Source of the DNA: Toxonevra muliebris | Lineage: Eukaryota > Arthropoda > Insecta > Diptera > Pallopteridae | Direction: 5' to 3' | DNA length: 64,000 nucleotides | Assembly: GCA_963691655.1 (NCBI GenBank) | Contig: OY829328.1 | Location: 70,932,400-70,996,399 of the forward strand | Shown: one piece after another, positions 1 to 64,000 of the stretch | Numbering within the stretch: position 1 is the stretch's first letter | Layout of the letters: the number at the start of each line of letters is the position of its first letter | Notes under the pieces: model-generated | Database searches by the model: none | What the model was told of the DNA's origin: nothing | What the model saw: only the letters and a program-made list of their open reading frames with translations | Made by a program: the position numbers and the translations under genes

Positions 1-2060
1 TTTGAACTTCTCTTGATTTGTTTTTTTGGTATGAATTTTAATTTGAATTCTTGTATGAAGGTTGGTCTGAATTTGATCCGGTTCTGGGTTCAAATTTTTA
101 ATTGATTTTTTGTTATAAGTTTTGAACTTTTTTTATATAAGTTTTGAACTGATTTCTTGTTTCGAACCTTGTTTTTTTTTTTTGAGCTAATTTTGCTTTA
201 ACTTTTAGCCTTTATGTGGTCCGAATTTCGATTTCATTTTGTAATTTTTTTATCTAAATTGTTAGCATAAATTTTGGTCTTTTTGTGAAGCCCATTGAAT
301 TCCTCTACTTATGTAGTTTTCCTAATAAGTTTTGGGCATTGGCAAAACCTAGTAGCAATAAGAAAATCACGAAACAGAAAAACAAGAAACAACCCCAATG
401 AAAATATCTTGAATAAAATCAATTTAAAATGATTTAATTCAAGATGCCAATTCAATCGACTTCATTCGGAAATTGAATGGTTAATTATCTAAATTTATTT
501 TGAATTGAATTTATATTATATTAATTTCAATAAATTTATTTGCCATTAAATTAATAATTTTTAATTAACATCGGTTTATTGAAATATAAAGTAAGTAGCT
601 GACAAAATTCTATATATCATCCTCCTTGATCCCAAATTGATTTTTAATGCATAAAAAGTTAATTAATCAAGTATTTCAGTATTATTTTTGTATGAATAAA
701 TTTAAATAACAATACCAAAAAAAAAAAAAAAAAAAAAAAACAATAAAATTCTTTCGTTTACGTGAGTTAAATGCAAACAGTTGTTGATACATTTCCGTGT
801 GCTTTCTTCCAGAATTGTGAACTCATCTTGTCATTGTCATTATTTACATTAACTACTTACTTACTCCCCATATATACAAACAAACAAAGAACAACGACGA
901 GTATTTGTTTTAAATGTCATGACTTCTTTATAATCATCTTAAATTTTTACCCATTTGATTTACGATTGTACTTTTTATGTGCCGCCCACTCATATTTTTT
1001 GTTTGTTTCGTTCTTCAATGTATTAAATCACTACAGCTGTATCCTCAGGCAAATACACTATACAACTGAAATGATTCCTTAAAGGAAACAAAATATTAAA
1101 CACAAAAAAAAAACAAAAAAAAAAGAAAGGAAAACAAAGGAAAGAAAAGAAAAAGTTATAAATATTTGTATAAATATGAGGACATAAAAATAGAGAAAAT
1201 AAAATCTAAATCAAAACAACACCACCGACACCAAACAGATAAGCCAAGTTAATGGATTTCATGGTTAACGGAAAAACAAAACAAAAACTGAATACACCAG
1301 TGAATCGTTATAAACCTTGGAAATAAAGTGCCACAATCACTCAACCAGAAAGTCCAGAGATATTCGTATTTATGTATCAAATTTATTTATATATAGATGC
1401 ATAAGCAACAACAAAACCATTAAATAGGTTGGCAGAGTAGGGGTGGATACCTAACAAATCTCCATTTTCGAAAAGCTTTTTATTTTTATTTTTTTTTTTT
1501 TTTTGATTAGTGATAAAAATTTTATTTCCTTTATAGAGATTCACTCTGCATATTCATACACTTTTCATGTCATTGAATTTTGGTTGTTTATTTTGTATTG
1601 TTTTAAGTAAATTTAATTGAAATAACGAAATGAAGTAAACCAAATGATACAATCGAACGAAACCGACTTAAAACAAGTGGCAGGGCTGTAAAATAAACTA
1701 AATCACAAACCAAACTTCGCAATGCGGAAAATCAAAACTTATAGGTGTTGGAGAAGTCCTTTCAAATTACAATGTGATATCTAAAATTTCTGTTTCTCTA
1801 AAGTTGTTGTTTGTAATTGGAAATACTTTTTTAATTTTGTTATTCAGAATTCTCTATAGTGTGATAAATTTCATCCCGATGTCTTGAATTCTAAAAAATT
1901 AAAAACAAAATTTATGAGTCAAAACTTCTTCACATAATTTCGACCTATTCCGACAGTTCGAATATTTTATCATCATTTCTTGCCCATCCTTCAAAATGTT
2001 CTATTTTTTCCTTGCAAATTTATTTCTGAATTGATTTTTTTTTTTAATTTTTCTCTTGCA
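1..2060. other. AT-rich sequence without a recognised gene
   Basis: No coding pattern was recognised. The first 250 bases are T-rich with loosely repeated words such as TTTGAACT and GGTCTGAATTT, the same texture as the degenerate array at 4.7-6.8 kb. Poly-A occurs at about 718-740 and poly-T near 1490-1504. The open frame at 771-1082 has no recognisable domain and looks like chance. If the sm gene extends leftwards this is intronic DNA, but nothing here proves it. Confidence 0.5.
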
Positions 2061-2089
2061 GCTTATAGCCTCCAGAGCTGTGAGGCGAA

Positions 2090-3060
2090 TTTGCGACAAA
2101 TTCATACCGAAAATCAGAGCACATTTCAGACTAAAATCAAAACCAAAAATTAGAATAAAAGTCAGACCTAAATGTCATGCCAAAACTCTGATCTAAAGTA
2201 AACCAAATTTAGACCAAAATTTAAACAGAAATTCAAACTAAAAATAAAAACTAAACTCAGGCCAAATTTCAGATCAAAATTCAGACCAGAATTTAAGCCA
2301 AATTCATACCGAAAATCAGAGCAAAATTCAGACCAAAATCCAAACTAAAAATTAGAATAAAAGTCAGCCCTAAATGCCAGGCCAAAACCCTGACCTAAAG
2401 TAAACCAAATTTAGACCAAAGTTTAAACAGAAATACAAACTAAAAATAAAACTTAAGCTCAGGCCAAATTTCTGATCAAAACTCAGACCAGAGTTTAAGC
2501 CAAATTCATACCGAAAATCAGAGCAAAATTCAGACCAAAATCCAAACTAAAAATTAGAATAAAAGTCAGACCTAAATGCCAGGCCAAAACTCTGACCTAA
2601 AGTAAACCAAATTTAGACCAAAGTTTAAACAGAAATTCAAACTAAAAAAAAAATTAAATTCAGGCCAAATTTCAAATCAAAATTCAGACCAGAATTTAAG
2701 CCAAATTCATACCGAAAATCAGAGCAAAATTCAGACCAAAATCCAAACTAAAAATTAGAATAAAAGTCAGCCGTAAATGCCAGGTCAAAATTCTGGCCTA
2801 AAGTAAACCAAATTTAGACCAAAATTTAAACAGAAATTTAAACTAAAAATAAAAATTAAATTCAGGCCAAATTTCATATCAAAATTCAGACCAGAATTTA
2901 AGCCAAATTCATACCGAAAATCAGAGCAGAATTCAGACCAAAATCCAAACTAAAAATTAGAATAAAAGTCAGCCCTAAATGCCAGGTCAAAATTCTGACC
3001 TAAAGTAAACCAAATTTAGCCCAAATTTAAACAGAAATTCAAACCGAAAGTTAAAATCAC
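2090..3060. repeat. 202-bp tandem repeat array, about 4.8 copies
   Basis: A landmark word, AATTCATACC followed by GAAAATCAG, recurs at 2099, 2301, 2503, 2704 and 2906, a period of 201-202 bp. The copies differ by scattered substitutions and single-base indels. Each unit is itself built from degenerate words of about 12 bases of the form AAATTCAGACCA, so the array has a nested structure. The strand shown is A-rich and G-poor. No open frame crosses the array. It is a minisatellite; function unknown. Confidence 0.9.
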
Positions 3061-4690
3061 TAAATTTCATATGACAATTCAAAATACAAATCAAATTTGA
3101 ATCAAATTCAGATAAAAAATCTCACTAAAAGTCAGAACGAATTGGAGTCCAAAACTTTCAATACAAAACTTTTTTTCATATCATATACTTTCATTCATTT
3201 TAACTTTTGGTTCAAAATTTTCCAAACCAAACGTCATGTCGATATGCTTGAATTCTCAGAGCCAACTAACGAGATCTCTCAATTTACACATATGAAATAT
3301 GTGTGAACTTACGCTCAGCATTTGCTGGCGGGCAGTGTTTTGGAAATGGCTGGTCTAAAGATTTATTACATTTTCCCCCTAATATTTTACAGTTAAGAGC
3401 ATTTTTGCCTTATGATAGAGAGTGGGTATCAGCAAAAAGCTGAAACCTTGCACAAATGTATATAAAATGAGCAGGAAAATTAGTTCCTCACTCACACATC
3501 CATTTCTATACCAGAGAACACACATTCATAGTGCCAAATGAACTATTATTTTTTCAAAGTTGATTACATTAAAACTTTGTTTTTAAAACTCATTACTACT
3601 ATAACAAACAAACTACCAAACCAAATCTACCCCACCACCAAAATATACCGAGAATCAGAAAACGACAAAAAAAAAAAACAACAACATCGCTGGCAACACT
3701 TTTAATGTCAACTTTCAGTTTGAGTGCGCCAAAGTGTCAAATGTCGTTGTGAAATTATGTACGCCTGCTTTTCTGTATCTGCTACTCTAGATCCCTAATG
3801 TCCTCAAAATGCCACCATTACAATCGTCACCTCCAACACCGTCAATGGTGCGTAGCTAATGAGCTGTATGCAAGCACAGCATTGCCTGCTGTGCGAGCGA
3901 GTTTGTATATATAGATTTGTGTGTACTAACAAGGGTTAAATGAGAGACTTATTGTTTTCATTTGATGTGTAATTAAATCCGAAGCAGGTTAAATCGTGCG
4001 AAAATATCAGCAGCAGCAACAACAACAACAACAACAACAACAGAAAATCCTGCAAAAAGAAACGAGAGCGCAATGAGATTTAATTACCCTTACCAAATTG
4101 TTGTCAGATTGTTAAAAAAAAATAAAAGCAAATAAGGAAAAAAGAAACAAAAGTGTAAATGTTATTTTAATGTATTGTTAATTGAAAAAGAAAATTTATA
4201 ACGCTGAGATGTTCTGCCTCATACCGGAATTACAGTTAACTTCATTTATTCTACTGTCACGCTTTTTTTTCTTTTTTTTATGTCTTTTTTGTGATAATTT
4301 AAGATTGGCCAATGATCCATTTGCAGCTGTTACATTGTTATTATTATTTATCATTATTATTATTACAATATTGTCCTACTTACCATGCCATTTAACATAC
4401 ACAATACATATCATAAATGGCATTATTAATGGTTGAACAAATAAATGTTTCTTTGAATTTTGATTAATATTATTTGAATTGTAACATTTTAATTATAAAG
4501 AGTAATGAACAAGTAGAAATTGCTTATTACTAACTGAGGAGTAATGAAGTCTAGGCTATTTAAAATAATAATTTTGAATAGTATCTGATTGAGGCTGAAA
4601 TTCTAAGATGAAAAGAAATGGGTTTTGTCTTGCAATTCATTCAATCCCAGTCATTTCAGATTTTTATCTCAATTTGATCTCCTTTTAGTT
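3061..4690. other. Non-coding AT-rich stretch with a (CAA)n microsatellite
   Basis: No gene is recognised. A CAG/CAA run occupies about 4009-4041. The open frames at 3097-3306 and 4182-4436 are low-complexity and match no family that I know. The second contains long T runs translated as phenylalanine, leucine and isoleucine. Confidence 0.5.
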
Positions 4691-6830
4691 TAATTTTTGT
4701 ATAAAATTTGGTTAGATTTGTTGCAGGAATTTACTTTTCTTATGTGATTTTTGTTTTGAAATAATTTAAAATTTTTGTCGGTCTGAATTTTAATGACTGA
4801 ATTTTGCCTCTTTCTTAGGCAAATTTTTTATCCCAATTTGGGGTATTTTTGGTCTGAATTTTTTCCGGTATTTGCTCTCCTTTTGATTTGATTTTTGTTT
4901 TGAAATTAGTCAATTTTTTTTTGGTCTAAATTTAGGTTTGAATTTTTGTCTAATTTTTTATTGCCTTTTGGTCTAATTTTTAGTCTGGTTTTGGTGTGAA
5001 ATTTAGGAACTGAATTTAGCTTCCTTGTTATCTGTTTTTTTTTTTTTCAGAATTATTTACAAATTTTTCACCCCAATTTAGGATATTTTTGGTCTGAATC
5101 TGCGATCGATTTTTTTCCGGAATTTTCTCTTTTTCTTATCTGATTTTTGTTTTGAATTTAGTCTAAATTTTTTTCGTCTAAATTTCGGTCTGAATTTTGG
5201 TTGCTTTTGGTCTAATTTGTAGTCTGATTTTGGTGTGAATTTTAGGAACTGAATTTGGCTTCCTTGCTATCTGTTTTTTTTTTTTCAGAATTGTTTACAA
5301 ATTTTTTTATCCCAATTTAGGGTATTTTTGGTCTGAATCTGCGAGAGATTTTTTCTCCGGAATTTTCTCTTCTTCTGATCTGATTTTTGTTTTGAATTTG
5401 GTTTAAATTTCGATCCGAATTTTTGTTGCCTTTTGATCTAATTTGTAGTCTGATTTTGGTGTGAATTTTAGGGACTGAGTTTTGCCTCCTGTTAACTGAT
5501 TTTTTTCTGAATTATTGACAAAATTTTTATCTCAATTTCGGGCATTTTTTGTGTTAATCTGCGATTGATTTTTTTTCCGGAATTAACTCTCCTTCTGATC
5601 TAATTTTTATTGGGAATTTAATCCAATTTTTTTGGGTCTAAATTTCGGTCAGAATTTTTTTGTTATTTTTTTTTTGCTCTTTGGTCTAATTTTTAGTCTG
5701 GTTTTGGTTTGAATTACAGAGACTCAATTTGGTTTCCTAGTTATCTAAATTTTTTCTGAATTATAGACAAATTTTTTATATCAATTTGAGGTATTTCTGG
5801 TCTGAATCTGCTATAGATTTTTCCGGAATTTGCTCTTTTTTTAAATTGATTTTCATTTTGAATTTAGTCCAAATTTTTTTGGTCTAAATTTCGGCCTGAA
5901 TTTTTATTTAATTTTTTGTTGCCTTTTGGTCTAATTTTTAGTTTGGTTTTGGTGTGAAATTTAGGTACTAAATTTGCCCTCCTTGTTTTCTGAATTTTTT
6001 TTTCCGAATTATGAAAAAATTTTTTATCTCAATTTGGTCTAAATCTGCCATAAATTTTTGTTCAGAATTTGCTCTCCTGACCTGAATTTCGTTTTGAGTT
6101 TAGTCTACATTTATTTGGTCTAAATTTTGTTCAATTTTTTTTTAGCTTTTGGTGTGAATGTCCTTGTCCTGAATTTGGTTTCCTTATTATCTGAATTTTT
6201 TTTCAGAATCATTGACAAATTTTTATCCCAATTTTGATCTGATTTTCTTCCAGAATTTGTTCTTCCCATTTTTGTCAAAATTTAGTTCCCTTTTGGTTTG
6301 ACTTTTTGTTCTGAAATTATTCTGAATTTGGGTTTGATTGTTGGTAACCTTTTGTTTTTAGTTCTGGCCTGAATTTCTTTTTAGTTTGAACTTTGTTCTG
6401 AATTTTGGTCTGAATTTTGATTTGAATGATGATTCTATTTTATCCTGAATTTGATCTGAATTACAATGTAGATTGTAATTTTTTATCTGAATTTGGTCTT
6501 CTTTTGCTGTGAATTTTCGTCCAAATTATGATCAGAATTTGGTTTGAATTTTAAACTGATCGCGGTTTAATTTTTGGTCTTAATATAGTATAAGTTTTAA
6601 TCTAAAATCTGAAGTACATTTTGAAAAAAAAAAAATTTGTCGTTTGAGTTTTGATCTGATTTTTGTCTGAATTTGGTCTTAATTTTGCTGTAAAGTTTGA
6701 TTGAATTTGAAAGTCCTCTTTGCTTTGAATTTTTGTCTGCATTTTGTTCTAATTTTTTATTTGAATTTTAGTTCAGTTATTTCTCTAGTTATTGGTCTGA
6801 TAATTTTCATATAATTTAGCAAAAAAAAAA
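4690..6830. repeat. T-rich degenerate repeat array, about 240-bp higher-order period
   Basis: The stretch is built from variants of TTTGGTCTGAATTT. A longer pattern is visible: the word GGTCTGAATCTGC or a variant recurs near 5090, 5330, 5550, 5800 and 6035, each time followed by a run of T, then CCGGAATT. The period is about 220-250 bp, with heavy divergence. The core word is the reverse complement of the AAATTCAGACC word in the 2.1-3.1 kb array, so the two arrays carry a similar motif in opposite orientation. No coding potential was seen. Confidence 0.75.
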
Positions 6831-9370
6831 AAGTCCCCAAACGAAAATCGTATTTCAGACGCCGATTTCATTGACATAGTTCAAAGTTTAGAACTACTGC
6901 TAGTTCAAATTCATTATGACTGCAAATTGTAGTTTAATTCCAGTATCACTAAAAAATAGAGAGCGAATTCAAGCTTAATTTTATTAAGATTGAGAACATT
7001 AATACCAATACAAGTTTCATTTCATTATCTGACAAAAATCCGAAACTAATGGAAGCTCCATTATTTTGGCATTAAAAGCCTTAAAGCTGATACTAGTTCT
7101 GTTTGATTAAAGCTTCACTTTCTTGGCATTTAATTCTTTAATTGTGACGTCAGCACTGTTTTCTGACAATTGAATATTAATGCCAACTTAATTGGAGATT
7201 CACTTCGTCACTTCAATTTCATTATAATGCTAATTAAAACTCCACTACATTGGCATTGAAAACTTTAGTGCTTATGATAGTTGAATTTCTTTAAGGTTTA
7301 ATCCCACTTTAATTATAAATGAAACTTTTTAATAATAATGCCTATATAAATTGAAAATTAAAATTAATTTTCAGCATTCTTTTGAAACTCCCATTAATTT
7401 TATCAAAACCAATTTGGGTGTAAACCAAACCCAAAATTAAAACCAAAAAAATTACAGATTTTATTAACAATAGCATTTAATCAATAAATAATCAAAAACT
7501 GCTATAATTCACAAATATGTTCAAGTGAATAAAAAATTTTAACCAAAAAAGAAAAAAAAAAAAAAAATAAACGCATTTCAATTCATGCTAGCCACAAAAT
7601 ATGTTAAATTAATGAATGCGAAAATGCATTAATTATCCAAAAATAGTCGAAAAACTCATAGTAAGTAGCGCAAAATACAAAACGAAAAAAATTCACACTA
7701 AAAATATACGAATATGTCAAAAATATTGAAAATTTATTAATTTTATATTTTTGGTTAACATTTATTGATGTTGTTGATGCTATTATTTTGCGTTTATAAA
7801 GTAGAAACATACACAAGGCTACATATTTGCTTCATTTATGGATCACTGCACTTCTCAATGCACTATTTTGTGTTGTTGTTTTTTTTTTTGGTTTTTTTTT
7901 CTATTGATCGATCTCTCATCATATCATATATAGTATGGTTGTATATTTTTGTTAATATTTTATGGAAAAATAATAATAATAAATTATATTTTCACACACT
8001 TTTCTCATTCATATTAATTTATTCACTAAGTGAAATCAACAGAATTCATTTTATATTTTGAAATTTTGGTTTCAATTTATGGCGATGAAATAAAATTCAA
8101 GCAGCGCGCATACCTTTTATAGTTAGTCGAAATGAAAACAAAAAACAAAAAAAAAACAAAAACAGGTGAAGGTGAATTTTTGCGTAACTTCAAATGAAGA
8201 ATACCTCAGTGAGTTTGTAATTAGTTTCAAAAGAAGAACATGGGGCCGGTCACATATCTTTTTTATGCGGAAACCTGGGAGTTAAATTATATATTTCTAG
8301 ACCTTAAAATACAATGGATTAGGCCAATATTTTCGGAAACAAAATTTAATGAAGTGACATCTGTCGGCAAAAATTGCTTTTTAGTTGCTCTCATTTACCA
8401 CTAAACACAGAGAAAATACGTATGCTTCCTTGCCTAAATTGACTTGGGTAGATTCGTTTATATGAAGTTGAAAAATTTTCCCAAAAACACCTAAGTTTAT
8501 TGGAAAATTGTCAAAGTTAATTTAATGCTTAAAAAACCTTAGATAGTTTATATAAGTTTTAAGGCAATCCAAAGTCTAACAAAGTATTTTTCTGTGTTTT
8601 TTTTTCGTATACATTCATTCCGTAATATTATGAAAGAATAAATAATATTATGAATGAAATATGTTCCACTTAGCAATGAGCTTAAATAAAAAACAAAAAT
8701 TCTTTAAGCAATTTACTGTGGACCTATGATAAAAAGTAATTTATAAAGTTTTTACAATTCGCATAAAATAAATTATTTTCCAAAATACTTTCTTAAGTGA
8801 AACAAACAATTTTTTTTATAACTTTCCTAGCTCAATTAAATGCAGTTTTACCTAAGTTTTCCATGGCAAAAAACTTGGGTGAAACAATATTACCCAAATT
8901 TTAAGAAAATTATACTCGATTTCACTTCGTGACTGCATGCATATATTGGGTTTCAATTACTAGGCATGTTCTCACTCAACCATATTCTGCATAGTTAACC
9001 CTCTAGCTCTTAAGCCCGCATCTAGATGGCTTTATCAAAAAGGTTGGAATTGCCATTATAGCAGTTTTCTGTTTATTCATTTTATCACATCGTTTAGGGA
9101 ATTTCTCAAACTTTAAAAAAAAAATCTATCGGTTATGCGCTGTGATGAATATCACCGACGTTAGCGGTAGTCACTTAAAAAATTTGCGAAAAACAGAAAA
9201 ATTAATTTAATTAAATTTGATTTCGGGAACAACTTCCCCAATAAGGAGTGAGATCGAAAAAATCTTAACATATATAAAATTCAATAATTTTTAAACGATT
9301 GATCTTAGAGTTTTGATTTTTTTTGTATTTAATTGATAATATTTTACAAATTACAGAAAAATATTTATAA
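6831..9370. other. Non-coding AT-rich stretch; possible short inverted-repeat element at about 8403-8600
   Basis: No gene is recognised. Around 6900-7330 short words such as TTGGCATT and AATGCC recur loosely; similar texture is seen near 60.1-60.4 kb. The word AAACACAGAGAAAATAC at about 8403 is nearly repeated in inverse at about 8585-8600 (GTATTTTTCTGTGTTT), which could mark a roughly 200-bp MITE, but I found no convincing target duplication. Confidence 0.4.
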
Positions 9371-9381
9371 CTTTTATAGTT

Positions 9382-10310
9382 CTAACCACCATTTATGAAC
9401 TCGTGGACCTTTTTTGGTAAGCCTTCCATTAGAGATTTGATAGTTGTTTCAGATACCTTTTTGGAACAGTTTGCCCATCTCCTTTTGAAATCTTCGATAT
9501 TTTGAGACACCTTTTTGGTGTTCTTTAAGTTTCTTTTTACAAGAGCCCAATATTTCTCCACTGGTTTTAGCTCCGGACAATTTGGAGGATTGGCTCCTTT
9601 TGGTACAAAAACTATGTTATTACTTTGGTACCAATCCAACGCTTTCTTGCCGTAGTGACATGATGCCAAATCGAGCCAAAAATATGTTGACACATTGTGC
9701 TCTCTTATGAAAGGAAGAAGTCTTTTTTTTCAAACATTCTTTGATATATATTTCGGTATTTATAGAGCCCACTGTAACAAATTACATGCTTCTTTTGCCG
9801 CAACTGCATATAGCTTGCCAGCTTGCCATACCAGGAATTTTTTAGGAAATTTTGTCTGCTTTTGGATTCTAAATTGTTCTTCGACATTTCCTCGAGCATC
9901 AGCAACATAAAAATTTTGACCCGGAAGCTGCGTAAAATCTGCGTCGTCCATTATACAACATGAATATTTTTTTATGAAATTCGATTTTAATTTCCGAGCC
10001 CTACTCTTGGCATCTAAATTTTTTGCAGCATTCCTATCTGGAACTTTTTGGACTTTGTATGTTTTGAAACCTGCATTGGCTTTAACTTTTCGCACCAAAT
10101 AGTCAGAGCACTGGGCTAACCGGGCAGCTTTTCTACCAGATGTGTTTGGAGTTCTTTTCATTATGCTTTCTATTTTCTTGGCTTTCCCAATATCATGTGG
10201 TCCTTGTTTTCTTCCCGAACCAGGTTTCCTATCGATGGTTTATAGGACCAATTTGGATTTTTTTTGAAAATTTTTAATAATTTTAAGACGTACTTCTCTT
10301 ACAATAAATC
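9382..10310 (-). pseudogene. Broken DD37E Tc1/mariner-type transposase (copy 1)
   Basis: This is a decayed cut-and-paste transposase read right to left. The N-terminal part has a basic linker (DRKPGSGRKQG at about 10220-10240, then RTPNTSGRKAARL). The first catalytic Asp lies in CIMDDADF, the second in WLDLASCHYG, and the acidic third residue in PELKPVEKYWALVKR. Counting from the second Asp to that Glu leaves 37 residues between them, hence the DD37E class known from mosquitoes (ITmD37E). Frame changes near 9790 and in the A-run near 9725 split the protein into three frames, and a stop interrupts the upstream frame near 10240. It cannot encode a functional enzyme. Terminal inverted repeats were not found. 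Orientation is opposite to sm. Confidence 0.85.
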
Positions 10311-11890
10311 AACATGTTTGTCATTAAAAATAACAACTGACATATTTTTCAAAGATAACTAGATCAAAGAAATTTTTAAATTTTACACCCAAAAAAAATT
10401 ATTAAGTAAAACGTGTGTTAAGATTTTATCAATCTCATTCCTTAGCGGCATTATTGTCATCATCGCCATTAGTTATTGTCCGTGAAATACTTTTTTCTGT
10501 CATCAAACTATTAATCAGACTTACTATTCTTTCGAAGAATTTTCGGGACCCATTATTGTCCCCAAAACCTCGTAATGTAATCGTACTTACGTGTTTCTAC
10601 TTCCCTTCCCTAAAAAAATTGCTTCTCCTCACTCCTCATTGCTCCTTAGCACGTCCAATTGCAGCAGCGTTCAGAGCGGAAAATGTGTGTCCAAATGTAT
10701 TCATAGGATAAGAGATTCTAGATTGAAAAATGCTTTGCCTGTCTGTTGTTTTTGTATCTTTTTGACATTCATCTTTTTCTATATAAATATGATGCGGCTG
10801 GGATGAAATCGATCAGTCTCATACCGTTTTTGGTTGCTTCATCGTAGTGACTGAATTTGTTGTTGGTTTTAATGTTTAGCTGTTTATAAAGCTAGGAGAA
10901 GCCATATATGGCCGCTTCATCATTCTCATATATCGGGGCATGAACTGATCAGACTGATGTTCAAGAATGTTGCCTTGATGCGAATTAAATCGAATTGAAA
11001 TCGGAAAATGGGTCGACCCGAAAGTCAGGCTCTGCGAACTATGAAATATTTTGTTCCAAATAATGAAAAAAGTAGAAAGATAGATAAGAATTACCCTGGA
11101 ATTTCTTATGCTAGTAAATATTTGGTCGCTAAACTCAAATCACCACAAATTAAGCTTATAGTTACAATTTTCGTCATATTTGTTTTTAAAGAAATTTATT
11201 TTATTTAGTTATGTTGATACAGGCCTTTGCAGAAAGTTAAACAATTTTGATTGGAATCTTTTAAAGTTGGAATAAAAGTTATATTAATGAATGTCTCTTT
11301 TGACTTTTTACACTTTTATTCATTTTTCAGCACGATTGCATACTTTTAGGGTTAAAAAAATGTTATTTCCAATTTTTGTCGAACAATACATGTTCAGACC
11401 AATTTTCAAATTGAATTACTTTTATAGAGTGGAAGTTGGCGGACCATGTTTTTGCATATTCCGATAAAGAAAGGTTATTTCTTAAATTGAGAGAAAATTT
11501 GAGAATATAATTTCACATAATAATAATTCTAGTCAATTTTAATTTTTCGTATTTTCAAAAATACTTAACTTTAGAAACAATGCAGATTTTTTTAGTTAAT
11601 AAAATCTTTATTAAAAAATAACTCTAAAAATCTCCATGATAAACTGCGAAAACAAAGCTGGAACTTTCGGCAAGACATCATTATTAACTTATTTTTCAGA
11701 TAGGTTTTACCCAACAGACTATAAAACTAAAATCTAACGATCCAACATTTTTGTGAAAGATTGTCGACTTGGAGCTGCTCTTGCACCCACACTAATTACT
11801 ATTCCGTCAAGAATTTAGGGTTTTTATTAGTTGGAGTATTACCTTTAAAATGACATCAAATTTGTATGTTTTTGACATTTTGAATTTTTT
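10311..11890. other. No gene recognised
   Basis: AT-rich sequence. The short open frames at 10415-10711, 10591-10806 and 11008-11208 have no recognisable domains and overlap one another in different frames. I see no inverted-repeat ends or tandem structure here. Confidence 0.4.
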
Positions 11891-12097
11891 GGACCTACAG
11901 TTTAACGCCGGTTCCGAAATGCGATGTGCGAATTCGTTTTCATTTGATGGTTTTACCATTGCCTACCAAGAAATGTACTTGTACACTTTCTTATAATTCT
12001 CAGTCACTTCATATCGATAGTGAATATAAGAAGCTTATGAGTAGACCAAGACGGAAATCGAACCCGAACCTCTCTAGTACACTAGACTAGACTATCC
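11891..12097 (-). mobile_element. Diverged copy of the tRNA-derived SINE
   Basis: Read right to left, this stretch matches the SINE at 12578-12889 over its tRNA-like head and part of its body. The B box (GGTTCGATTTCC) is recognisable near 12052-12063, followed by the conserved body words TTATATTCACTATCGATATGA and GTGTACAAGTACA. It ends in the body at GTAGGTCC, so the terminal part beginning GTATCACAATGGG is missing. It is the most diverged and presumably oldest of the copies here. Confidence 0.8.
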
Positions 12098-12566
12098 AAA
12101 TGAATAGTGCGGATAGTGGCTCCGCGATCGTTCACTGGCGTGAGCTTTAAATCCAGATCGTGCATTGCTTTGATGACCATAAATCCAACACCCAACTTCC
12201 ATCTCAAATCATGAGAATATGCTCTTTCGAACAACAATGTCAGCTCGATAGTTATCGAGGACATCTGCCAGCTGGTTAGAACTGCCTTTCCTGTAAAAGG
12301 TTCGAATATTCTAGGTGTATGTGCTTAAATCATTATACTTTAAACAACTAAAGTTTGATATCAAGTTTAATAGATTGTTTTATAAAGTGGCGTACAACTT
12401 TTGATTCAAACTCAAGACAAAGCTTGTTGCATACTTTGCTTCGCTTTCTGAAAGATGCTAAATCACTCTCTAGGGAGCAGCAAGCGGTAGCTAAGTGTGA
12501 TGGCTTGAGGTGAAGGAACGAATGTCGAATCTCCTTGTGAGACTGTCACAAATTTTTTCATGTGTC
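12098..12566. other. No gene recognised
   Basis: Spacer between two SINE copies. An open frame at 12082-12264 on the minus strand overlaps the end of the older SINE and has no recognisable domain. Confidence 0.4.
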
Positions 12567-12577
12567 CTACATCCCCT

Positions 12578-12889
12578 AGACGACCTCGATAGCCTAGTGG
12601 ATAGTGCATTAGACTTTCATCTGGGAGGTTCGGGTTCGATTCCCGTCTTCGTCTGGTGGTTAATTTTCATTACTTTCTTATATTCACTATCAATATGAAG
12701 TGTATGAGAATTATAAGATAGTGTACAAGTACACACATTGGTCGGTAATGGCAAAACCACCAAGCCGATAAAAAATTGCCACACCGCCGTTCGGAATCAG
12801 CGTTAAACTGTAGGTCCAACTATGTGGTATCACAATGGGCCGTTCAGGCCTAAGTGTGTCTCTCGACAGCCACTCCAACCTAACCTAAC
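12578..12889 (+). mobile_element. tRNA-derived SINE, complete copy with 11-bp target duplication
   Basis: A non-autonomous retroposon with an internal RNA polymerase III promoter. The A box TAGCCTAGTGG is at 12590-12600 and the B box GGTTCGATTCC at 12633-12643, in tRNA-like spacing. The anticodon-arm region (GACTTTCATCT) loosely resembles tRNA-Glu, but this is uncertain. A tRNA-unrelated body follows. The 3' end is a short AACCT repeat (about 12876-12889), not poly-A. The 11-base word CTACATCCCCT flanks it at 12567-12577 and 12890-12900, a perfect target-site duplication. The near-identical copy at 17662-17968 and fragments at 11891 and 43270 confirm a dispersed family. It has no ORF; mobilisation would depend on a partner LINE. 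Confidence 0.92.
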
Positions 12890-13129
12890 CTACATCCCCT
12901 CCCTCCTAGCTTTCTTAACTTGATTTTACATGTTAAACATTTATTTTTTATTTATTGAATCTATTCATAAGAATATTCACAATAAGTATACAAATCTTAA
13001 ATTCTAAATTTCATTAAATGTACACCTTAGCCAGTGCTAGCAGTACTACTTTTTGTAGTATGTTGTTTATTTTAATAATTATTAGCTTTTATATACAATT
13101 TATTGCTGATCAAGAATTAAATATATGCT

Positions 13130-14468
13130 TTATCTTATTCGATTGTTATTTTGAAGTATTAGCAAGTCTCTAGCATATTGATTTAGGTGTTGTTGCAGTT
13201 TGACTTTATGTTTTACAGCGTAGTTTTTTATTTCGTCTGCTATCGTTGGAATTTCCAGATCACGATGGATGTTGTCATTTTTTACATACCAAGGCGCTCC
13301 GGTCGCTTCACGAAGGATTTTATTTTGAACGACTTGGATTTAGTGGATGTTTGAAGGACTGGCTGTACCCCATAACTGGATGCCATAGGTCCAGATGGGC
13401 TTTATGATGCATTTGTAGATGAGTATTTTGTTTTCCAGGCTGACTTTAGAGTGTTTATTGATGAGCCATGATAAGCTGCACCGAGCCAGCTTTATCTGAG
13501 TTTTTTTTTTTGCATCGACGTGCTTTTTCCATGTTAATCGCCTGTCTAGGTGCAGGCCTAAGTATTTGACTTCGGTAACTTGTGGTACAGTAATACCATT
13601 TAGTTTAACTGGAGGGCATGTTCCTTTATTTAGTGTGAATGTTATGTGAGAGCTTTTTGTTTCATTTATTTTCATACGCTACTTTGCTAGCCAGTCATCA
13701 AGATTTTTGAGGTACGTAGAGAGACAGATTGAAGCGGAGATACGATTAGTGTGGGTACTAAGGATGGCTGTAACGTCAGCAAATGTTGATATTGTCACAT
13801 TACTGTTGGTTGGAAGATCAGATGTGTATATTAGGTTTAGAAGGGGACCTAGAACACTTCCTTGTGGAACACCAGCTTTAATTTCGTAGTCACGTGAAAT
13901 AAAACTTTTATATTTTAGTCTGAACTTTCTATTGGTTAGATATGACTCTAAAATTTTATGACAGCTTGCTGGCAGTAGTTTTTTGATTTTGAAAATAATG
14001 CCACACTTTGTCGAACGCCTGTGCGACGTCAAGGAAGATAGCTGAGCAATATTTTTTGCTTTCGTAGGCACTTGTTACCTCGGCAACAATTCTGCGGACC
14101 TGTTCGATTGTGCCGTGCTTTTCTCTGAAGCCGAATTGATGGTTTGGGATGACCTTTTTGATAACTAAGTGTGGCAAGAATTTCGCGAGCAGTAATTTTT
14201 CGAACAGCTTCGAAGTAATCGGCAATAAGCTAATCGGCCTATATGAAGTGATTTGAGTAGGATCCTTCCCTTGCTTATGTATCATGGTGATTTGGGATGT
14301 TTTCCAATTATTTGGGAAGTAACCGATTTTGAGGATGTTGTTGAAGAGTTGAGTAAAGACATCCGAATGGTTGGTAATCCTACTCTGGACAAAAGTAGTA
14401 TGGATTTGGCTTATAGCAAGCAATTCAAGAAACTTACGTAATAAATATTTTATAAATTTCCCACTCAC
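13130..14468 (-). pseudogene. Jockey-like non-LTR retrotransposon, 5'-truncated and broken RT
   Basis: Read right to left, it encodes the C-terminal two thirds of a reverse transcriptase. Early RT motifs are YRPISLLPITSKLFEK and NHQFGFREKHGT; the catalytic Asp of RT block A is in AIFLDVAQAFDKVW. Then come GVPQGSVLGPLLN and the YXDD-box equivalent FADVTAIL, where the second Asp is replaced by Val. The thumb follows (VKYLGLHLDRRLTWKKHV, IKPIWTYGIQLWG). After an in-frame TAA at 13340 the frame continues (ILREATGAPWYVKN) to a stop at 13130. At least one frameshift lies near 13990. The endonuclease half is absent, as expected for a 5'-truncated insertion. The catalytic change and stops make it dead. 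The jockey assignment is by sequence feel. Confidence 0.85.
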
Positions 14469-15987
14469 AACTTTTGTATTTTTCTAAACTCCTCAGGATC
14501 ATCATCAGATTTACAAATGGAAATGTAAAATACAAAACGAATCATGTTTAAAGCTTTTTTTCTTTTTACACTTTTTTTTTTTTTTTCTTCATATACTCAT
14601 ATGACATACTAGCCCGTAAACATGATAAAAATGCACTTTGGAGTGTACATGCAAACATTGGCAAAAAAAAAAATAAAAGAAAAAAGATTTCAGAGTACAC
14701 TAAATGGAAAGATAAAGAACTTTAAATGCTTTTCCAAATGCGACAAACTGAAATGCAATACACTTTACTGATGCTTTTAAACTTATGCTACACCTATGTA
14801 CCATACATGCAGATTTATATATGTATGTGGGTATGTGTGAATATATGTATGTAAAATAGGCTTTTTACCCAGAAGCATAATCACACACATACACACACAC
14901 CCGTATACATGTTTCTATAAGCTGCATCATTGCATCTGTTGTGTGATCTTTTTTTTTTTTTTTTTTAAATGAGCAAAGAGTAGTTCCTCCCAACATTAGT
15001 ATTTTGCTTTGTTTCAAAGTATGCATATGTGTGTGTCTACTGTTCCAACACTTCCTGCTCTCAAAGAGGAAAATGACACAACACATATGCCCAGCAAAAA
15101 GAGTGAGAGCAATTGTTGAATATAGAGCATATATAAACGCACACATGCTTGCTTACACTCCGGTACATAAAAGTATATTCACTTGTGTGCACTTATGCGT
15201 AATGCACTTCCAACTTTCTCTCTTCACCAACATCTCCATCAACATCATCATCAACATCATCATCATCGTCATCATCAGCAGCACCATCAATTCATGATGA
15301 GGCATAGAATCCATATGAAGAGGCTCTGGAAAATACTCTAGAAATAACTATGAGTAGAAAAGAAGAACATCATAATGAGATAAACTTTTATGCAAGCAAT
15401 TAATTTCAAACCAAAAACTCTTGAGTAAAACTAACAACAGCAACAACTACACGATAAACTAATGAGCAAAAATTTCATTAAAATTAAATGCAAAAACATA
15501 AGCGACAATCAAACAAACCAAAGTAAAACAAAAACTATTATCAACTATAAACTTTCGTGTTGTGTTGTTGTTGTGCGCTTCTGTTTGTTAAGGAAATTTG
15601 TGAATTTTTAACATTGCATAGCTATAGGCGTTTCAAAAGTGTGTGTTGTTCCTTCTTAGTCTTCGCACTAGCACTAGTCTCTTGCTTTGTCACACACACA
15701 CTCTCGGTGACATATTATTATTAAGAACAGACATATTTTAACCATTTACCCAGAAGAAGCAGAAGAACCAACAGAAAACACAAAAAAAAAAAACAAACAA
15801 AAAAAAAAAACAGAAGAAAACAATCAAAAGACAACAACAACTTCACTTCACTTTAGCTGTGTTAAAAAATAATTGCATTCACTTATAATTTGAACTGCTA
15901 ACGCACACATCCACACAATTACACACAATAAATATAAACGAGGAGAAAAGTGTCAAGCAATTTTACCAACACCACCACAACATCGCC

Positions 15988-15989
<2 letters not shown>
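14469..15989. other. Non-coding stretch with CA and CATCAT microsatellites
   Basis: No gene is recognised. CA-rich runs occur near 14881-14900 and 15692-15704, an (ATC)n run near 15240-15290, and poly-T near 14569-14587 and 14949-14966. The open frames at 14865-15146 and 15004-15297 overlap in opposite directions and are low-complexity. Confidence 0.45.

Positions 15990-16029
<40 letters not shown>
15990..16029. repeat. Poly-A homopolymer, 40 bases
   Basis: Forty consecutive A residues, followed directly by a short CA run. No recognisable retroelement precedes it, so it may be a simple homopolymer expansion and not a retroposon tail. Confidence 0.95.
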
Positions 16030-16030
<1 letters not shown>

Positions 16031-16710
16031 ACACACAATGGAAAACGTCAAGAAATATACTTAGTAGAAAAAGAAAAATTGTTGAACTCTTCACGCTTGC
16101 GAATATTGTGCGATATTCATTCCCCTGAAAGTAGACTACATCTACTTCTATACATACTACATACATAAACCAGTTAAGCATAGTTAGGAAAAGTTGTACG
16201 TTTTGAAAGCGTAGAGCAAGTAGCGTAGAGTAAAAGAAGAGCATAACAAATTTTTTTCTAAACGGTCAAACAATTTGTTCAAGTACCTACTACTACTACA
16301 AATACAATGCAATACAATAAAATACGAATCCCATTATACCCAAGTCGAATTTAAAATGGTATCGTTGGTTTTTACTTCGACATGACACTGACTGTGTCGG
16401 TCTTATTAATATACGATGAGGAAACCAGCTGTTCAAAGCGTTAAAAATAACACGAGTGCAATGGCAAAAACCAATTTTGAACATTCGAAGAATTTTGCTT
16501 TTTTTTGATGTAATTATGTAAATGTTTTTAATAGAGACAATTTTAAATGCTGTCAAAAAAAAAAAAAAAACAAATGAATTTTAATAAGTACTTCAATTAA
16601 TTTTTACACTACGCAAGAGAATTTGACTTTCAGATAAAGTTCGTGAAATGGTTTTGAAAAGTTGGTTACTTTTTTCGAGTCAATTCAAGAAAATATTTTT
16701 TTGTTAGTTT
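16030..16710. other. No gene recognised
   Basis: AT-rich spacer. The open frames at 15963-16244 and 16296-16556 on the minus strand show no known domain; the first translates the poly-A tract as polyphenylalanine. Confidence 0.4.
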
Positions 16711-16714
16711 TTAA

Positions 16715-17282
16715 CACTGTTCAACAGCCCTAAATGAGCAGAGATAAGACAAATGCACTTAGGGTAATGGGGAGTCGCTGAGTCCGAATCCATGGTCCGT
16801 TTTGCTCTGCCACGTCACAATTTTTTTTAATTGACATCAAAATTTTAAAATTGAAAAAAAAAAAAAAAATTAAAAATGCAGTTTACATTTTTTTTCATCG
16901 AAACATTCATTTTTACAAAAAAAAAATTTTAGATATTTTTTTATTTTTTAACTTTAAAAATTAAAAAAAAATTTTTTTTTTTTTTTTAATTAATTTATTT
17001 TTTCGTAATTTTTTTTATCCTTATTATCAGCGTTCACTTTTATCTCGTTGTTAGCTTAACCCGGTAATGCCTAGCGGTGCCATATGGCACCTTGTCGCTG
17101 AGCCGTTTCTGAGCCTGATTAAAAAAAAAAAATTTTTCTCAACTTACTTTCTTGATCTATCTACTTTGTGTAATTGTGACGTCGCAGAGCAAAACGGACC
17201 ACGGATTCTGACTCAACGACCACCCTAAGTGAATTTGTCCCGTCTCTGCTCGTTTTCAAAAGTTTCCATTTGTAGAACAGTG
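16715..17282. mobile_element. Non-autonomous foldback DNA element, CACTGTTC ends, TAA target duplication
   Basis: The 568-bp segment starts CACTGTTC and ends with its complement GAACAGTG. Beyond a diverged outer portion, about 85 bp of each end pair: the left arm from GAGCAGAGATAAGACAAAT to GCTCTGCCACGTCACAATT (about 16736-16822) matches the inverse of 17176-17255 with roughly 15% mismatches. The trinucleotide TAA precedes the left end (16712-16714) and follows the right end (17283-17285). The centre is A/T homopolymer-rich and non-coding. A 3-bp TAA duplication would fit PIF/Harbinger-like or CACTA-like transposition; the superfamily is not certain. Confidence 0.75.
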
Positions 17283-17661
17283 TAATGATTGCTTAGAAAG
17301 AGGTACCGATTTTGTGAGCTAAACCTTTTCCTTACATATATGGTATATTAAACAATTGAGAGGTTTTAATGAAACAAAAGAGTGTGGTCAAAATCTTGAC
17401 TCAAATTCATAAATATTTAATGATAACTTAACGTATGGATGTAATTAAGATATTTCTGAGGAAAGTCGATTTTTCGATTTTTCGTTAGTTTTGAATCTAA
17501 TCTTTGTCAAAACTCTGTCAAAAGAAACGAAAACCTTTGCTAGTCCAAGTGAAATATTTTTCTAATAAAACTTAATTTTAACCATTTATTATTATTATTA
17601 TTTTATTTCGAGATGTGCACTGCATCCTAAATAACCACTTCAGGATTATAGTATTCATATA

Positions 17662-17968
17662 TGTTAGGTTGGAGTGGCTGTCGAGAGACACACTTAGGCC
17701 TGAACGGCCCATTGTGATACCACATAGTTGGACCTACAGTTTAACGCCGATTCCGAACGGCGGTGTGGCAATTTTTTATCGACTTGGTGGTTTTGCCATT
17801 ACCAACCAATGTGTGTACTTGTACACTATCTTATAATTCTCATACACTTCATATTGATAGTGAATATAAGGAAGTAGTGAAAATTAACCACCAGACGAAG
17901 ACGGGAATCGAACCCGAACCTCTCAGATGAAAGTCTAGTGCACTATCCACTAGGCTATCGAGGTCGTC
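17662..17968 (-). mobile_element. tRNA-derived SINE, complete copy with 13-bp target duplication
   Basis: Inverse of the SINE at 12578-12889, nearly identical along its length. The B box lies at about 17908-17918 and the A box at about 17951-17961 on the minus strand. The tail is short (CCAACCTAACA), so the AACCT repeat has fewer units than in the other copy. The flanking word TAGTATTCATATA is present at 17649-17661 and 17969-17981, a perfect 13-base duplication, which fixes both ends. The high similarity between copies and the intact duplication suggest fairly recent insertion. Confidence 0.93.
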
Positions 17969-17981
17969 TAGTATTCATATA

Positions 17982-19037
17982 AGTCCTATAACACTTAAAA
18001 AAGTATTTCTATAAGTCCTGTAATCGTTATAAATTTTAGTATGAAGCGTATTTCCAAGTGTTTCAATATGCCAGGGCTGTAGCCAGAAATTTTTTTCGGG
18101 GGGGTTTTCATTCGAAGAAAATATTCATAAATAATTTTTATCAAACTGATTTTTAAATACAATAAATTAAATCAATGATACATTTGATGGACCCTATAAA
18201 ATTAAAATTTTAGGAAAAATTTTCCGATTTTTTTTTATTCTTAACCTCAAAAAAAGGCAAAAAATTAACAAAAAATTCACAGAATAATCAAATTAAATTT
18301 TTTCAAATAAATAATCAATGTGCATTCTAATGCATTTTTTATCGGAAGGGACATAATTTCATTAACTCATTGACTTCCCACTACTGATGATGTAGCCAAC
18401 CTCAAAAAAATTACCAAAAATAGTAGAGGCTCATTTTTTTCAAATGATCATCATTGGGAATTTGAGCCATTATCAATGATAAGGAACCCGAATGAGGCTC
18501 TGACCAATAATGCATTAAAAAATTAATTATATTTTAAGATTGCCCCCTAAACTGCATGGGTTTTGCTAATAAGATGTAGTTTTTGCGAAAGAATTTTTCA
18601 CGTTGAACACGAATCTGGGGTCCAAAAACTTCCCATCACGTCACGTTTTAGGACGTTCAAGCAAGTTTAATTTTACAAGGATCCGATAATTTTTTCTATT
18701 TTTATTATTTTTTAAACTTTTCAAACTGATTCAGGACGAAACCTTAAATCTAAAACAGTTACTGACCTAGAAAAACTATGAATGCAGTAGTGCTCAGTAT
18801 CACCTTCTCTTTTTGAATTCGTAGTCAAACCTCATGTCGAAGAAAACAAATTGGATTTGATCGCATAGTGTAACTAAGATTTCAAATTTATTTTTTTTAT
18901 ATATGGCTTTTTAGAAAAAAAAACCGATGGAAGTAAAAAATATCGTTAAATAGATTTTATTTTGACTTTTTTTCCATCCATTGGCAATTAATCTCAAAAA
19001 TTAGAATAAAGTTTCCAGATTTCGGAAAAAACTATGC
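17982..19037. other. No gene recognised
   Basis: AT-rich sequence with a G run near 18098-18106 following the phrase GGGCTGTAGCCAGAAATT. It looks like unclassified interspersed repeat debris, but no ends could be defined. Confidence 0.35.
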
Positions 19038-19204
19038 TGTTCTTGCTCTGAAAGAATTGTTATACCATTTTTGCTCTTACTTTTAAGGCGTTTCATTTTC
19101 ACTCTAAACCGTATTACTTATGCCATTCTTGCACTGACACTCTAAATTATTTCACTTTTGCTCTTATATAAATTTTAGCCCGCTTTTCCTCTCAGCCTGT
19201 CAAA
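19038..19204. repeat. Dispersed 167-bp repeat, copy 1
   Basis: Nearly identical to 27527-27694 in the same orientation, beginning GCTGTTCTTGCT and ending CTCTCAGCCTGTCA. Only a few substitutions and one 4-bp deletion separate the copies. The unit contains recurrent words such as TTTTTGCTCTTA and TTTCACTCT, that is, degenerate internal repetition. It has no ORF. Neither copy shows clear terminal repeats, so these may be fragments of a larger element. Confidence 0.8.
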
Positions 19205-19544
19205 TGCTCCTCAAATAGCGAAAATGTTCAGTGCGCATCTATGTGGCGCTGTGATGAACAACTAATTAAGTCTGTATCAAAAATAAAGATAAAGGAGGGC
19301 CCACTTAAGAAAAGACGAGGATTTTAAGACCCAAAATATGAAATTTTGCGTAAATTAAACGTTTTGCATTACATAAAATTGACAAAAAATATTCTACAGA
19401 CTTTTATGACTAAAAGCTGAACGACTTCAAATTCCCCGCAAAAAACAGCTCATTCTCCGATTCCCCTCACCAAGTAAAATTCCCCGCAAATTGGGGAATT
19501 CCCCGCAAGTTGGCATCGCTGTTCATAACTAAACAGTATAATAA

Positions 19545-21134
19545 CACTGTGTGACAAAAAAAAACTGCATGCACTTCTATGGAGACCTAGCACAAATTGT
19601 AGGTCTAGTAATGCTAAGAAAAATGGTATGGCGGAAATTTCCCATACACCCCCAAAATCTCGTTTTATGGTCAAAAAACCGTTTTTGGGTAGGTTCATGT
19701 AAACAATCACTCATAACTTTGCTTTGCCGATTTACAACTTTTGTCTAGTTTGAAAAGGGAAAAATTCTTTCCGACCATATATTGTTTATTTTCATGAATT
19801 GAAAATTGACGAGACTGCAGTTGAAAGTATTTGCGATTTTTCGATTTCTTAATCATTTTTTCGGCTTGGACGATGATTTTACGATATTATCCTATCTTGG
19901 AGATTTTTTGCGACAAAACACTTTCAAAGTAAATTTAATGCCGTATCGAATGACTTTTTTTTTTAATGAAATTGAATGAAAATTGACGGAGTTGTGCGAA
20001 GTTTACGAATTTATTATATATTATCACAGTGCACTATGGGGTCAAATCCGTTTTTAGCCGTCCGAAATTCTGAAATTTGGTTTGTTGGCTCATGAGGTTA
20101 TTAACAATCACTGTGTGAAAAATTATAACGATCGGACTATTACCACGCCTACCTCCCATACAAATAAAACCGCGAAAAGGGTATAACTTGGTATATATTA
20201 GAGATATGATCATGAAATTTGGTATACTAATAAACATTATTATTGCCATATACCACTACAAAAATGGGATAGATTGGATTATTACCACGCCCACCTCTCA
20301 TATATGAGAAATTTTTAAAACTCCATATTTTGAACCCATTGTATATATAGTGACGAAATTACATATTCTAGTAAATAATAGCATATCGCAATTTTAAACT
20401 GAGCACTGAAACTTTGAATAATGAAGCAGGTCGGGAAACAACGGGAAACAACCTACTTTTTGTTAGTAAAGGTTCAGAACACCGCCATTAGGTGAATGAC
20501 TTCGCCAGAAAATAGGAATCATTGAAAAACGTTTCCAAGACAAGAGCTCCATCAACATGCTTGCTGATTACTGCTAGTCGTTGAAATAAAAGAGGCAAAC
20601 ATTTTTGAATCAAAAAGCACTCTGCACTGTGCACTGTACTGACTGATTATAAATAATAAATAAAATAAAATGTTCTTAAAATCTTAAAATTCACACAAAT
20701 CCGTAAATTTTAACCCAATTTCATTCAAAAAATTATTCGATACTGCATTAAATTTACTTTGAAAGTGTTTTATAGCAAAAATCTTCAAGATCGGATAATA
20801 TCGTAAGAACATAGTCCAAGCCGAAAAAATGATTAAAAAATCGACAAATCGCAACTACTTTCAACTGCAGTCTCGTCAATTTTCAATTCATGAAAATAAA
20901 CAATACATGGTCGGAAAGAATTTTTCCCTTTTCAAACTAGACAAAAGTTGTAAATCGGCAAAGCAAAGTTATGAGTGATTGTTTACATGAACCTACCCAA
21001 AAACGGTTTTTTGACCATAAAACGAGATTTTGGGGGTGTATGGGAAATTTCCGCCATACCATTTTTCTTAGCATTACTAGACCTACAATTTGTGCTAGGT
21101 CTCCATAAAAGTGCAAGATCACTGTCACACAGTG
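19545..21134. mobile_element. Long foldback DNA element, CACTGTGTGACA ends, TAA target duplication
   Basis: A 1590-bp element whose ends are long imperfect inverted repeats. The terminal CACTGTGTGACA is perfect at both ends; about 430 bp of each arm (19545-20000 and 20690-21134) pair with about 10% divergence. Each arm translates to the same short chance frame, which reveals the symmetry. TAA flanks the element at 19542-19544 and 21135-21137. The 700-bp centre is non-coding and contains duplicated phrases (GGACTATTACCACGCC near 20134 and a similar phrase near 20276). The terminal bases and TAA duplication match those of 16715-17282, suggesting the same transposase source. Confidence 0.85.
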
Positions 21135-21137
21135 TAA

Positions 21138-23185
21138 TATATCACTAAAAATATTGTCTGCTAATTAATTGACCGGAGCTGAATGTGATATTCAACTGGA
21201 TTGATGTTTCTCTGATCTGTAATGAATGAAAAAAAGTTGAGAAAATTTGAAATGAAAGAGATTGAATTGATTCACTATTCAGTATTAATTCAAGGATGCA
21301 AATTCTTAACTTACTCCTTTGTTATCAAGTCATTATTCATTATTTTACTGTAGACCTTAGTCATTGAAAGTTATAGGAAGAGATTAACAAATGTAATCGG
21401 ATAAATGCTTGAAGTGGTTTTGATAGATTTATTAAAATTAAATGAAATTTAACTTCAAAGCTTAACTCTCTTCGGCATAGACATACACAAAAATATTTGT
21501 TTTTAATAGTACACTATACTTTAACTGCCATGTAACTTATAATTTTTTTTAAAGAATAAGTTCATTAGACTACAAAATTTTATAGACGTGAGTGAATAGT
21601 TAACAACACTATTTTCACTGAAAACTTCAAACATCAAATTACTATTTGAAATCGCTGAAAATCAAAATGCATTACAAGCAAATAACAATCTAAAAGCACA
21701 GCATATGTACTTCGGATGTAATAACAACAAAAAGCATACATACATACACACATACATACAGAAATATATACCACTCGCATAGTGGTAAGTGAAAGTGAAA
21801 TGCCGCACATACAACAACAACAACAACAACAACCACATCATGGCCACAAATCAAATTTCTTACAGCGCAATTGCAATGCAGCACAATGAACCTGACTGAT
21901 AGCTAGCTGACTGGCTGGCTGACTGGCTAGCTAGATAAACTAGCACTGGCTGGAAATGCTACTAGCCAAGTCAGCTTGCTGAATGACTCGCTTGAAGTAC
22001 ACACACACACCTACATACAAACAAACTTGAATATAACTGCCGAGCATGAATGCTTTCAGCTAAATATAATTTACGATTTACAATTTGTGCTAAAGCATAA
22101 AAAACTGGATTGAAATGCGCACTATACTCAATGAATGAATCAACTCAACAACCAAACCGATAACAACAGCAAAACGATCAAATAAACAAATAGCAAAAAT
22201 GCAATTTTCTATGCATGCATATATGTATGTGTGTATATTACACCAGTAACCCAACAACAACAACATCAGCCACTGCAATAACAGCAAACAACTATTTTAA
22301 CGTTTGCGTGCAAATATCTTAGACACTTGCTCACATACTCGTGCTACTAGTACTCGTATTTTAATCTCTATGTGTGTGTCTGTTTGTATGTGTGCTACTT
22401 GTCTTAGACTGACATAAACATTTATTGTGTTTTTTGTGTTTTCTATTCAATAATTTAACTTAAAATTTTATTTTTATAAATACTCGTTTAAGTTTACATA
22501 TTTTTCTTTTTTTTCTTTTTATTTACACCTTTTATGGTCAATTACGATTTGATGCGAATTATTGTTTTTGTTGGAAAATACAATATGAAATGTGAATTTA
22601 TCTGGTGGGAAAATATTCACCGGATAAATATAGATGTGAATATGTTTTATGTATACATACAAATATATGTAAGAAATGCATAAAAGTTTATTGAATGTCA
22701 TAATTGAAACTGTGAAGTTTTTTGTAGTATAAAAACTATATAATTTTTCCCCTTCAAAAGCATTTATACCACACATTTGTTTGGGTTTAGGGATCGCTAC
22801 TTTTGTTTTATTATTTAGTCTTAGGTTTAGTATTAACCTATAAAGTGAATTTGAAAACTAAGTCACTAGATTTTTTCTTTTTTATACGAATATTATTATT
22901 ATTATTATTATCTATTTAGAGAATATTTGCATCTAAGGCAAGATATTTTACATGCGCAAATTTTTACAATATAACAACATTGTTAATAAATTACTTAATT
23001 ATAAAGTAAATGACAAATAAAATTATGAATTCAACAACAAATTAAGATTAAAATTAAATAGGGTTAAAAATGGTCAAAAAAAAGGAAACAAATGTAGAAA
23101 TAAAGTAATTAAAACTAAGAAAGATGAGAGAAAGAGACTAAGAAAAATATTGAAGAACTAAATGCTTAAAGTTTTTGAAATTAGG
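21138..23185. other. Non-coding stretch with CAA, CATA and CTGGCTGA microsatellites
   Basis: No gene is recognised. Simple repeats: CATACATACA near 21737-21760, (CAA)n near 21810-21831, a CTGGCTGACTGGCT run at about 21898-21957, (CAA)n near 22253-22264, and (TTA)n near 22892-22911. The short open frames in this stretch are translations of such repeats. Confidence 0.45.
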
Positions 23186-23189
23186 AGCA

Positions 23190-25540
23190 GTCTTACCTCT
23201 TTATTATGTAAAACGCCGATCGTTGTGACGCTCTGCGTTTGCGCAACGACGATTTCCGTTTTAGGTTATAAGGGGGTTAATGTTGGATGGCAATGAATTC
23301 CATATAGCGTTAACCAAAAATAACCTACTTGAATTTCTAAAGTTATGATTAGGGATCAGAAGGTTTTTACATCTGCTTGATTTGCAGAATTGAAGTTTTT
23401 CATACAAATAATTGGGACTTTGTGTGTAAATGAGCCTATGCAAAAACATACAATTCCTGGCATCAAGATATCCGAAGAGATCAATACCAAGAGTTTCTTA
23501 CTGTAAACCGAGATAGGTTCAGACTTTTTTACACCATATACATATGTAGCGAGCAGCATTATTAAGTGTAATAAACAGAGCTGTAAAAAATGCAATCAAT
23601 TGAGGATATAAGTCACAAATGAATAATAATTTTTGATTTCAGTTATTGAATAACATATTTGATTCCAGAATAAAAAATGCAGTTGGAAGTCTTTTTTGGA
23701 GTCGCCGATTGGTTATTCAATTAGAAAAGTCTTTGTTAGAGTCAAAGGAATGCAATCTCTTTTGAAATCATGAGACCTCAAATCTTATGACTCCAAAATC
23801 ATGACTAAAATCATGACTACTTTGAAGTCACTTGGAGTCACTTGAGTAATCTTGAACTCAAATGCAGTCATTTGGAGTCAATTGCAATTTGAAGTCAAAT
23901 GGAGTCACTTGGAGTCTTTTGGAGTCAATTGGGATTTTGAAGTCAATTGGAGTTAGTTGAAGTCTTTTGAAGTCAATTGGGAATTTGAAGTTAATTGGAG
24001 TAGCTTGGAGTCAATTGGGGATTTGAAGTCAATTGGAGTCACTTGGAGTCTTTTGGAGTCAATTGGGAATTTGAAGTCAATTGGAGTCAATGGGGGATTG
24101 ATTTGAAGTCAATTAGATCCACTTGGCGTCAATTGGAATCAAATGGAATGTGAAGTCAATTTTAATGTATGTGTAATTTAATAATTCCATTCATTCATTT
24201 TATCAAAACAAATTGCCATTTTTATTATTCGCAACAACCCTAATATATAAATATTCAATGTTATTCAAGTTTTGATAATTGACTCCAAGTGACTCCAATT
24301 GACTTCAAATTCCCAAATGACTTCAACTGACTCCAATTGACTTCAAAATCCCAATTAACTCCAATTGACTTCAAGTGACTTTAAAGCAGTCATGATTTTG
24401 GAGTCATAAAATTTACAGTCTCATGATTTCAAAGAAAGATTGCATTCCCTTGATTCTAACAAAGACTTTTCTAAATGAATAACCAATCGGCGACTCCAAA
24501 AAAGACTTCGTACTGCATTTTTTATTCTGGAGTCAAATTTGTCATTCAGTAACTGTTATCATCAATTGTCGGTTATTAACTGTGACTTCAAGGTATTGCA
24601 ATTAAATTGATTGCATTCTTTTACAGCTCTGGTAACTTGAAGTTTGTGTAAAGACCTTGAGTCAAGTTTACTATAAACAACTTCAGAGTAGATAATTATA
24701 GGCACTAGTAGTTGGAAAAATAAATGAAGCAGCCACTCTAAGATTTCGCAGGACCACCACAAAGTTAATTTGATTATCACGTGAAAGGTACGATTTAAAA
24801 ATAAATCCAAGGTTCCTGAACTTATTAACGAACTCCAGCTCGTTATCACAGAAAACAATGGGGCGGATGTCAGTGTGAAAGTAAGATACTTGCGAAATAG
24901 GCAGATCAAATGATTTTATAGGATTTAATTTGAGCTCACTTGCTAATTGTACGTAAATTTTCACTTACTCTTGAGCATAGATCCTCAACAAGACCTATAG
25001 ATCTAGATAAGTTTGACTGGAGGTCATCAGCATAAGCATGCATGGAAACATGACGAACTATAAACAGCAAAAATATCATTTAAAAACATAGTAAATAGAA
25101 GCGAACCAAAAACAGAGCCTTCAGGCACAACTCTACTTACTGTGTTGTACCTACATCAAGTAAGCATTACGAGTAATTTTTACTCTTTGAGATCTACCTT
25201 CTAAATAGCTTTCCTACTCCCGTACCGCAGTGTCTGCGGAACCAAAACATTGTTTTAGCTTTCTGCAAAGCAGAGAGTGAGTAACGCTTTCAAATGCTGC
25301 TTTATCATATGGTGTTCTAATATCGTCCGGAATTTTTACAACAGCAGTGGAACTGTGCACAGAGCGGAAACTCGACTGGAGAGGTGATAAAAGGTCAGAC
25401 TCACTAAAGTGACAAGAAATCAGACTCACAGACTTTGGATAGAGATGACAATATACGAATAGGACGGAACTAAGCTTGTAATGAAGACATTAATATTTTT
25501 GCTATTGAAATAATTGGGGGATTTTCCAAATTTCGGGAAA
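23190..25540 (-). pseudogene. Non-LTR retrotransposon remnant, RT with many breaks, split by a foldback element
   Basis: Read right to left. RT remnants include SPLQSSFRSVHSSTAVVKI at about 25380-25330, the GVPQGSVLG equivalent VPEGSVFGSLLFTMFLNDI near 25110, and the catalytic box AYADDLQ near 25030, reached by a frameshift. A thumb-like region follows (FVNKFRNLGFIFKSYLSRDNQI). After the inserted element at 23576-24631, the sequence resumes with LNNAARYIYGVKK and a C-terminal segment ending near 23261 (SRCKNLLIP, FLVNAIWNSLPSNI). The latter style is typical of insect non-LTR elements. A possible 3' end with AATAAAGA lies near 23195. Multiple frameshifts and stops make it dead. Clade not determined. 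Confidence 0.82.
23576..24631. mobile_element. hAT-like foldback MITE with long inverted repeats, inserted in a LINE
   Basis: A 1056-bp element that starts CAGAGCTGTAAAA and ends with the inverse, a terminus typical of hAT transposons. About 250 bp at each end pair imperfectly, for example ATTGCATTC, CGACTCCAAAAAAGACTT and AACCAATCGGC. The middle is a degenerate array of GGAGTCAATTGG and GAAGTCA words. The flanking octamers GTAATAAA (23568-23575) and GTAACTTG (24632-24639) agree in 4 of 8 bases. Removing the element plus one octamer restores the host LINE frame (LHKLQVT joined to LNNAARYIYG), which supports an 8-bp hAT duplication that has since diverged. It has no ORF, so it is non-autonomous. 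Confidence 0.8.
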
Positions 25541-27526
25541 AGAGAGCTAGTGATACAGTGATTAATGATGTGCGTCAGAGAGCTGAGAATATAGCATTAC
25601 CATCTTTTCCGAAAGCATTCGATTCAATTGATTGATGGATTGGTTTTTTAAATTTTCAGTTTTAAAATGGACCCACGCTTTTTCGTAGCAACAACAGTCA
25701 ACAATTTTGGCTAATTTGATTGCACAACTTCTACATAGTTTGAGTACCAAAGCATTACTGATAAAAAAAATTTGATAATTATTTTAGAGTGGAATATATT
25801 TATTTCACCTTCAACAAAACTTAAATAAATATATGCAAATTAAACTTATTGAATTTACATTTGTATTCAATCCAAAATAAAAAGCAAAAAATTCAACGAA
25901 AAAAAAAACACCACATCGATTTTATCAAACCACTTGAATTTCACACCAACGAACTAACAAACGCTCAACGTGGTCGAACTAAATATAATAAAAAAATCTC
26001 AAGCAAAACAAAAAAAAAATTTTTTACATGCAGCAAAAAGAATTCTAAAGTGCGCTTTGGACGCAGCGCTTCTTTTCCAGCATATACTCCCAATCGCTTT
26101 TCCCCGGTAAATTCCTCATGCTGCTGATGCTGCTGCTATTGCTCGCGACTGCCACAAGGGAAACTCAGTCAATAGCTATAGCAGCTACTCCTTTTACTTT
26201 GCTTCGTACATTTACTACAACGATGCTAAATGTCAATGTGACAAATGCAGCCTGTAATACAACAAGAACAAAAATAATAAAGGCAGCAGCAGTAACAACA
26301 ACCAGCATCAATGAACATTTTTCAAATGGCAAATGGAAACGGAAATACTCACTCACTTCAACTTACTTCGGCGACGAGAGTTGATACTGCATATATATGT
26401 GTGAATGTGTGACTGTGCATGCTATTGCCTGATGTGCACCACGCCTAGCTTACAACACACACACACACATACACACACAAATACAATTCTCAGTTCTCAG
26501 TTCAGTGTTCTGCCGCCCCTAGTGTTAAATGTGAGAAATGAGGTGTCAAAACTTTACACCAAATATTTGCTTTAAGCAAACTATGTAACCATGCAAAAAG
26601 TTACCTACGTATGTACAATAAAAACTAGAAAAAAGAACTCAGACAAATGTAACACTTTAAATGCACTGTAACAAAAACAAAGAGGGAAGTGAATATGTAC
26701 CTATGTATGTAAGTAAAGTATGTATTTGTAAAAGAGTAGCATCTAAAACAAAGTGTTTAGTTACTTACTGTACGTGTAGTAAAAAGCTAATGTGTAAAAA
26801 ACTCAATTTAAAAACATAAAATTTCAAATAAATTAAATTATTATACTTTATATGTGTGTGTGTGTGTAAGTTGCTGTCAGTGCCATATACACACGTGCAT
26901 CCCAGTAGGCATTTGAGGGTGTGATTTTAATGCATTAGTGTGTACTTGTACCCGTATATTGTATGATTGTCCTTTTCATTTACGAAAGTATATATTTTTT
27001 AAAATTTTTGCATAGATAGAAATTAAGCAGTTTTAAGCATTAAATGGAAGTCAAGGAACTTGATTTTTGTTATAAATTTAGATGTGAATTATGCCATTGA
27101 GTCTAATGTGTTAAAGGAATAGACTAAAAATTAATAATCTTCCTCATCTTCAACTATATGATCCAAATAATAGAGCATGTGAGTATTTATTATAATAATA
27201 ATGAAAGACGAGAATATCTATAAAGCCTGAAAACCGAGATATCTCAGCAAAACCCAATTATCTGTTAGACTGACATTTTGGTTTGAAAAACTGAGTAGTA
27301 AAAATTAATAGGATAATTGAGAATATAACCACACATTCGTAGAGCACACGATTCTATAATATACAAATACGATACGATCATATGAGAGGCTGAGAAGAAA
27401 AGTGGTATAACTTCTACGTTCAGAAAAAAATGGAATAATTTTACTTCAAAGCAAAAGCAAAACGAAATATGTTCAGAGCAAAAATGAAACGAAATATATT
27501 CAGAGCAAAAACCGACTAAATGACTA
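25541..27526. other. Non-coding stretch with CA repeats
   Basis: No gene is recognised. CA-rich microsatellites lie near 26455-26480, and a (TG)n run near 26851-26868. The open frames at 25849-26127, 26118-26384 and 26165-26356 overlap each other in different frames and strands. They lack known domains and mostly reflect CTG/CAG-like words. The stretch from about 26500 to 27520 shows nothing recognisable. Confidence 0.45.
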
Positions 27527-27694
27527 TGCTGTTCTTGCTTTGAAAGAATTGTTATACCATTTTTGTTCTTACTTTTATGGCGTTTCATTTTCACTCTAAA
27601 CCGTATTACTTATGCCATTCTTGCACTGACATTAAATTATTTCACTTTTGCTCTTATATAAATTTTTGCCCGCTTTTCCTCTCAGCCTGTCATA
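27527..27694. repeat. Dispersed 167-bp repeat, copy 2
   Basis: Same orientation as, and nearly identical to, 19038-19204. The maT transposon begins only about ten bases after its end, but the repeat is not part of that transposon, since the first copy has no transposon beside it. Just upstream (27420-27520) are related words (TTCAGAGCAAAAATGAAACG), hinting that the repeat belongs to a larger degenerate array. Confidence 0.8.
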
Positions 27695-27703
27695 TAACAT
27701 ATA

Positions 27704-28997
27704 CAGGGTGACAATTGTAAAGTGACGCAAGTTTAATACTCTGCAGCAAGCTTTGCCATTTACCGTTACTTTAATTTAAAAAGCAAATTCATTCATCATT
27801 GGCTTTGCTTTTAATTTCATTTGAATTTTTGTTATTACATTTTGAAATTTCCATAAAAATGGACAAGGAAAATATTCGTCGTGAAATTATAAAATTTCAT
27901 TTGGCAAATTATAGTAGCCGTCAAATTGCAAAGGCTTTAAATTTGTCAAGTCGTACGGTAGACCGAGCTATTATTCGATATAATGAAACTGAGGTTTTTG
28001 GAGATAGAGACCGGGGAAAATTTTCAACAGTTGCTACTACTGGTTTAACAGAAAAAATTCATAAACGAATCAAGCGAAATCCAAGGCGCTCAATGAGAAA
28101 AATCGCTAAGGAAGTGGGAGTAAACCGTGAAACAGTGCGAATCATTGCAAAATCAAAGCTTAATCTTAAGCCGTACAAGCTCCGTAAAGCTCAAGATCTG
28201 ACACAAAAAAAGAAAGATTTGCGATTGCAAAGATGCAAGGCGTTGCTACGCTCCTCCGTGTTAAAAAATGTTGAAAATATCTTGTTTACAGATGAAAAAA
28301 TTTTCACGGTTGAACAACATTTCAATGCGCAAAATGACCGAATGTGGCTAACATCATCATCGCAACAAAATAGGACTGTTGGCCGAGTTCAAAAGCCAGC
28401 TTCCGTTATGGTATGGGCTGGAGTTTCCGCTAATGCCAGAACCCCTCTAATATTCGTTGAAGAGGGTGTTAAAATTGACCAGGTTGTTTATCGGAGCATT
28501 TTAAATGAACATGTTCTTCCCTGGGCCCAAGATACATTTGGAAATGAAAACTGGACTTTCCAGCAAGATTCTGCACCTTCCCACATGGCAAAATTAACGC
28601 AAACATGGATAAAAGACAATTTTACTGGATTCATAACATCTCAAGAATGGCCACCATACTCCCCAGACTTGAATCCAATGGACTACTCTATTTGGAGTAT
28701 TTTAGAGAGTAAGGCTTGTGCATCTCAACACCACAGACTGGAGTCGCTGACAAATTCATTAGAGAAAGCCTGGACTGAAATTGATCAGGAAGTCCTGCGG
28801 CGAACAGTCCTACGATTTCCGGATCGATTGAAGGCATGTGGAGGTTATATTGAATGAGGTGGTTATATTGAATGAGGTGGGGTTCAAATGAATGCTTATA
28901 TATTCAGCAATGTTAACACTTAATTGTACTTAATGGAAGTACGTCCTTTTAAAAATATCTGCTGAAATGTGTGCGTCACTTTACGATTGTCATCCTG
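27704..28997 (+). mobile_element. Complete maT-type (DD37D) mariner transposon, copy 1
   Basis: A 1294-bp cut-and-paste DNA transposon. The left end CAGGGTGACAATTGTAAAG and the inverse of the right end CAGGATGACAATCGTAAAG match in 24 of the first 26 positions and are flanked by TA at 27702-27703 and 28998-28999, the usual Tc1/mariner target. It encloses one uninterrupted transposase gene. A second complete copy lies at 46997-48284 in inverse orientation, which confirms both ends. Intact ends and an open frame suggest recent mobility. Confidence 0.95.
27859..28857 (+). CDS. Transposase, DD37D maT-like, 332 aa, intact
   Basis: Catalyses excision and integration of its own element at TA sites. 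The start chosen is the ATG at 27859 (MDKENIRREI); the open frame runs 20 codons further upstream but only from a non-ATG triplet. Residues 1-110 hold two helix-turn-helix-like segments (SSRQIAKALNLSSRTVDRAI and RSMRKIAKEVGVNRETVRII) separated by a basic linker. The catalytic domain has Asp145 in LFTDEK, Asp237 in QQDSAPSH and Asp275 in SPDLNPMDYSIW, with 37 residues between the last two, hence DD37D. Length is normal for the family. The last codons differ from copy 2: a small deletion plus an 18-bp tandem duplication at 28843-28878 give a C-terminus ACGGYIE in place of ACVQAKGDYIE. Whether this affects activity is unknown. Confidence 0.93.
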   Translation: MDKENIRREIIKFHLANYSSRQIAKALNLSSRTVDRAIIRYNETEVFGDRDRGKFSTVATTGLTEKIHKRIKRNPRRSMRKIAKEVGVNRETVRIIAKSKLNLKPYKLRKAQDLTQKKKDLRLQRCKALLRSSVLKNVENILFTDEKIFTVEQHFNAQNDRMWLTSSSQQNRTVGRVQKPASVMVWAGVSANARTPLIFVEEGVKIDQVVYRSILNEHVLPWAQDTFGNENWTFQQDSAPSHMAKLTQTWIKDNFTGFITSQEWPPYSPDLNPMDYSIWSILESKACASQHHRLESLTNSLEKAWTEIDQEVLRRTVLRFPDRLKACGGYIE

Positions 28998-28999
28998 TA

Positions 29000-30365
29000 G
29001 ACAAGTCCTTATCGTCAGCTATCTGCATATGTTATATCTAGGCTCAAAAAGTGAGCCACATTCATTGGGTGTGTCCACAGTGATGTCGTCATCAGTGGCA
29101 GTACGTCCATATAAGCCCAAAAGCGCGCGCTTGCCTAAGAATTGGTAACTGAAAATTTGTATATGTACTTACAAAATTACTACCTTTATTTCAACTGAAA
29201 GAATAATTTTCTTTTCAAATTTTTTATTTGTATTACCCTGTTTTTCAATAGCTCGTATATGTACTAATAAAAAATTAAATGTAGATTATATAGAATACAC
29301 ACAAGCATTCACGCTATCGCAGTTTATCAAGTTCGCTTTTACGTGGCTTTTAAAATTTAAAAATGTATGTTTTCATAACATGCTATCTCGCTTATTCTAA
29401 TTGGAAGTTCAATAGCTTTTTCAGTATGTGCAGTTCCAAAAAAAGTAGCAGCATACCAATTTTCTACTACTATGTATGATTTTATATAAAACTTAAAAGC
29501 TGGCTTTCAGTTTTTGTTTGCCATTTGGAAAGTATTTGCTCCACTTTCTTTTACTCCTATATTTTTGCGCCATTAGATTTTAGCAGATTTTCGAACCGGT
29601 TGAATTTGGGTTCGTGTTCAGATTCAGGTTTAAGCAAAAAAAAAACGTGTGTTCCGGTTCAGGTTCAAATAAAAATGAAGCAAACCAAGGTTTTTCAAAT
29701 AATAGTTTTACTTATTTACATACATACATCAATACATTTAGTTGCTTTGCAATTTGCATTTTTTCATTCCGTTGACATTTTTCTTATATTTGATAATTTG
29801 CATTTGTATTAAGAGAAATTATCGTTTAGTTTAAAAAAATAGTATATCTCTCAACGATTTTAGTCCAAAAATTTCCTTTCTACGTTCACCTCCTGAATTT
29901 ATATGCTCATTTTGTATTTTTAATGTTAATATTTTAGCACGTCGAAAAACGTTGGTAAAGCCCAGACAGAGCTTCCATTTTCCTTCTTCAATGCTACAAT
30001 CGGGATCTAGAACATTCCATCCTTATTGCCAATTTTAGCCTTTTTGGTTTGGTAGAAAAAAATTCACTGGGCTTGCCTCATCAGTAAATGCTAGGCACGT
30101 CACTGGTTATCATGTCAGTAGGGTTTTGTGGGCGGCTAAAGAGGTGCGTCGTGTCATGTGAACTTAGACCATATAATGGGCATACATTTACGAATACCTT
30201 GTCAATCAGATAGCAGTTCCAGCCAGTTGTCATTGCATTAGAGTACATTTTGTGTTACTTGAACGCTGCTTCTCTTCTTTTACTATCGGCGGCGGCTTAC
30301 CATTTAGAACACGATTAGGCTGACGATTGTGTGTCGCTGATGAAACCGATTCATAGTGAAAATTC
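29000..30365. other. No gene recognised
   Basis: AT-rich sequence with no repeat that I could define. An open frame at 29525-29812 has no known domain. The part from about 29940 to 30360 is less AT-rich and may be unrecognised transposon debris joining the LINE fragment that follows. Confidence 0.35.
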
Positions 30366-30608
30366 TTAAAAGCGGCAACGTAGGCCTGTCGCTAAAACGA
30401 GGTTGGACCCGTGAATCTTTTTAAGTCTTCGCTGTGTGTTATAAATGGTTCTGTGAAGAGTTGGTGTATCTGTCAATGATCGGTGCCCATTCTGGTAGCA
30501 TGCCGAATGGAACTGTTTTTTGAGCAGAAGGTTGTGCTCATTCACCTTAAGCAGTAGTGTTTTATCGTGAAGATGATCTTCGTGAGTCATAAGATGACAT
30601 CCCGTCAC
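30366..30608 (-). pseudogene. Fragment of a non-LTR retrotransposon, region after the RT
   Basis: The peptide TGCHLMTHEDHLHDKTLLLK with the following VNEHNLLLKKQFHSACYQNG has the pattern seen just C-terminal to the RT in jockey/CR1-type insect LINEs: a TGC motif, then HLH(D/E)ET, then a leucine-rich stretch with KQF. Only about 80 residues survive, without the RT core. It lies directly beside the mariner element at 30867 but in a separate frame context. Attribution rests on this short motif alone. Confidence 0.55.
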
Positions 30609-30866
30609 AATGAGATTGAGTCACGATTATGAGTGGGGATCCTACTGGGGCAACATAATGTATAATTCAGTGCCCTACCGCCTTTTAAGTAGTCAGAAGG
30701 GTCTCTTTTTCTTTGCCCCAAATTCTTGCCACCAAAGATTTTATTACTTTATTTCTCTAGGCAGTTTCAGACGTTGGTGGCGTGTGCCGAGAAAGTGAGA
30801 AGATTGATGAAGCTGACACCCATAATTTTTGGAAATTTCACCGTAGGAATCTGTCTAACTTCTATA

Positions 30867-32131
30867 TAAACTCGTATTTTTTTTTTTGTAATTTGGACAT
30901 TTATTGTGAAAAAGTGTTTATAAATTTATTCTTTAAAGTATTGTCCATCGTTAGCCACAACCTTTTCCCATCTTTCTGGTAGCATACTGATTCCGTGTCG
31001 AAAGAACTCCTCATCTTTTGAGGATATCCTCGATTCGACCCATTTTTTGAGTTCTTCGAAAGAACGGAAGTACTGTTCAGCCAGGCCATGTGTCATCGAT
31101 CGGAACAAGTGGTAATCAGAGGGAGCAATGTCTGGAGAATACGGCGGGTGGGGTAGCACTTCCCATTTCAGCGTTTCCAAGTATGTTTTTACGTGCCTTG
31201 CAACATGCGCCGAGCATTGTCGTGCTGAAGAATAACTTCGTCGTGCCTATTCTCATATTCTGGCCTCTTATCCTTTAATGCTCGGCTCAAACGCATCAAT
31301 TGTAGTCGGTAGCGGTCGCCAGTGATCGTTTCATTCGGTTTCAACAGCTCATAATACACGACACTTTTCATATCCCACCAAATACACAGCATGAGTTTGG
31401 ATCCATGAATGTTCGGCTTTGCCATTGATGTTGATGCATGTCCGGGCGGTCCCCATGATTTTTTACGCTTTGGGTTATCGTAACGTATCTAATTTGCATC
31501 GCCAGTCACAATACGATGCAGAAAACCCTTTCTTTTCTGTCGTTCAATCAGCAGTTCACATGTGAAAAATCGTCGTTCGACGTCTCTCGGCTTCAATTCA
31601 TACGGTACCCAATTTCCTTGCTTTTGAATCATTCCCAATGCTTTTAATCGTTTAGAAATGGTTGATTGATCAACTCCTAAAGATTCTGCAAGTTCTTGTT
31701 GCGTTTGACATGAATCTTCTTCGAGTAATGCCTTCAATTCTTCATCTTCGAACTTTTTCGGGCCGCCTGAACGTTCCCTGTCTTCAACATTAAAATCACC
31801 ACTTTTGAAACGGGCATACCACACCTGACACATTCTGACGTCTATAGCACAGTCAGGATAAGCTACAGTGAGTAAACGATGTGCTTCAGTTGCGTTTTTC
31901 TTTAAATGGAAGAAGCAAATTAAAACTTCCCGCAAATGTTGTTTTGTTGGCACAAAATTCGACATTTTCAGCTATAGTAAAACACTTTTGAAAAATTATG
32001 AAAATTATTTGACAGATCAATTCCTATAGTTTTTTTGGCACTCTTCAATATAGAATAGATATAGAATAGCTGCCAATGTTAAAAAAATGGCGCGTATGAT
32101 AGATATGAAGTTAGTCACAATTACGAGTTTA
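30867..32131 (-). mobile_element. DD34D mariner transposon, inactive copy
   Basis: About 1265 bp. The ends share TAAACTCGTA in inverted orientation and are flanked by TA (30865-30866 and 32132-32133). Beyond these ten bases the termini have diverged; the left has a T-run insertion. The element encloses a defective transposase gene on the minus strand. The size is typical of mariner. Confidence 0.8.
30926..31965 (-). pseudogene. Mariner transposase (DD34D) with stop and frameshift
   Basis: Starts with ATG at 31965. The N-terminal half binds the element ends: a first HTH near the start and a second in QQELAESLGVDQSTISKRLKALGM, then the WVPYEL and RDVERRF motifs of mariner. The first catalytic Asp is in VTGDAN, but the normal Glu-Lys-Trp after it is changed, and the Trp codon is a TAG stop at 31489. 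The second Asp is in LQHDNAR, followed at once by a one-base deletion near 31214. The frame then resumes at TLKWEVLPHPPYSPDIAPSD, which holds the third Asp. Only two lesions and few other changes suggest recent death. Protein length would be about 345 residues, normal for mariner. Confidence 0.9.
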
Positions 32132-32232
32132 TACATTCATACTCCCAATACTCTATAGCTGGATCATCTAATTGCTTTAGAGTGGCCATTATTATGCCAC
32201 CTTTGCATTTTTAATGGCTGTAGACATCATTT

Positions 32233-33256
32233 GTGATGCGAAAGTGGTTATCATTTATTATTGCTGGAGTGCCGCAGGGCTCGGTCCTCTCCCCAACCCT
32301 TTTCCTTATCTTTATCAATGACTTTCTGTCATTGACTAGGAATTCCATTCACTCCTTTGCAGATGACAGCACCATTTGTCATTCATACACCTGCTCAAAA
32401 CGCCCTAACTCTTTGGAGATTGAGAGTAAACGGTATGCTATGAATGGCTCACTCAATAATGATCTCCAATCAATCTGTGAGTGGAGTCTCACGAACAGAG
32501 TTGAATTCAACGCGCGTAAGGCCCAATGTTGTTTGTTATCTCACAAACGAGTGGCCCAATCCTCTGTTAACCACCTGGTTATGGGTGGGGTGATTATTGC
32601 GGAGTCAGAAACTTTTGATGTCCTGGGCATGTCCATCCAATGTGACGTTCGTTGGAATAATCATATTTTTGATGTGTCGAAAGAAGCAGCCAAATGCCTC
32701 GGCTTTCTAAAGCGGTGTTAGAAATACTTCACTCTGTCTGATCTGATCAAAATTTATATTCCATTTTCGCACCTATGGGCAGGAGCTTCACGAACGCAAC
32801 TAGAGTTCCTGGATCGTATTCAACATCGGGCGATAAAGCTAATAGGAGACAGTAGGGTTTCCAGCTCTATTGACTCCTTGGAACACCGTAGAAACGTGGC
32901 TTGTGTGACTCTGTTCTACCGGTATTTTCATGGTAAATGCTCCGCGCTGAGATACGGAATTTGATTCCACCAGTTCATGTGTTCACCAGAACTACTCGTG
33001 GATATGGTACCCCAACGCACTACCAATTACAGAGATAGTTCTTTTCTCTGCCGTACCGCGCGTATCTGGAATAAGCTTCCTGCAACCGTTTTTCCTGACT
33101 TTTACGACATTTCCAAATTTAAAACAAACGTTCACAACTTTTTCTCCCTCTTTCCTCCTACCACTAATCTATCTTCATTCCTCAATCAACGCAATGCTTT
33201 GCATTCATAGGGGTACCCCCTGAATGTTGATTGCTTAAATAAAAAAAAAATAAAAA
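32233..33256 (+). pseudogene. 5'-truncated non-LTR retrotransposon with RT fragment and A-rich tail
   Basis: In the same direction as sm. The sequence begins inside the RT: AGVPQGSVLSPTLFLIFIND, the catalytic box SFADDSTICHS, then thumb motifs (ETFDVLGMSIQCDVRWNNHI, KEAAKCLGFLKRC). A stop at 32719 is followed by in-frame remains (FLDRIQHRAIKLIGD) and a further stop or shift near 32960. The C-terminus TARIWNKLPATVFPD at about 33050-33100 is typical of insect LINEs. The end is A-rich (AAATAAAAAAAAAATAAAAAAA, about 33236-33258), consistent with a retroposed 3' tail. It is a dead fragment. Clade uncertain. Confidence 0.85.
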
Positions 33257-33259
33257 AAT

Positions 33260-34870
33260 CACGTGACTATCATCGCAGACGCAGCTCCATTTATGGGAAC
33301 TAATCACGTTTTTCTAGTAGAAGACATCGAAATTTGACGAGTACTCAAACAAGAAGATATAATCAAGAAACAAGATTTCTTTTGCAATCACAAGCCAAAA
33401 CTATAACCAGAAAATGTATACATTCTGTATTGGCCTAAAAAAACAGTTTGTTTGTATTGCCTGATGTTCTGGCTGGACACTGTGGGCTTAGAGAATACCT
33501 TCAAGTATACAGTACTGAACTAACTTCCATCTGAAATTCTTAAATTTTTGAGGGAGGTGGAGTGGAATGAAGTGCTCTAGGCAGACTAGGCCAGATAGAG
33601 AAAACGGGCGAGCAATCGATTTTATAATTATCACTTGTATTACTCTAGAAATCTTAACTGTTCTCTAAGACATGTACACTGTCTGAAATTTAAATTTTTC
33701 AAACTAAAAATACTCTTAGGAAAACTTTGAATTAAAGCTGTAAAGGTAAAATTTCTATGAAAAATCGGTAAATTTTTCAAAAATATTCAGTAATCAAAAG
33801 ATAAGGAAAAAAAACTGTAAGGTTCTTGGCAACAACCTTTTTTAAAAAAAGATACGCCAATAGCATTTCTTAAAAATTTTGCTATTCAAAGCTGAAAAAA
33901 CGAACTGTTGTGCCTAAAATGCATGCATACAGTTGTGGGCTGAAAATCGGTATGGTTTTTTTGACTTATTTTTTAAAAGATGAAGAGCAAAAAATCCGTT
34001 AAGAGAACTTTCAGCTTAGAGTAACTTACTTAAAAAACTCATCAATCTATCCTGTCATTTCTACTTAGGAGTCGTTCACATATTACCTAACGCAATTTTT
34101 GACCCATATTGACCCCTCCCCCTCCTGGTCGTAACTTATCGTAACAAATTCAAGCTTTTCGCCGATAAACCACAAAAGTTTTACACCGATGGAATTATGA
34201 AGCTACCGGAAAAATGGCAAAAGATCATAGATAATAAAAGTCAATATGTAATTGATTAAAATTGATTCTTAATAAAGAATATTTTCGTTCAAACATTGAA
34301 AAACAAAAACCAAAAATTCTTTTTATATGACTCAATATTTAAAATACAATATTTTTCTGATATCCTTACATATTTTAATAATCAAGAATAATGATTTTAT
34401 TTACAAATGAAATAAAAATTACTCATACGTCACGTATTCCTAGCATACACCTCTGTTTAAGTTTAAAATATTTAATATACAACCTGAAGATAAAAATTGG
34501 AATTTTTTATTGAATTCACTTTATTTTTATATGCAAGTTAAACTTTTTTTATAACAAAATATTTTATAAGTATTTTTTTTTTTTTGGTTTTGCTCAGCCA
34601 CACAGTCGAAAGAGATACTTACAATAAAACTGCATAACAACAAAGTTAAAAAATGTTATTTCAAAAGTTAACGAACAAAACAAAAGAAAAAATTATAAAA
34701 TAAAAAATCACCTCTTCTCTTTTCTACATGCATTTTAAAACTTTATACTCTTAAATTTATAGTTTCTATTTTATAGCACTTTTCAAAGTGTAAATAAATA
34801 TAAGGAATATAAAAGAAAGAGAAAAAAAGTTAAAACTTTATTTAATCCAAAATATATATGAATGATACAG
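33260..34870. other. No gene recognised
   Basis: AT-rich DNA leading up to the ribozyme repeat. No ORF of interest and no visible repeat structure. I looked for an earlier sm exon (the beginning of RRM3) and found none. Confidence 0.4.
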
Positions 34871-35319
34871 AAAATACTTTTTGCCCGTCTCTATATACAT
34901 TGTTGTTGTGATGACTACATTTGTTCATTAAGCCTGTTTATATATAACTTCAAATAACGAAATTGACATGAACTTAAGTCATGACTTTGAAAATTAACCT
35001 CTAGATTTAATTTTCATAGTCTCCTAAAAAACTATCATGAACTGATCGAATGGGGACCGTTCAGAAAAAATGACACCTAGAATCATTTTCTCACAAACAC
35101 ACACACTCTCCCATGTACTAGACTTTCAAATAACGAACTGTTATGCAGACTAGCTACAATGGGAAAAAAACAACAACATAAGTGTATAGAACGGTAGTGG
35201 TAGTTTCTTTCAATATCTCTATTCAGTGAAGATATTTGGAATCAAATCCGTAATTCTGGGTTATGATTTCAAATATTAGTAGCTTATATAGGATATTGAA
35301 AGATTAAGAACTATCACTA

Positions 35320-35368
35320 AGATCACTGATGAAGAATTGTGGCGGATTCCGAAACGGCCGTCTGATTT
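35320..35368 (+). ncRNA. Hammerhead ribozyme motif, copy A (stem II mismatch)
   Basis: Stem I strands AGATCA (35320-35325) and TGATTT (35363-35368) pair over 6 bp. The core CTGATGA is at 35326-35332. Stem II pairs AGAAT (35333-35337) with ATTCC (35346-35350) around the 8-base loop TGTGGCGG. GAAA is at 35351-35354. Stem III is the palindrome ACGGCCGT (35354-35361): 2 bp with a tetraloop as a monomer, 8 bp as a dimer. Cleavage is predicted after C35362 of GTC. The base pair next to the core (10.1-11.1), normally G-C, is here A opposite C, so activity is probably reduced. The intact copy at 42964-43012 has G at this place. Confidence 0.82.
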
Positions 35369-35805
35369 GCCCGTCTCTATATACATTGTTGTTGTGATGA
35401 CTACATTTGTTCATTAAGCCTGTTTATATATAACTTCAAATAACGAAATTGACATGAACTTAAGTCATGACTTTGAAAATTAACCTCTAGATTTAATTTT
35501 CATAGTCTCCTAAAAAACTATCATGAACTGATCGAATGGGGACCGTTCAGAAAAAATGACACCTAGAATCATTTTCTCACAAACACACACACTCTCCCAT
35601 GTACTAGACTTTCAAATAACGAACTGTTATGCAGACTAGCTACAATGGGAAAAAAACAACAACATAAGTGTATAGAACGGTAGTGGTAGTTTCTTTCAAT
35701 ATCTCTATTCAGTGAAGATATTTGGAATCAAATCCGTAATTCTGGGTTATGATTTCAAATATTAGTAGCTTATATAGGATATTGAAAGATTAAGAACTAT
35801 CACTA

Positions 35806-35854
35806 AGATCACTGATGAAGAATTGTGGCGGATTCCGAAACGGCCGTCTGATTT
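35806..35854 (+). ncRNA. Hammerhead ribozyme motif, copy B (stem II mismatch)
   Basis: Identical to copy A and exactly 486 bases downstream; cleavage is predicted after C35848. It carries the same A-C mismatch at the base of stem II, so the change existed before the two units were duplicated or retrotransposed. It is in the sense orientation of sm, about 200 bases before the exon at 36061, so it would be transcribed within the sm pre-mRNA. Confidence 0.82.
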
Positions 35855-36060
35855 GCCCGTCTCTATATACATTGTTGTTGTGATGACTACATTTGTTCAT
35901 TAAGCCTGTTTATATATAACTTCAAATAACGAAATTGACATGAACTTAAGTCATGACTTTGAAAATTAACCTCTAGATTTAATTTTCATAGTCTCCTAAA
36001 AAACTATCAATACTTTTTATTTTAATATTAAATATTACTTTTTGTTTCTTTTTTTTATAG

Positions 36061-36336
36061 ATTAAATTTTTGAAAACCAAAGAAGGCACCGCTATGGTAC
36101 AAATGGGTGATTCCGTTGCTGTTGAACGTTGTGTACAACATTTGAATAACATTTCCATTGGTACAATTGGAAAGATACAAATTGCATTCTCCAAACAAAA
36201 TTTTCTCTCCGAAGTTATAAATCCATTTTTACTTCCCGATCATACACCCAGTTTTAAAGAGTATACAGGCTCTAAAAATAATCGTTTTCTATCACCAGCA
36301 CAGGCTAGCAAAAATCGCATACAACCACCGAGCAAG
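36061..36336 (+). CDS. sm: hnRNP L homologue (smooth), exon with the RRM3 C-terminal half and linker
   Basis: An internal exon of 92 codons, both borders in phase 0. It is preceded by a pyrimidine tract and TAG (36058-36060) and followed by the donor GTTTGT. It encodes IKFLKTKEGTAMVQMGDS, which contains an RNP1-like strand (GTAMVQM), then the last helix and strand of RRM3 (VERCVQHLNN, KIQIAFSKQ). The inter-RRM linker follows, with EYTGSKNNRFLSPAQASKNR and then IQPPSK. The vertebrate hnRNP L pattern of KF(M/L)K, AMVEM and RNNRF..P.QA.KNRI matches closely, so the family call is firm. hnRNP L proteins bind CA-rich RNA in the nucleus and control splicing. The 80-base intron to the next exon is short. 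The ribozyme repeat ends just 42 bases before this acceptor. Confidence 0.93.
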
Positions 36337-36416
36337 GTTTGTTTAATAATTCTTTTCTATTTTCTATTACTATTAATTTATATTTCTTTTTTGTTTTTCT
36401 ATTATTTAATATTTAG

Positions 36417-36621
36417 ATTCTACACTTCTTTAATACACCACCTGGTCTAACTGAAGATCAATTGATAGGCATTTTTAATATTAAAGAAGTGCCCGCAACA
36501 TCTGTGCGATTATTCCCATTAAAAACGGAACGTTCCTCATCGGGTCTAATTGAATTCCCGAATATATCACAAGCTGTATTGGCCATTATGAAATGCAATC
36601 ATCTTCCGATTGAGGGTAAAG
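36417..36621 (+). CDS. sm: hnRNP L homologue (smooth), exon with most of RRM4
   Basis: Acceptor TTTAG at 36412-36416; donor G|GTAGGT after 36621, leaving one base of a split Gly codon. It encodes ILHFFNTPPGLTEDQLIGIF, the first strand (RNP2) and helix of RRM4, then NIKEVPATSVRLFPLK and TERSSSGLIEFPNISQAVLA (RNP1-like SGLIEF and the second helix), ending CNHLPIEGKG. It continues in frame into 57278-57414 across an intron of 20,656 bases. If the donor were not used, the frame would run on for about 33 more residues to a stop at 36720, without completing RRM4. The closest known pattern is Drosophila smooth and vertebrate hnRNP L/LL. Confidence 0.93.
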
Positions 36622-36721
36622 GTAGGTTTTATGTTGTATTATATATATATAGTTTTGAAAAAATCCCCCCAAAAATTTATAAAACGAAATTGTTTTATGA
36701 TTTTTTCAAAGCTACAAGTTA

Positions 36722-39060
36722 AGGCATGCAATTTGCACGGTTTTTTTGTATTATGTAAATATATATAATTAGTTTGTGAATATTCGAATATGCTTCGGTG
36801 GTTTATTTTAAAATTGAAGGTTAAAGCAATCCAGGCGATTTAAGGAATTGAAGGAATAAAACTAATTTATTAATTAGCCCAAAAGTATGCTATACTAACT
36901 TTAATTTAACTTATTTACATGAAATAATCAGAGTTATATCGATAACCGTTTTGATTCCAAGTAGCAAGGATTGAGCTATAATTGTAATTGTTTGTAATTT
37001 TAAATTATCCAGCCTAATATTTTCTACTAATTTTCACATAATTTTTTAATCAAACTCAAAACTAAATGTTTCGTGGGTACATGGTAAAAGTGAAACTATG
37101 TAGAGTAATGTATTTTGGTAGTATTTTCTTTTTAATTTTAATAGCAGCGCTAGATAAATTTATATTAGACGTAAATTCGCTTTGAATTATTTCAAATTAA
37201 AAACAAAATATACTAAATTTGAATTCGTACATATAATCAAAAATTTAAGATATCGATGTTCAAAATTTGAGTTTTGGATAGCAAAGAAATTGATTTACGA
37301 TAGCTAAAATATGAAATAAATACTTTTGATTCAATTTTCTGTAGATGTCTGGTAAATACCGTATCTTTTGTTGTTCCACATTTGGCTGCCGCTTCTCTCG
37401 GTTTGACTCTTATGAAATTATTTTAGCTTCTTTAAAATATGGAAGAGAAACAGAGACCAAAGAGTGCATGAACAGATTCCGAGAGCCGATATTGTGATCA
37501 GGCTTTTTTCATATGAATAAAGTTTTTTAAAGAGAATCGTGCCCATTTATTACAAACAGAGACGTCAGCTCTCTCTCAATCTCATCTAAAACGAGAGAAT
37601 GATTTACTTTAGAGGAATTTACAGTTATTGTTACTCGTGTTAGGTTAGGTTATGGCGGCGGCATTAATGCCTCATATAGACTTAAAAGTTCATAGTACTA
37701 CCGCATGCGTCTGACTCTATTTTGTCATTTCTAGACTTAAGTCCATTGTTACTGCATTAACCCTTTCTTCTCCACTTTTTTATTGGGGGGTAAAAAAAAT
37801 TTTTGTTGTTTTATATTCGAAGATTTGGTCTTTGTTAAGAATAAAAACCAAAAAAATAATGAAAGAGGTTTTTGGAAAAGGCTGTAGAGCTTTTGGAATT
37901 TTGTACATTATAAAGACCAAAATGAAGAAAGGAGTAAAAATTCGAGAAAAAATTTTAATTTTTTAATTTTTTTTATATAAAAAGCAAGGTTTATTTGCAA
38001 TGCAAAATAAACTTTGGGTTTAGAAAATACTTTTAAAAACACACTTGTTCACTAAGTATAAAAGGTGAAAATTTGAAACATTTTTGGAATTTGGGTTTAT
38101 TTTTACTAAAGTCAAGTATACAGATTTTTGTTGTTCAGTGGCCTATAGTAAAATTTCATAGGCAGCATATTTCTTGAACATATTAACCCTCTATCAACCC
38201 TCGTAATGGGTCAAAAAGGAAACTTTTTCGAAAAAGGCAAAAAAAGACCCATAATGGTGGGTGCCAAAGGGTTAACACGTGGGAAGAAAATATTCTACGG
38301 AAAATTCTACTATAAGTTGCTGAACATATAAATAAGCTCTAATGCAAAACTAACAAGTTACCTTATGGTTTATTCTACTTAATCTGTTAGAAATGGGCAA
38401 ACTTTGGGCCCACCTAAACAAAAAATTAGACGTATACTTTTAAAACGCCGAGACCCGTATAATTTTTTTTCTCGAGTTCTATCAGCATCCACTTTCAAAA
38501 CCTTGTTTTTTTTTCGTTTGTTGACCAAAAAACAAATCAACACAATTTTTTTAACACCCGCAGAAAATAATTCCAAAATCATAAACCTTTCATGTCTTTT
38601 GTACACTATAATAACCAAATTACTCATTGTACATTAGAGTTGCGTGAATTTGTACACTATAATGTAAAATTTTTTTAAGCATGTAAAACAATTTTTTTTA
38701 ACAACTTTTTTTTTTAAGTTATTATTTTTGTATTGTGGAATGGAGCTTTAGCTTTCGTTTTAAACTATTATAATTAAAAAAAAAGTTTATATACTTGCTC
38801 AAAATTTTAATCTTTGTACCTTCACTTCGTAAATTCCCACACATGTAATTTGGACTGTTTTTCAAAATCAAATAAAAAAAAAACTGTATTCCCGTTTTTG
38901 CTCAAACTTAAATTATAAAGAGAAAAAACATGCATGATTTAAAAAATAATTTTTTATTTTTAAAATTCCCGGTAGGTTTGAAAAGAGAAGTAGTGAAATA
39001 TGAAAATTTTTTTCTACAATATATTAGCCAAAAAACAACGAAAGGGTTAAGGAAGTTTCT
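36722..39060. other. Intronic AT-rich sequence without a recognised feature
   Basis: No gene is recognised. The phrase GTTAGGTTAGGTTATGGCGGCGGC near 37638-37662 has a short (TTAGG)n-like run that may mark an old retroelement end. The overlapping open frames at 38379-38637 on both strands have no known domain. Confidence 0.4.
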
Positions 39061-40028
39061 CCTAATTGGTATAAAGAACTAAACTAAAGGCGCTGCCAAA
39101 AATTTTCAACCTGCATCTGGCAAAGGCCGGGCAGTGACACATGACGTTTGCTAAGGTTTCCTCCTGATCGGTTTCCATGCAGTGTTTACAGGTGTTTAAC
39201 TCAACTAGCCCCAGTCTGTAGGCATGCCTGCCTATTAGACAGTGACCTGTTGTTAGAACTATTAGCATATTAGTGTACACCTCTGAGAGAGAAGTAAATA
39301 GTTGGTTTCATTTGTAGGGCCAAAAGATCTAACTAATCCTACATGCACCTACTACAGAAGTTTGTTGTCTATTTCTCTGCTGCACCATTTAACTGGGCAG
39401 CATAAAAGAGGAGTTGGTTCCTCCTCTAAAAGTGCTCTCATTCTAGCCAGGTGATCTACTGTCTCGTTCCCCAAAATTCCATAATCTGCAAGAACCCAAG
39501 TGAGACTGACTTTTTTTAATTGTCATAGCGAAACTAGTGTTTCTTAGCACTCTTTTGCTGTACGCTAATTCCGCGACGATTCTTTTAAAGTTTTAAGAGC
39601 TGACTGTCAACAAAGCTATCTATGTTGAAATTTTCAGCCAAACCTTTTAAAATTTCAGCCGCATGCTGTATTGCTTTAAGCTCAGCTTGAAAAACTAAAT
39701 AATTTGCCGGTAGTTTTAAGTATTTTTAGATATCGAAATGTGGTATATAGATGCCTGAGCCTACATTTCCTTTAAATTTCGATCCGTCGGTAAAAACCTT
39801 GACACTGTGTTGTCCATTAATCATTGGAAGACCAACGCTCCCTTGATGGGAACCTTACTTTAAAGTTCCTGTCGAACCTAAGCTGTAGTCGGTTTTCAGC
39901 ATATAGATTCCCATGTCCGTAAGGTCTAACTCTAAAAACAGCTAGATTATTTTAACCTAAGTGCTGACTTTAAAACACTTTTTGCGAAAAGGTCTATGGT
40001 TAGTTGATGCTGTGATACATTTAGTACA

Positions 40029-40236
40029 GTACTTGGAATCAAATCCGTAATTCTGGGTTATGATTTCAAATATTAGTAGCTTATATAGGATATTGAAAGA
40101 TTAAGAACTATCACTAAGATCACTGATGAGGAATCGTTGCGAATTCCGTAACGGCCAACTGATTTGCCCGTCACTCTATATACACTGTTGTTGTGATGAC
40201 TACATATGCACGTTCTGTAAGCTTGTTTTACATTAC
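40029..40236 (+). mobile_element. Diverged fragment of the hammerhead repeat inside a LINE
   Basis: From ACTTGGAATCAAATCCG onward this matches the 486-bp unit. It passes through the ribozyme junction and then diverges around 40205-40236. It interrupts the I-group LINE between its RT end and its RNase H part, so it inserted after that LINE, or was trapped with it. The ribozyme motif at 40117-40165 is damaged: GAAA reads GTAA and the GT that closes stem III reads AA. Stem I (AGATCA with TGATTT), CTGATGA and stem II (GGAAT with ATTCC) are preserved. Confidence 0.75.
40117..40165 (+). ncRNA. Degenerate hammerhead ribozyme motif (core mutated)
   Basis: Stem I AGATCA (40117-40122) and TGATTT (40160-40165), core CTGATGA (40123-40129), stem II GGAAT and ATTCC (40130-40134 and 40143-40147). 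The invariant GAAA is GTAA, and the cleavage triplet reads AAC in place of GTC. It should be inactive. The correct G-C pair at the base of stem II shows that this was the ancestral state, later lost in the tandem copies at 35.3-35.9 kb. Confidence 0.7.
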
Positions 40237-40870
40237 TTAAAATGAGCACTTCGTGTGCTTTAAAAGCCTCGATAATGCCTATAGCCATAAGACGTTGGAC
40301 TTTTACCAATTTCTTCAAAAAAGATTTGGTTTCGAGAGAAGTCCACCAAACTAAAATTCCATACAGTAGTATGAGTGTCACTATTGAAATGAAAATCCAG
40401 TAAGTGATTTTGGGTTTCAGACTCCATAGATTTGGCATTCAGTTTATATTAGCTCTTAATTTAGTGTAGTCTAAGGTGGCACTGTCTTTTTCACCTCTTG
40501 AAATACAATGCGTCATCAAAAGTTTTGGAGTTTTGTTTATGACTGTCTTGACGGTTCCATTCGAGTACGATTTTTGTATCTAAAACCATTTCTTCAGTTT
40601 GTTTTTCATTCGCGTACCTCCACAATGGTGTTTTACTAATTTTATTACATATACCAGAATACTACAAAATTATTCTGACACCTGAATACCTAAAGCGTGT
40701 ACCCGATAGAGTTTAATAGTAGACAATGTTGCACTGCCGTATAAAAGAATGGATTTGATGCACTCATTGAATACTAGTATATCTATTAGGTTGCTAGTTT
40801 TTTCTATATGGAATAAAAACTAACAAGTATTGATCTTGCTTTACCAGTTAGTTTTCTATATCTTCTACTA

Positions 40871-41200
40871 GAGGTCAGACCATACTTACTATATGTTTTT
40901 GGGGTCGCTAAACCCGAATTCGAGGTCTAAAAAACCCCAGCATGTCAGGTTTTCGACATAACCTGCAAAATACCTCGTTATCTAAGCTAAGTGGAAAATC
41001 TGACATACTGGGATTTTTTGGGCCCCGGATTCGGATTCAGCGACCCTATAAACATATAATAACATGGTCTGGTTCTCGGGCTCGAAAAAAAATTGAGTGA
41101 GGTTTTTTGAGGTTATGTCCGGCTGACGTGCCGGCGTTTTTTGGACCTCGAATTCGGATTCAGTGACCCCAAAAACATATAGTAAACATGGTCTGATCTC
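40871..41200. mobile_element. Foldback element with nested inverted repeats
   Basis: The left end reads GAGGTCAGACCATACTTAC and the inverse of the right end GAGATCAGACCATGTTTAC; pairing continues through TATATGTTTTTGGGGTC and AATTCGAGGTC for about 75 bases. A third, internal inverted copy of the same arm lies at about 41000-41076, so the element has three arms, suggesting internal duplication of one end. No ORF. No convincing target duplication was found. Confidence 0.6.
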
Positions 41201-42814
41201 CAGATCCGAAAAAAATAAACATTTTTTATGAGATTTTTTGAGGTTATGTCAGAACCCTGACATTTTATACTGAACACGGAGATCATTCTATTTTGAAATG
41301 ATTTCAGACAGTTTTATAATACTGTAGAAGCAAGGCCGGGGGGGGGGGGGGGCGGATTTGTATGCAAAATATTTATTTATTTCTCATAAAATTCTTTGAA
41401 TTATTTTAAACATTCCAGAAAATTCTTTTCCTTTGTCTCTTTAATTATTACATTTCCAAATCAGATTAAATTATTTATAATTATCTATAAGTTTCTTTGG
41501 GGTTTGCATTGCTGACGAATTTATTGTTTACAATTTACATGAATAACTGTAACCAACAACAACAACAACAAAAGAGCGAATTAAAATGAAAAACAATAAA
41601 ATACTTGCACACACATAATCAACACATACATACGCATATGCATTTAATATGTAAGCATAGCATACTTTAGTGAGTATGTAACTCACTCAAGTGCTCATGT
41701 GTTGATAATCCATCCATCCGCCATCGTCTGTCTGTCTGTCTTTTTCTTTGTTTTAACTTTGTTATTGTAGTTATGTAATGGTGCAACTGTGTCGTTGTCC
41801 TTGTTAAATTTGTCATGTATGTATATGCATATTTATAGGTAGATATGTGTGTATGAGTGTTTGTGTGTGTGTGTGTAAGAGTGCATTACCTTTTGCAGAA
41901 GAAAAACAAAATGGGAAAATCTGAAAAACACAAAAAGAGAAAAATAAAAAAGAAGACCGACGAAGAACGTGATGACGAGCAAACGAACATATATTTGAGT
42001 TGAAAACATGCATTAAAACATCATGCTACACAAGTTTGCGCAGAGTTGTTGTTAAAAGTTACATGCATACTATGGATGCACACATTAGCAGATTCTAGAA
42101 GGGATGGGGGTTTTGGGGATAAACCCCTTTTTGTACTAATGGAAATCTCATGCACTTTAATCGTTGGCCATAAATCAAAAAACAAAGTTTTTATGTGACC
42201 AAAAAATTAAAGATCCCCCTTCTAAAGTATCTGAATCCGCTAGTGGATACATTCATACATCTTATTTCATGCTCGCATTTATGTATGTAATATTGAATGC
42301 ATACAAAAATATACTCATTTTTCCTATATCCCTTTGATCCCTTTGTATAAAGTTTGCTACATACTAATATATAAGTTTAATTAGTTGATTTTTAAAATGA
42401 AAGGATAATAAAGATGAACTTTGTCTCTCTGGGAAACTATTAATAATTTAATGAAAATCATTTTAATTGTTAAATGTTTCTAAGCGAGTATATATTTATG
42501 AAGATCTCATTCATTTTGGTGGGAGAAAAAAATTAAAACCCCTTCCTTCGCTTAAGAAATGTTTAGATCCGCTAGTAACTGCGACCATTCCTGATTTTTT
42601 GTTCAGCCTTTGCTTTTGACACAAATTTAAATGAAGACTACTGATTAATCCCAGAAATCGGTCAAGTTTTATCTTGGAAGGTCTCAGAAGTCCATTTCCG
42701 CTGTAAAGCTTTTGCAGCTTTTTGATTTGATCGCATATAGCGACGGAACAAAATTGGTAGGAGCGCTCTGATTTCGATGAAATTTCGTAAGGTTGTCAGT
42801 CAGATTCATTTCCG
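41201..42814. other. Intronic sequence with simple repeats and a G14 run
   Basis: A run of 14 G residues lies at 41339-41352. There is (CAA)n near 41551-41571, a (TG)n run near 41860-41874, and CTGT repeats near 41728-41743. Two stretches near 42080-42230 and 42490-42560 share words (AAAACCCCTTCC, AGATCCGCTAGT) and may be fragments of one repeat. No gene was recognised. Confidence 0.4.
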
Positions 42815-43134
42815 TTTTTTAGGAGACTATGAAAATTAAATCTAGAGGTTAATTTTCAAAGTCATGACTTAAGTTCATGTCAATTTCGTTATTTGAAGTT
42901 ATATATAAACAGGCTTAATGAACAAATGTAGTCATCACAACAACAATGTATATAGAGACGGGCAAATCAGACGGCCGTTTCGGAATCCGCCACAATTCCT
43001 CATCAGTGATCTTAGTGATAGTTCTTAATCTTTCAATATCCTATATAAGCTACTAATATTTGAAATCATAACCCAGAATTACAGATTTGATTCCAAATAT
43101 CTTCACTGAATAGAGATATTGAAAGAAACTACCA
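42815..43134 (-). mobile_element. Hammerhead-repeat copy, inverted, intact ribozyme
   Basis: Inverse of the 486-bp repeat family: 320 bases, with 165 on the 5' side and 155 on the 3' side of the predicted cleavage site. Its 3' end is CCTAAAAAAC, matching the 3' end of the tandem insertion at 36.0 kb to within a few bases. Sequence similarity to the tandem copies is very high. The ribozyme core is complete. No clear target duplication was found; the 5' end appears truncated within the unit. It lies antisense within the sm intron, so sm transcription would not make the active strand. Confidence 0.85.
42964..43012 (-). ncRNA. Hammerhead ribozyme motif, intact core
   Basis: On the minus strand: stem I AGATCA (43012-43007) with TGATTT (42969-42964), CTGATGA, stem II GGAAT with ATTCC and 8-base loop TGTGGCGG, GAAA, palindromic stem III ACGGCCGT, and the cleavage triplet GTC with scission predicted between 42970 and 42969. 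All invariant core positions are present, including the G-C pair at the base of stem II. The very short stem III is the style of minimal hammerheads linked to Penelope-like elements, which may need dimers to cut efficiently. Confidence 0.87.
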
Positions 43135-43269
43135 TCTAAACATAATAAATATCATGTATTGAAGTTAACGTCACATCTCTCTGATTCACGTGTTTCCAGT
43201 AGAAATATCTCAAAACCATAATGTATAGGTGAAAAACTCGTACTGAATAGTGTAAACTGTATGTTCAAG

Positions 43270-43323
43270 CATGTCGTATCACAATGGGCCGTTCTGTCCT
43301 AAATGTGTTTCTCGACAGCCACT
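43270..43323 (+). mobile_element. 3' fragment of the tRNA-derived SINE
   Basis: The phrase GTATCACAATGGGCCGTTC with the following CTCGACAGCCACT matches the end of the SINE body at 12578-12889. Only about 54 bases remain, with several substitutions, and neither tRNA-like head nor AACCT tail is present. Confidence 0.75.
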
Positions 43324-43569
43324 TAAAAATAAGTATAATTTGACTCTTTAAATGAGTATTCGATACAATTACATATTCGATACTTTTTCCCGATATTTTC
43401 GGTAGCATCGATACTTTTTTTCGATACATATAATGAGTAAAACTATCGATACTAAAGGCTGAAAACACAAAGAGCTTTAAATTTTTTTTGTTTATATTTA
43501 TTTAATTGTATTCATATTATTTGCACGAGCTCTTTACTTACTTTTCTGGAGGCCAACGACCACTTGGAA

Positions 43570-44530
43570 CGAAACTCTTCTACGGTTATAACTGTCTCGC
43601 CTGTCTTTTTTTTAAATGCCATTTACAATTGACCAATATTCCTCTATTGGCCTAAGTTCTGGGCTTTTTGGTGCATTGTGGTTTCTTGGAACAAAATCAA
43701 TATCATTTCTTTCATAATATTCCAAGGTAGAATTTCGAATAATGGCAACTTGCTAGGTCGGGCCAGAACAAAGGTTTAACATAGTGGGATCTCAAAAAAG
43801 GCATGAGGCGTTTTGCCAAACATTCTTTTTGATAAATTTCAGCATTTATGGTACCGTTCGTTATAAAAGTTTTTGATTTCAGACCGCAGGTACGAATAGC
43901 TTGCCAAACCAGGAATTTTTGGGGGAATTTTCGATTTTCTTTTCTTTTTATGTTCATCTGGAGCTGCTTGGCGACTAATTGAAGTAAAAAAATCTTGTCC
44001 AGGAATGTATTTAAAATTTTTGTAGCTGTATGTGTCGTCGTCCATTACCACACAATCATATTTTGTGAGCATTTTTTCATAAAGGTGAACGGCGACTGTT
44101 TTGCGTCTCGATCTGGGCACACCTGAGCTTTAAAGCTTCTTAACCCATTTCGTTTTTTAACTTTTTGAACAAACGATTGCGATTTTTTAATTTTTTTTTT
44201 TGCGACCGTGCGGCAAGAAATCTTCGGATCTTCTTTATAAAGTAATAGTACTTTTTGCGCTGCTTTTTTATCGCTTTAGCCATGCTCACTACCACTTCCA
44301 CTTTTCCTTTCAATACATAAACGTTCACTAAAATTTTTTAGCACTTTTCCCACAGAGGAAATCGGTAATTTAACAATTTTAGCAAGTTGACGAATAGTTA
44401 CGTTACTATTTTTTGTTTATTAGTGCAGAATTAATTTTCTGCAATCGCGCTCGGTCTCCATTATTTTGTGCACTGCTTCGAATTTCCAAAACATTTAAAT
44501 AACGCTTTATAGTGTTTATCATGGCCTACT
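43570..44530 (-). pseudogene. Broken DD37E Tc1/mariner-type transposase (copy 2)
   Basis: Read right to left. N-terminal DNA-binding remains start near 44530 (INTIKRYLNVLEIRSSAQNN), with VTIRQLAKIVKLPISSVGKV near 44400 after a stop, and a basic linker near 44310-44160. The first catalytic Asp is in CVVMDDDTYSY and the second in WPDLASCHYSK. A frameshift near 43735 is followed by FVPRNHNAPKSPELRPIEEYWSIV, with the Glu 38 residues after the second Asp when the shift is bridged, hence DD37E. A TAA follows soon after near 43620. It is related to but clearly diverged from the copy at 9382-10310. Element ends were not identified. Confidence 0.82.
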
Positions 44531-45057
44531 TATATTTAAAATTTTATATTTTTTGGTCAATAACTTAGCTAAATATTTGAAGTGAAAGTTGTGCCGATTT
44601 TGGTGGGTTCACCCTTTATGTGGGTTTCGAATCAACACTACTTGTTAGTAGAGCATAATAGTATAAGGTCTATAATTATTTTGAGTACAAAAACGCACCG
44701 CTTAAAGGGTTAATTCCCATCCAATTCTTCATGATCCGAGATCAAAGCCACTCTAACTTCATTCTTGTTGTATAAGGTTGAAAGGAGTTTAAAACACACT
44801 AAAAAATTTTGGATTTTATGGTGCCTGAGTTCAAAGCGGTTAGAGCTGCTTGACTGTCCAAGAGGATGCAAATCTGGACATAGTTTCTCATCTACGTATA
44901 CATTCTTGGACTCAGATCTCTATAGCATGGGCCTCTCCTATAAATATGGAGAGCATTTTCCCATTGCTTTCGAAACCTTTATCTGTAGACTCTAGCTCCA
45001 GCACCACCATCTTGTACTTTAAACCAACTAGTGTATCAAACTTGTGCACCGAGATTG
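44531..45057. other. No gene recognised
   Basis: Intronic sequence between the broken transposase and the duplicated retroposed element. Overlapping open frames at 44765-45224 have no known domain; the second runs into the repeat at 45077. Confidence 0.4.
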
Positions 45058-45076
45058 ATTGTAAAGATTGTATTAA

Positions 45077-45695
45077 GATTGTTCAACTTTCATACCGCCA
45101 AGTGAGGGTGGTAAATCGCACCCCTAAAGTATGCTGTCTTATTATTAGTATAAACAGATTAAGAGAGGTGCATTTTAATATTAAAAATAGGACCCTGGAA
45201 GTATACCACACTTTTATTATTTAGTATTTAAAGATCGTGGTTGCCAAGTTAAACTTTACCGCCCGGTGAAGGATGGTGAATTGCACCCCGAAAGTATGCT
45301 GTCTTATTATTAGTATAAACAGATTGAGAAATGTGAATTTTTGATATGAAAAATAGGACACAACAAGCTACAAAAGTATGGAAATATAATTTCAATGGAA
45401 TTTTTGGAATATATAAAAAATTGTTTTTATTTGTTACATTTTTTATTGTATAGTTTATTTTACTTTATAAACAACAATACGTAAGGTACCATATGTTATC
45501 ACATCATGTGACGACTGCAGAAGATATTTATTTTGTTTTTTTTTTAAGGGTATAGCCGTAATCCTTTCTCCAACCACCCCTCTTCTTACTTCTCCCTCAG
45601 TATTTTCTGAGTACGAAATGAAGTCCAAGCTCAGTCAATTTTCCTCTAGATAAAATTAACATTTTGAGGAGATTTTCTAAGAAATATTTAGAAAT
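45077..45695. mobile_element. Unclassified element with 19-bp target duplication and 165-bp internal repeats, copy 1
   Basis: The 19-base word ATTGTAAAGATTGTATTAA occurs at 45058-45076 and again at 45696-45714, framing a 619-bp insertion. The inside begins GTTCAACTT and holds two tandem units of about 165 bp, landmarked by GTATGCTGTCTTATTATTAG at 45129 and 45294. A unique 3' part follows (TACGTAAGGTACCATATG, then a T-run near 45534-45545) and ends TTTTCTAAGAAATATTTAG. A second copy at 51599-52370 has the same order but three tandem units. No ORF. The long duplication points to target-primed retrotransposition; the family is not recognised. Confidence 0.8.
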
Positions 45696-46090
45696 ATTGT
45701 AAAGATTGTATTAATTCCATGTTTGATGTTCACTTACAACCATTTAAAAATTTCTGGAGAATATGAGTATTTTACTCATAGAGTCAGTGATTTTCAAGCA
45801 AGGTTTCTGCTGAAATACATTTTTAATGCTTAATCAATATATAAAGAATAATCCTATTGATCCAACACATTAACTCAACAAGTCCGCACAATGATTATGA
45901 AAGAAAGAAAGGAGGAAAGGTTTTACATTAAGAATAATTGAATAATTAAAATGGAATTGTGTGAGATATGACGGAAACCTTTATTGCAAGTTAAAGTAAA
46001 TATATTCAATAACATTATTTTTAAATGGCCTCCGAGGCTCCGTTTACAGGACTTCATCCGAGAGATCAAATTTCGTATGACTGTAGTATA

Positions 46091-46762
46091 TCATAAGTTG
46101 GGCTGGATCTCACCAATGGTTTGAATGATTTTATTCTCCAGTTGGTCATTTGTTATTGGTTTCTTGGCATAAACCAGTGTGCTAATGTAGCCTCTAAGAA
46201 AAAAGTTGAAGGGCGTTAAATAGCACGATCTCGGAAGCCATTTCACATCGCCTCTTCGGGAAATAACCCATTCTGGGAACTTTTCTTGCAACAACTCCAA
46301 TGTTATGCCCGCTGTGTGACACGTTGTGCCAACTCGTTGGAACTACATGTTGTACAGAACAATGTCATGCAATTGAGGTCACAAAAAGTCAGATATCGTG
46401 GCCAACTCCTTGTGCATGCAGGAGGAGGAATAGAGAGATTTGGGTCTTCAGCCTGCCACACTTTCAGCAACAGCAGCAATATTCTCGCTTGACCGCACGT
46501 TTCGGCGTGATACAGGGACAGATCGATCGGCAACCAAACCGCTTTGCTTGAATATCGCGTTAATTCGTTCAATTGATCGCTCAATTGGACAATCATTTCT
46601 TCCGCAAATATTTCGTAGCTCGCCAAGAGTTTGGCGAACAGAACACGAATTTTTGTAATAAATTTTAACAATTTCGAAAGGTTGTTGAATGGTGTAGTGC
46701 TCCATGGTAAAATAAAGCGCTGCGACCTTAGACATCAAAAAAATTAAGCTGTCTAAGTTCAT
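46091..46762 (-). pseudogene. Internally deleted mariner-like (IS630-type) transposase
   Basis: Read right to left. The N-terminus (MEHYTIQQPFEIVKIYYKNS and IERSIERINAIFKQSGLVAD) is the DNA-binding half of a transposase family common in insects. It continues through RRNVRSSENIAAVAESVA, then jumps after a damaged stretch to the catalytic C-terminal part (TTCHTAGITLELLQEKFPEW and LPRSCYLTPFNFFLRGYI). Most of the catalytic domain between them is missing, and the expected QQDGATCHT motif has lost its Asp. Frameshifts are present near 46300 and 46450. In this family the third catalytic residue follows LTPLD; here it is Asn. Dead. Confidence 0.78.
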
Positions 46763-46805
46763 ACATAGCTACTAAAAAAAAACTCTTTAGATAAAAAACC
46801 ATACC

Positions 46806-46872
46806 CAAGCTGGAAATCGAAACCCGGGACCACATAGGCAAGAGTCTAGCACGCTGCCATCAAACCACGGAG
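46806..46872 (-). other. tRNA-like segment, possible head of a second SINE family
   Basis: Read right to left it begins TCTCCGTGGTTTGATGGCAG and includes GCTAGACTCTTGCC and CCCGGGTTTCGATTTCCAGC. This resembles a D-arm, an anticodon arm and a T-arm with a B box carrying one extra base. No 3' acceptor stem closes it, so it is not a functional tRNA gene. It differs from the SINE at 12578. It may be a tRNA pseudogene or a different SINE. Confidence 0.45.
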
Positions 46873-46996
46873 ACATTCTGGGCGATAATGTTGGTTGAAC
46901 TCAGATTATGCCTTCCCTTGCTGTATTTCTCGTCACCAGAGATTAAACTATTACTGAATAAGTAAATATGGGTTTGATGATAACTAAATTATTTTA

Positions 46997-48284
46997 CAGA
47001 GTGACAATCGTAAAGTGACGCACACATTTCAGCAGTTATTTTCAAAAGGACGTACTTCCATTAAGTACAATTAAGTGTTAACATTGCTGAATATATAAGC
47101 ATTCATTTGAACCCCACCTCATTCAATATAATCTCCTTTAGCCTGCACACATGCCTTCAATCGATCCGGAAATCGTAGGACTGTTCGCCGCAGGACTTCC
47201 TGATCAATTTCAGTCCAGGCTTTCTCTAATGAATTTGTCAGCGACTCCAGACTGTGTTGTTGAGATGCACAAGCCTTACTCTCTAAAATACTCCAAATAG
47301 AGTAGTCCATTGGATTCAAGTCAGGGGAGTATGGTGGCCATTCTTGAGATATTATGAATCCAGAAAAATTGTCTTTTATCCATGTTTGCGTTAATTTTGC
47401 CATGTGGGAAGGTGCAGAATCTTGCTGGAAAGTCCAGTTTTCATTTCCAAATGTATCTTGGGCCCAGGGAAGAACATGTTCATTTAAAATGCTCCGATAA
47501 ACAAGCTGGTCAATTTTAACACCCTCTTCAACGAATATTAGAGGGGTTCTGGCATTAGCGGAAACTCCAGCCCATTCCATAACGGAAGCTGGCTTTTGAA
47601 CTCGGCCAACAGTTCTATTTTGTTGCGATGATGATGTTAGCCACATTCGGTCATTTTGCGCATTGAAATGTTGTTCAACCGTGAAAATTTTTTCATCTGT
47701 AAACAAGATATTTTCAACATTTTTTAACACGGAGGAGCGTAGCAACGCCTTGCATCTTTGCAGTCGCAAATCTTTCTTTTTTTGTGTCAGATTTTGAGCT
47801 TTTCGGAGATTGTACTGCTTAAGATTAAGCTTTGATTTTGCAATGATTCGCACTGTTTCACGGTTTACTCCCAATTCCTTAGCGATTTTTCTCATTGAGC
47901 GCCTTGGATTTCGCTTGATTCGTTTACGAATTTTTTCTGTTAAACCAGTATTGGCAACTGTTGTAAATTTTCCCCTGTCTCTATCTCCAAAACCCCCAGT
48001 TTCATTATATCGAATAATAGCTCGGTCTACCGTACGACTTGACAAATTTAAAGCCTTTGCAATTTGACGGCTACTATAATTTGCCAAATGAAATTTCATA
48101 ATTTCACGACGAATATTTTCCTTGTCCATTTTTATGGAAATTTCAAAATGTAATAACAAAAATTCAAATAAAATCAAAAGCAAAGCCTATGAAGAATGAA
48201 TTTGATTTTCAAATTAAAGTAACGGTAAATGGCAAAGCTTGCTGCAGAGTATTAAACTTGCGTCACTTTACAATTGTCACCCTG
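46997..48284 (-). mobile_element. Complete maT-type (DD37D) mariner transposon, copy 2
   Basis: 1288 bp, inverse to the copy at 27704-28997. The ends CAGAGTGACAATCGTAAAG and, inverted, CAGGGTGACAATTGTAAAG are flanked by TA (46995-46996 and 48285-48286). It contains one open transposase frame. Being inside the sm intron and antisense to it, it would not be expressed from the sm promoter. Confidence 0.95.
47119..48129 (-). CDS. Transposase, DD37D maT-like, 336 aa, open frame
   Basis: Start at the ATG giving MDKENIRREIMKFHLANYSS; the frame is open a further 18 codons upstream without an ATG start. It has the same domain order as copy 1: two HTH-like segments (residues about 20-45 and 80-105), then Asp145 (LFTDEK), Asp237 (QQDSAPSH) and Asp275 (SPDLNPMD). 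Compared with copy 1 there are about 17 substitutions, one of which (Val to Glu in PASVMEWAG) falls in a normally hydrophobic strand of the RNase H-like fold and could impair it. The C-terminus ends KACVQAKGDYIE and lacks the local rearrangement seen in copy 1, so it is probably the ancestral form. Confidence 0.92.
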   Translation of the reverse strand: MDKENIRREIMKFHLANYSSRQIAKALNLSSRTVDRAIIRYNETGGFGDRDRGKFTTVANTGLTEKIRKRIKRNPRRSMRKIAKELGVNRETVRIIAKSKLNLKQYNLRKAQNLTQKKKDLRLQRCKALLRSSVLKNVENILFTDEKIFTVEQHFNAQNDRMWLTSSSQQNRTVGRVQKPASVMEWAGVSANARTPLIFVEEGVKIDQLVYRSILNEHVLPWAQDTFGNENWTFQQDSAPSHMAKLTQTWIKDNFSGFIISQEWPPYSPDLNPMDYSIWSILESKACASQQHSLESLTNSLEKAWTEIDQEVLRRTVLRFPDRLKACVQAKGDYIE

Positions 48285-48286
48285 TA

Positions 48287-51200
48287 AGTACGCGTTGACA
48301 GCCATGAAATGCCCTTGCCGTGTTTTTAGCTGTGTTATTCAGGACTTATTCTATTCTGTCTGATGTAGCGGTGCTATTGGTTTTAGGTTTTTTCTTTTTG
48401 CATTCACTCACCACTACAAAAAAGGTGGTTTTGTAAAAAAGTGAATACGTCATAAAACAAAAATTTTCAACATAAACTAATGAGCTAATTTTGGTGCTTT
48501 GCCAATCTTTTTGAACTACTCAAGAGAGCTCTATAATTTTGATTAACAACAATCTATAGTATACATTTCATTCATTTGTCAGTCATTTGTAGCACGCTTT
48601 TGAATCGACATACAGAGACATTCTAAAATTTTATCTCCATTATTCGACATTTTCTATCTCCTATCAATATGTCTTCTAATATCATTCAGTCATTTGATAG
48701 TTATGCCTAAAACTATACTATAGAAATCTATTATACTGCAGAAGTATATTGCCAGTAATAAATTAGATGCGAACAATTTTTTAAGTCAATAGCCACGTCA
48801 AGAATTTATATATACACTTAATGCAATAATTTATTTACTTCCGATATATTTTCGTCACAAAGATTGTGCTTACTCAATCTGGGCTTCTATGTTAGTTAAG
48901 ATGAACGTAAAATGAAATTTTTTCTACATACGTAATGAAATTGGTCTTTTTTAATAATGCTTTTTTATAAGTGTTCTGTATAAATATAAGTACAAATATT
49001 ACGATTTAAAAACAATAATACTCAAACAAGTACTTAAATACATTCATTAATCGCAATTAATCAAAAACTTTATCGGTCTATATTGGTTTTAAATACAAAA
49101 TTCGTAACCCTCAATTTATTAAAATTTTCAACTGAAATTCATGCAAAACAAGAAAAAACAATTTAAAAAATACTTGCACCAAACAGAAAATTAATAACTT
49201 TAGACCACAAAACCAAAAATAAAATATAAAAATAACAAAATATTAATTACAAAACTTTTAAAAGCTTTATAATATGCGCATACCTACATACATAGAGAAA
49301 GCTATATCATAAATTTTAGAAATATTTCTTCTTTTTTATCTTAATTACCAATTTAAAATTTTCAACACCAGAGAAATTTTCCGCATGAAATCACAATCAA
49401 ATGAAAAACTTTTCAAATATTGTTAACCTAAAATTACATCAGTAAAACAAAAACAACCAGTAACCATAACATGAACCGAACAACATTTGCTCGTAATGGC
49501 GAAAAAATTTTTTGTATGCGCACCGATACGCACAAAATTACCGATGCTATTGCGAAGCTGCGCCTGAAAGTATGCTTTAGTATACCGAATGCGTACTATA
49601 GTATAGAGCTTGTTGTAGTAGTGTCGTTAAAATTGTGTTAATGACAGTATGGTTGGATGAACTGGCAGTCAACAGCAGCAGCAGTAGCAGCGCAATTTTT
49701 CCGCCCAAATATGGCGCAAAAATATTTTTGGAATATTTGCAAATGAAGCAAACGCAAAACAATTAAGTTGAAAAGGTGATTTTACAAAATTGAACAACAA
49801 CCAAAATAAAAAAAAAAAACCAAAAAAAAAATATCAGAAACACGCAAACAACATGGCCGACAACAAACTCAATATGGCAACGACAATGAAATTTGCACAA
49901 AGTGTTATTGTGTGTGTGTATGTGTGTGTGTTGGTTTTTTCATGTACTTTGTGTAAATTTGAGTATATTCGGCTGTGACGTCATTTTACTTTCAATTACT
50001 TTGAATTTATGATATTGCATGTTTTTTTTCTCTCTCTCTCTCTCTCGTTTTGTATTTTTTTTGGTTCAGCTTAATTTAAGTTTTTGAAATAATGAATGAA
50101 AGCTTGTGATGGCATAATAGGTTTTATATTAGAAATTTTAGTGCTTAGTTCCACGGTTGATTGGTTGATTGTTCTCAGTGGTGGTTGTGTTGCTTGTTGT
50201 TTTGGGCCCAATTAGCGCAGATTGTGCTTGTTCTTATGATATCACAGTGTAGATAGTTGTGAATGCTCTTATGTTGTAAAATATTTTAGTTTCACTTGTG
50301 TGTTTGACTTAAGAGGGATTAGAATTTTTTGTGTTAGTCATGAATATTTCGTTTGAAATCAATAAGAAAATAATGTTTACCCAGTTTATTAGCATATCTG
50401 ATAAGTTTGGTCGGGCTCTTACAGTTCTTGTATTGGGAAGAAATGCGAAAGAAATGGAAAGAAAAGATGGGGGATTAGGAAAGGGATTTTTGGAAGGTTT
50501 TTCATATCTTACCTTAGCCAGATTATCTAAGTGTTCGTAAAGGCAGTCATTTCCGATCAACATTAATTAAATGATTTCAGAGAACAGCCTTTTAGTCTAA
50601 ATCTAAAGGGATTATTAACAAACAACCCAAATTTTTTATTTTAAAGGGGTACTTGCTTCAGAAAAGTTGGACACAAGTAAATTTGAACTACTTTTCGATG
50701 GAAAACATTTTTCGCCAAAGATTTCGCAATCGCTTACCCGGTAATAGTCATATATCGAGTAGTAGCTTCATATAACACCCAAAAGGTTGTGCCATGATAA
50801 ACAACTTTCTCTTAGCTATGAATCATGTACAACATAAAACAAACAAAAAATGAATATTGGTGTCGCGCATACCAAAATTACTGGTTTTGGCCCCTATACC
50901 GGGGATCCCAGACGTGAGAAACAAAATCTGAGTACAGGGTCGGAATCATCGACCCCGAATTACCCTTGCTCCCTCACATTGTACCCATACTTTTGGGGAT
51001 TCACGATCCGTAAAAGAAATACATCCAAACCATCTGATTTTGTGAAAACTTTATTATTTTCGCTACACAGTTGACCTTGTGTCGCTCCACATCTGAGCGA
51101 CGTACATGCCAAAGACTATCTGCGCATAGCAAATTGAATTTAATTTACCCGATCATATAAGTTTTCTCCAATCTTTCTGAGTCCAATTACTGTAGTTTTT

Positions 51201-51598
51201 TAGTCCATGCTAGACGATTTGTTTCCATCCATTTCATCAATAAATTTTGGCTGATCGTCTTCTGTACAGACCGAACTATCGTTGCCTACTATTTAAGATC
51301 TCGATACTTTAAACTCACGTTCGCACTTTCGAACCGATCCTTTAGGCTTATCCTTCGGGTTAAGCCATAGTCTTCTAAATTTTTTTGTCCTTTCAAACGG
51401 GTTCGTATTGCATTTTCTCTGGATCAGTCTAACAGTAGTTAGATGCAATCATCAGATTTCTTCAGGTATTTGACTTTATGACACTCGTTGATCCATAAGA
51501 ACAAAAATTATATCCGTATACTGGCTTTTTCTCATTTTTTTTTTTTGTCTTTTTCTTGAAAATTCATAAATAAATGAATTAAATGTAGTGGCGGGTAT
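48287..51598. other. Intronic sequence without a recognised gene
   Basis: AT-rich, with a (TG)n run near 49911-49931, a (CT)n run near 50032-50046 and a CAG-rich patch near 49673-49690. The open frames at 49577-50563 are short, overlapping and low-complexity. A less AT-rich block at about 50840-51500, with an open frame at 50850-51074, resembles decayed transposon sequence but shows no motif I can name. Confidence 0.4.
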
Positions 51599-52370
51599 GT
51601 TCAACTTATATACCGCCAGTGATGGTGAATCGCACCCCGAAAGTATGCTGTCTTATTATTAATATAAACAGATTAAGGGAGGTGGATTTTTGATATTAAA
51701 AATAGGATCCTAGAAGTATACCACACTTTTATTATTTTTTATGTGAATATAGTGATGGTTATTTTAAACCTTCGTACGGCCAGGTGAAGGGTGGTGCACT
51801 GCACTCCGAAAGTATACTGTCTTGTTATTAGTACAGATTAAGAAAGTTGGATTTTTTAATATTAAAAAAGGACTCTGAAAGTATAACACACTTTTATTAT
51901 TTAGTATTTAAAGATCGTGGTTGCCAAGTTAAACTTTACCGCCCGGTGAAGGATGGTGAATTGCACCCCGAAAGTATGCTGTCTTATTATTAGTATAAAC
52001 AGATTGAGAAAGGTGAATTTTTAATATGAAAAATAGGGCACAACAAGCTACAAAAGTATGGATTTAATGGAATTTTTGGAATATATAAAAAATTGTTTTT
52101 ATTTGTTATATTTTTTATTGTATAGTTTATTTTACTTTATAAACAACAATACGTAAGGTACCATATGTTATCACATCATGTGACGACTGCAGAAGATACT
52201 CATTTTGTTTTTTTTTTTTTTTTTAAAGTATAGCCTTAATTCTTTCTCCAACCACCCCTCTCCTTACTTCTCCCTCAGTATTTTCTAACTACGAAATGAA
52301 GTCCAAGCTCAGTCAATTTTCCTCTAGATAAAATTAACATTTTGAGGAGATTTTCTAAGAAATTTTTAGA
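51599..52370. mobile_element. Unclassified element with 165-bp internal repeats, copy 2
   Basis: Matches 45077-45695 from GTTCAACTT to TTTTCTAAGAAAT, in the same orientation, with high identity in the 3' part (from about 51900). It holds three internal units, landmarked by GTATGCTGTC or GTATACTGTC at 51643, 51812 and 51974, one more than copy 1. No obvious target duplication. The variation in unit number shows expansion or contraction of the tandem part. Confidence 0.8.
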
Positions 52371-54076
52371 TATGATGCGGTAACTTAACGATTCTTGCAT
52401 GCAACTGCAAAGCTCCCCAACTTCATAATTTATAGACTTTCAAATTACAGTTTTTCACTGTAATTTTTGGAAATAAAACCAAATTGTTTTTTGAATTAGC
52501 TACACCCTTGCAATTGTAAATAATAAATAAATAATATGAAATTCGCAACAAATCGCAATTGAATTGAATTAAGATACAAATGTCAACATAAAGGCTTTGA
52601 AATATCACATAAATTACTGCTGCTATGTGTTTAGTAAATTAAATATAACGATTTGTTTGAATTTCACTGTAGTGCCCCAAAGCAATAGTAATAAATTTCA
52701 AACATTATTATTTTTTAATTAGAACTAAACACCTGAAAGCACTTTCAAATATTTCATTATAACAATACAGAACCACACATAAATATGATATGATATTTAT
52801 ATGTAAATATAATCAAAAATACAAAAATAATTTACAATAAATCAATTTAAACTGATGCGATTGTGTGGTTTTGATTCTGGCAAGATAAATTCTGAAAAGA
52901 TAAATTTTGTAAATCTCATTCGTTTTTATTTTATTTTATCATTTTCGTACACACATTGTATGATAGTTATATAAAAATTTTCCACACATTTTTTTTTTTT
53001 AATAATTTCTATGACATTTACCAATTTCTGTTTGTTTTTTTTTTTTTTTTTTTTGTTTATTTTGTTTTCTCTTACACAAATAAAAATATATGAAAATTTT
53101 AAATTTATATTTTTTGATGAAAATACACAAAAATTTAATTGGCATCATTTCATTTTGTTTTTGAATATTTCCGATTTTTATCATCATCGCATTTCAATAA
53201 AACTCAGAAAGAAATCCAGCCCTCTTCAGTTATTTTTCGTTTTTTTTTATTAACATTTCGTTAGACATTGTATGTATTTTTATTTTTTGTTATTGGTTGT
53301 TTTGCGAATTTGTGTCGCAAAGTGTGAAAATGTTTTTGTTAACCACATTTTTATACTAAATAAATGAAAATAAATATTGCAGCCAGCAGTTCTCCTGTTT
53401 TTTTTTTTTTTTTTTTTTTGTATCTATACTTATGCGAGTATGTATTGCATACTTTCGGGGATTTTGTTATCAATAATACTTATTTGTGTGCACTCGCATT
53501 TGTGTATATATATATGAGTGAAGGAATGTGTATTTGTGATTGTTTGCATATAATCTTATTGATATTGATACTAAAATGTATTGGATAGGGATAAACATAT
53601 GCATATTTTTGAACTTATTTTTATATCGATGTATAAGTGTATGTATCAAATTTGTTCATTGAAAAGCACTCTTCATTTTAGTAAAATTGGCAAGGCCGAT
53701 TAATAGGCCTGCATTTTTTGGATCCAAATTCAATTAAATTTTTTGCCTGTATTAGATTATCTTCGTAATTTTGAGAAGTGATAGGGAGATAGGGATTCAG
53801 CGGTGATTATTTCATAGGAAATGTAATGGAACAACAAAAAATGTTGTATATCCACAAATATTGTTAACTAAAACATGTCAGAAACGTGTGCATTCTCTTT
53901 TATTTTCTAGCTAGCTAGCTAATAAATTAAAATAACTAATAATAATACAATTTTTCTTTTTTTTTTAACACAATAAAGCGCAAAATAATTACAGTTAAAA
54001 TACAGTTTGTATCTTCAGTTTTCGAACAGTGTAAAATATCCTACATATATCAAAACAAAAAATTAACTATTAATCA
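52371..54076. other. Intronic AT-rich sequence with poly-T runs
   Basis: No gene is recognised. Long T runs occur at about 53036-53054 and 53399-53419; a TAGCTAGC run lies near 53910-53921. The overlapping open frames at 52999-53253 on opposite strands are translations of these runs. Confidence 0.45.
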
Positions 54077-55672
54077 TTTCTTTCTCCTCTCTCTCTCTCC
54101 TCTCTCTTTTCTCATTCTCACCTCGCTTTTCTCTCAGAGAGAGGAGAGAAGAAGACTAGAGTGGGAAGAGAGAGAACGAAAGGGAAGATGGAGAAGGAAG
54201 AGAGAGAAGAAAGGGAAAAGAGGGAAGAGAGCAGATAGGGAAGAGAGAGAAGAGAGCCAGGAGAGGGAAAAGAGAGAAGAGAGTCAGGAGAGGGAAGAGA
54301 GAGATGAAAGGGAAGAGAGAGATGAGAGGGAAGAGAGAGATGAGAGGGAAGAGAGAGAAGAGAGGGAAGAGAGGGAAGAGAGGGAAGAGAGTCAGCAGAG
54401 GAAAGAGAGAGAAGAGAGGGAAGAGAGAGAAGAGAGGAAAGAGAGAGAAGAGAGGAAAGAGAGAGAAGAGAGGAAAGAGAGTCAGGAGAGGAAAGAGAGA
54501 GAAGAGAGAGAAGAGAGAGAAGAGAGGGAAGAGAGAGAAGAGAGGGAAGAGAGAGAAGAGAAAGAAGAGAGGGAAGAGAGAGAAGAGAGGAAAGAGAGAG
54601 AAGAGAGGAAAGAGAGTCAGGAGAGGAAAGAGAGAGAAGAGAGAGAAGAGAGAGAAGAGAGAGAAGAGAGGAAAGAGAGAGAAGAGAGGAAAGAGAGAGA
54701 AGAGAGGAAAGAGAGAGAAGAGAGGAAAGAGAGAGAAGAGAGGAAAGAGAGAGAAGAGAGGAAAGAGAGAGAAGAGAGGAAAGAGAGAGAAGAGAGGAAA
54801 AAGAGAGAAGAGAGGAAAGAGAGATAAGAGAGGAAAGAGAGAGAAGAGAGTCAGGAGAGGGAAGAGAGAGAAGAGAAAGAAGAAAGGGAAGAGAGAGAAG
54901 AGAGGGAAGAGAGAGAAGAGAGAGAAGAGAGTCAGGAGAGGAAAGAGAGAGAAGAGAGTCAGGAGTGGAAGGAGAGGGAAGAGAGAGAAGAGAGAGAAGA
55001 GAGAGAAGAGAGGAAAGAGAAAGAAGAGAGGAAAGAGAGAGAAGAGAGGAAAGAGAGAGAAGAGAGGAAAGAGAGAGAAGAGAGTCAGGAGAATAAAGAG
55101 AGAGAAGATAGGGAAGAGAGAGAAGAGAAAGAAGAGAGGGAAGAGAGAGAAGAGAGGGAAGAGAGAGAAGAGAAAGAAGAGAGGGAAGAGAGAGAAGAGA
55201 GTCAGGAGAGGAAAGAGAGAGAAGAGAGAGAAGAGAGGAAAGAGAGGGAAGAGAGGGAAGAGAGAGAAGAGAGAGAAGAGAGAGAAGAGAGAGAAGAGAA
55301 AGAAGAGAGGGAAGAGAGAGAAGAGAGTCAGGAGAGGAAAGAGAGAGAAGAGAGTCAGGAGTAGAAAGAGAGGAAAGAGCGGAAAGAGAGAGAAGAGAGG
55401 AAAAAGAGAGAAGAGAGGAAAGAGAGAAAAGAGAGGAAAGAGAGAAAAGAGAGGAAAGAGAGAGAAGAGAGTCAGGAGAGGGAAGAGACAGGAGATAGAA
55501 AGAGAGCTCTCTCTTCTTTCTCTCTCTCTCCTCTCTATCCCTCTCTTTCTTTCTCTTCTCTCTTCCCTCTCTTCCCTCTCTTCCCTCTCTTCTCTCTCTC
55601 TGCTCTGTCTCTCTTTCCTCTCTCTCTCTCTCCTCTGTCTCTCTCCTCTGTCTCTCTCCTCTCTCTCCCTAT
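54077..55672. repeat. GA/CT array of 1.6 kb with 18-bp units, pyrimidine arms at both ends
   Basis: A nearly pure purine strand from about 54136 to 55506 is built of 18-base units (GGAAAGAGAGAGAAGAGA and variants), interrupted at intervals by GTCAG. Short pyrimidine tracts (54077-54135 and 55507-55672, mostly CT) flank it, so each end can fold back on the purine part. The 474-codon open frame at 54304-55728 is a by-product: purine-only DNA offers few stop codons, and its product would be GKREKR repeats. Long mirror-symmetric purine/pyrimidine tracts can form triplex (H-) DNA. Confidence 0.92.
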
Positions 55673-56140
55673 TCCGTTTACCGTGGTTGTACCCGGATAT
55701 CCGGGGGTTTCGTGTATTACCAGGGTAGCCGGAAGTTCTCGGGTACCCGTTGCTAGTAGATTGATTGAAAAAATTTATAAAATTAGGGGACTACAAAATC
55801 TACAACATATAAATATATTTGTTGTACGAAATAAACGCCCGAGCGGAATCAGAAAAAAGTAGTAAATAGTTATAGACAAAGTATTAGTAATAGTTCACGG
55901 ACACAATTCCAAAGTACATATGGTAGTGCCTTATTTCAATTAGTTCATTTACCAAGCATATGTAAAAAAGAACTTTATGTAGAAGCCAAGCAATTTTCGG
56001 GTACCCGAATTCAGGTATTACCCGCAAATTTTCGGCTACCCGTTGACCGAAGTGCCCGGGTACCCGTGAGATCGGGTAATGCCCGCATTTTGGGGTACCC
56101 GGGCATTAATGTGTGTGGGTATTACCCGACGGGTATCAAA
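55673..56140. repeat. Cluster of GGGTACCCG palindromes beside the GA/CT array
   Basis: A less AT-rich block containing repeated GGGTACCCG, GGGTATTACCCG and GGGTAATGCCCG-type words at about 55736-55750 and 55996-56130, with related words (GTACCCGGATATCCGG) at 55690. It directly abuts the GA/CT array. The words are self-complementary and occur on both sides of an AT-rich spacer (about 55755-55990), so the block may be part of an unrecognised element. No coding potential. Confidence 0.6.
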
Positions 56141-57277
56141 AGCACTACTTGAAATAATATACCAAACGAACCATTGCAAGAATATGATGAAGGTTTTCTT
56201 ATATACAATCATTTGCGGTTTCTAACTTTCAATTACAATTACAATGGTCGTTTGTAAAATATTGTATGTTAATACAAAAACTTTGGAAAAATATACAATG
56301 AACTTAAGCAAAAATATCGTAAAAACTATGACAAATTGCATACGGTCTGGCCAGACTGAGGTGGTACCAATACGACTAAAAATTTTTAAATCACCAAAAT
56401 CTCACCCGTCCCATTTATACCTCAGAACTCAAATTTTTTACAAATCTATTTAAAAATAGCGTATCAAAAAATATTAAAAAAGTTGAAAAAGCTCTGGCCA
56501 GACCGTGGTGCCAACATGAGGGTTAAAACTTTTACCAATTTGGTTCTTCTTATTCTTCATTGCAATACCTTTTTTTTGCTAATTTTGTTATAAAACTTGC
56601 ATAATTTCAGGCTGAGTTTTAAACATAAGTATTCATAAATTTGTAGCATATTTTCGTGATAGTTTGTGAGGAGAAACACGTTTGTCTTTTATATACATAT
56701 TAAAATGAGACGTCATTTCGCTATAATAATGAATTGATTAATTATAAGTGGATATAGTTTCGAGCTGTTATCTAAATTATGTAAACATTTTGTCACCATA
56801 AAGTTATTAATCGCCTGAATGTCTTCTAGTATTAATTTTAAAACCACAGCGCTGAAGGCGCTTTGAATATTCACAAGCTAATATATTCATATTTACATAT
56901 ATACACGTATTTAGTTATGCATTGTTTACTACAAACTCACAATATTTAAATGCATGTGCTTTATTTTATTTAACTTTATAAATATAAATGAAAAACTTTT
57001 TAACTACTATTTACTTATAACTAAGTGTATGTAATTACCCGGATGAAGTTTTGCACGTATACTATTGTAAATGTTTTTATAATGCCACACCTTTTTGCAC
57101 TCTTAATGTTTATACATGTTTGTCATATATATGTGTGTGTAAATAGTTCAACAACAAAAACAACAACAGCATTTATGAACAGTAATTAATTTAAAACTTT
57201 GTTTCTCTTTTTCTTTTACTCCTTTTTTAATTTTATTTTTGTTTTCGGTTTTCTGTTTCTTCTCTTCTTTACAACAG
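56141..57277. other. End of the sm intron; no other gene recognised
   Basis: Two similar direct words (CTGGCCAGAC followed by GGTGGTACCAA or GGTGCCAACA) occur near 56345 and 56494. The remainder is AT-rich. A (CAACAA)n run lies near 57150-57168. The intron closes with a pyrimidine-rich stretch at 57200-57270 before the acceptor. Confidence 0.5.
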
Positions 57278-57414
57278 GAACAAAATTCCCATTCATTATG
57301 AAGCTTTGCTTCTCATCGTCGAAAAGCATGAATGGCGCCTGGAATAATGCAGCAAATGAGGGTATGATTGAGAAAGAGAACGAAGGTGAAGGCAAAGCGG
57401 AAGCATACAATTGA
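57278..57414 (+). CDS. sm: hnRNP L homologue (smooth), last coding exon
   Basis: Acceptor ACAACAG at 57271-57277. The first two bases complete the Gly codon split by the preceding intron. It encodes TKFPFIMKLCFSSSKSMNGA, the last strand of RRM4 (IMKLCFSSS, matching LKLCFST in vertebrate hnRNP L), then a short hydrophilic tail rich in Asn and Glu ending EAYN and TGA at 57412-57414. Joining it to 36621 keeps the frame exactly. The tail after RRM4 is longer than in vertebrate hnRNP L. A 2.5-kb A-rich probable 3' UTR follows. Confidence 0.93.
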
Positions 57415-59910
57415 GATTTAATACATATTGTTTAAATGAAACAGCAAAAAACACACATAAACATTAAAATAAAACAAAACACAATACAATACAACAAAAA
57501 ACAAAATTAATATATATATAAAATAATATAACATAAACAAATGAAGGAAAGAAGAAGCACAGGAAATGCAGAAAGAAGAAGCAGAAACGCAAGTAAGACT
57601 CTTAGCGCAAAGGAAGAAAAATTAGAGGAGAATAAAACGAATCCGAAAAAAAGAGTATGTTAAACAAAAAGGATAATAAATTAAAGGACCCAACGTTTTT
57701 TTTTTTTTTTTTTTTTTTGCTTTTCTTGCATGCAAAGAAAAGAAGCAGAGAAAAAATTTATTAAAAAGAAAATGAGAAAGAAAATGTATGACACAGAAAA
57801 GAAACGCAGAAATTGTTAAAAAAGAAAAAAAAAACAAAAATCTTAGCATAATTTCATTTGTTAGTTTTTATAATGAATTAATTAATTTTTACGTTTTTTA
57901 TTTTAATGAATTAATTTTTGTTTGTTAAAGAATTTTTTCGCTCATAATTAATTTAGTTGTTAAAAAACGTAAGTTGTTTTTCTTAAAAAATATATGACAT
58001 AATTAAATAATTTTCAATATGCGTTTAATGATGACGTTGATGATGAATTTATATATATTATATTTTAAACTTAAACTGAATTTTTAGATAAAGCAGTTAT
58101 AAAAAAAAAATAAAAAATATAGACAAAAAACAAATAACAAGAAAAAATTGCGCGTAAATTTGTGTTAAGTTATTTTGTTTTAAATTATTATTATAATTAT
58201 TATTTCTTTTTTTGTGTGTGTAATTTTATTAAACATTAAATATACTTGTTAAATATTTAAATAAATTTATGTTTTTTCTTTTCTCTTGCTGTATTATTTA
58301 AAAAATTACCTACTTGTGTTAAATATTTAAATATTTTCAAAATTTAGTATTTAAAAGAAAATGTATAAAAAAAAACAAAACCTAAAAAAAAAAAAAAACA
58401 ATATTTAATTTTGACAATATTGAGGAAATATATGCTAGAAATTCCAGAAAAAAAAATAAAATTATGGAAACAAGGGAAATTTTATAAAGTAAAAAAAAAA
58501 ACAAAGAAAAAAAAAAGTAATTAAAAAACTGATAACTGAAAAAATTTCCAATAAATTAAAAGTTGAAAATTTTACCAAAAATGAGAAGAAAAAAAAACAC
58601 AAAAATATTTAAAACTCCAAAGCGAGTTTTAAATGCAAATGGGAAATGCAAAGAGAAATAAGTAAAACAAAAACGAAGAAGTAAAAGAAAAACTATTGGG
58701 TTGACTTAAGTAGTATTATTATGAAAAAAGAAGAAGAAAAAAAAACAAATATATAAATAAAATATATATTTAAAACAAAACTATTTTAATTAACAACTAT
58801 GTGCAATTCTTATTCAAAAACAAACAAAAAAATAAAAATAAATAAATTCAGTTTGAAAATATTAATGTAAAATGAAATAAAAGAAAGAAAAAAACTTTTG
58901 CACAAGCAAAAAACAAAACAATTTACAAACAAACAAAAAGACATTATTTTGTGCTTATTTTTAAATATATATAATTTTATATTTAATTAACACTTGAAAA
59001 CTTAACAAAACAAACAAAAAATAACTAAAAAAAACACACAGTAAATAATAAAAACAATAGAGAGGAGAATTTAAAACATAAAGTAAAAAACTTTATTTAA
59101 AAAAAAAAATACATAAAAATAAAAGAAATAAGCTAAAGCAGAAACAAACAAACAAAAAATAAATAAATAGATAAAGCTCGATATTAATTTTAAGTTAAAA
59201 ACAAACAAAAGAAAAAACAAAACCCAACACAAAGCAACATTTTTTTCTGTTTTCTTTTTTTGTTTTTTGTGAAATAAAATATTTTTGAAGATTTTTTATT
59301 AAATATTTCAAAGTAATCTATCTCTAAATGTAGTTACAAAAACAAGCAAGAGAATCAATATAAGTTAAAAGAAAAAAAAAAGATAAAACATTTAAGCAAA
59401 AGAGAATGCGAAAAACAAAAATCTCTAACTATAATTTAAATAATTTAAAACAAAGCAAATTGAAATTTAAATTAAATAGCGTTGAAAGCGAAATTAGAAA
59501 ACAACAAAAAGATATCAGCAATAAAGGCAACAACCATATCAAAAAAAAAAAAGAAAGAAAAAAATGGCGTATTCAAAAACAAAACAAAAGGGAAAAATAT
59601 TTTTGAAATTAAAAAAAAAAAATTTTGCAGCACACACACACATACATACATACATTTTTTTTAACTTAAGCTTAAAAACTAAACACAGGGAGAGCAAAAA
59701 TTGAGAAAAAAAAACCAAACAAATTATAAAATTTTTATTAAGCTAAATTTTAAAAGTAAAAAATATAAAACTAGTATGCAAAATTTCAGGAAATCAACGA
59801 AATTATTGTTTAATTGTAAACTAATTTTTTTGTTTTTGTTTTTTTTTTTTTATACATGTGCAAGTTTTCGTTGAACTTTCGTGGAAATTTTAAAGAATTT
59901 ATAATAAATT
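57415..59910 (+). other. sm: Probable sm 3' UTR, extremely A-rich
   Basis: Follows the sm stop codon without any coding pattern. The strand is dominated by A, with many poly-A runs, a T run near 57696-57719, and several AATAAA polyadenylation-type hexamers, for example at 59273-59278 and 59903-59908. The true cleavage site cannot be chosen from sequence alone. The short open frames here (57622-57849, 59406-59664) are low-complexity. Confidence 0.5.
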
Positions 59911-61880
59911 GTTAAGTTTGAAATTATTAAAAAGCTATGTTAGAAACTTAAATTGCAATAGACAATGGAGTTAATAATTGTTAATATGCCCAATGGCCTA
60001 TTTCTAGTACACTTCAAAAAGTTTTGTTTTCGATTGAATATATTCTCATTAAATGAAAGTCGAAACATTTCTGAAGTGACCTGCATATGGGTCAATGGGC
60101 ATATCTGGGTTGAATTCAATGAATAAGGCATTGGTTTTAAATGAAATCAGTGCAAGTGGCATTGAATAAAGTCATTGCTAATTAAAAACCATTTAAATGG
60201 CACTGAACTTATCGAATGACATCTATAAAACAATTTAATGTCAATTTGAATGCCACTTTAATTGATAATTGAGTAATTAATAGCCAAAATTTCTTTAGAA
60301 CTAAATTGTGTTAATTCCAATTGAAAGAAAGTTCAATGCCAATAAAAAATGTTTCAATTGGAATTGTGAAACTTCAAAGAGATTTCAATCTTTTGAATTG
60401 GCTTTACTTTCATATATAACTAATTCCAAAGTTTCATGTATGATTTACATAAATGCACCATCAGTTTTCGAGATATGCGCAGTGAAGCAGTGATGAATGA
60501 AATGCGTTCAAATTTTAGTTTTTAACAAATTATTGCACTGCGAAGAAAAGAAAATACGCGAATGAGAAGGAGAGCGACCAGCAAGAGAAGCAAAGAGAGA
60601 ATGTTAACAGTTTTACTGAAGAGAGAGAGAGAGAGAAAGAGAATATTACTAAATTGATAGAAGAGTGTGTGATTGGAAAGAAAAATGAAAAGCCAAATGC
60701 CTCGAACAGATGTCGTTACTCGAGTTATATACAGAAGTTTCTATGCACCAAACTGCAAAAAACACTTTCGAGAATGTGCTTGCACTCTTTATATTTCTCT
60801 CTTTCTCTCACGATGCTCATATCTTATACTTTGACACTGATGAAAATGCACAACAAAACAGCTAGTAAATACCCGCACTTGCATTTCATTACTCTTTCTG
60901 CAGCTAGAAATGATTACCCTCTCACTTTCTTCATTGCGGGCAGTGTAAAATGAGTGGACTCCCGAGAGTAAAGAGAGTAATTCACAGAGCATTTTTGAGC
61001 GTGCAATTTTTATTCTATGAATGAATAATTCTGCCAACTAGAATATCACGAAGCTTGTAAGCTTCGTTGCTAGCGCACTTCGGCTTAGCTATGTTAAAAG
61101 CTTTATGACAACATCTATGTAAGTGACTGCTTTCACTTATGCGTCTCTTACACGGTCAATCATTTGACGTCAAGCATGTATACGTGTGGATAGATGCTAG
61201 CCCTTAAGCATATCAATCAATTACGTCAAATTTTTATTGTTTTGAAATTTTTGTGGTATATGGACATGCGACATAATTCTAAAATTTGTTCTCAGTGTAT
61301 TGACTTTTGTCTTTTCTGCTTTTGGATTTTTTACTCTGTATTTTTCCAGCAGAATCTATAATTCTGGCGCTTTTTTATTTCTATCACTATGGTCTTTTGA
61401 TTTTACGTCCCACAGAGTAGATAAAGTCCGCTGTGTTTCAATAAATTGCGACAAATTCCCGCTTCGCTATTTGCATCTAGCATCTTTACGGCACAACAAA
61501 AATAAACAAACTGCCGAAAACATGTCAATCAAGCTCTTTCATGGCTCCATCGGCTTGTCCAGCATCGTGAAATATTTACATAAATCATTTTGATTTTGGT
61601 CAAGCAAGTCAACGTCATCTGTGCGTCGCATACACTCACATTTTCACTAATACATGCAAATGATTGATCGTGTAAGGGCATCACAATATTTGAATTTAAA
61701 TCACCGTTCCTCAGAGCTCAAAGTTCATTCACTACATTTTCAATATTCCCTTGGGTCTTTCTCCTGCTTTATTATAAAGCCTCTTGAGCTGTGTCGCGTG
61801 TATGTCTATGGACAGCTTTCCCGCGAAGACACATTTTTTTTTTTTGGAACAGACAAAAGAAGTATTCAAGAATACAGCAC
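59911..61880. other. No gene recognised
   Basis: Downstream of sm. Around 60050-60450 the words AATGGCA, GAATGCC and AATTGAA recur loosely. A GA run lies near 60619-60640. The overlapping open frames at 60654-61037 on opposite strands and at 61300-61593 have no recognisable domain. Confidence 0.4.
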
Positions 61881-63395
61881 TCAGACAAGTTTTACGTCCA
61901 TTGCACTATATCCTGTGTTCCCTGTGTGTTTATTAATAAATCTGTGCAGATCCTGCGGTGTTAGAAAGCTCAGGTGTTCGTCTCCCAACACTCCAGTACC
62001 AAATATGCTTACTCTGATCTGACAGAAGCAGACACTAAGAAAGTGGTCCGCCGCCTCTTCACATTCTTCCTCCAATCCACAGGAAGCACAGAAGGCACTA
62101 GCTCCTAGGCCAATCATATGCAAATGTTTGGCCCAATAGAAATGACCTGTATAAAATCCTTTCTGTTAAGTGATAACAGAAAGTCTGTTAGATGCTTCGA
62201 GATAACAGGTGGCATGATCTGTCTGTCTAAAGACCCTCAAGGCCTTCCCATTTACGATTGTGGGTCAAGTCGACCCACTCATTAATGGTGGTCTTGATGG
62301 CTGTAGACGACAAAGAGAGTACAGGTTCTGGGCCCAGGAAACCAGTTTCCGAACCCTTTCTGGCCTGAAGGTCAGCCGATTCATTTCCTGAAATTCCTGA
62401 GTGTCCAGGAACCCATATCAATAGCAGGCTTTTGTGTTTTCCAACATACATCGTCTTGCGGTACAGTTCAGAAAGCACTGGACACCCTCAATGCGTTTAG
62501 CCTTTGAACGACTAGAACATCCTTAATTTTGTGCGACTTTTTTGCACCTGCCTCAATGGGTGCTGAGTATAACACCACAGAGTGGACTCCTACACTCACC
62601 TCCAGCTGTTCTCTTTTCTTTCTTGTGCTCAAAAGCACGATTTCCATATTTTGGGCTGCCAATTTCAATTTTGCCCCGCGTTTTACCATCGCCACACTCT
62701 AGAGATTGCAGCATTGCAGACTAAATGCAAATCTTCCAGTCTCTTTGATACTGCCACCAACGTTATCTTAAACCTATTACCTTATACTCTTTGACCCCAT
62801 CATCTGTGTCATATTAGAGTCACCTGTTGCTTAAGTAGCAACCGATAATACGCCGTAGGTATAATGGCACATCATAGCTCTCCAGTGCCCGCATGATCTG
62901 CTTCCAGTTCGCAGAGTTGAAAGCGTTTTTAACATCCAGCGTTACAATTGTGCAATATTTTTTCTGTCACCGATTGGCGCTCGTTGCTTATATATCCATA
63001 ATAGCGGGGATCGCCCCTTGCGAAAACCAAACTGGCAGTCAGATATATCTACTGGCCTCTCCAGATACTCCTGCAATCTGTCGCATATAATGTGCACCAA
63101 TATTTTGCTAGCTATGTCCAGCATACATAGCTAGCAAACGGTATGATAATAGTTGCTCTGGCGGTTTTCCCGGTTTTGGGAGCAGCACCAATCTTTCCTT
63201 TTTGCACAAATCGGAAAAAACTCCTTCTTTCAAGTAGACATTGTATAGCTCCACAAAAACATCTAGTCTGTATTTCACTGCCGCCTTGAGAGCTACATTT
63301 GAACTTCCATCTAGACAGCCCTGGCGCTTTGTTGTCGTGGATTCGTTGCAGAATCGATAAGACTTCACGTCTCGTTACGCATGGCAGTCTCAAGT
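61881..63395 (-). pseudogene. I-group non-LTR retrotransposon remnant (RT and RNase H)
   Basis: Read right to left. RT start near 63390-63130: RREVLSILQRIHDNKAPGLS (the NKAPG motif), LVLLPKPGKPPE, then MLDIASKILVHIICDRLQEY and SDCQFGFRKGRSPL (63120-62990). A large part of the RT core is missing. Then remnants at 62695-62470 (KLAAQNMEIVLLSTRKKREQ, SVGVHSVVLYSAP) precede RNase H remains at 62430-62340 (LLIWVPGHSGISGNESADLQ) and a Cys-rich C-terminus at 62123-61881 (CASCGLEEECEEAADHFLSV). The order RT, RNase H, CxxC/H fits I/LOA-type LINEs. Many frameshifts and deletions make it dead. It differs from the remnant at 39062-40438. Confidence 0.83.
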
Positions 63396-64000
63396 CTGTA
63401 GTTCTCTATGTGTTTATAACATAAATCAGCGGTGCCCAAAAGAGCATACTCGCTCGTAGAAAAGCTTTTGAGCTTTCACATATGCACAAAGTTTATTCAC
63501 ACAACAGAAAATCAGTCGATCATCAACATTCATGCTAGCAGGTTGATGCTGACACTTTTTAACTATGCAGAGAAAAAAATTTGCGAAACATTTAACGGTG
63601 AACCCGAAACTTAATACGTCAATGTACAGTAGCACGTGTAAGAAAATTTTATGTAGAGAAGTATTATCGCACTTGTCAAGCAAATTACGATAAGAGGAAT
63701 TTGTTATTGCGTTGAAGCCGAAAGTTCTTGAAAAAATTATTCTTAAATAAAGTAATTCACTGGAATTAAAAAATGATGACATTGATTTTAAATTTGTATA
63801 ACGAAAAGTTTCTTTTTTATAATTCGTATGATTTTTTATGAAAAATGAGAGAATTATAGACAAATAAGAGTATACGATACCGAATAATGGTACATACACA
63901 TTGAAGACAGCAGCTACACAAACACATGACTACGAAATTCTGTCGGCTACAACTGTCGCCGTGCAGTCAGCTACTAAACATAATGGAAGCGGCACCACCT
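63396..64000. other. No gene recognised
   Basis: AT-rich right edge of the window. An open frame at 63426-63899 on the minus strand (157 codons) shows no domain that I know, and its composition is that of AT-rich non-coding DNA. Confidence 0.4.

What the first reader, a model, noticed from the sequence alone, without database searches (positions are those of the whole stretch)
34873..36018. A hammerhead-ribozyme tandem repeat (retrozyme-like) in a fly genome, with exact target duplications
Seen: two 486-bp units plus 154 bases, apparently identical, framed by AATACTTTTT on both sides, with a full hammerhead layout at each unit junction (stem I 6 bp, CTGATGA, stem II 5 bp, GAAA, palindromic stem III, GTC). 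Known: hammerheads occur in Penelope-like elements and in small non-autonomous retrozymes. Inference: this is a non-autonomous, ribozyme-carrying retroelement that inserted as an RNA multimer. No RT is attached, so the mobilising partner is unknown.
Basis: partly seen in the sequence, partly recalled or inferred. Interest (0 to 1): 0.9.

Follow-up and report, generated by a model that had tools for sequence, protein, structure and literature searches.

The report
Fly retrozyme moved by Penelope machinery
A small parasitic DNA repeat in a fly genome carries a self-cutting RNA motif, and its copies start at two places near that motif, as do copies of the genome's own Penelope retrotransposons, which points to the enzyme that spreads it.

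Summary
In detail: two identical 486-bp units plus 154 bases, exact 10-bp target duplication, type I hammerhead layout at each junction. Rfam's Hammerhead_1 aligns exactly there, below its curated cut-off (20.5 vs 34 bits). The window's copy is a mutant (G>A at the base of stem II, both units); 62 of 64 sampled units have the intact pair, and the genome holds 1,484 perfect 43-nt ribozyme cores. It is a young, dispersed, non-autonomous retrozyme. New here is evidence on its mobilising partner. Of 43 copies, 42 have their 3' end at one of two sites, 73-86 or 155-165 nt after the predicted ribozyme cut; 9 of 9 resolved inverted 5' pieces also start there. The genome's Penelope-like family A does the same at +80..88 and +114..124 (36 of 40 matches). 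This is the internal-initiation signature shown in vitro for a lizard Penelope element (PMC11167929). None of 21 arrays mixes haplotypes, so each probably came from one monomer, most simply a circular RNA. Mobilisation by Penelope protein is strongly supported but not shown; cleavage and circularity are inferred.

The parts
34873..34882 (.). left target-site duplication AATACTTTTT
   Evidence: exact
34883..36008 (+). retrozyme insertion, 2.32 units
34883..35368 (+). unit 1 (486 bp); unit position 1 = 34883
35369..35854 (+). unit 2, identical to unit 1
35855..36008 (+). partial third unit (154 bp), ending at RT start site 2 = 3' end of the insertion
36009..36018 (.). right target-site duplication AATACTTTTT
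35320..35368 (+). type I hammerhead ribozyme, unit 1; predicted cut 35362|35363
   Evidence: Hammerhead_1 20.5 bits, E 0.0039 (below gathering 34)
35806..35854 (+). type I hammerhead ribozyme, unit 2; predicted cut 35848|35849
   Evidence: identical to the first
35333..35333 (+). private G>A at stem II position 10.1 (also 35819); predicted hammerhead energy -1.6 against -5.3 kcal/mol for the majority form
34949..34962 (+). RT start site 1 (unit 67-80; 73-86 nt after the predicted cut); also 35435-35448 and 35921-35934
   Evidence: 3' ends of 17 of 43 copies
35031..35041 (+). RT start site 2 (unit 149-159; 155-165 nt after the predicted cut); also 35517-35527; this insertion's own 3' end is unit 154
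   Evidence: 3' ends of 25 of 43 copies
42814..43134 (-). second copy, 5'-truncated, 321 bp, 3' end at site 2 (unit 150), hammerhead 42964-43012 with intact stem II
40030..40243 (+). old relic copy (89%), ribozyme core broken, match ends at site 1 (unit 73)
36061..36198 (+). part of a host exon of an hnRNP L-like gene; the retrozyme lies sense in the preceding intron, 42 nt from right duplication to the end of the intron
   Evidence: (PDB 3to8_A, E 2.4e-6)

Best explanation
This is one insertion of a young, high-copy, non-autonomous retrozyme family. Its transcript is cut at the hammerheads into 486-nt monomers, which are ligated into circles (inferred). The reverse transcriptase/endonuclease of a resident Penelope-like element (PLE) recognises the region from the hammerhead to about 165 nt downstream (inferred). 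It nicks A/T-rich DNA and starts cDNA synthesis inside the RNA at one of two fixed sites, then copies round the circle for from less than one unit up to about seven units. It can also start from the opposite DNA strand at the same sites, giving head-to-head inverted 5' pieces, and repair often leaves target duplications of about 10 bp. Shown from sequence: the anatomy, the two start sites, inverted pieces starting at the same sites, the matching geometry in the genome's PLEs, and the single-haplotype arrays. Inferred: RNA cleavage, circularity, and PLE protein acting in trans.
For: 3' ends: 42 of 43 copies fall in 25 nt of the 486-nt unit (17 at site 1, 25 at site 2, 1 outlier at unit 41; windows drawn after seeing the ends). 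The 41 arrays' 3' flanks share no sequence in register (2 weak repeat matches), so they are separate insertions. Inverted 5' pieces: 9 of 9 resolved start at unit 72-81 or 149-162; a tenth (L025) meets an N gap. PLE family A: of 40 scored matches, 14 end +80..88 and 22 end +114..124 after the predicted hammerhead cut, 3 run on, 1 ends at +100; 5 of 5 inverted pieces start there (coordinates only). PLE B: 3' ends +74, +111, +113 (the last may reach +122) and outer ends of two inverted copies at +77 and +113; PLE C: one end, +135. A purified lizard PLE starts internally at two adjacent sites, cuts and extends both strands, and its hammerhead cut is 26 nt and its main start 111-118 nt into the ORF, so 85-92 nt apart (PMC11167929). 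Exact 43-mer counts form a saw-tooth: 597 after site 2, 1,013 mid-unit, 1,484 at the ribozyme, 1,016 between the sites. Monomer bottleneck: 0 of 21 arrays mix 7 shared polymorphisms (permutation mean 17.8, minimum 12 of 20,000); variants private among these 21 arrays occur in all full units of the window array, L016, L027 and L028.
Against: No RNA data, so cleavage, circles and expression are untested. Overall sequence similarity between the retrozyme's start region and the PLEs' is weak (shuffle fractions 0.04 for B and 0.075 for A); a shared AAGCCYG word was chosen after looking, and family C lacks it. Site 2 lies about 30-55 nt further from the cut than in PLEs A and B and 20-30 nt further than in C. 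The hairpin predicted round site 1 in PLE copies is not firmly predicted in the retrozyme. No end at site 1 was seen for family C. Repeats at both junctions are under 9 nt in 14 of 36 arrays. The hammerhead is not the minimum-energy fold of the isolated 50-mer, and Rfam misses its gathering score. The 41 arrays are the best-scoring ones of 1,907 candidates, so they lean to long copies. In vitro the lizard PLE does not need ribozyme activity.
Confidence: 0.8

Rival explanations
1. PLE mobilises the element, but the template is a long uncut linear multimer transcribed from an existing array, not a circle.
For: In vitro, ribozyme mutants of the lizard PLE do not affect insertion and unprocessed RNA is described as the dominant substrate (PMC11167929). 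Homogeneous arrays could inherit homogeneity. The window's ribozyme is weakened.
Against: A new mutation in one unit of a parental array would appear in one unit of the daughter; in the window array, L016, L027 and L028 the private variants are in every full unit, which needs a monomer stage. Later gene conversion would also do this, but unconverted single-unit variants exist in L013, L014, L020, L023 and L025.
Confidence: 0.2
2. A LINE mobilises it by ordinary target-primed reverse transcription; inverted 5' ends are twin priming.
For: Target duplications, variable 5' ends and 5' inversions also occur with LINEs (general knowledge). RVT_1 fragments of unclassified type lie in the window. 6 of 41 arrays have a run of >=6 A within 6 nt of the 3' end.
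Against: No consistent poly(A) tail: 35 of 41 lack such a run, and in L015, L028 and L051 the A run is repeated at the 5' junction, hence target. The A runs inside the unit at 183-188 and 282-288 hold 0 of the 43 ends. Twin-priming inversions should start at varied points (general knowledge), but 9 of 9 start at the same two sites as the 3' ends, as in PLE A.
Confidence: 0.07
3. The unit is the pseudo-LTR of a PLE, that is, a derivative that lost the open reading frame, and the arrays are pLTR repeats rather than an independent element.
For: Same order of parts: hammerhead, then start sites. In rotifers pLTR sequences were judged sufficient for integration in trans (PMC3846280 passages). A 2024 review suggests retrozymes arose by reduction of PLEs (PMC11722881 passages).
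Against: In the 21 arrays read in full the units follow each other directly. Three PLE proteins of this genome have no match in L009-L028 or the window, and the unit has no match at E<=1e-3 in the PLE loci L030-L050. This would change the origin, not the mechanism.
Confidence: 0.12
4. Ordinary satellite or chance repeat.
For: Tandem units.
Against: Short arrays at dispersed sites, repeats at both junctions in 22 of 36 arrays, two fixed 3' ends, 1,484 perfect ribozyme cores.
Confidence: 0.01

Closest known systems
Metazoan non-LTR retrozymes (Cervera and de la Pena 2020, PMC7229834)
   Same: type I hammerhead at each unit junction, low-GC tandem units from dimers upward, target duplications longer than 4 bp, no long reading frame, co-existence with PLEs
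   Different: unit 486 bp, above their 150-450 bp; start sites and the PLE match are not in the parts I read (1-4 of 6), where PLEs are named as a strong candidate helper
Penelope-like elements (Penelope/Poseidon clade)
   Same: hammerhead followed by two internal RT start sites, optional 'tail', tandem and inverted structure, target duplications near 10 bp (PMC11167929, PMC3846280)
   Different: no RT/endonuclease reading frame; canonical hammerhead instead of the minimal PLE type; site 2 further downstream
Plant LTR retrozymes (PMC4918200, seen in search listing only; details from PMC7229834 and PMC7761336)
   Same: non-autonomous, hammerhead, circular RNA intermediate reported
   Different: type III hammerheads in LTRs, 4-bp duplications, Gypsy as likely helper

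Membership tests
metazoan non-LTR retrozyme | type I hammerhead at unit junctions | tested here: met
   layout and sub-threshold Rfam hit; activity untested
metazoan non-LTR retrozyme | short tandem units, dimer to multimer, in dispersed copies | tested here: met
   unit 486 bp is slightly above the reported 150-450 bp, a descriptive range
metazoan non-LTR retrozyme | GC below 45% | tested here: met
   33.5%
metazoan non-LTR retrozyme | target duplications longer than 4 bp | tested here: met
   10 bp here; >=9 nt in 22 of 36 arrays, shorter in 14
metazoan non-LTR retrozyme | non-autonomous, no long reading frame | tested here: met
   longest stop-to-stop 52 aa
metazoan non-LTR retrozyme | no LTR, primer binding site or polypurine tract | not tested
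   no LTR seen by eye; the other two were not searched
metazoan non-LTR retrozyme | self-cleaving RNA and circular RNA in vivo | not testable with these tools
   no RNA data or bench; the monomer bottleneck is indirect
Penelope-like element | RT plus GIY-YIG reading frame | tested here: not met
   none in the unit or window; it works like a PLE but is not one
Penelope-like element | two internal RT start sites downstream of the hammerhead, used on both strands | tested here: met
   against 65, 110; read from insertion ends, not from the enzyme
LINE-mobilised SINE | 3' tail or 3' end shared with a partner LINE | tested here: inconclusive
   no consistent A tail (6 of 41 with a run of >=6 A); partner LINE 3' ends not searched

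The most novel reading that the evidence does not exclude
Metazoan retrozymes in general are PLE parasites: a circular RNA carrying a PLE-type start module (hammerhead plus two-site initiation region) hijacks the PLE protein, which reverse-transcribes it by rolling circle from both target strands. The conserved hammerhead of PLEs themselves would then be the circle-maker and positional anchor of the same pathway.
Probability: 0.45. Interest if true: 0.88.

Novelty: new member of a known kind. Interest (0 to 1): 0.7.

Why it matters
Which enzyme spreads animal retrozymes is open: PMC7229834, PMC7761336 and PMC11722881 name PLEs (or LINEs) as candidates from shared hammerheads, tandem copies and co-existence. 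Here a purely genomic test separates them: start sites, their distance from the ribozyme, and inverted pieces starting at the same sites. The test can be run on any genome with retrozymes. It also gives a ready substrate (486-nt RNA) and candidate enzymes (PLE families with long open frames) for a bench test, and a possible role for the unexplained hammerheads of PLEs.

Tried and rejected
Rejected: satellite, chance repeat and snoRNA readings (SNORD24, E 0.0083, 30.9 bits against a cut-off of 41, overlaps the hammerhead's own CTGATGA; I take it as chance, an inference). A common start-region hairpin was explored: GACCAA/TTGGTC encloses site 1 with pair probabilities 0.71-0.94 in a family A copy, 0.47-0.49 in a second A copy and 0.82-0.99 in B; GGCCU/AGGCC 0.91-0.99 in C; no confident counterpart in the retrozyme, so shared structure is not claimed. 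The AAGCCYG word at +54 (retrozyme), +58 (A) and +53 (B) is post hoc. The circle's fold is strong (z -7) but the reverse complement folds nearly as well (-119.8 against -128.6 kcal/mol), so it is weak evidence. Rfam finds nothing at E<=10 for the family A PLE hammerhead; that label rests on the motif and the literature. A family C end at +75 that I first noted is an artefact of the edge of the fetched locus and is withdrawn. Not obtained because the genome search stayed busy: genome-wide ends for PLE B and C, the Rfam hammerhead count of the genome, and the 43-mer count before site 1.

Full report
OBSERVATION. The insertion is real and exact: 34883-36008, two identical 486-bp units plus 154 bases, framed by AATACTTTTT. 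Each unit junction has a type I hammerhead layout. Rfam's Hammerhead_1 aligns to exactly 35320-35368 at 20.5 bits, E 0.0039, in an 81-base search, below its gathering score of 34; the window scan at gathering gave nothing and a 1.5-kb search gave no hammerhead row. The form found in 62 of 64 full units has G, not A, at stem II position 10.1; on L009 it scores 23.8 bits, E 0.00032. The window array carries a private G>A there in both units, which changes the predicted hammerhead energy from -5.3 to -1.6 kcal/mol. In neither form is the hammerhead the minimum-energy fold of the isolated 50-mer.

COPIES. The genome (491 Mb, 96 contigs, unnamed) holds many near-identical copies (90 matches, 40 scored of 1,907 candidates). 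The 43-nt ribozyme core (without the 5' strand of stem I) occurs 1,484 times without a mismatch; reversed-pattern control 0. I examined every array of the list, 41 with the window's own (L009-L028, L051-L070), and two single copies in the window. Of 1,939 unit pairs from different arrays, 1,881 differ by 0-4 changes, so the family is young. Their 3' flanks share no sequence in register; two pairs share a diverged repeat (75 and 82%). Older relics are present at 40030-40243 and in L022, L023 and L028.

ENDS. One search measured 3' ends by exact extension. It misread L023 and L028, where a nearby relic was taken; for these I use the BLAST ends (149 and 75), and for the window relic that (73). 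Result: 17 of 43 at unit 67-80, 25 of 43 at unit 149-159, 1 outlier (L066, unit 41, with its own junction repeat). The windows were drawn after seeing the ends. Relative to the predicted cut (after unit 480) these are +73..86 and +155..165. The 27 forward 5' ends used show no single direction (Rayleigh p 0.32) and 3 lie in the site windows, 1.6 expected; by eye there are small clusters (5 at unit 21-30, 3 at 464-465, 4 at 143-158), not tested. One, the window's own, starts 4-7 nt after the cut. Ten arrays have an inverted 5' piece; 9 of 9 with a readable outer border start at unit 72, 73, 75, 80, 81, 149, 153, 159 or 162. The tenth (L025) meets an N gap. The remaining 4 of 41 arrays (L018, L021, L055, L056) have no readable 5' border. 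Repeats of at least 9 nt in target-duplication position occur in 22 of 36 arrays, and are shorter or absent in 14, against 2.9% of 1,260 mismatched pairings; 5 of the 41 arrays were dropped there because of gaps or a contig end. Lengths may include a base or more of chance likeness to the element. Exact 43-mer counts give an independent whole-genome view: 597 (unit 166-208), 1,013 (320-362), 1,484 (444-486), 1,016 (82-124). Counts rise towards the ribozyme, as 5' truncation predicts, then fall beyond it. The count just before site 1, which would place the first fall exactly, could not be obtained.

ARRAYS ARE SINGLE-HAPLOTYPE. Sixty-four full units of 21 arrays (the window and L009-L028) fall into 13 haplotypes. 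For the 7 polymorphisms shared by at least two units, 0 of 21 arrays are mixed; 20,000 permutations gave a mean of 17.8 and a minimum of 12. Variants private among these arrays fill all full units of the window array (2), L016 (2), L027 (2) and L028 (6). Partial units were not scored. Each array therefore seems to have passed through a monomer. A circular RNA copied several times round is the simplest such stage. The circle's predicted fold is strong (-128.6 kcal/mol, z -7 against 100 shuffles), but so is its reverse complement's (-119.8). Circularity is inferred.

PARTNER. A GIY-YIG search found two places above the cut-off. One, L030, has RT and GIY-YIG frames of Penelope type, split over frames (type recognised from recall). 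Its RT segment found 148 matches, among them three groups with long open frames that I call A, B and C. All three have RVT_1; GIY-YIG is seen by Pfam in A only, below its cut-off (20.8 against 22.6 bits). Family A's closest proteins are mostly unnamed proteins, those with a species from flies such as Eurosta, Rhagoletis, Haematobia and Calliphora (best 120 of 400 listed). The name Penelope-like thus rests on architecture, the hammerhead motif and the tandem and inverted structure, not on a database name. For family A, a query running from before the hammerhead past both sites gave 40 scored matches of 315 candidates: 14 end +80..88 after the predicted cut, 22 end +114..124, 3 run on, 1 ends at +100; five adjacent inverted pieces start at +80, +82, +114, +118 and +119 (read from coordinates). 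Family B: 3' ends at +74, +111 and +113 (the last may reach +122), outer ends of two inverted copies at +77 and +113. Family C: one end, at +135. A +75 end for C in my notes and is a locus-edge artefact.

LITERATURE. PMC11167929 (parts 1-2 of 4 read) reports that a purified lizard PLE starts reverse transcription inside its RNA at two adjacent sites, cuts and extends both strands without an apparent difference in start site, and that the main start is 111-118 nt and the hammerhead cut 26 nt into the ORF, hence 85-92 nt apart (my subtraction). It also reports that ribozyme mutants still insert. PMC3846280 (passages) reports 8-10 bp duplications, a 31-bp tail, inverted pLTRs and trans mobilisation of a host gene in rotifer PLEs. 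PMC7229834 (parts 1-4 of 6) defines metazoan retrozymes, mentions insects, and calls PLEs a strong candidate helper. PMC7761336 and PMC11722881 (passages) argue likewise. PMC8490949 (passages) covers schistosome hammerhead repeats. Searches joining retrozymes or hammerheads with Penelope, insects or internal initiation (one search listed 15 of 23) showed no title or abstract start that reports start sites for retrozymes. That covers open-licence PMC papers only.

MECHANISM. Shown from sequence: two fixed 3' start sites at PLE-like distances from a hammerhead, inverted pieces starting at the same sites, variable 5' stops, junction repeats, monomer origin of each array. Inferred: self-cleavage, ligation to a circle, use of PLE protein in trans. 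An A-rich primer site alone does not explain the starts: the A runs at unit 183-188 and 282-288 hold none of the 43 ends, and 6 of 41 arrays have a run of 6 or more A within 6 nt of the end. Differences from the PLEs are real: site 2 is further away, and overall sequence likeness is weak (shuffle fractions 0.04-0.075).

CONTEXT. The insertion lies sense in the intron before an exon whose translation matches hnRNP L, 42 nt from its right duplication to the end of the intron. Whether its ribozymes act in that pre-mRNA is unknown.

VERDICT. A new member of the metazoan retrozymes. Its genome copies give evidence, the first I found within the searches named, that ties such an element to PLE start-site chemistry and not only to co-occurrence.

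Noticed in passing
L089:1-101 (G000:C2:29437590-29437690), beside an N gap: The flank reads aaagcagtgggtatcaacgcagagtac, which resembles a template-switch cDNA adaptor (recalled): probably an assembly artefact between two head-to-head retrozyme arrays.
   Followed up: no
window 27799-28857 (+) and 47119-48183 (-): Two long open frames (352 and 354 aa) with HTH and DDE_3 matches, Tc1/mariner-like transposases (DDE_3 of the second is below its cut-off).
   Followed up: partly
window 31489-31965 (-), 32233-32721 (+), 13679-14468 (-): Mos1-type HTH fragment and RVT_1 fragments of other mobile elements.
   Followed up: no
window 2097-3049, 4965-6035, 54136-55506: Tandem arrays with periods of about 202, 239 and 18 bp, not matched by the retrozyme unit.
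   Followed up: no
window 36009-36061: The retrozyme sits sense in an intron of an hnRNP L-like gene, 42 nt upstream of the intron end; effects on splicing are an open question.
   Followed up: partly
L047, L048 (PLE family B): Two copies with an 866-aa PLE frame share 99.97% identity over 2,936 bp at different loci with different inverted 5' pieces: a very recent PLE burst.
   Followed up: partly
L023 about 6927 (reverse strand): A divergent hammerhead-like relic with AAGATCACTGATGAGGAACCGTGGCG: possibly another, older retrozyme lineage.
   Followed up: no
retrozyme 5' ends, unit 21-30 and 464-465: 5 and 3 of the 27 forward 5' ends lie in these narrow stretches (list); possible preferred stop points, not tested.
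   Followed up: no
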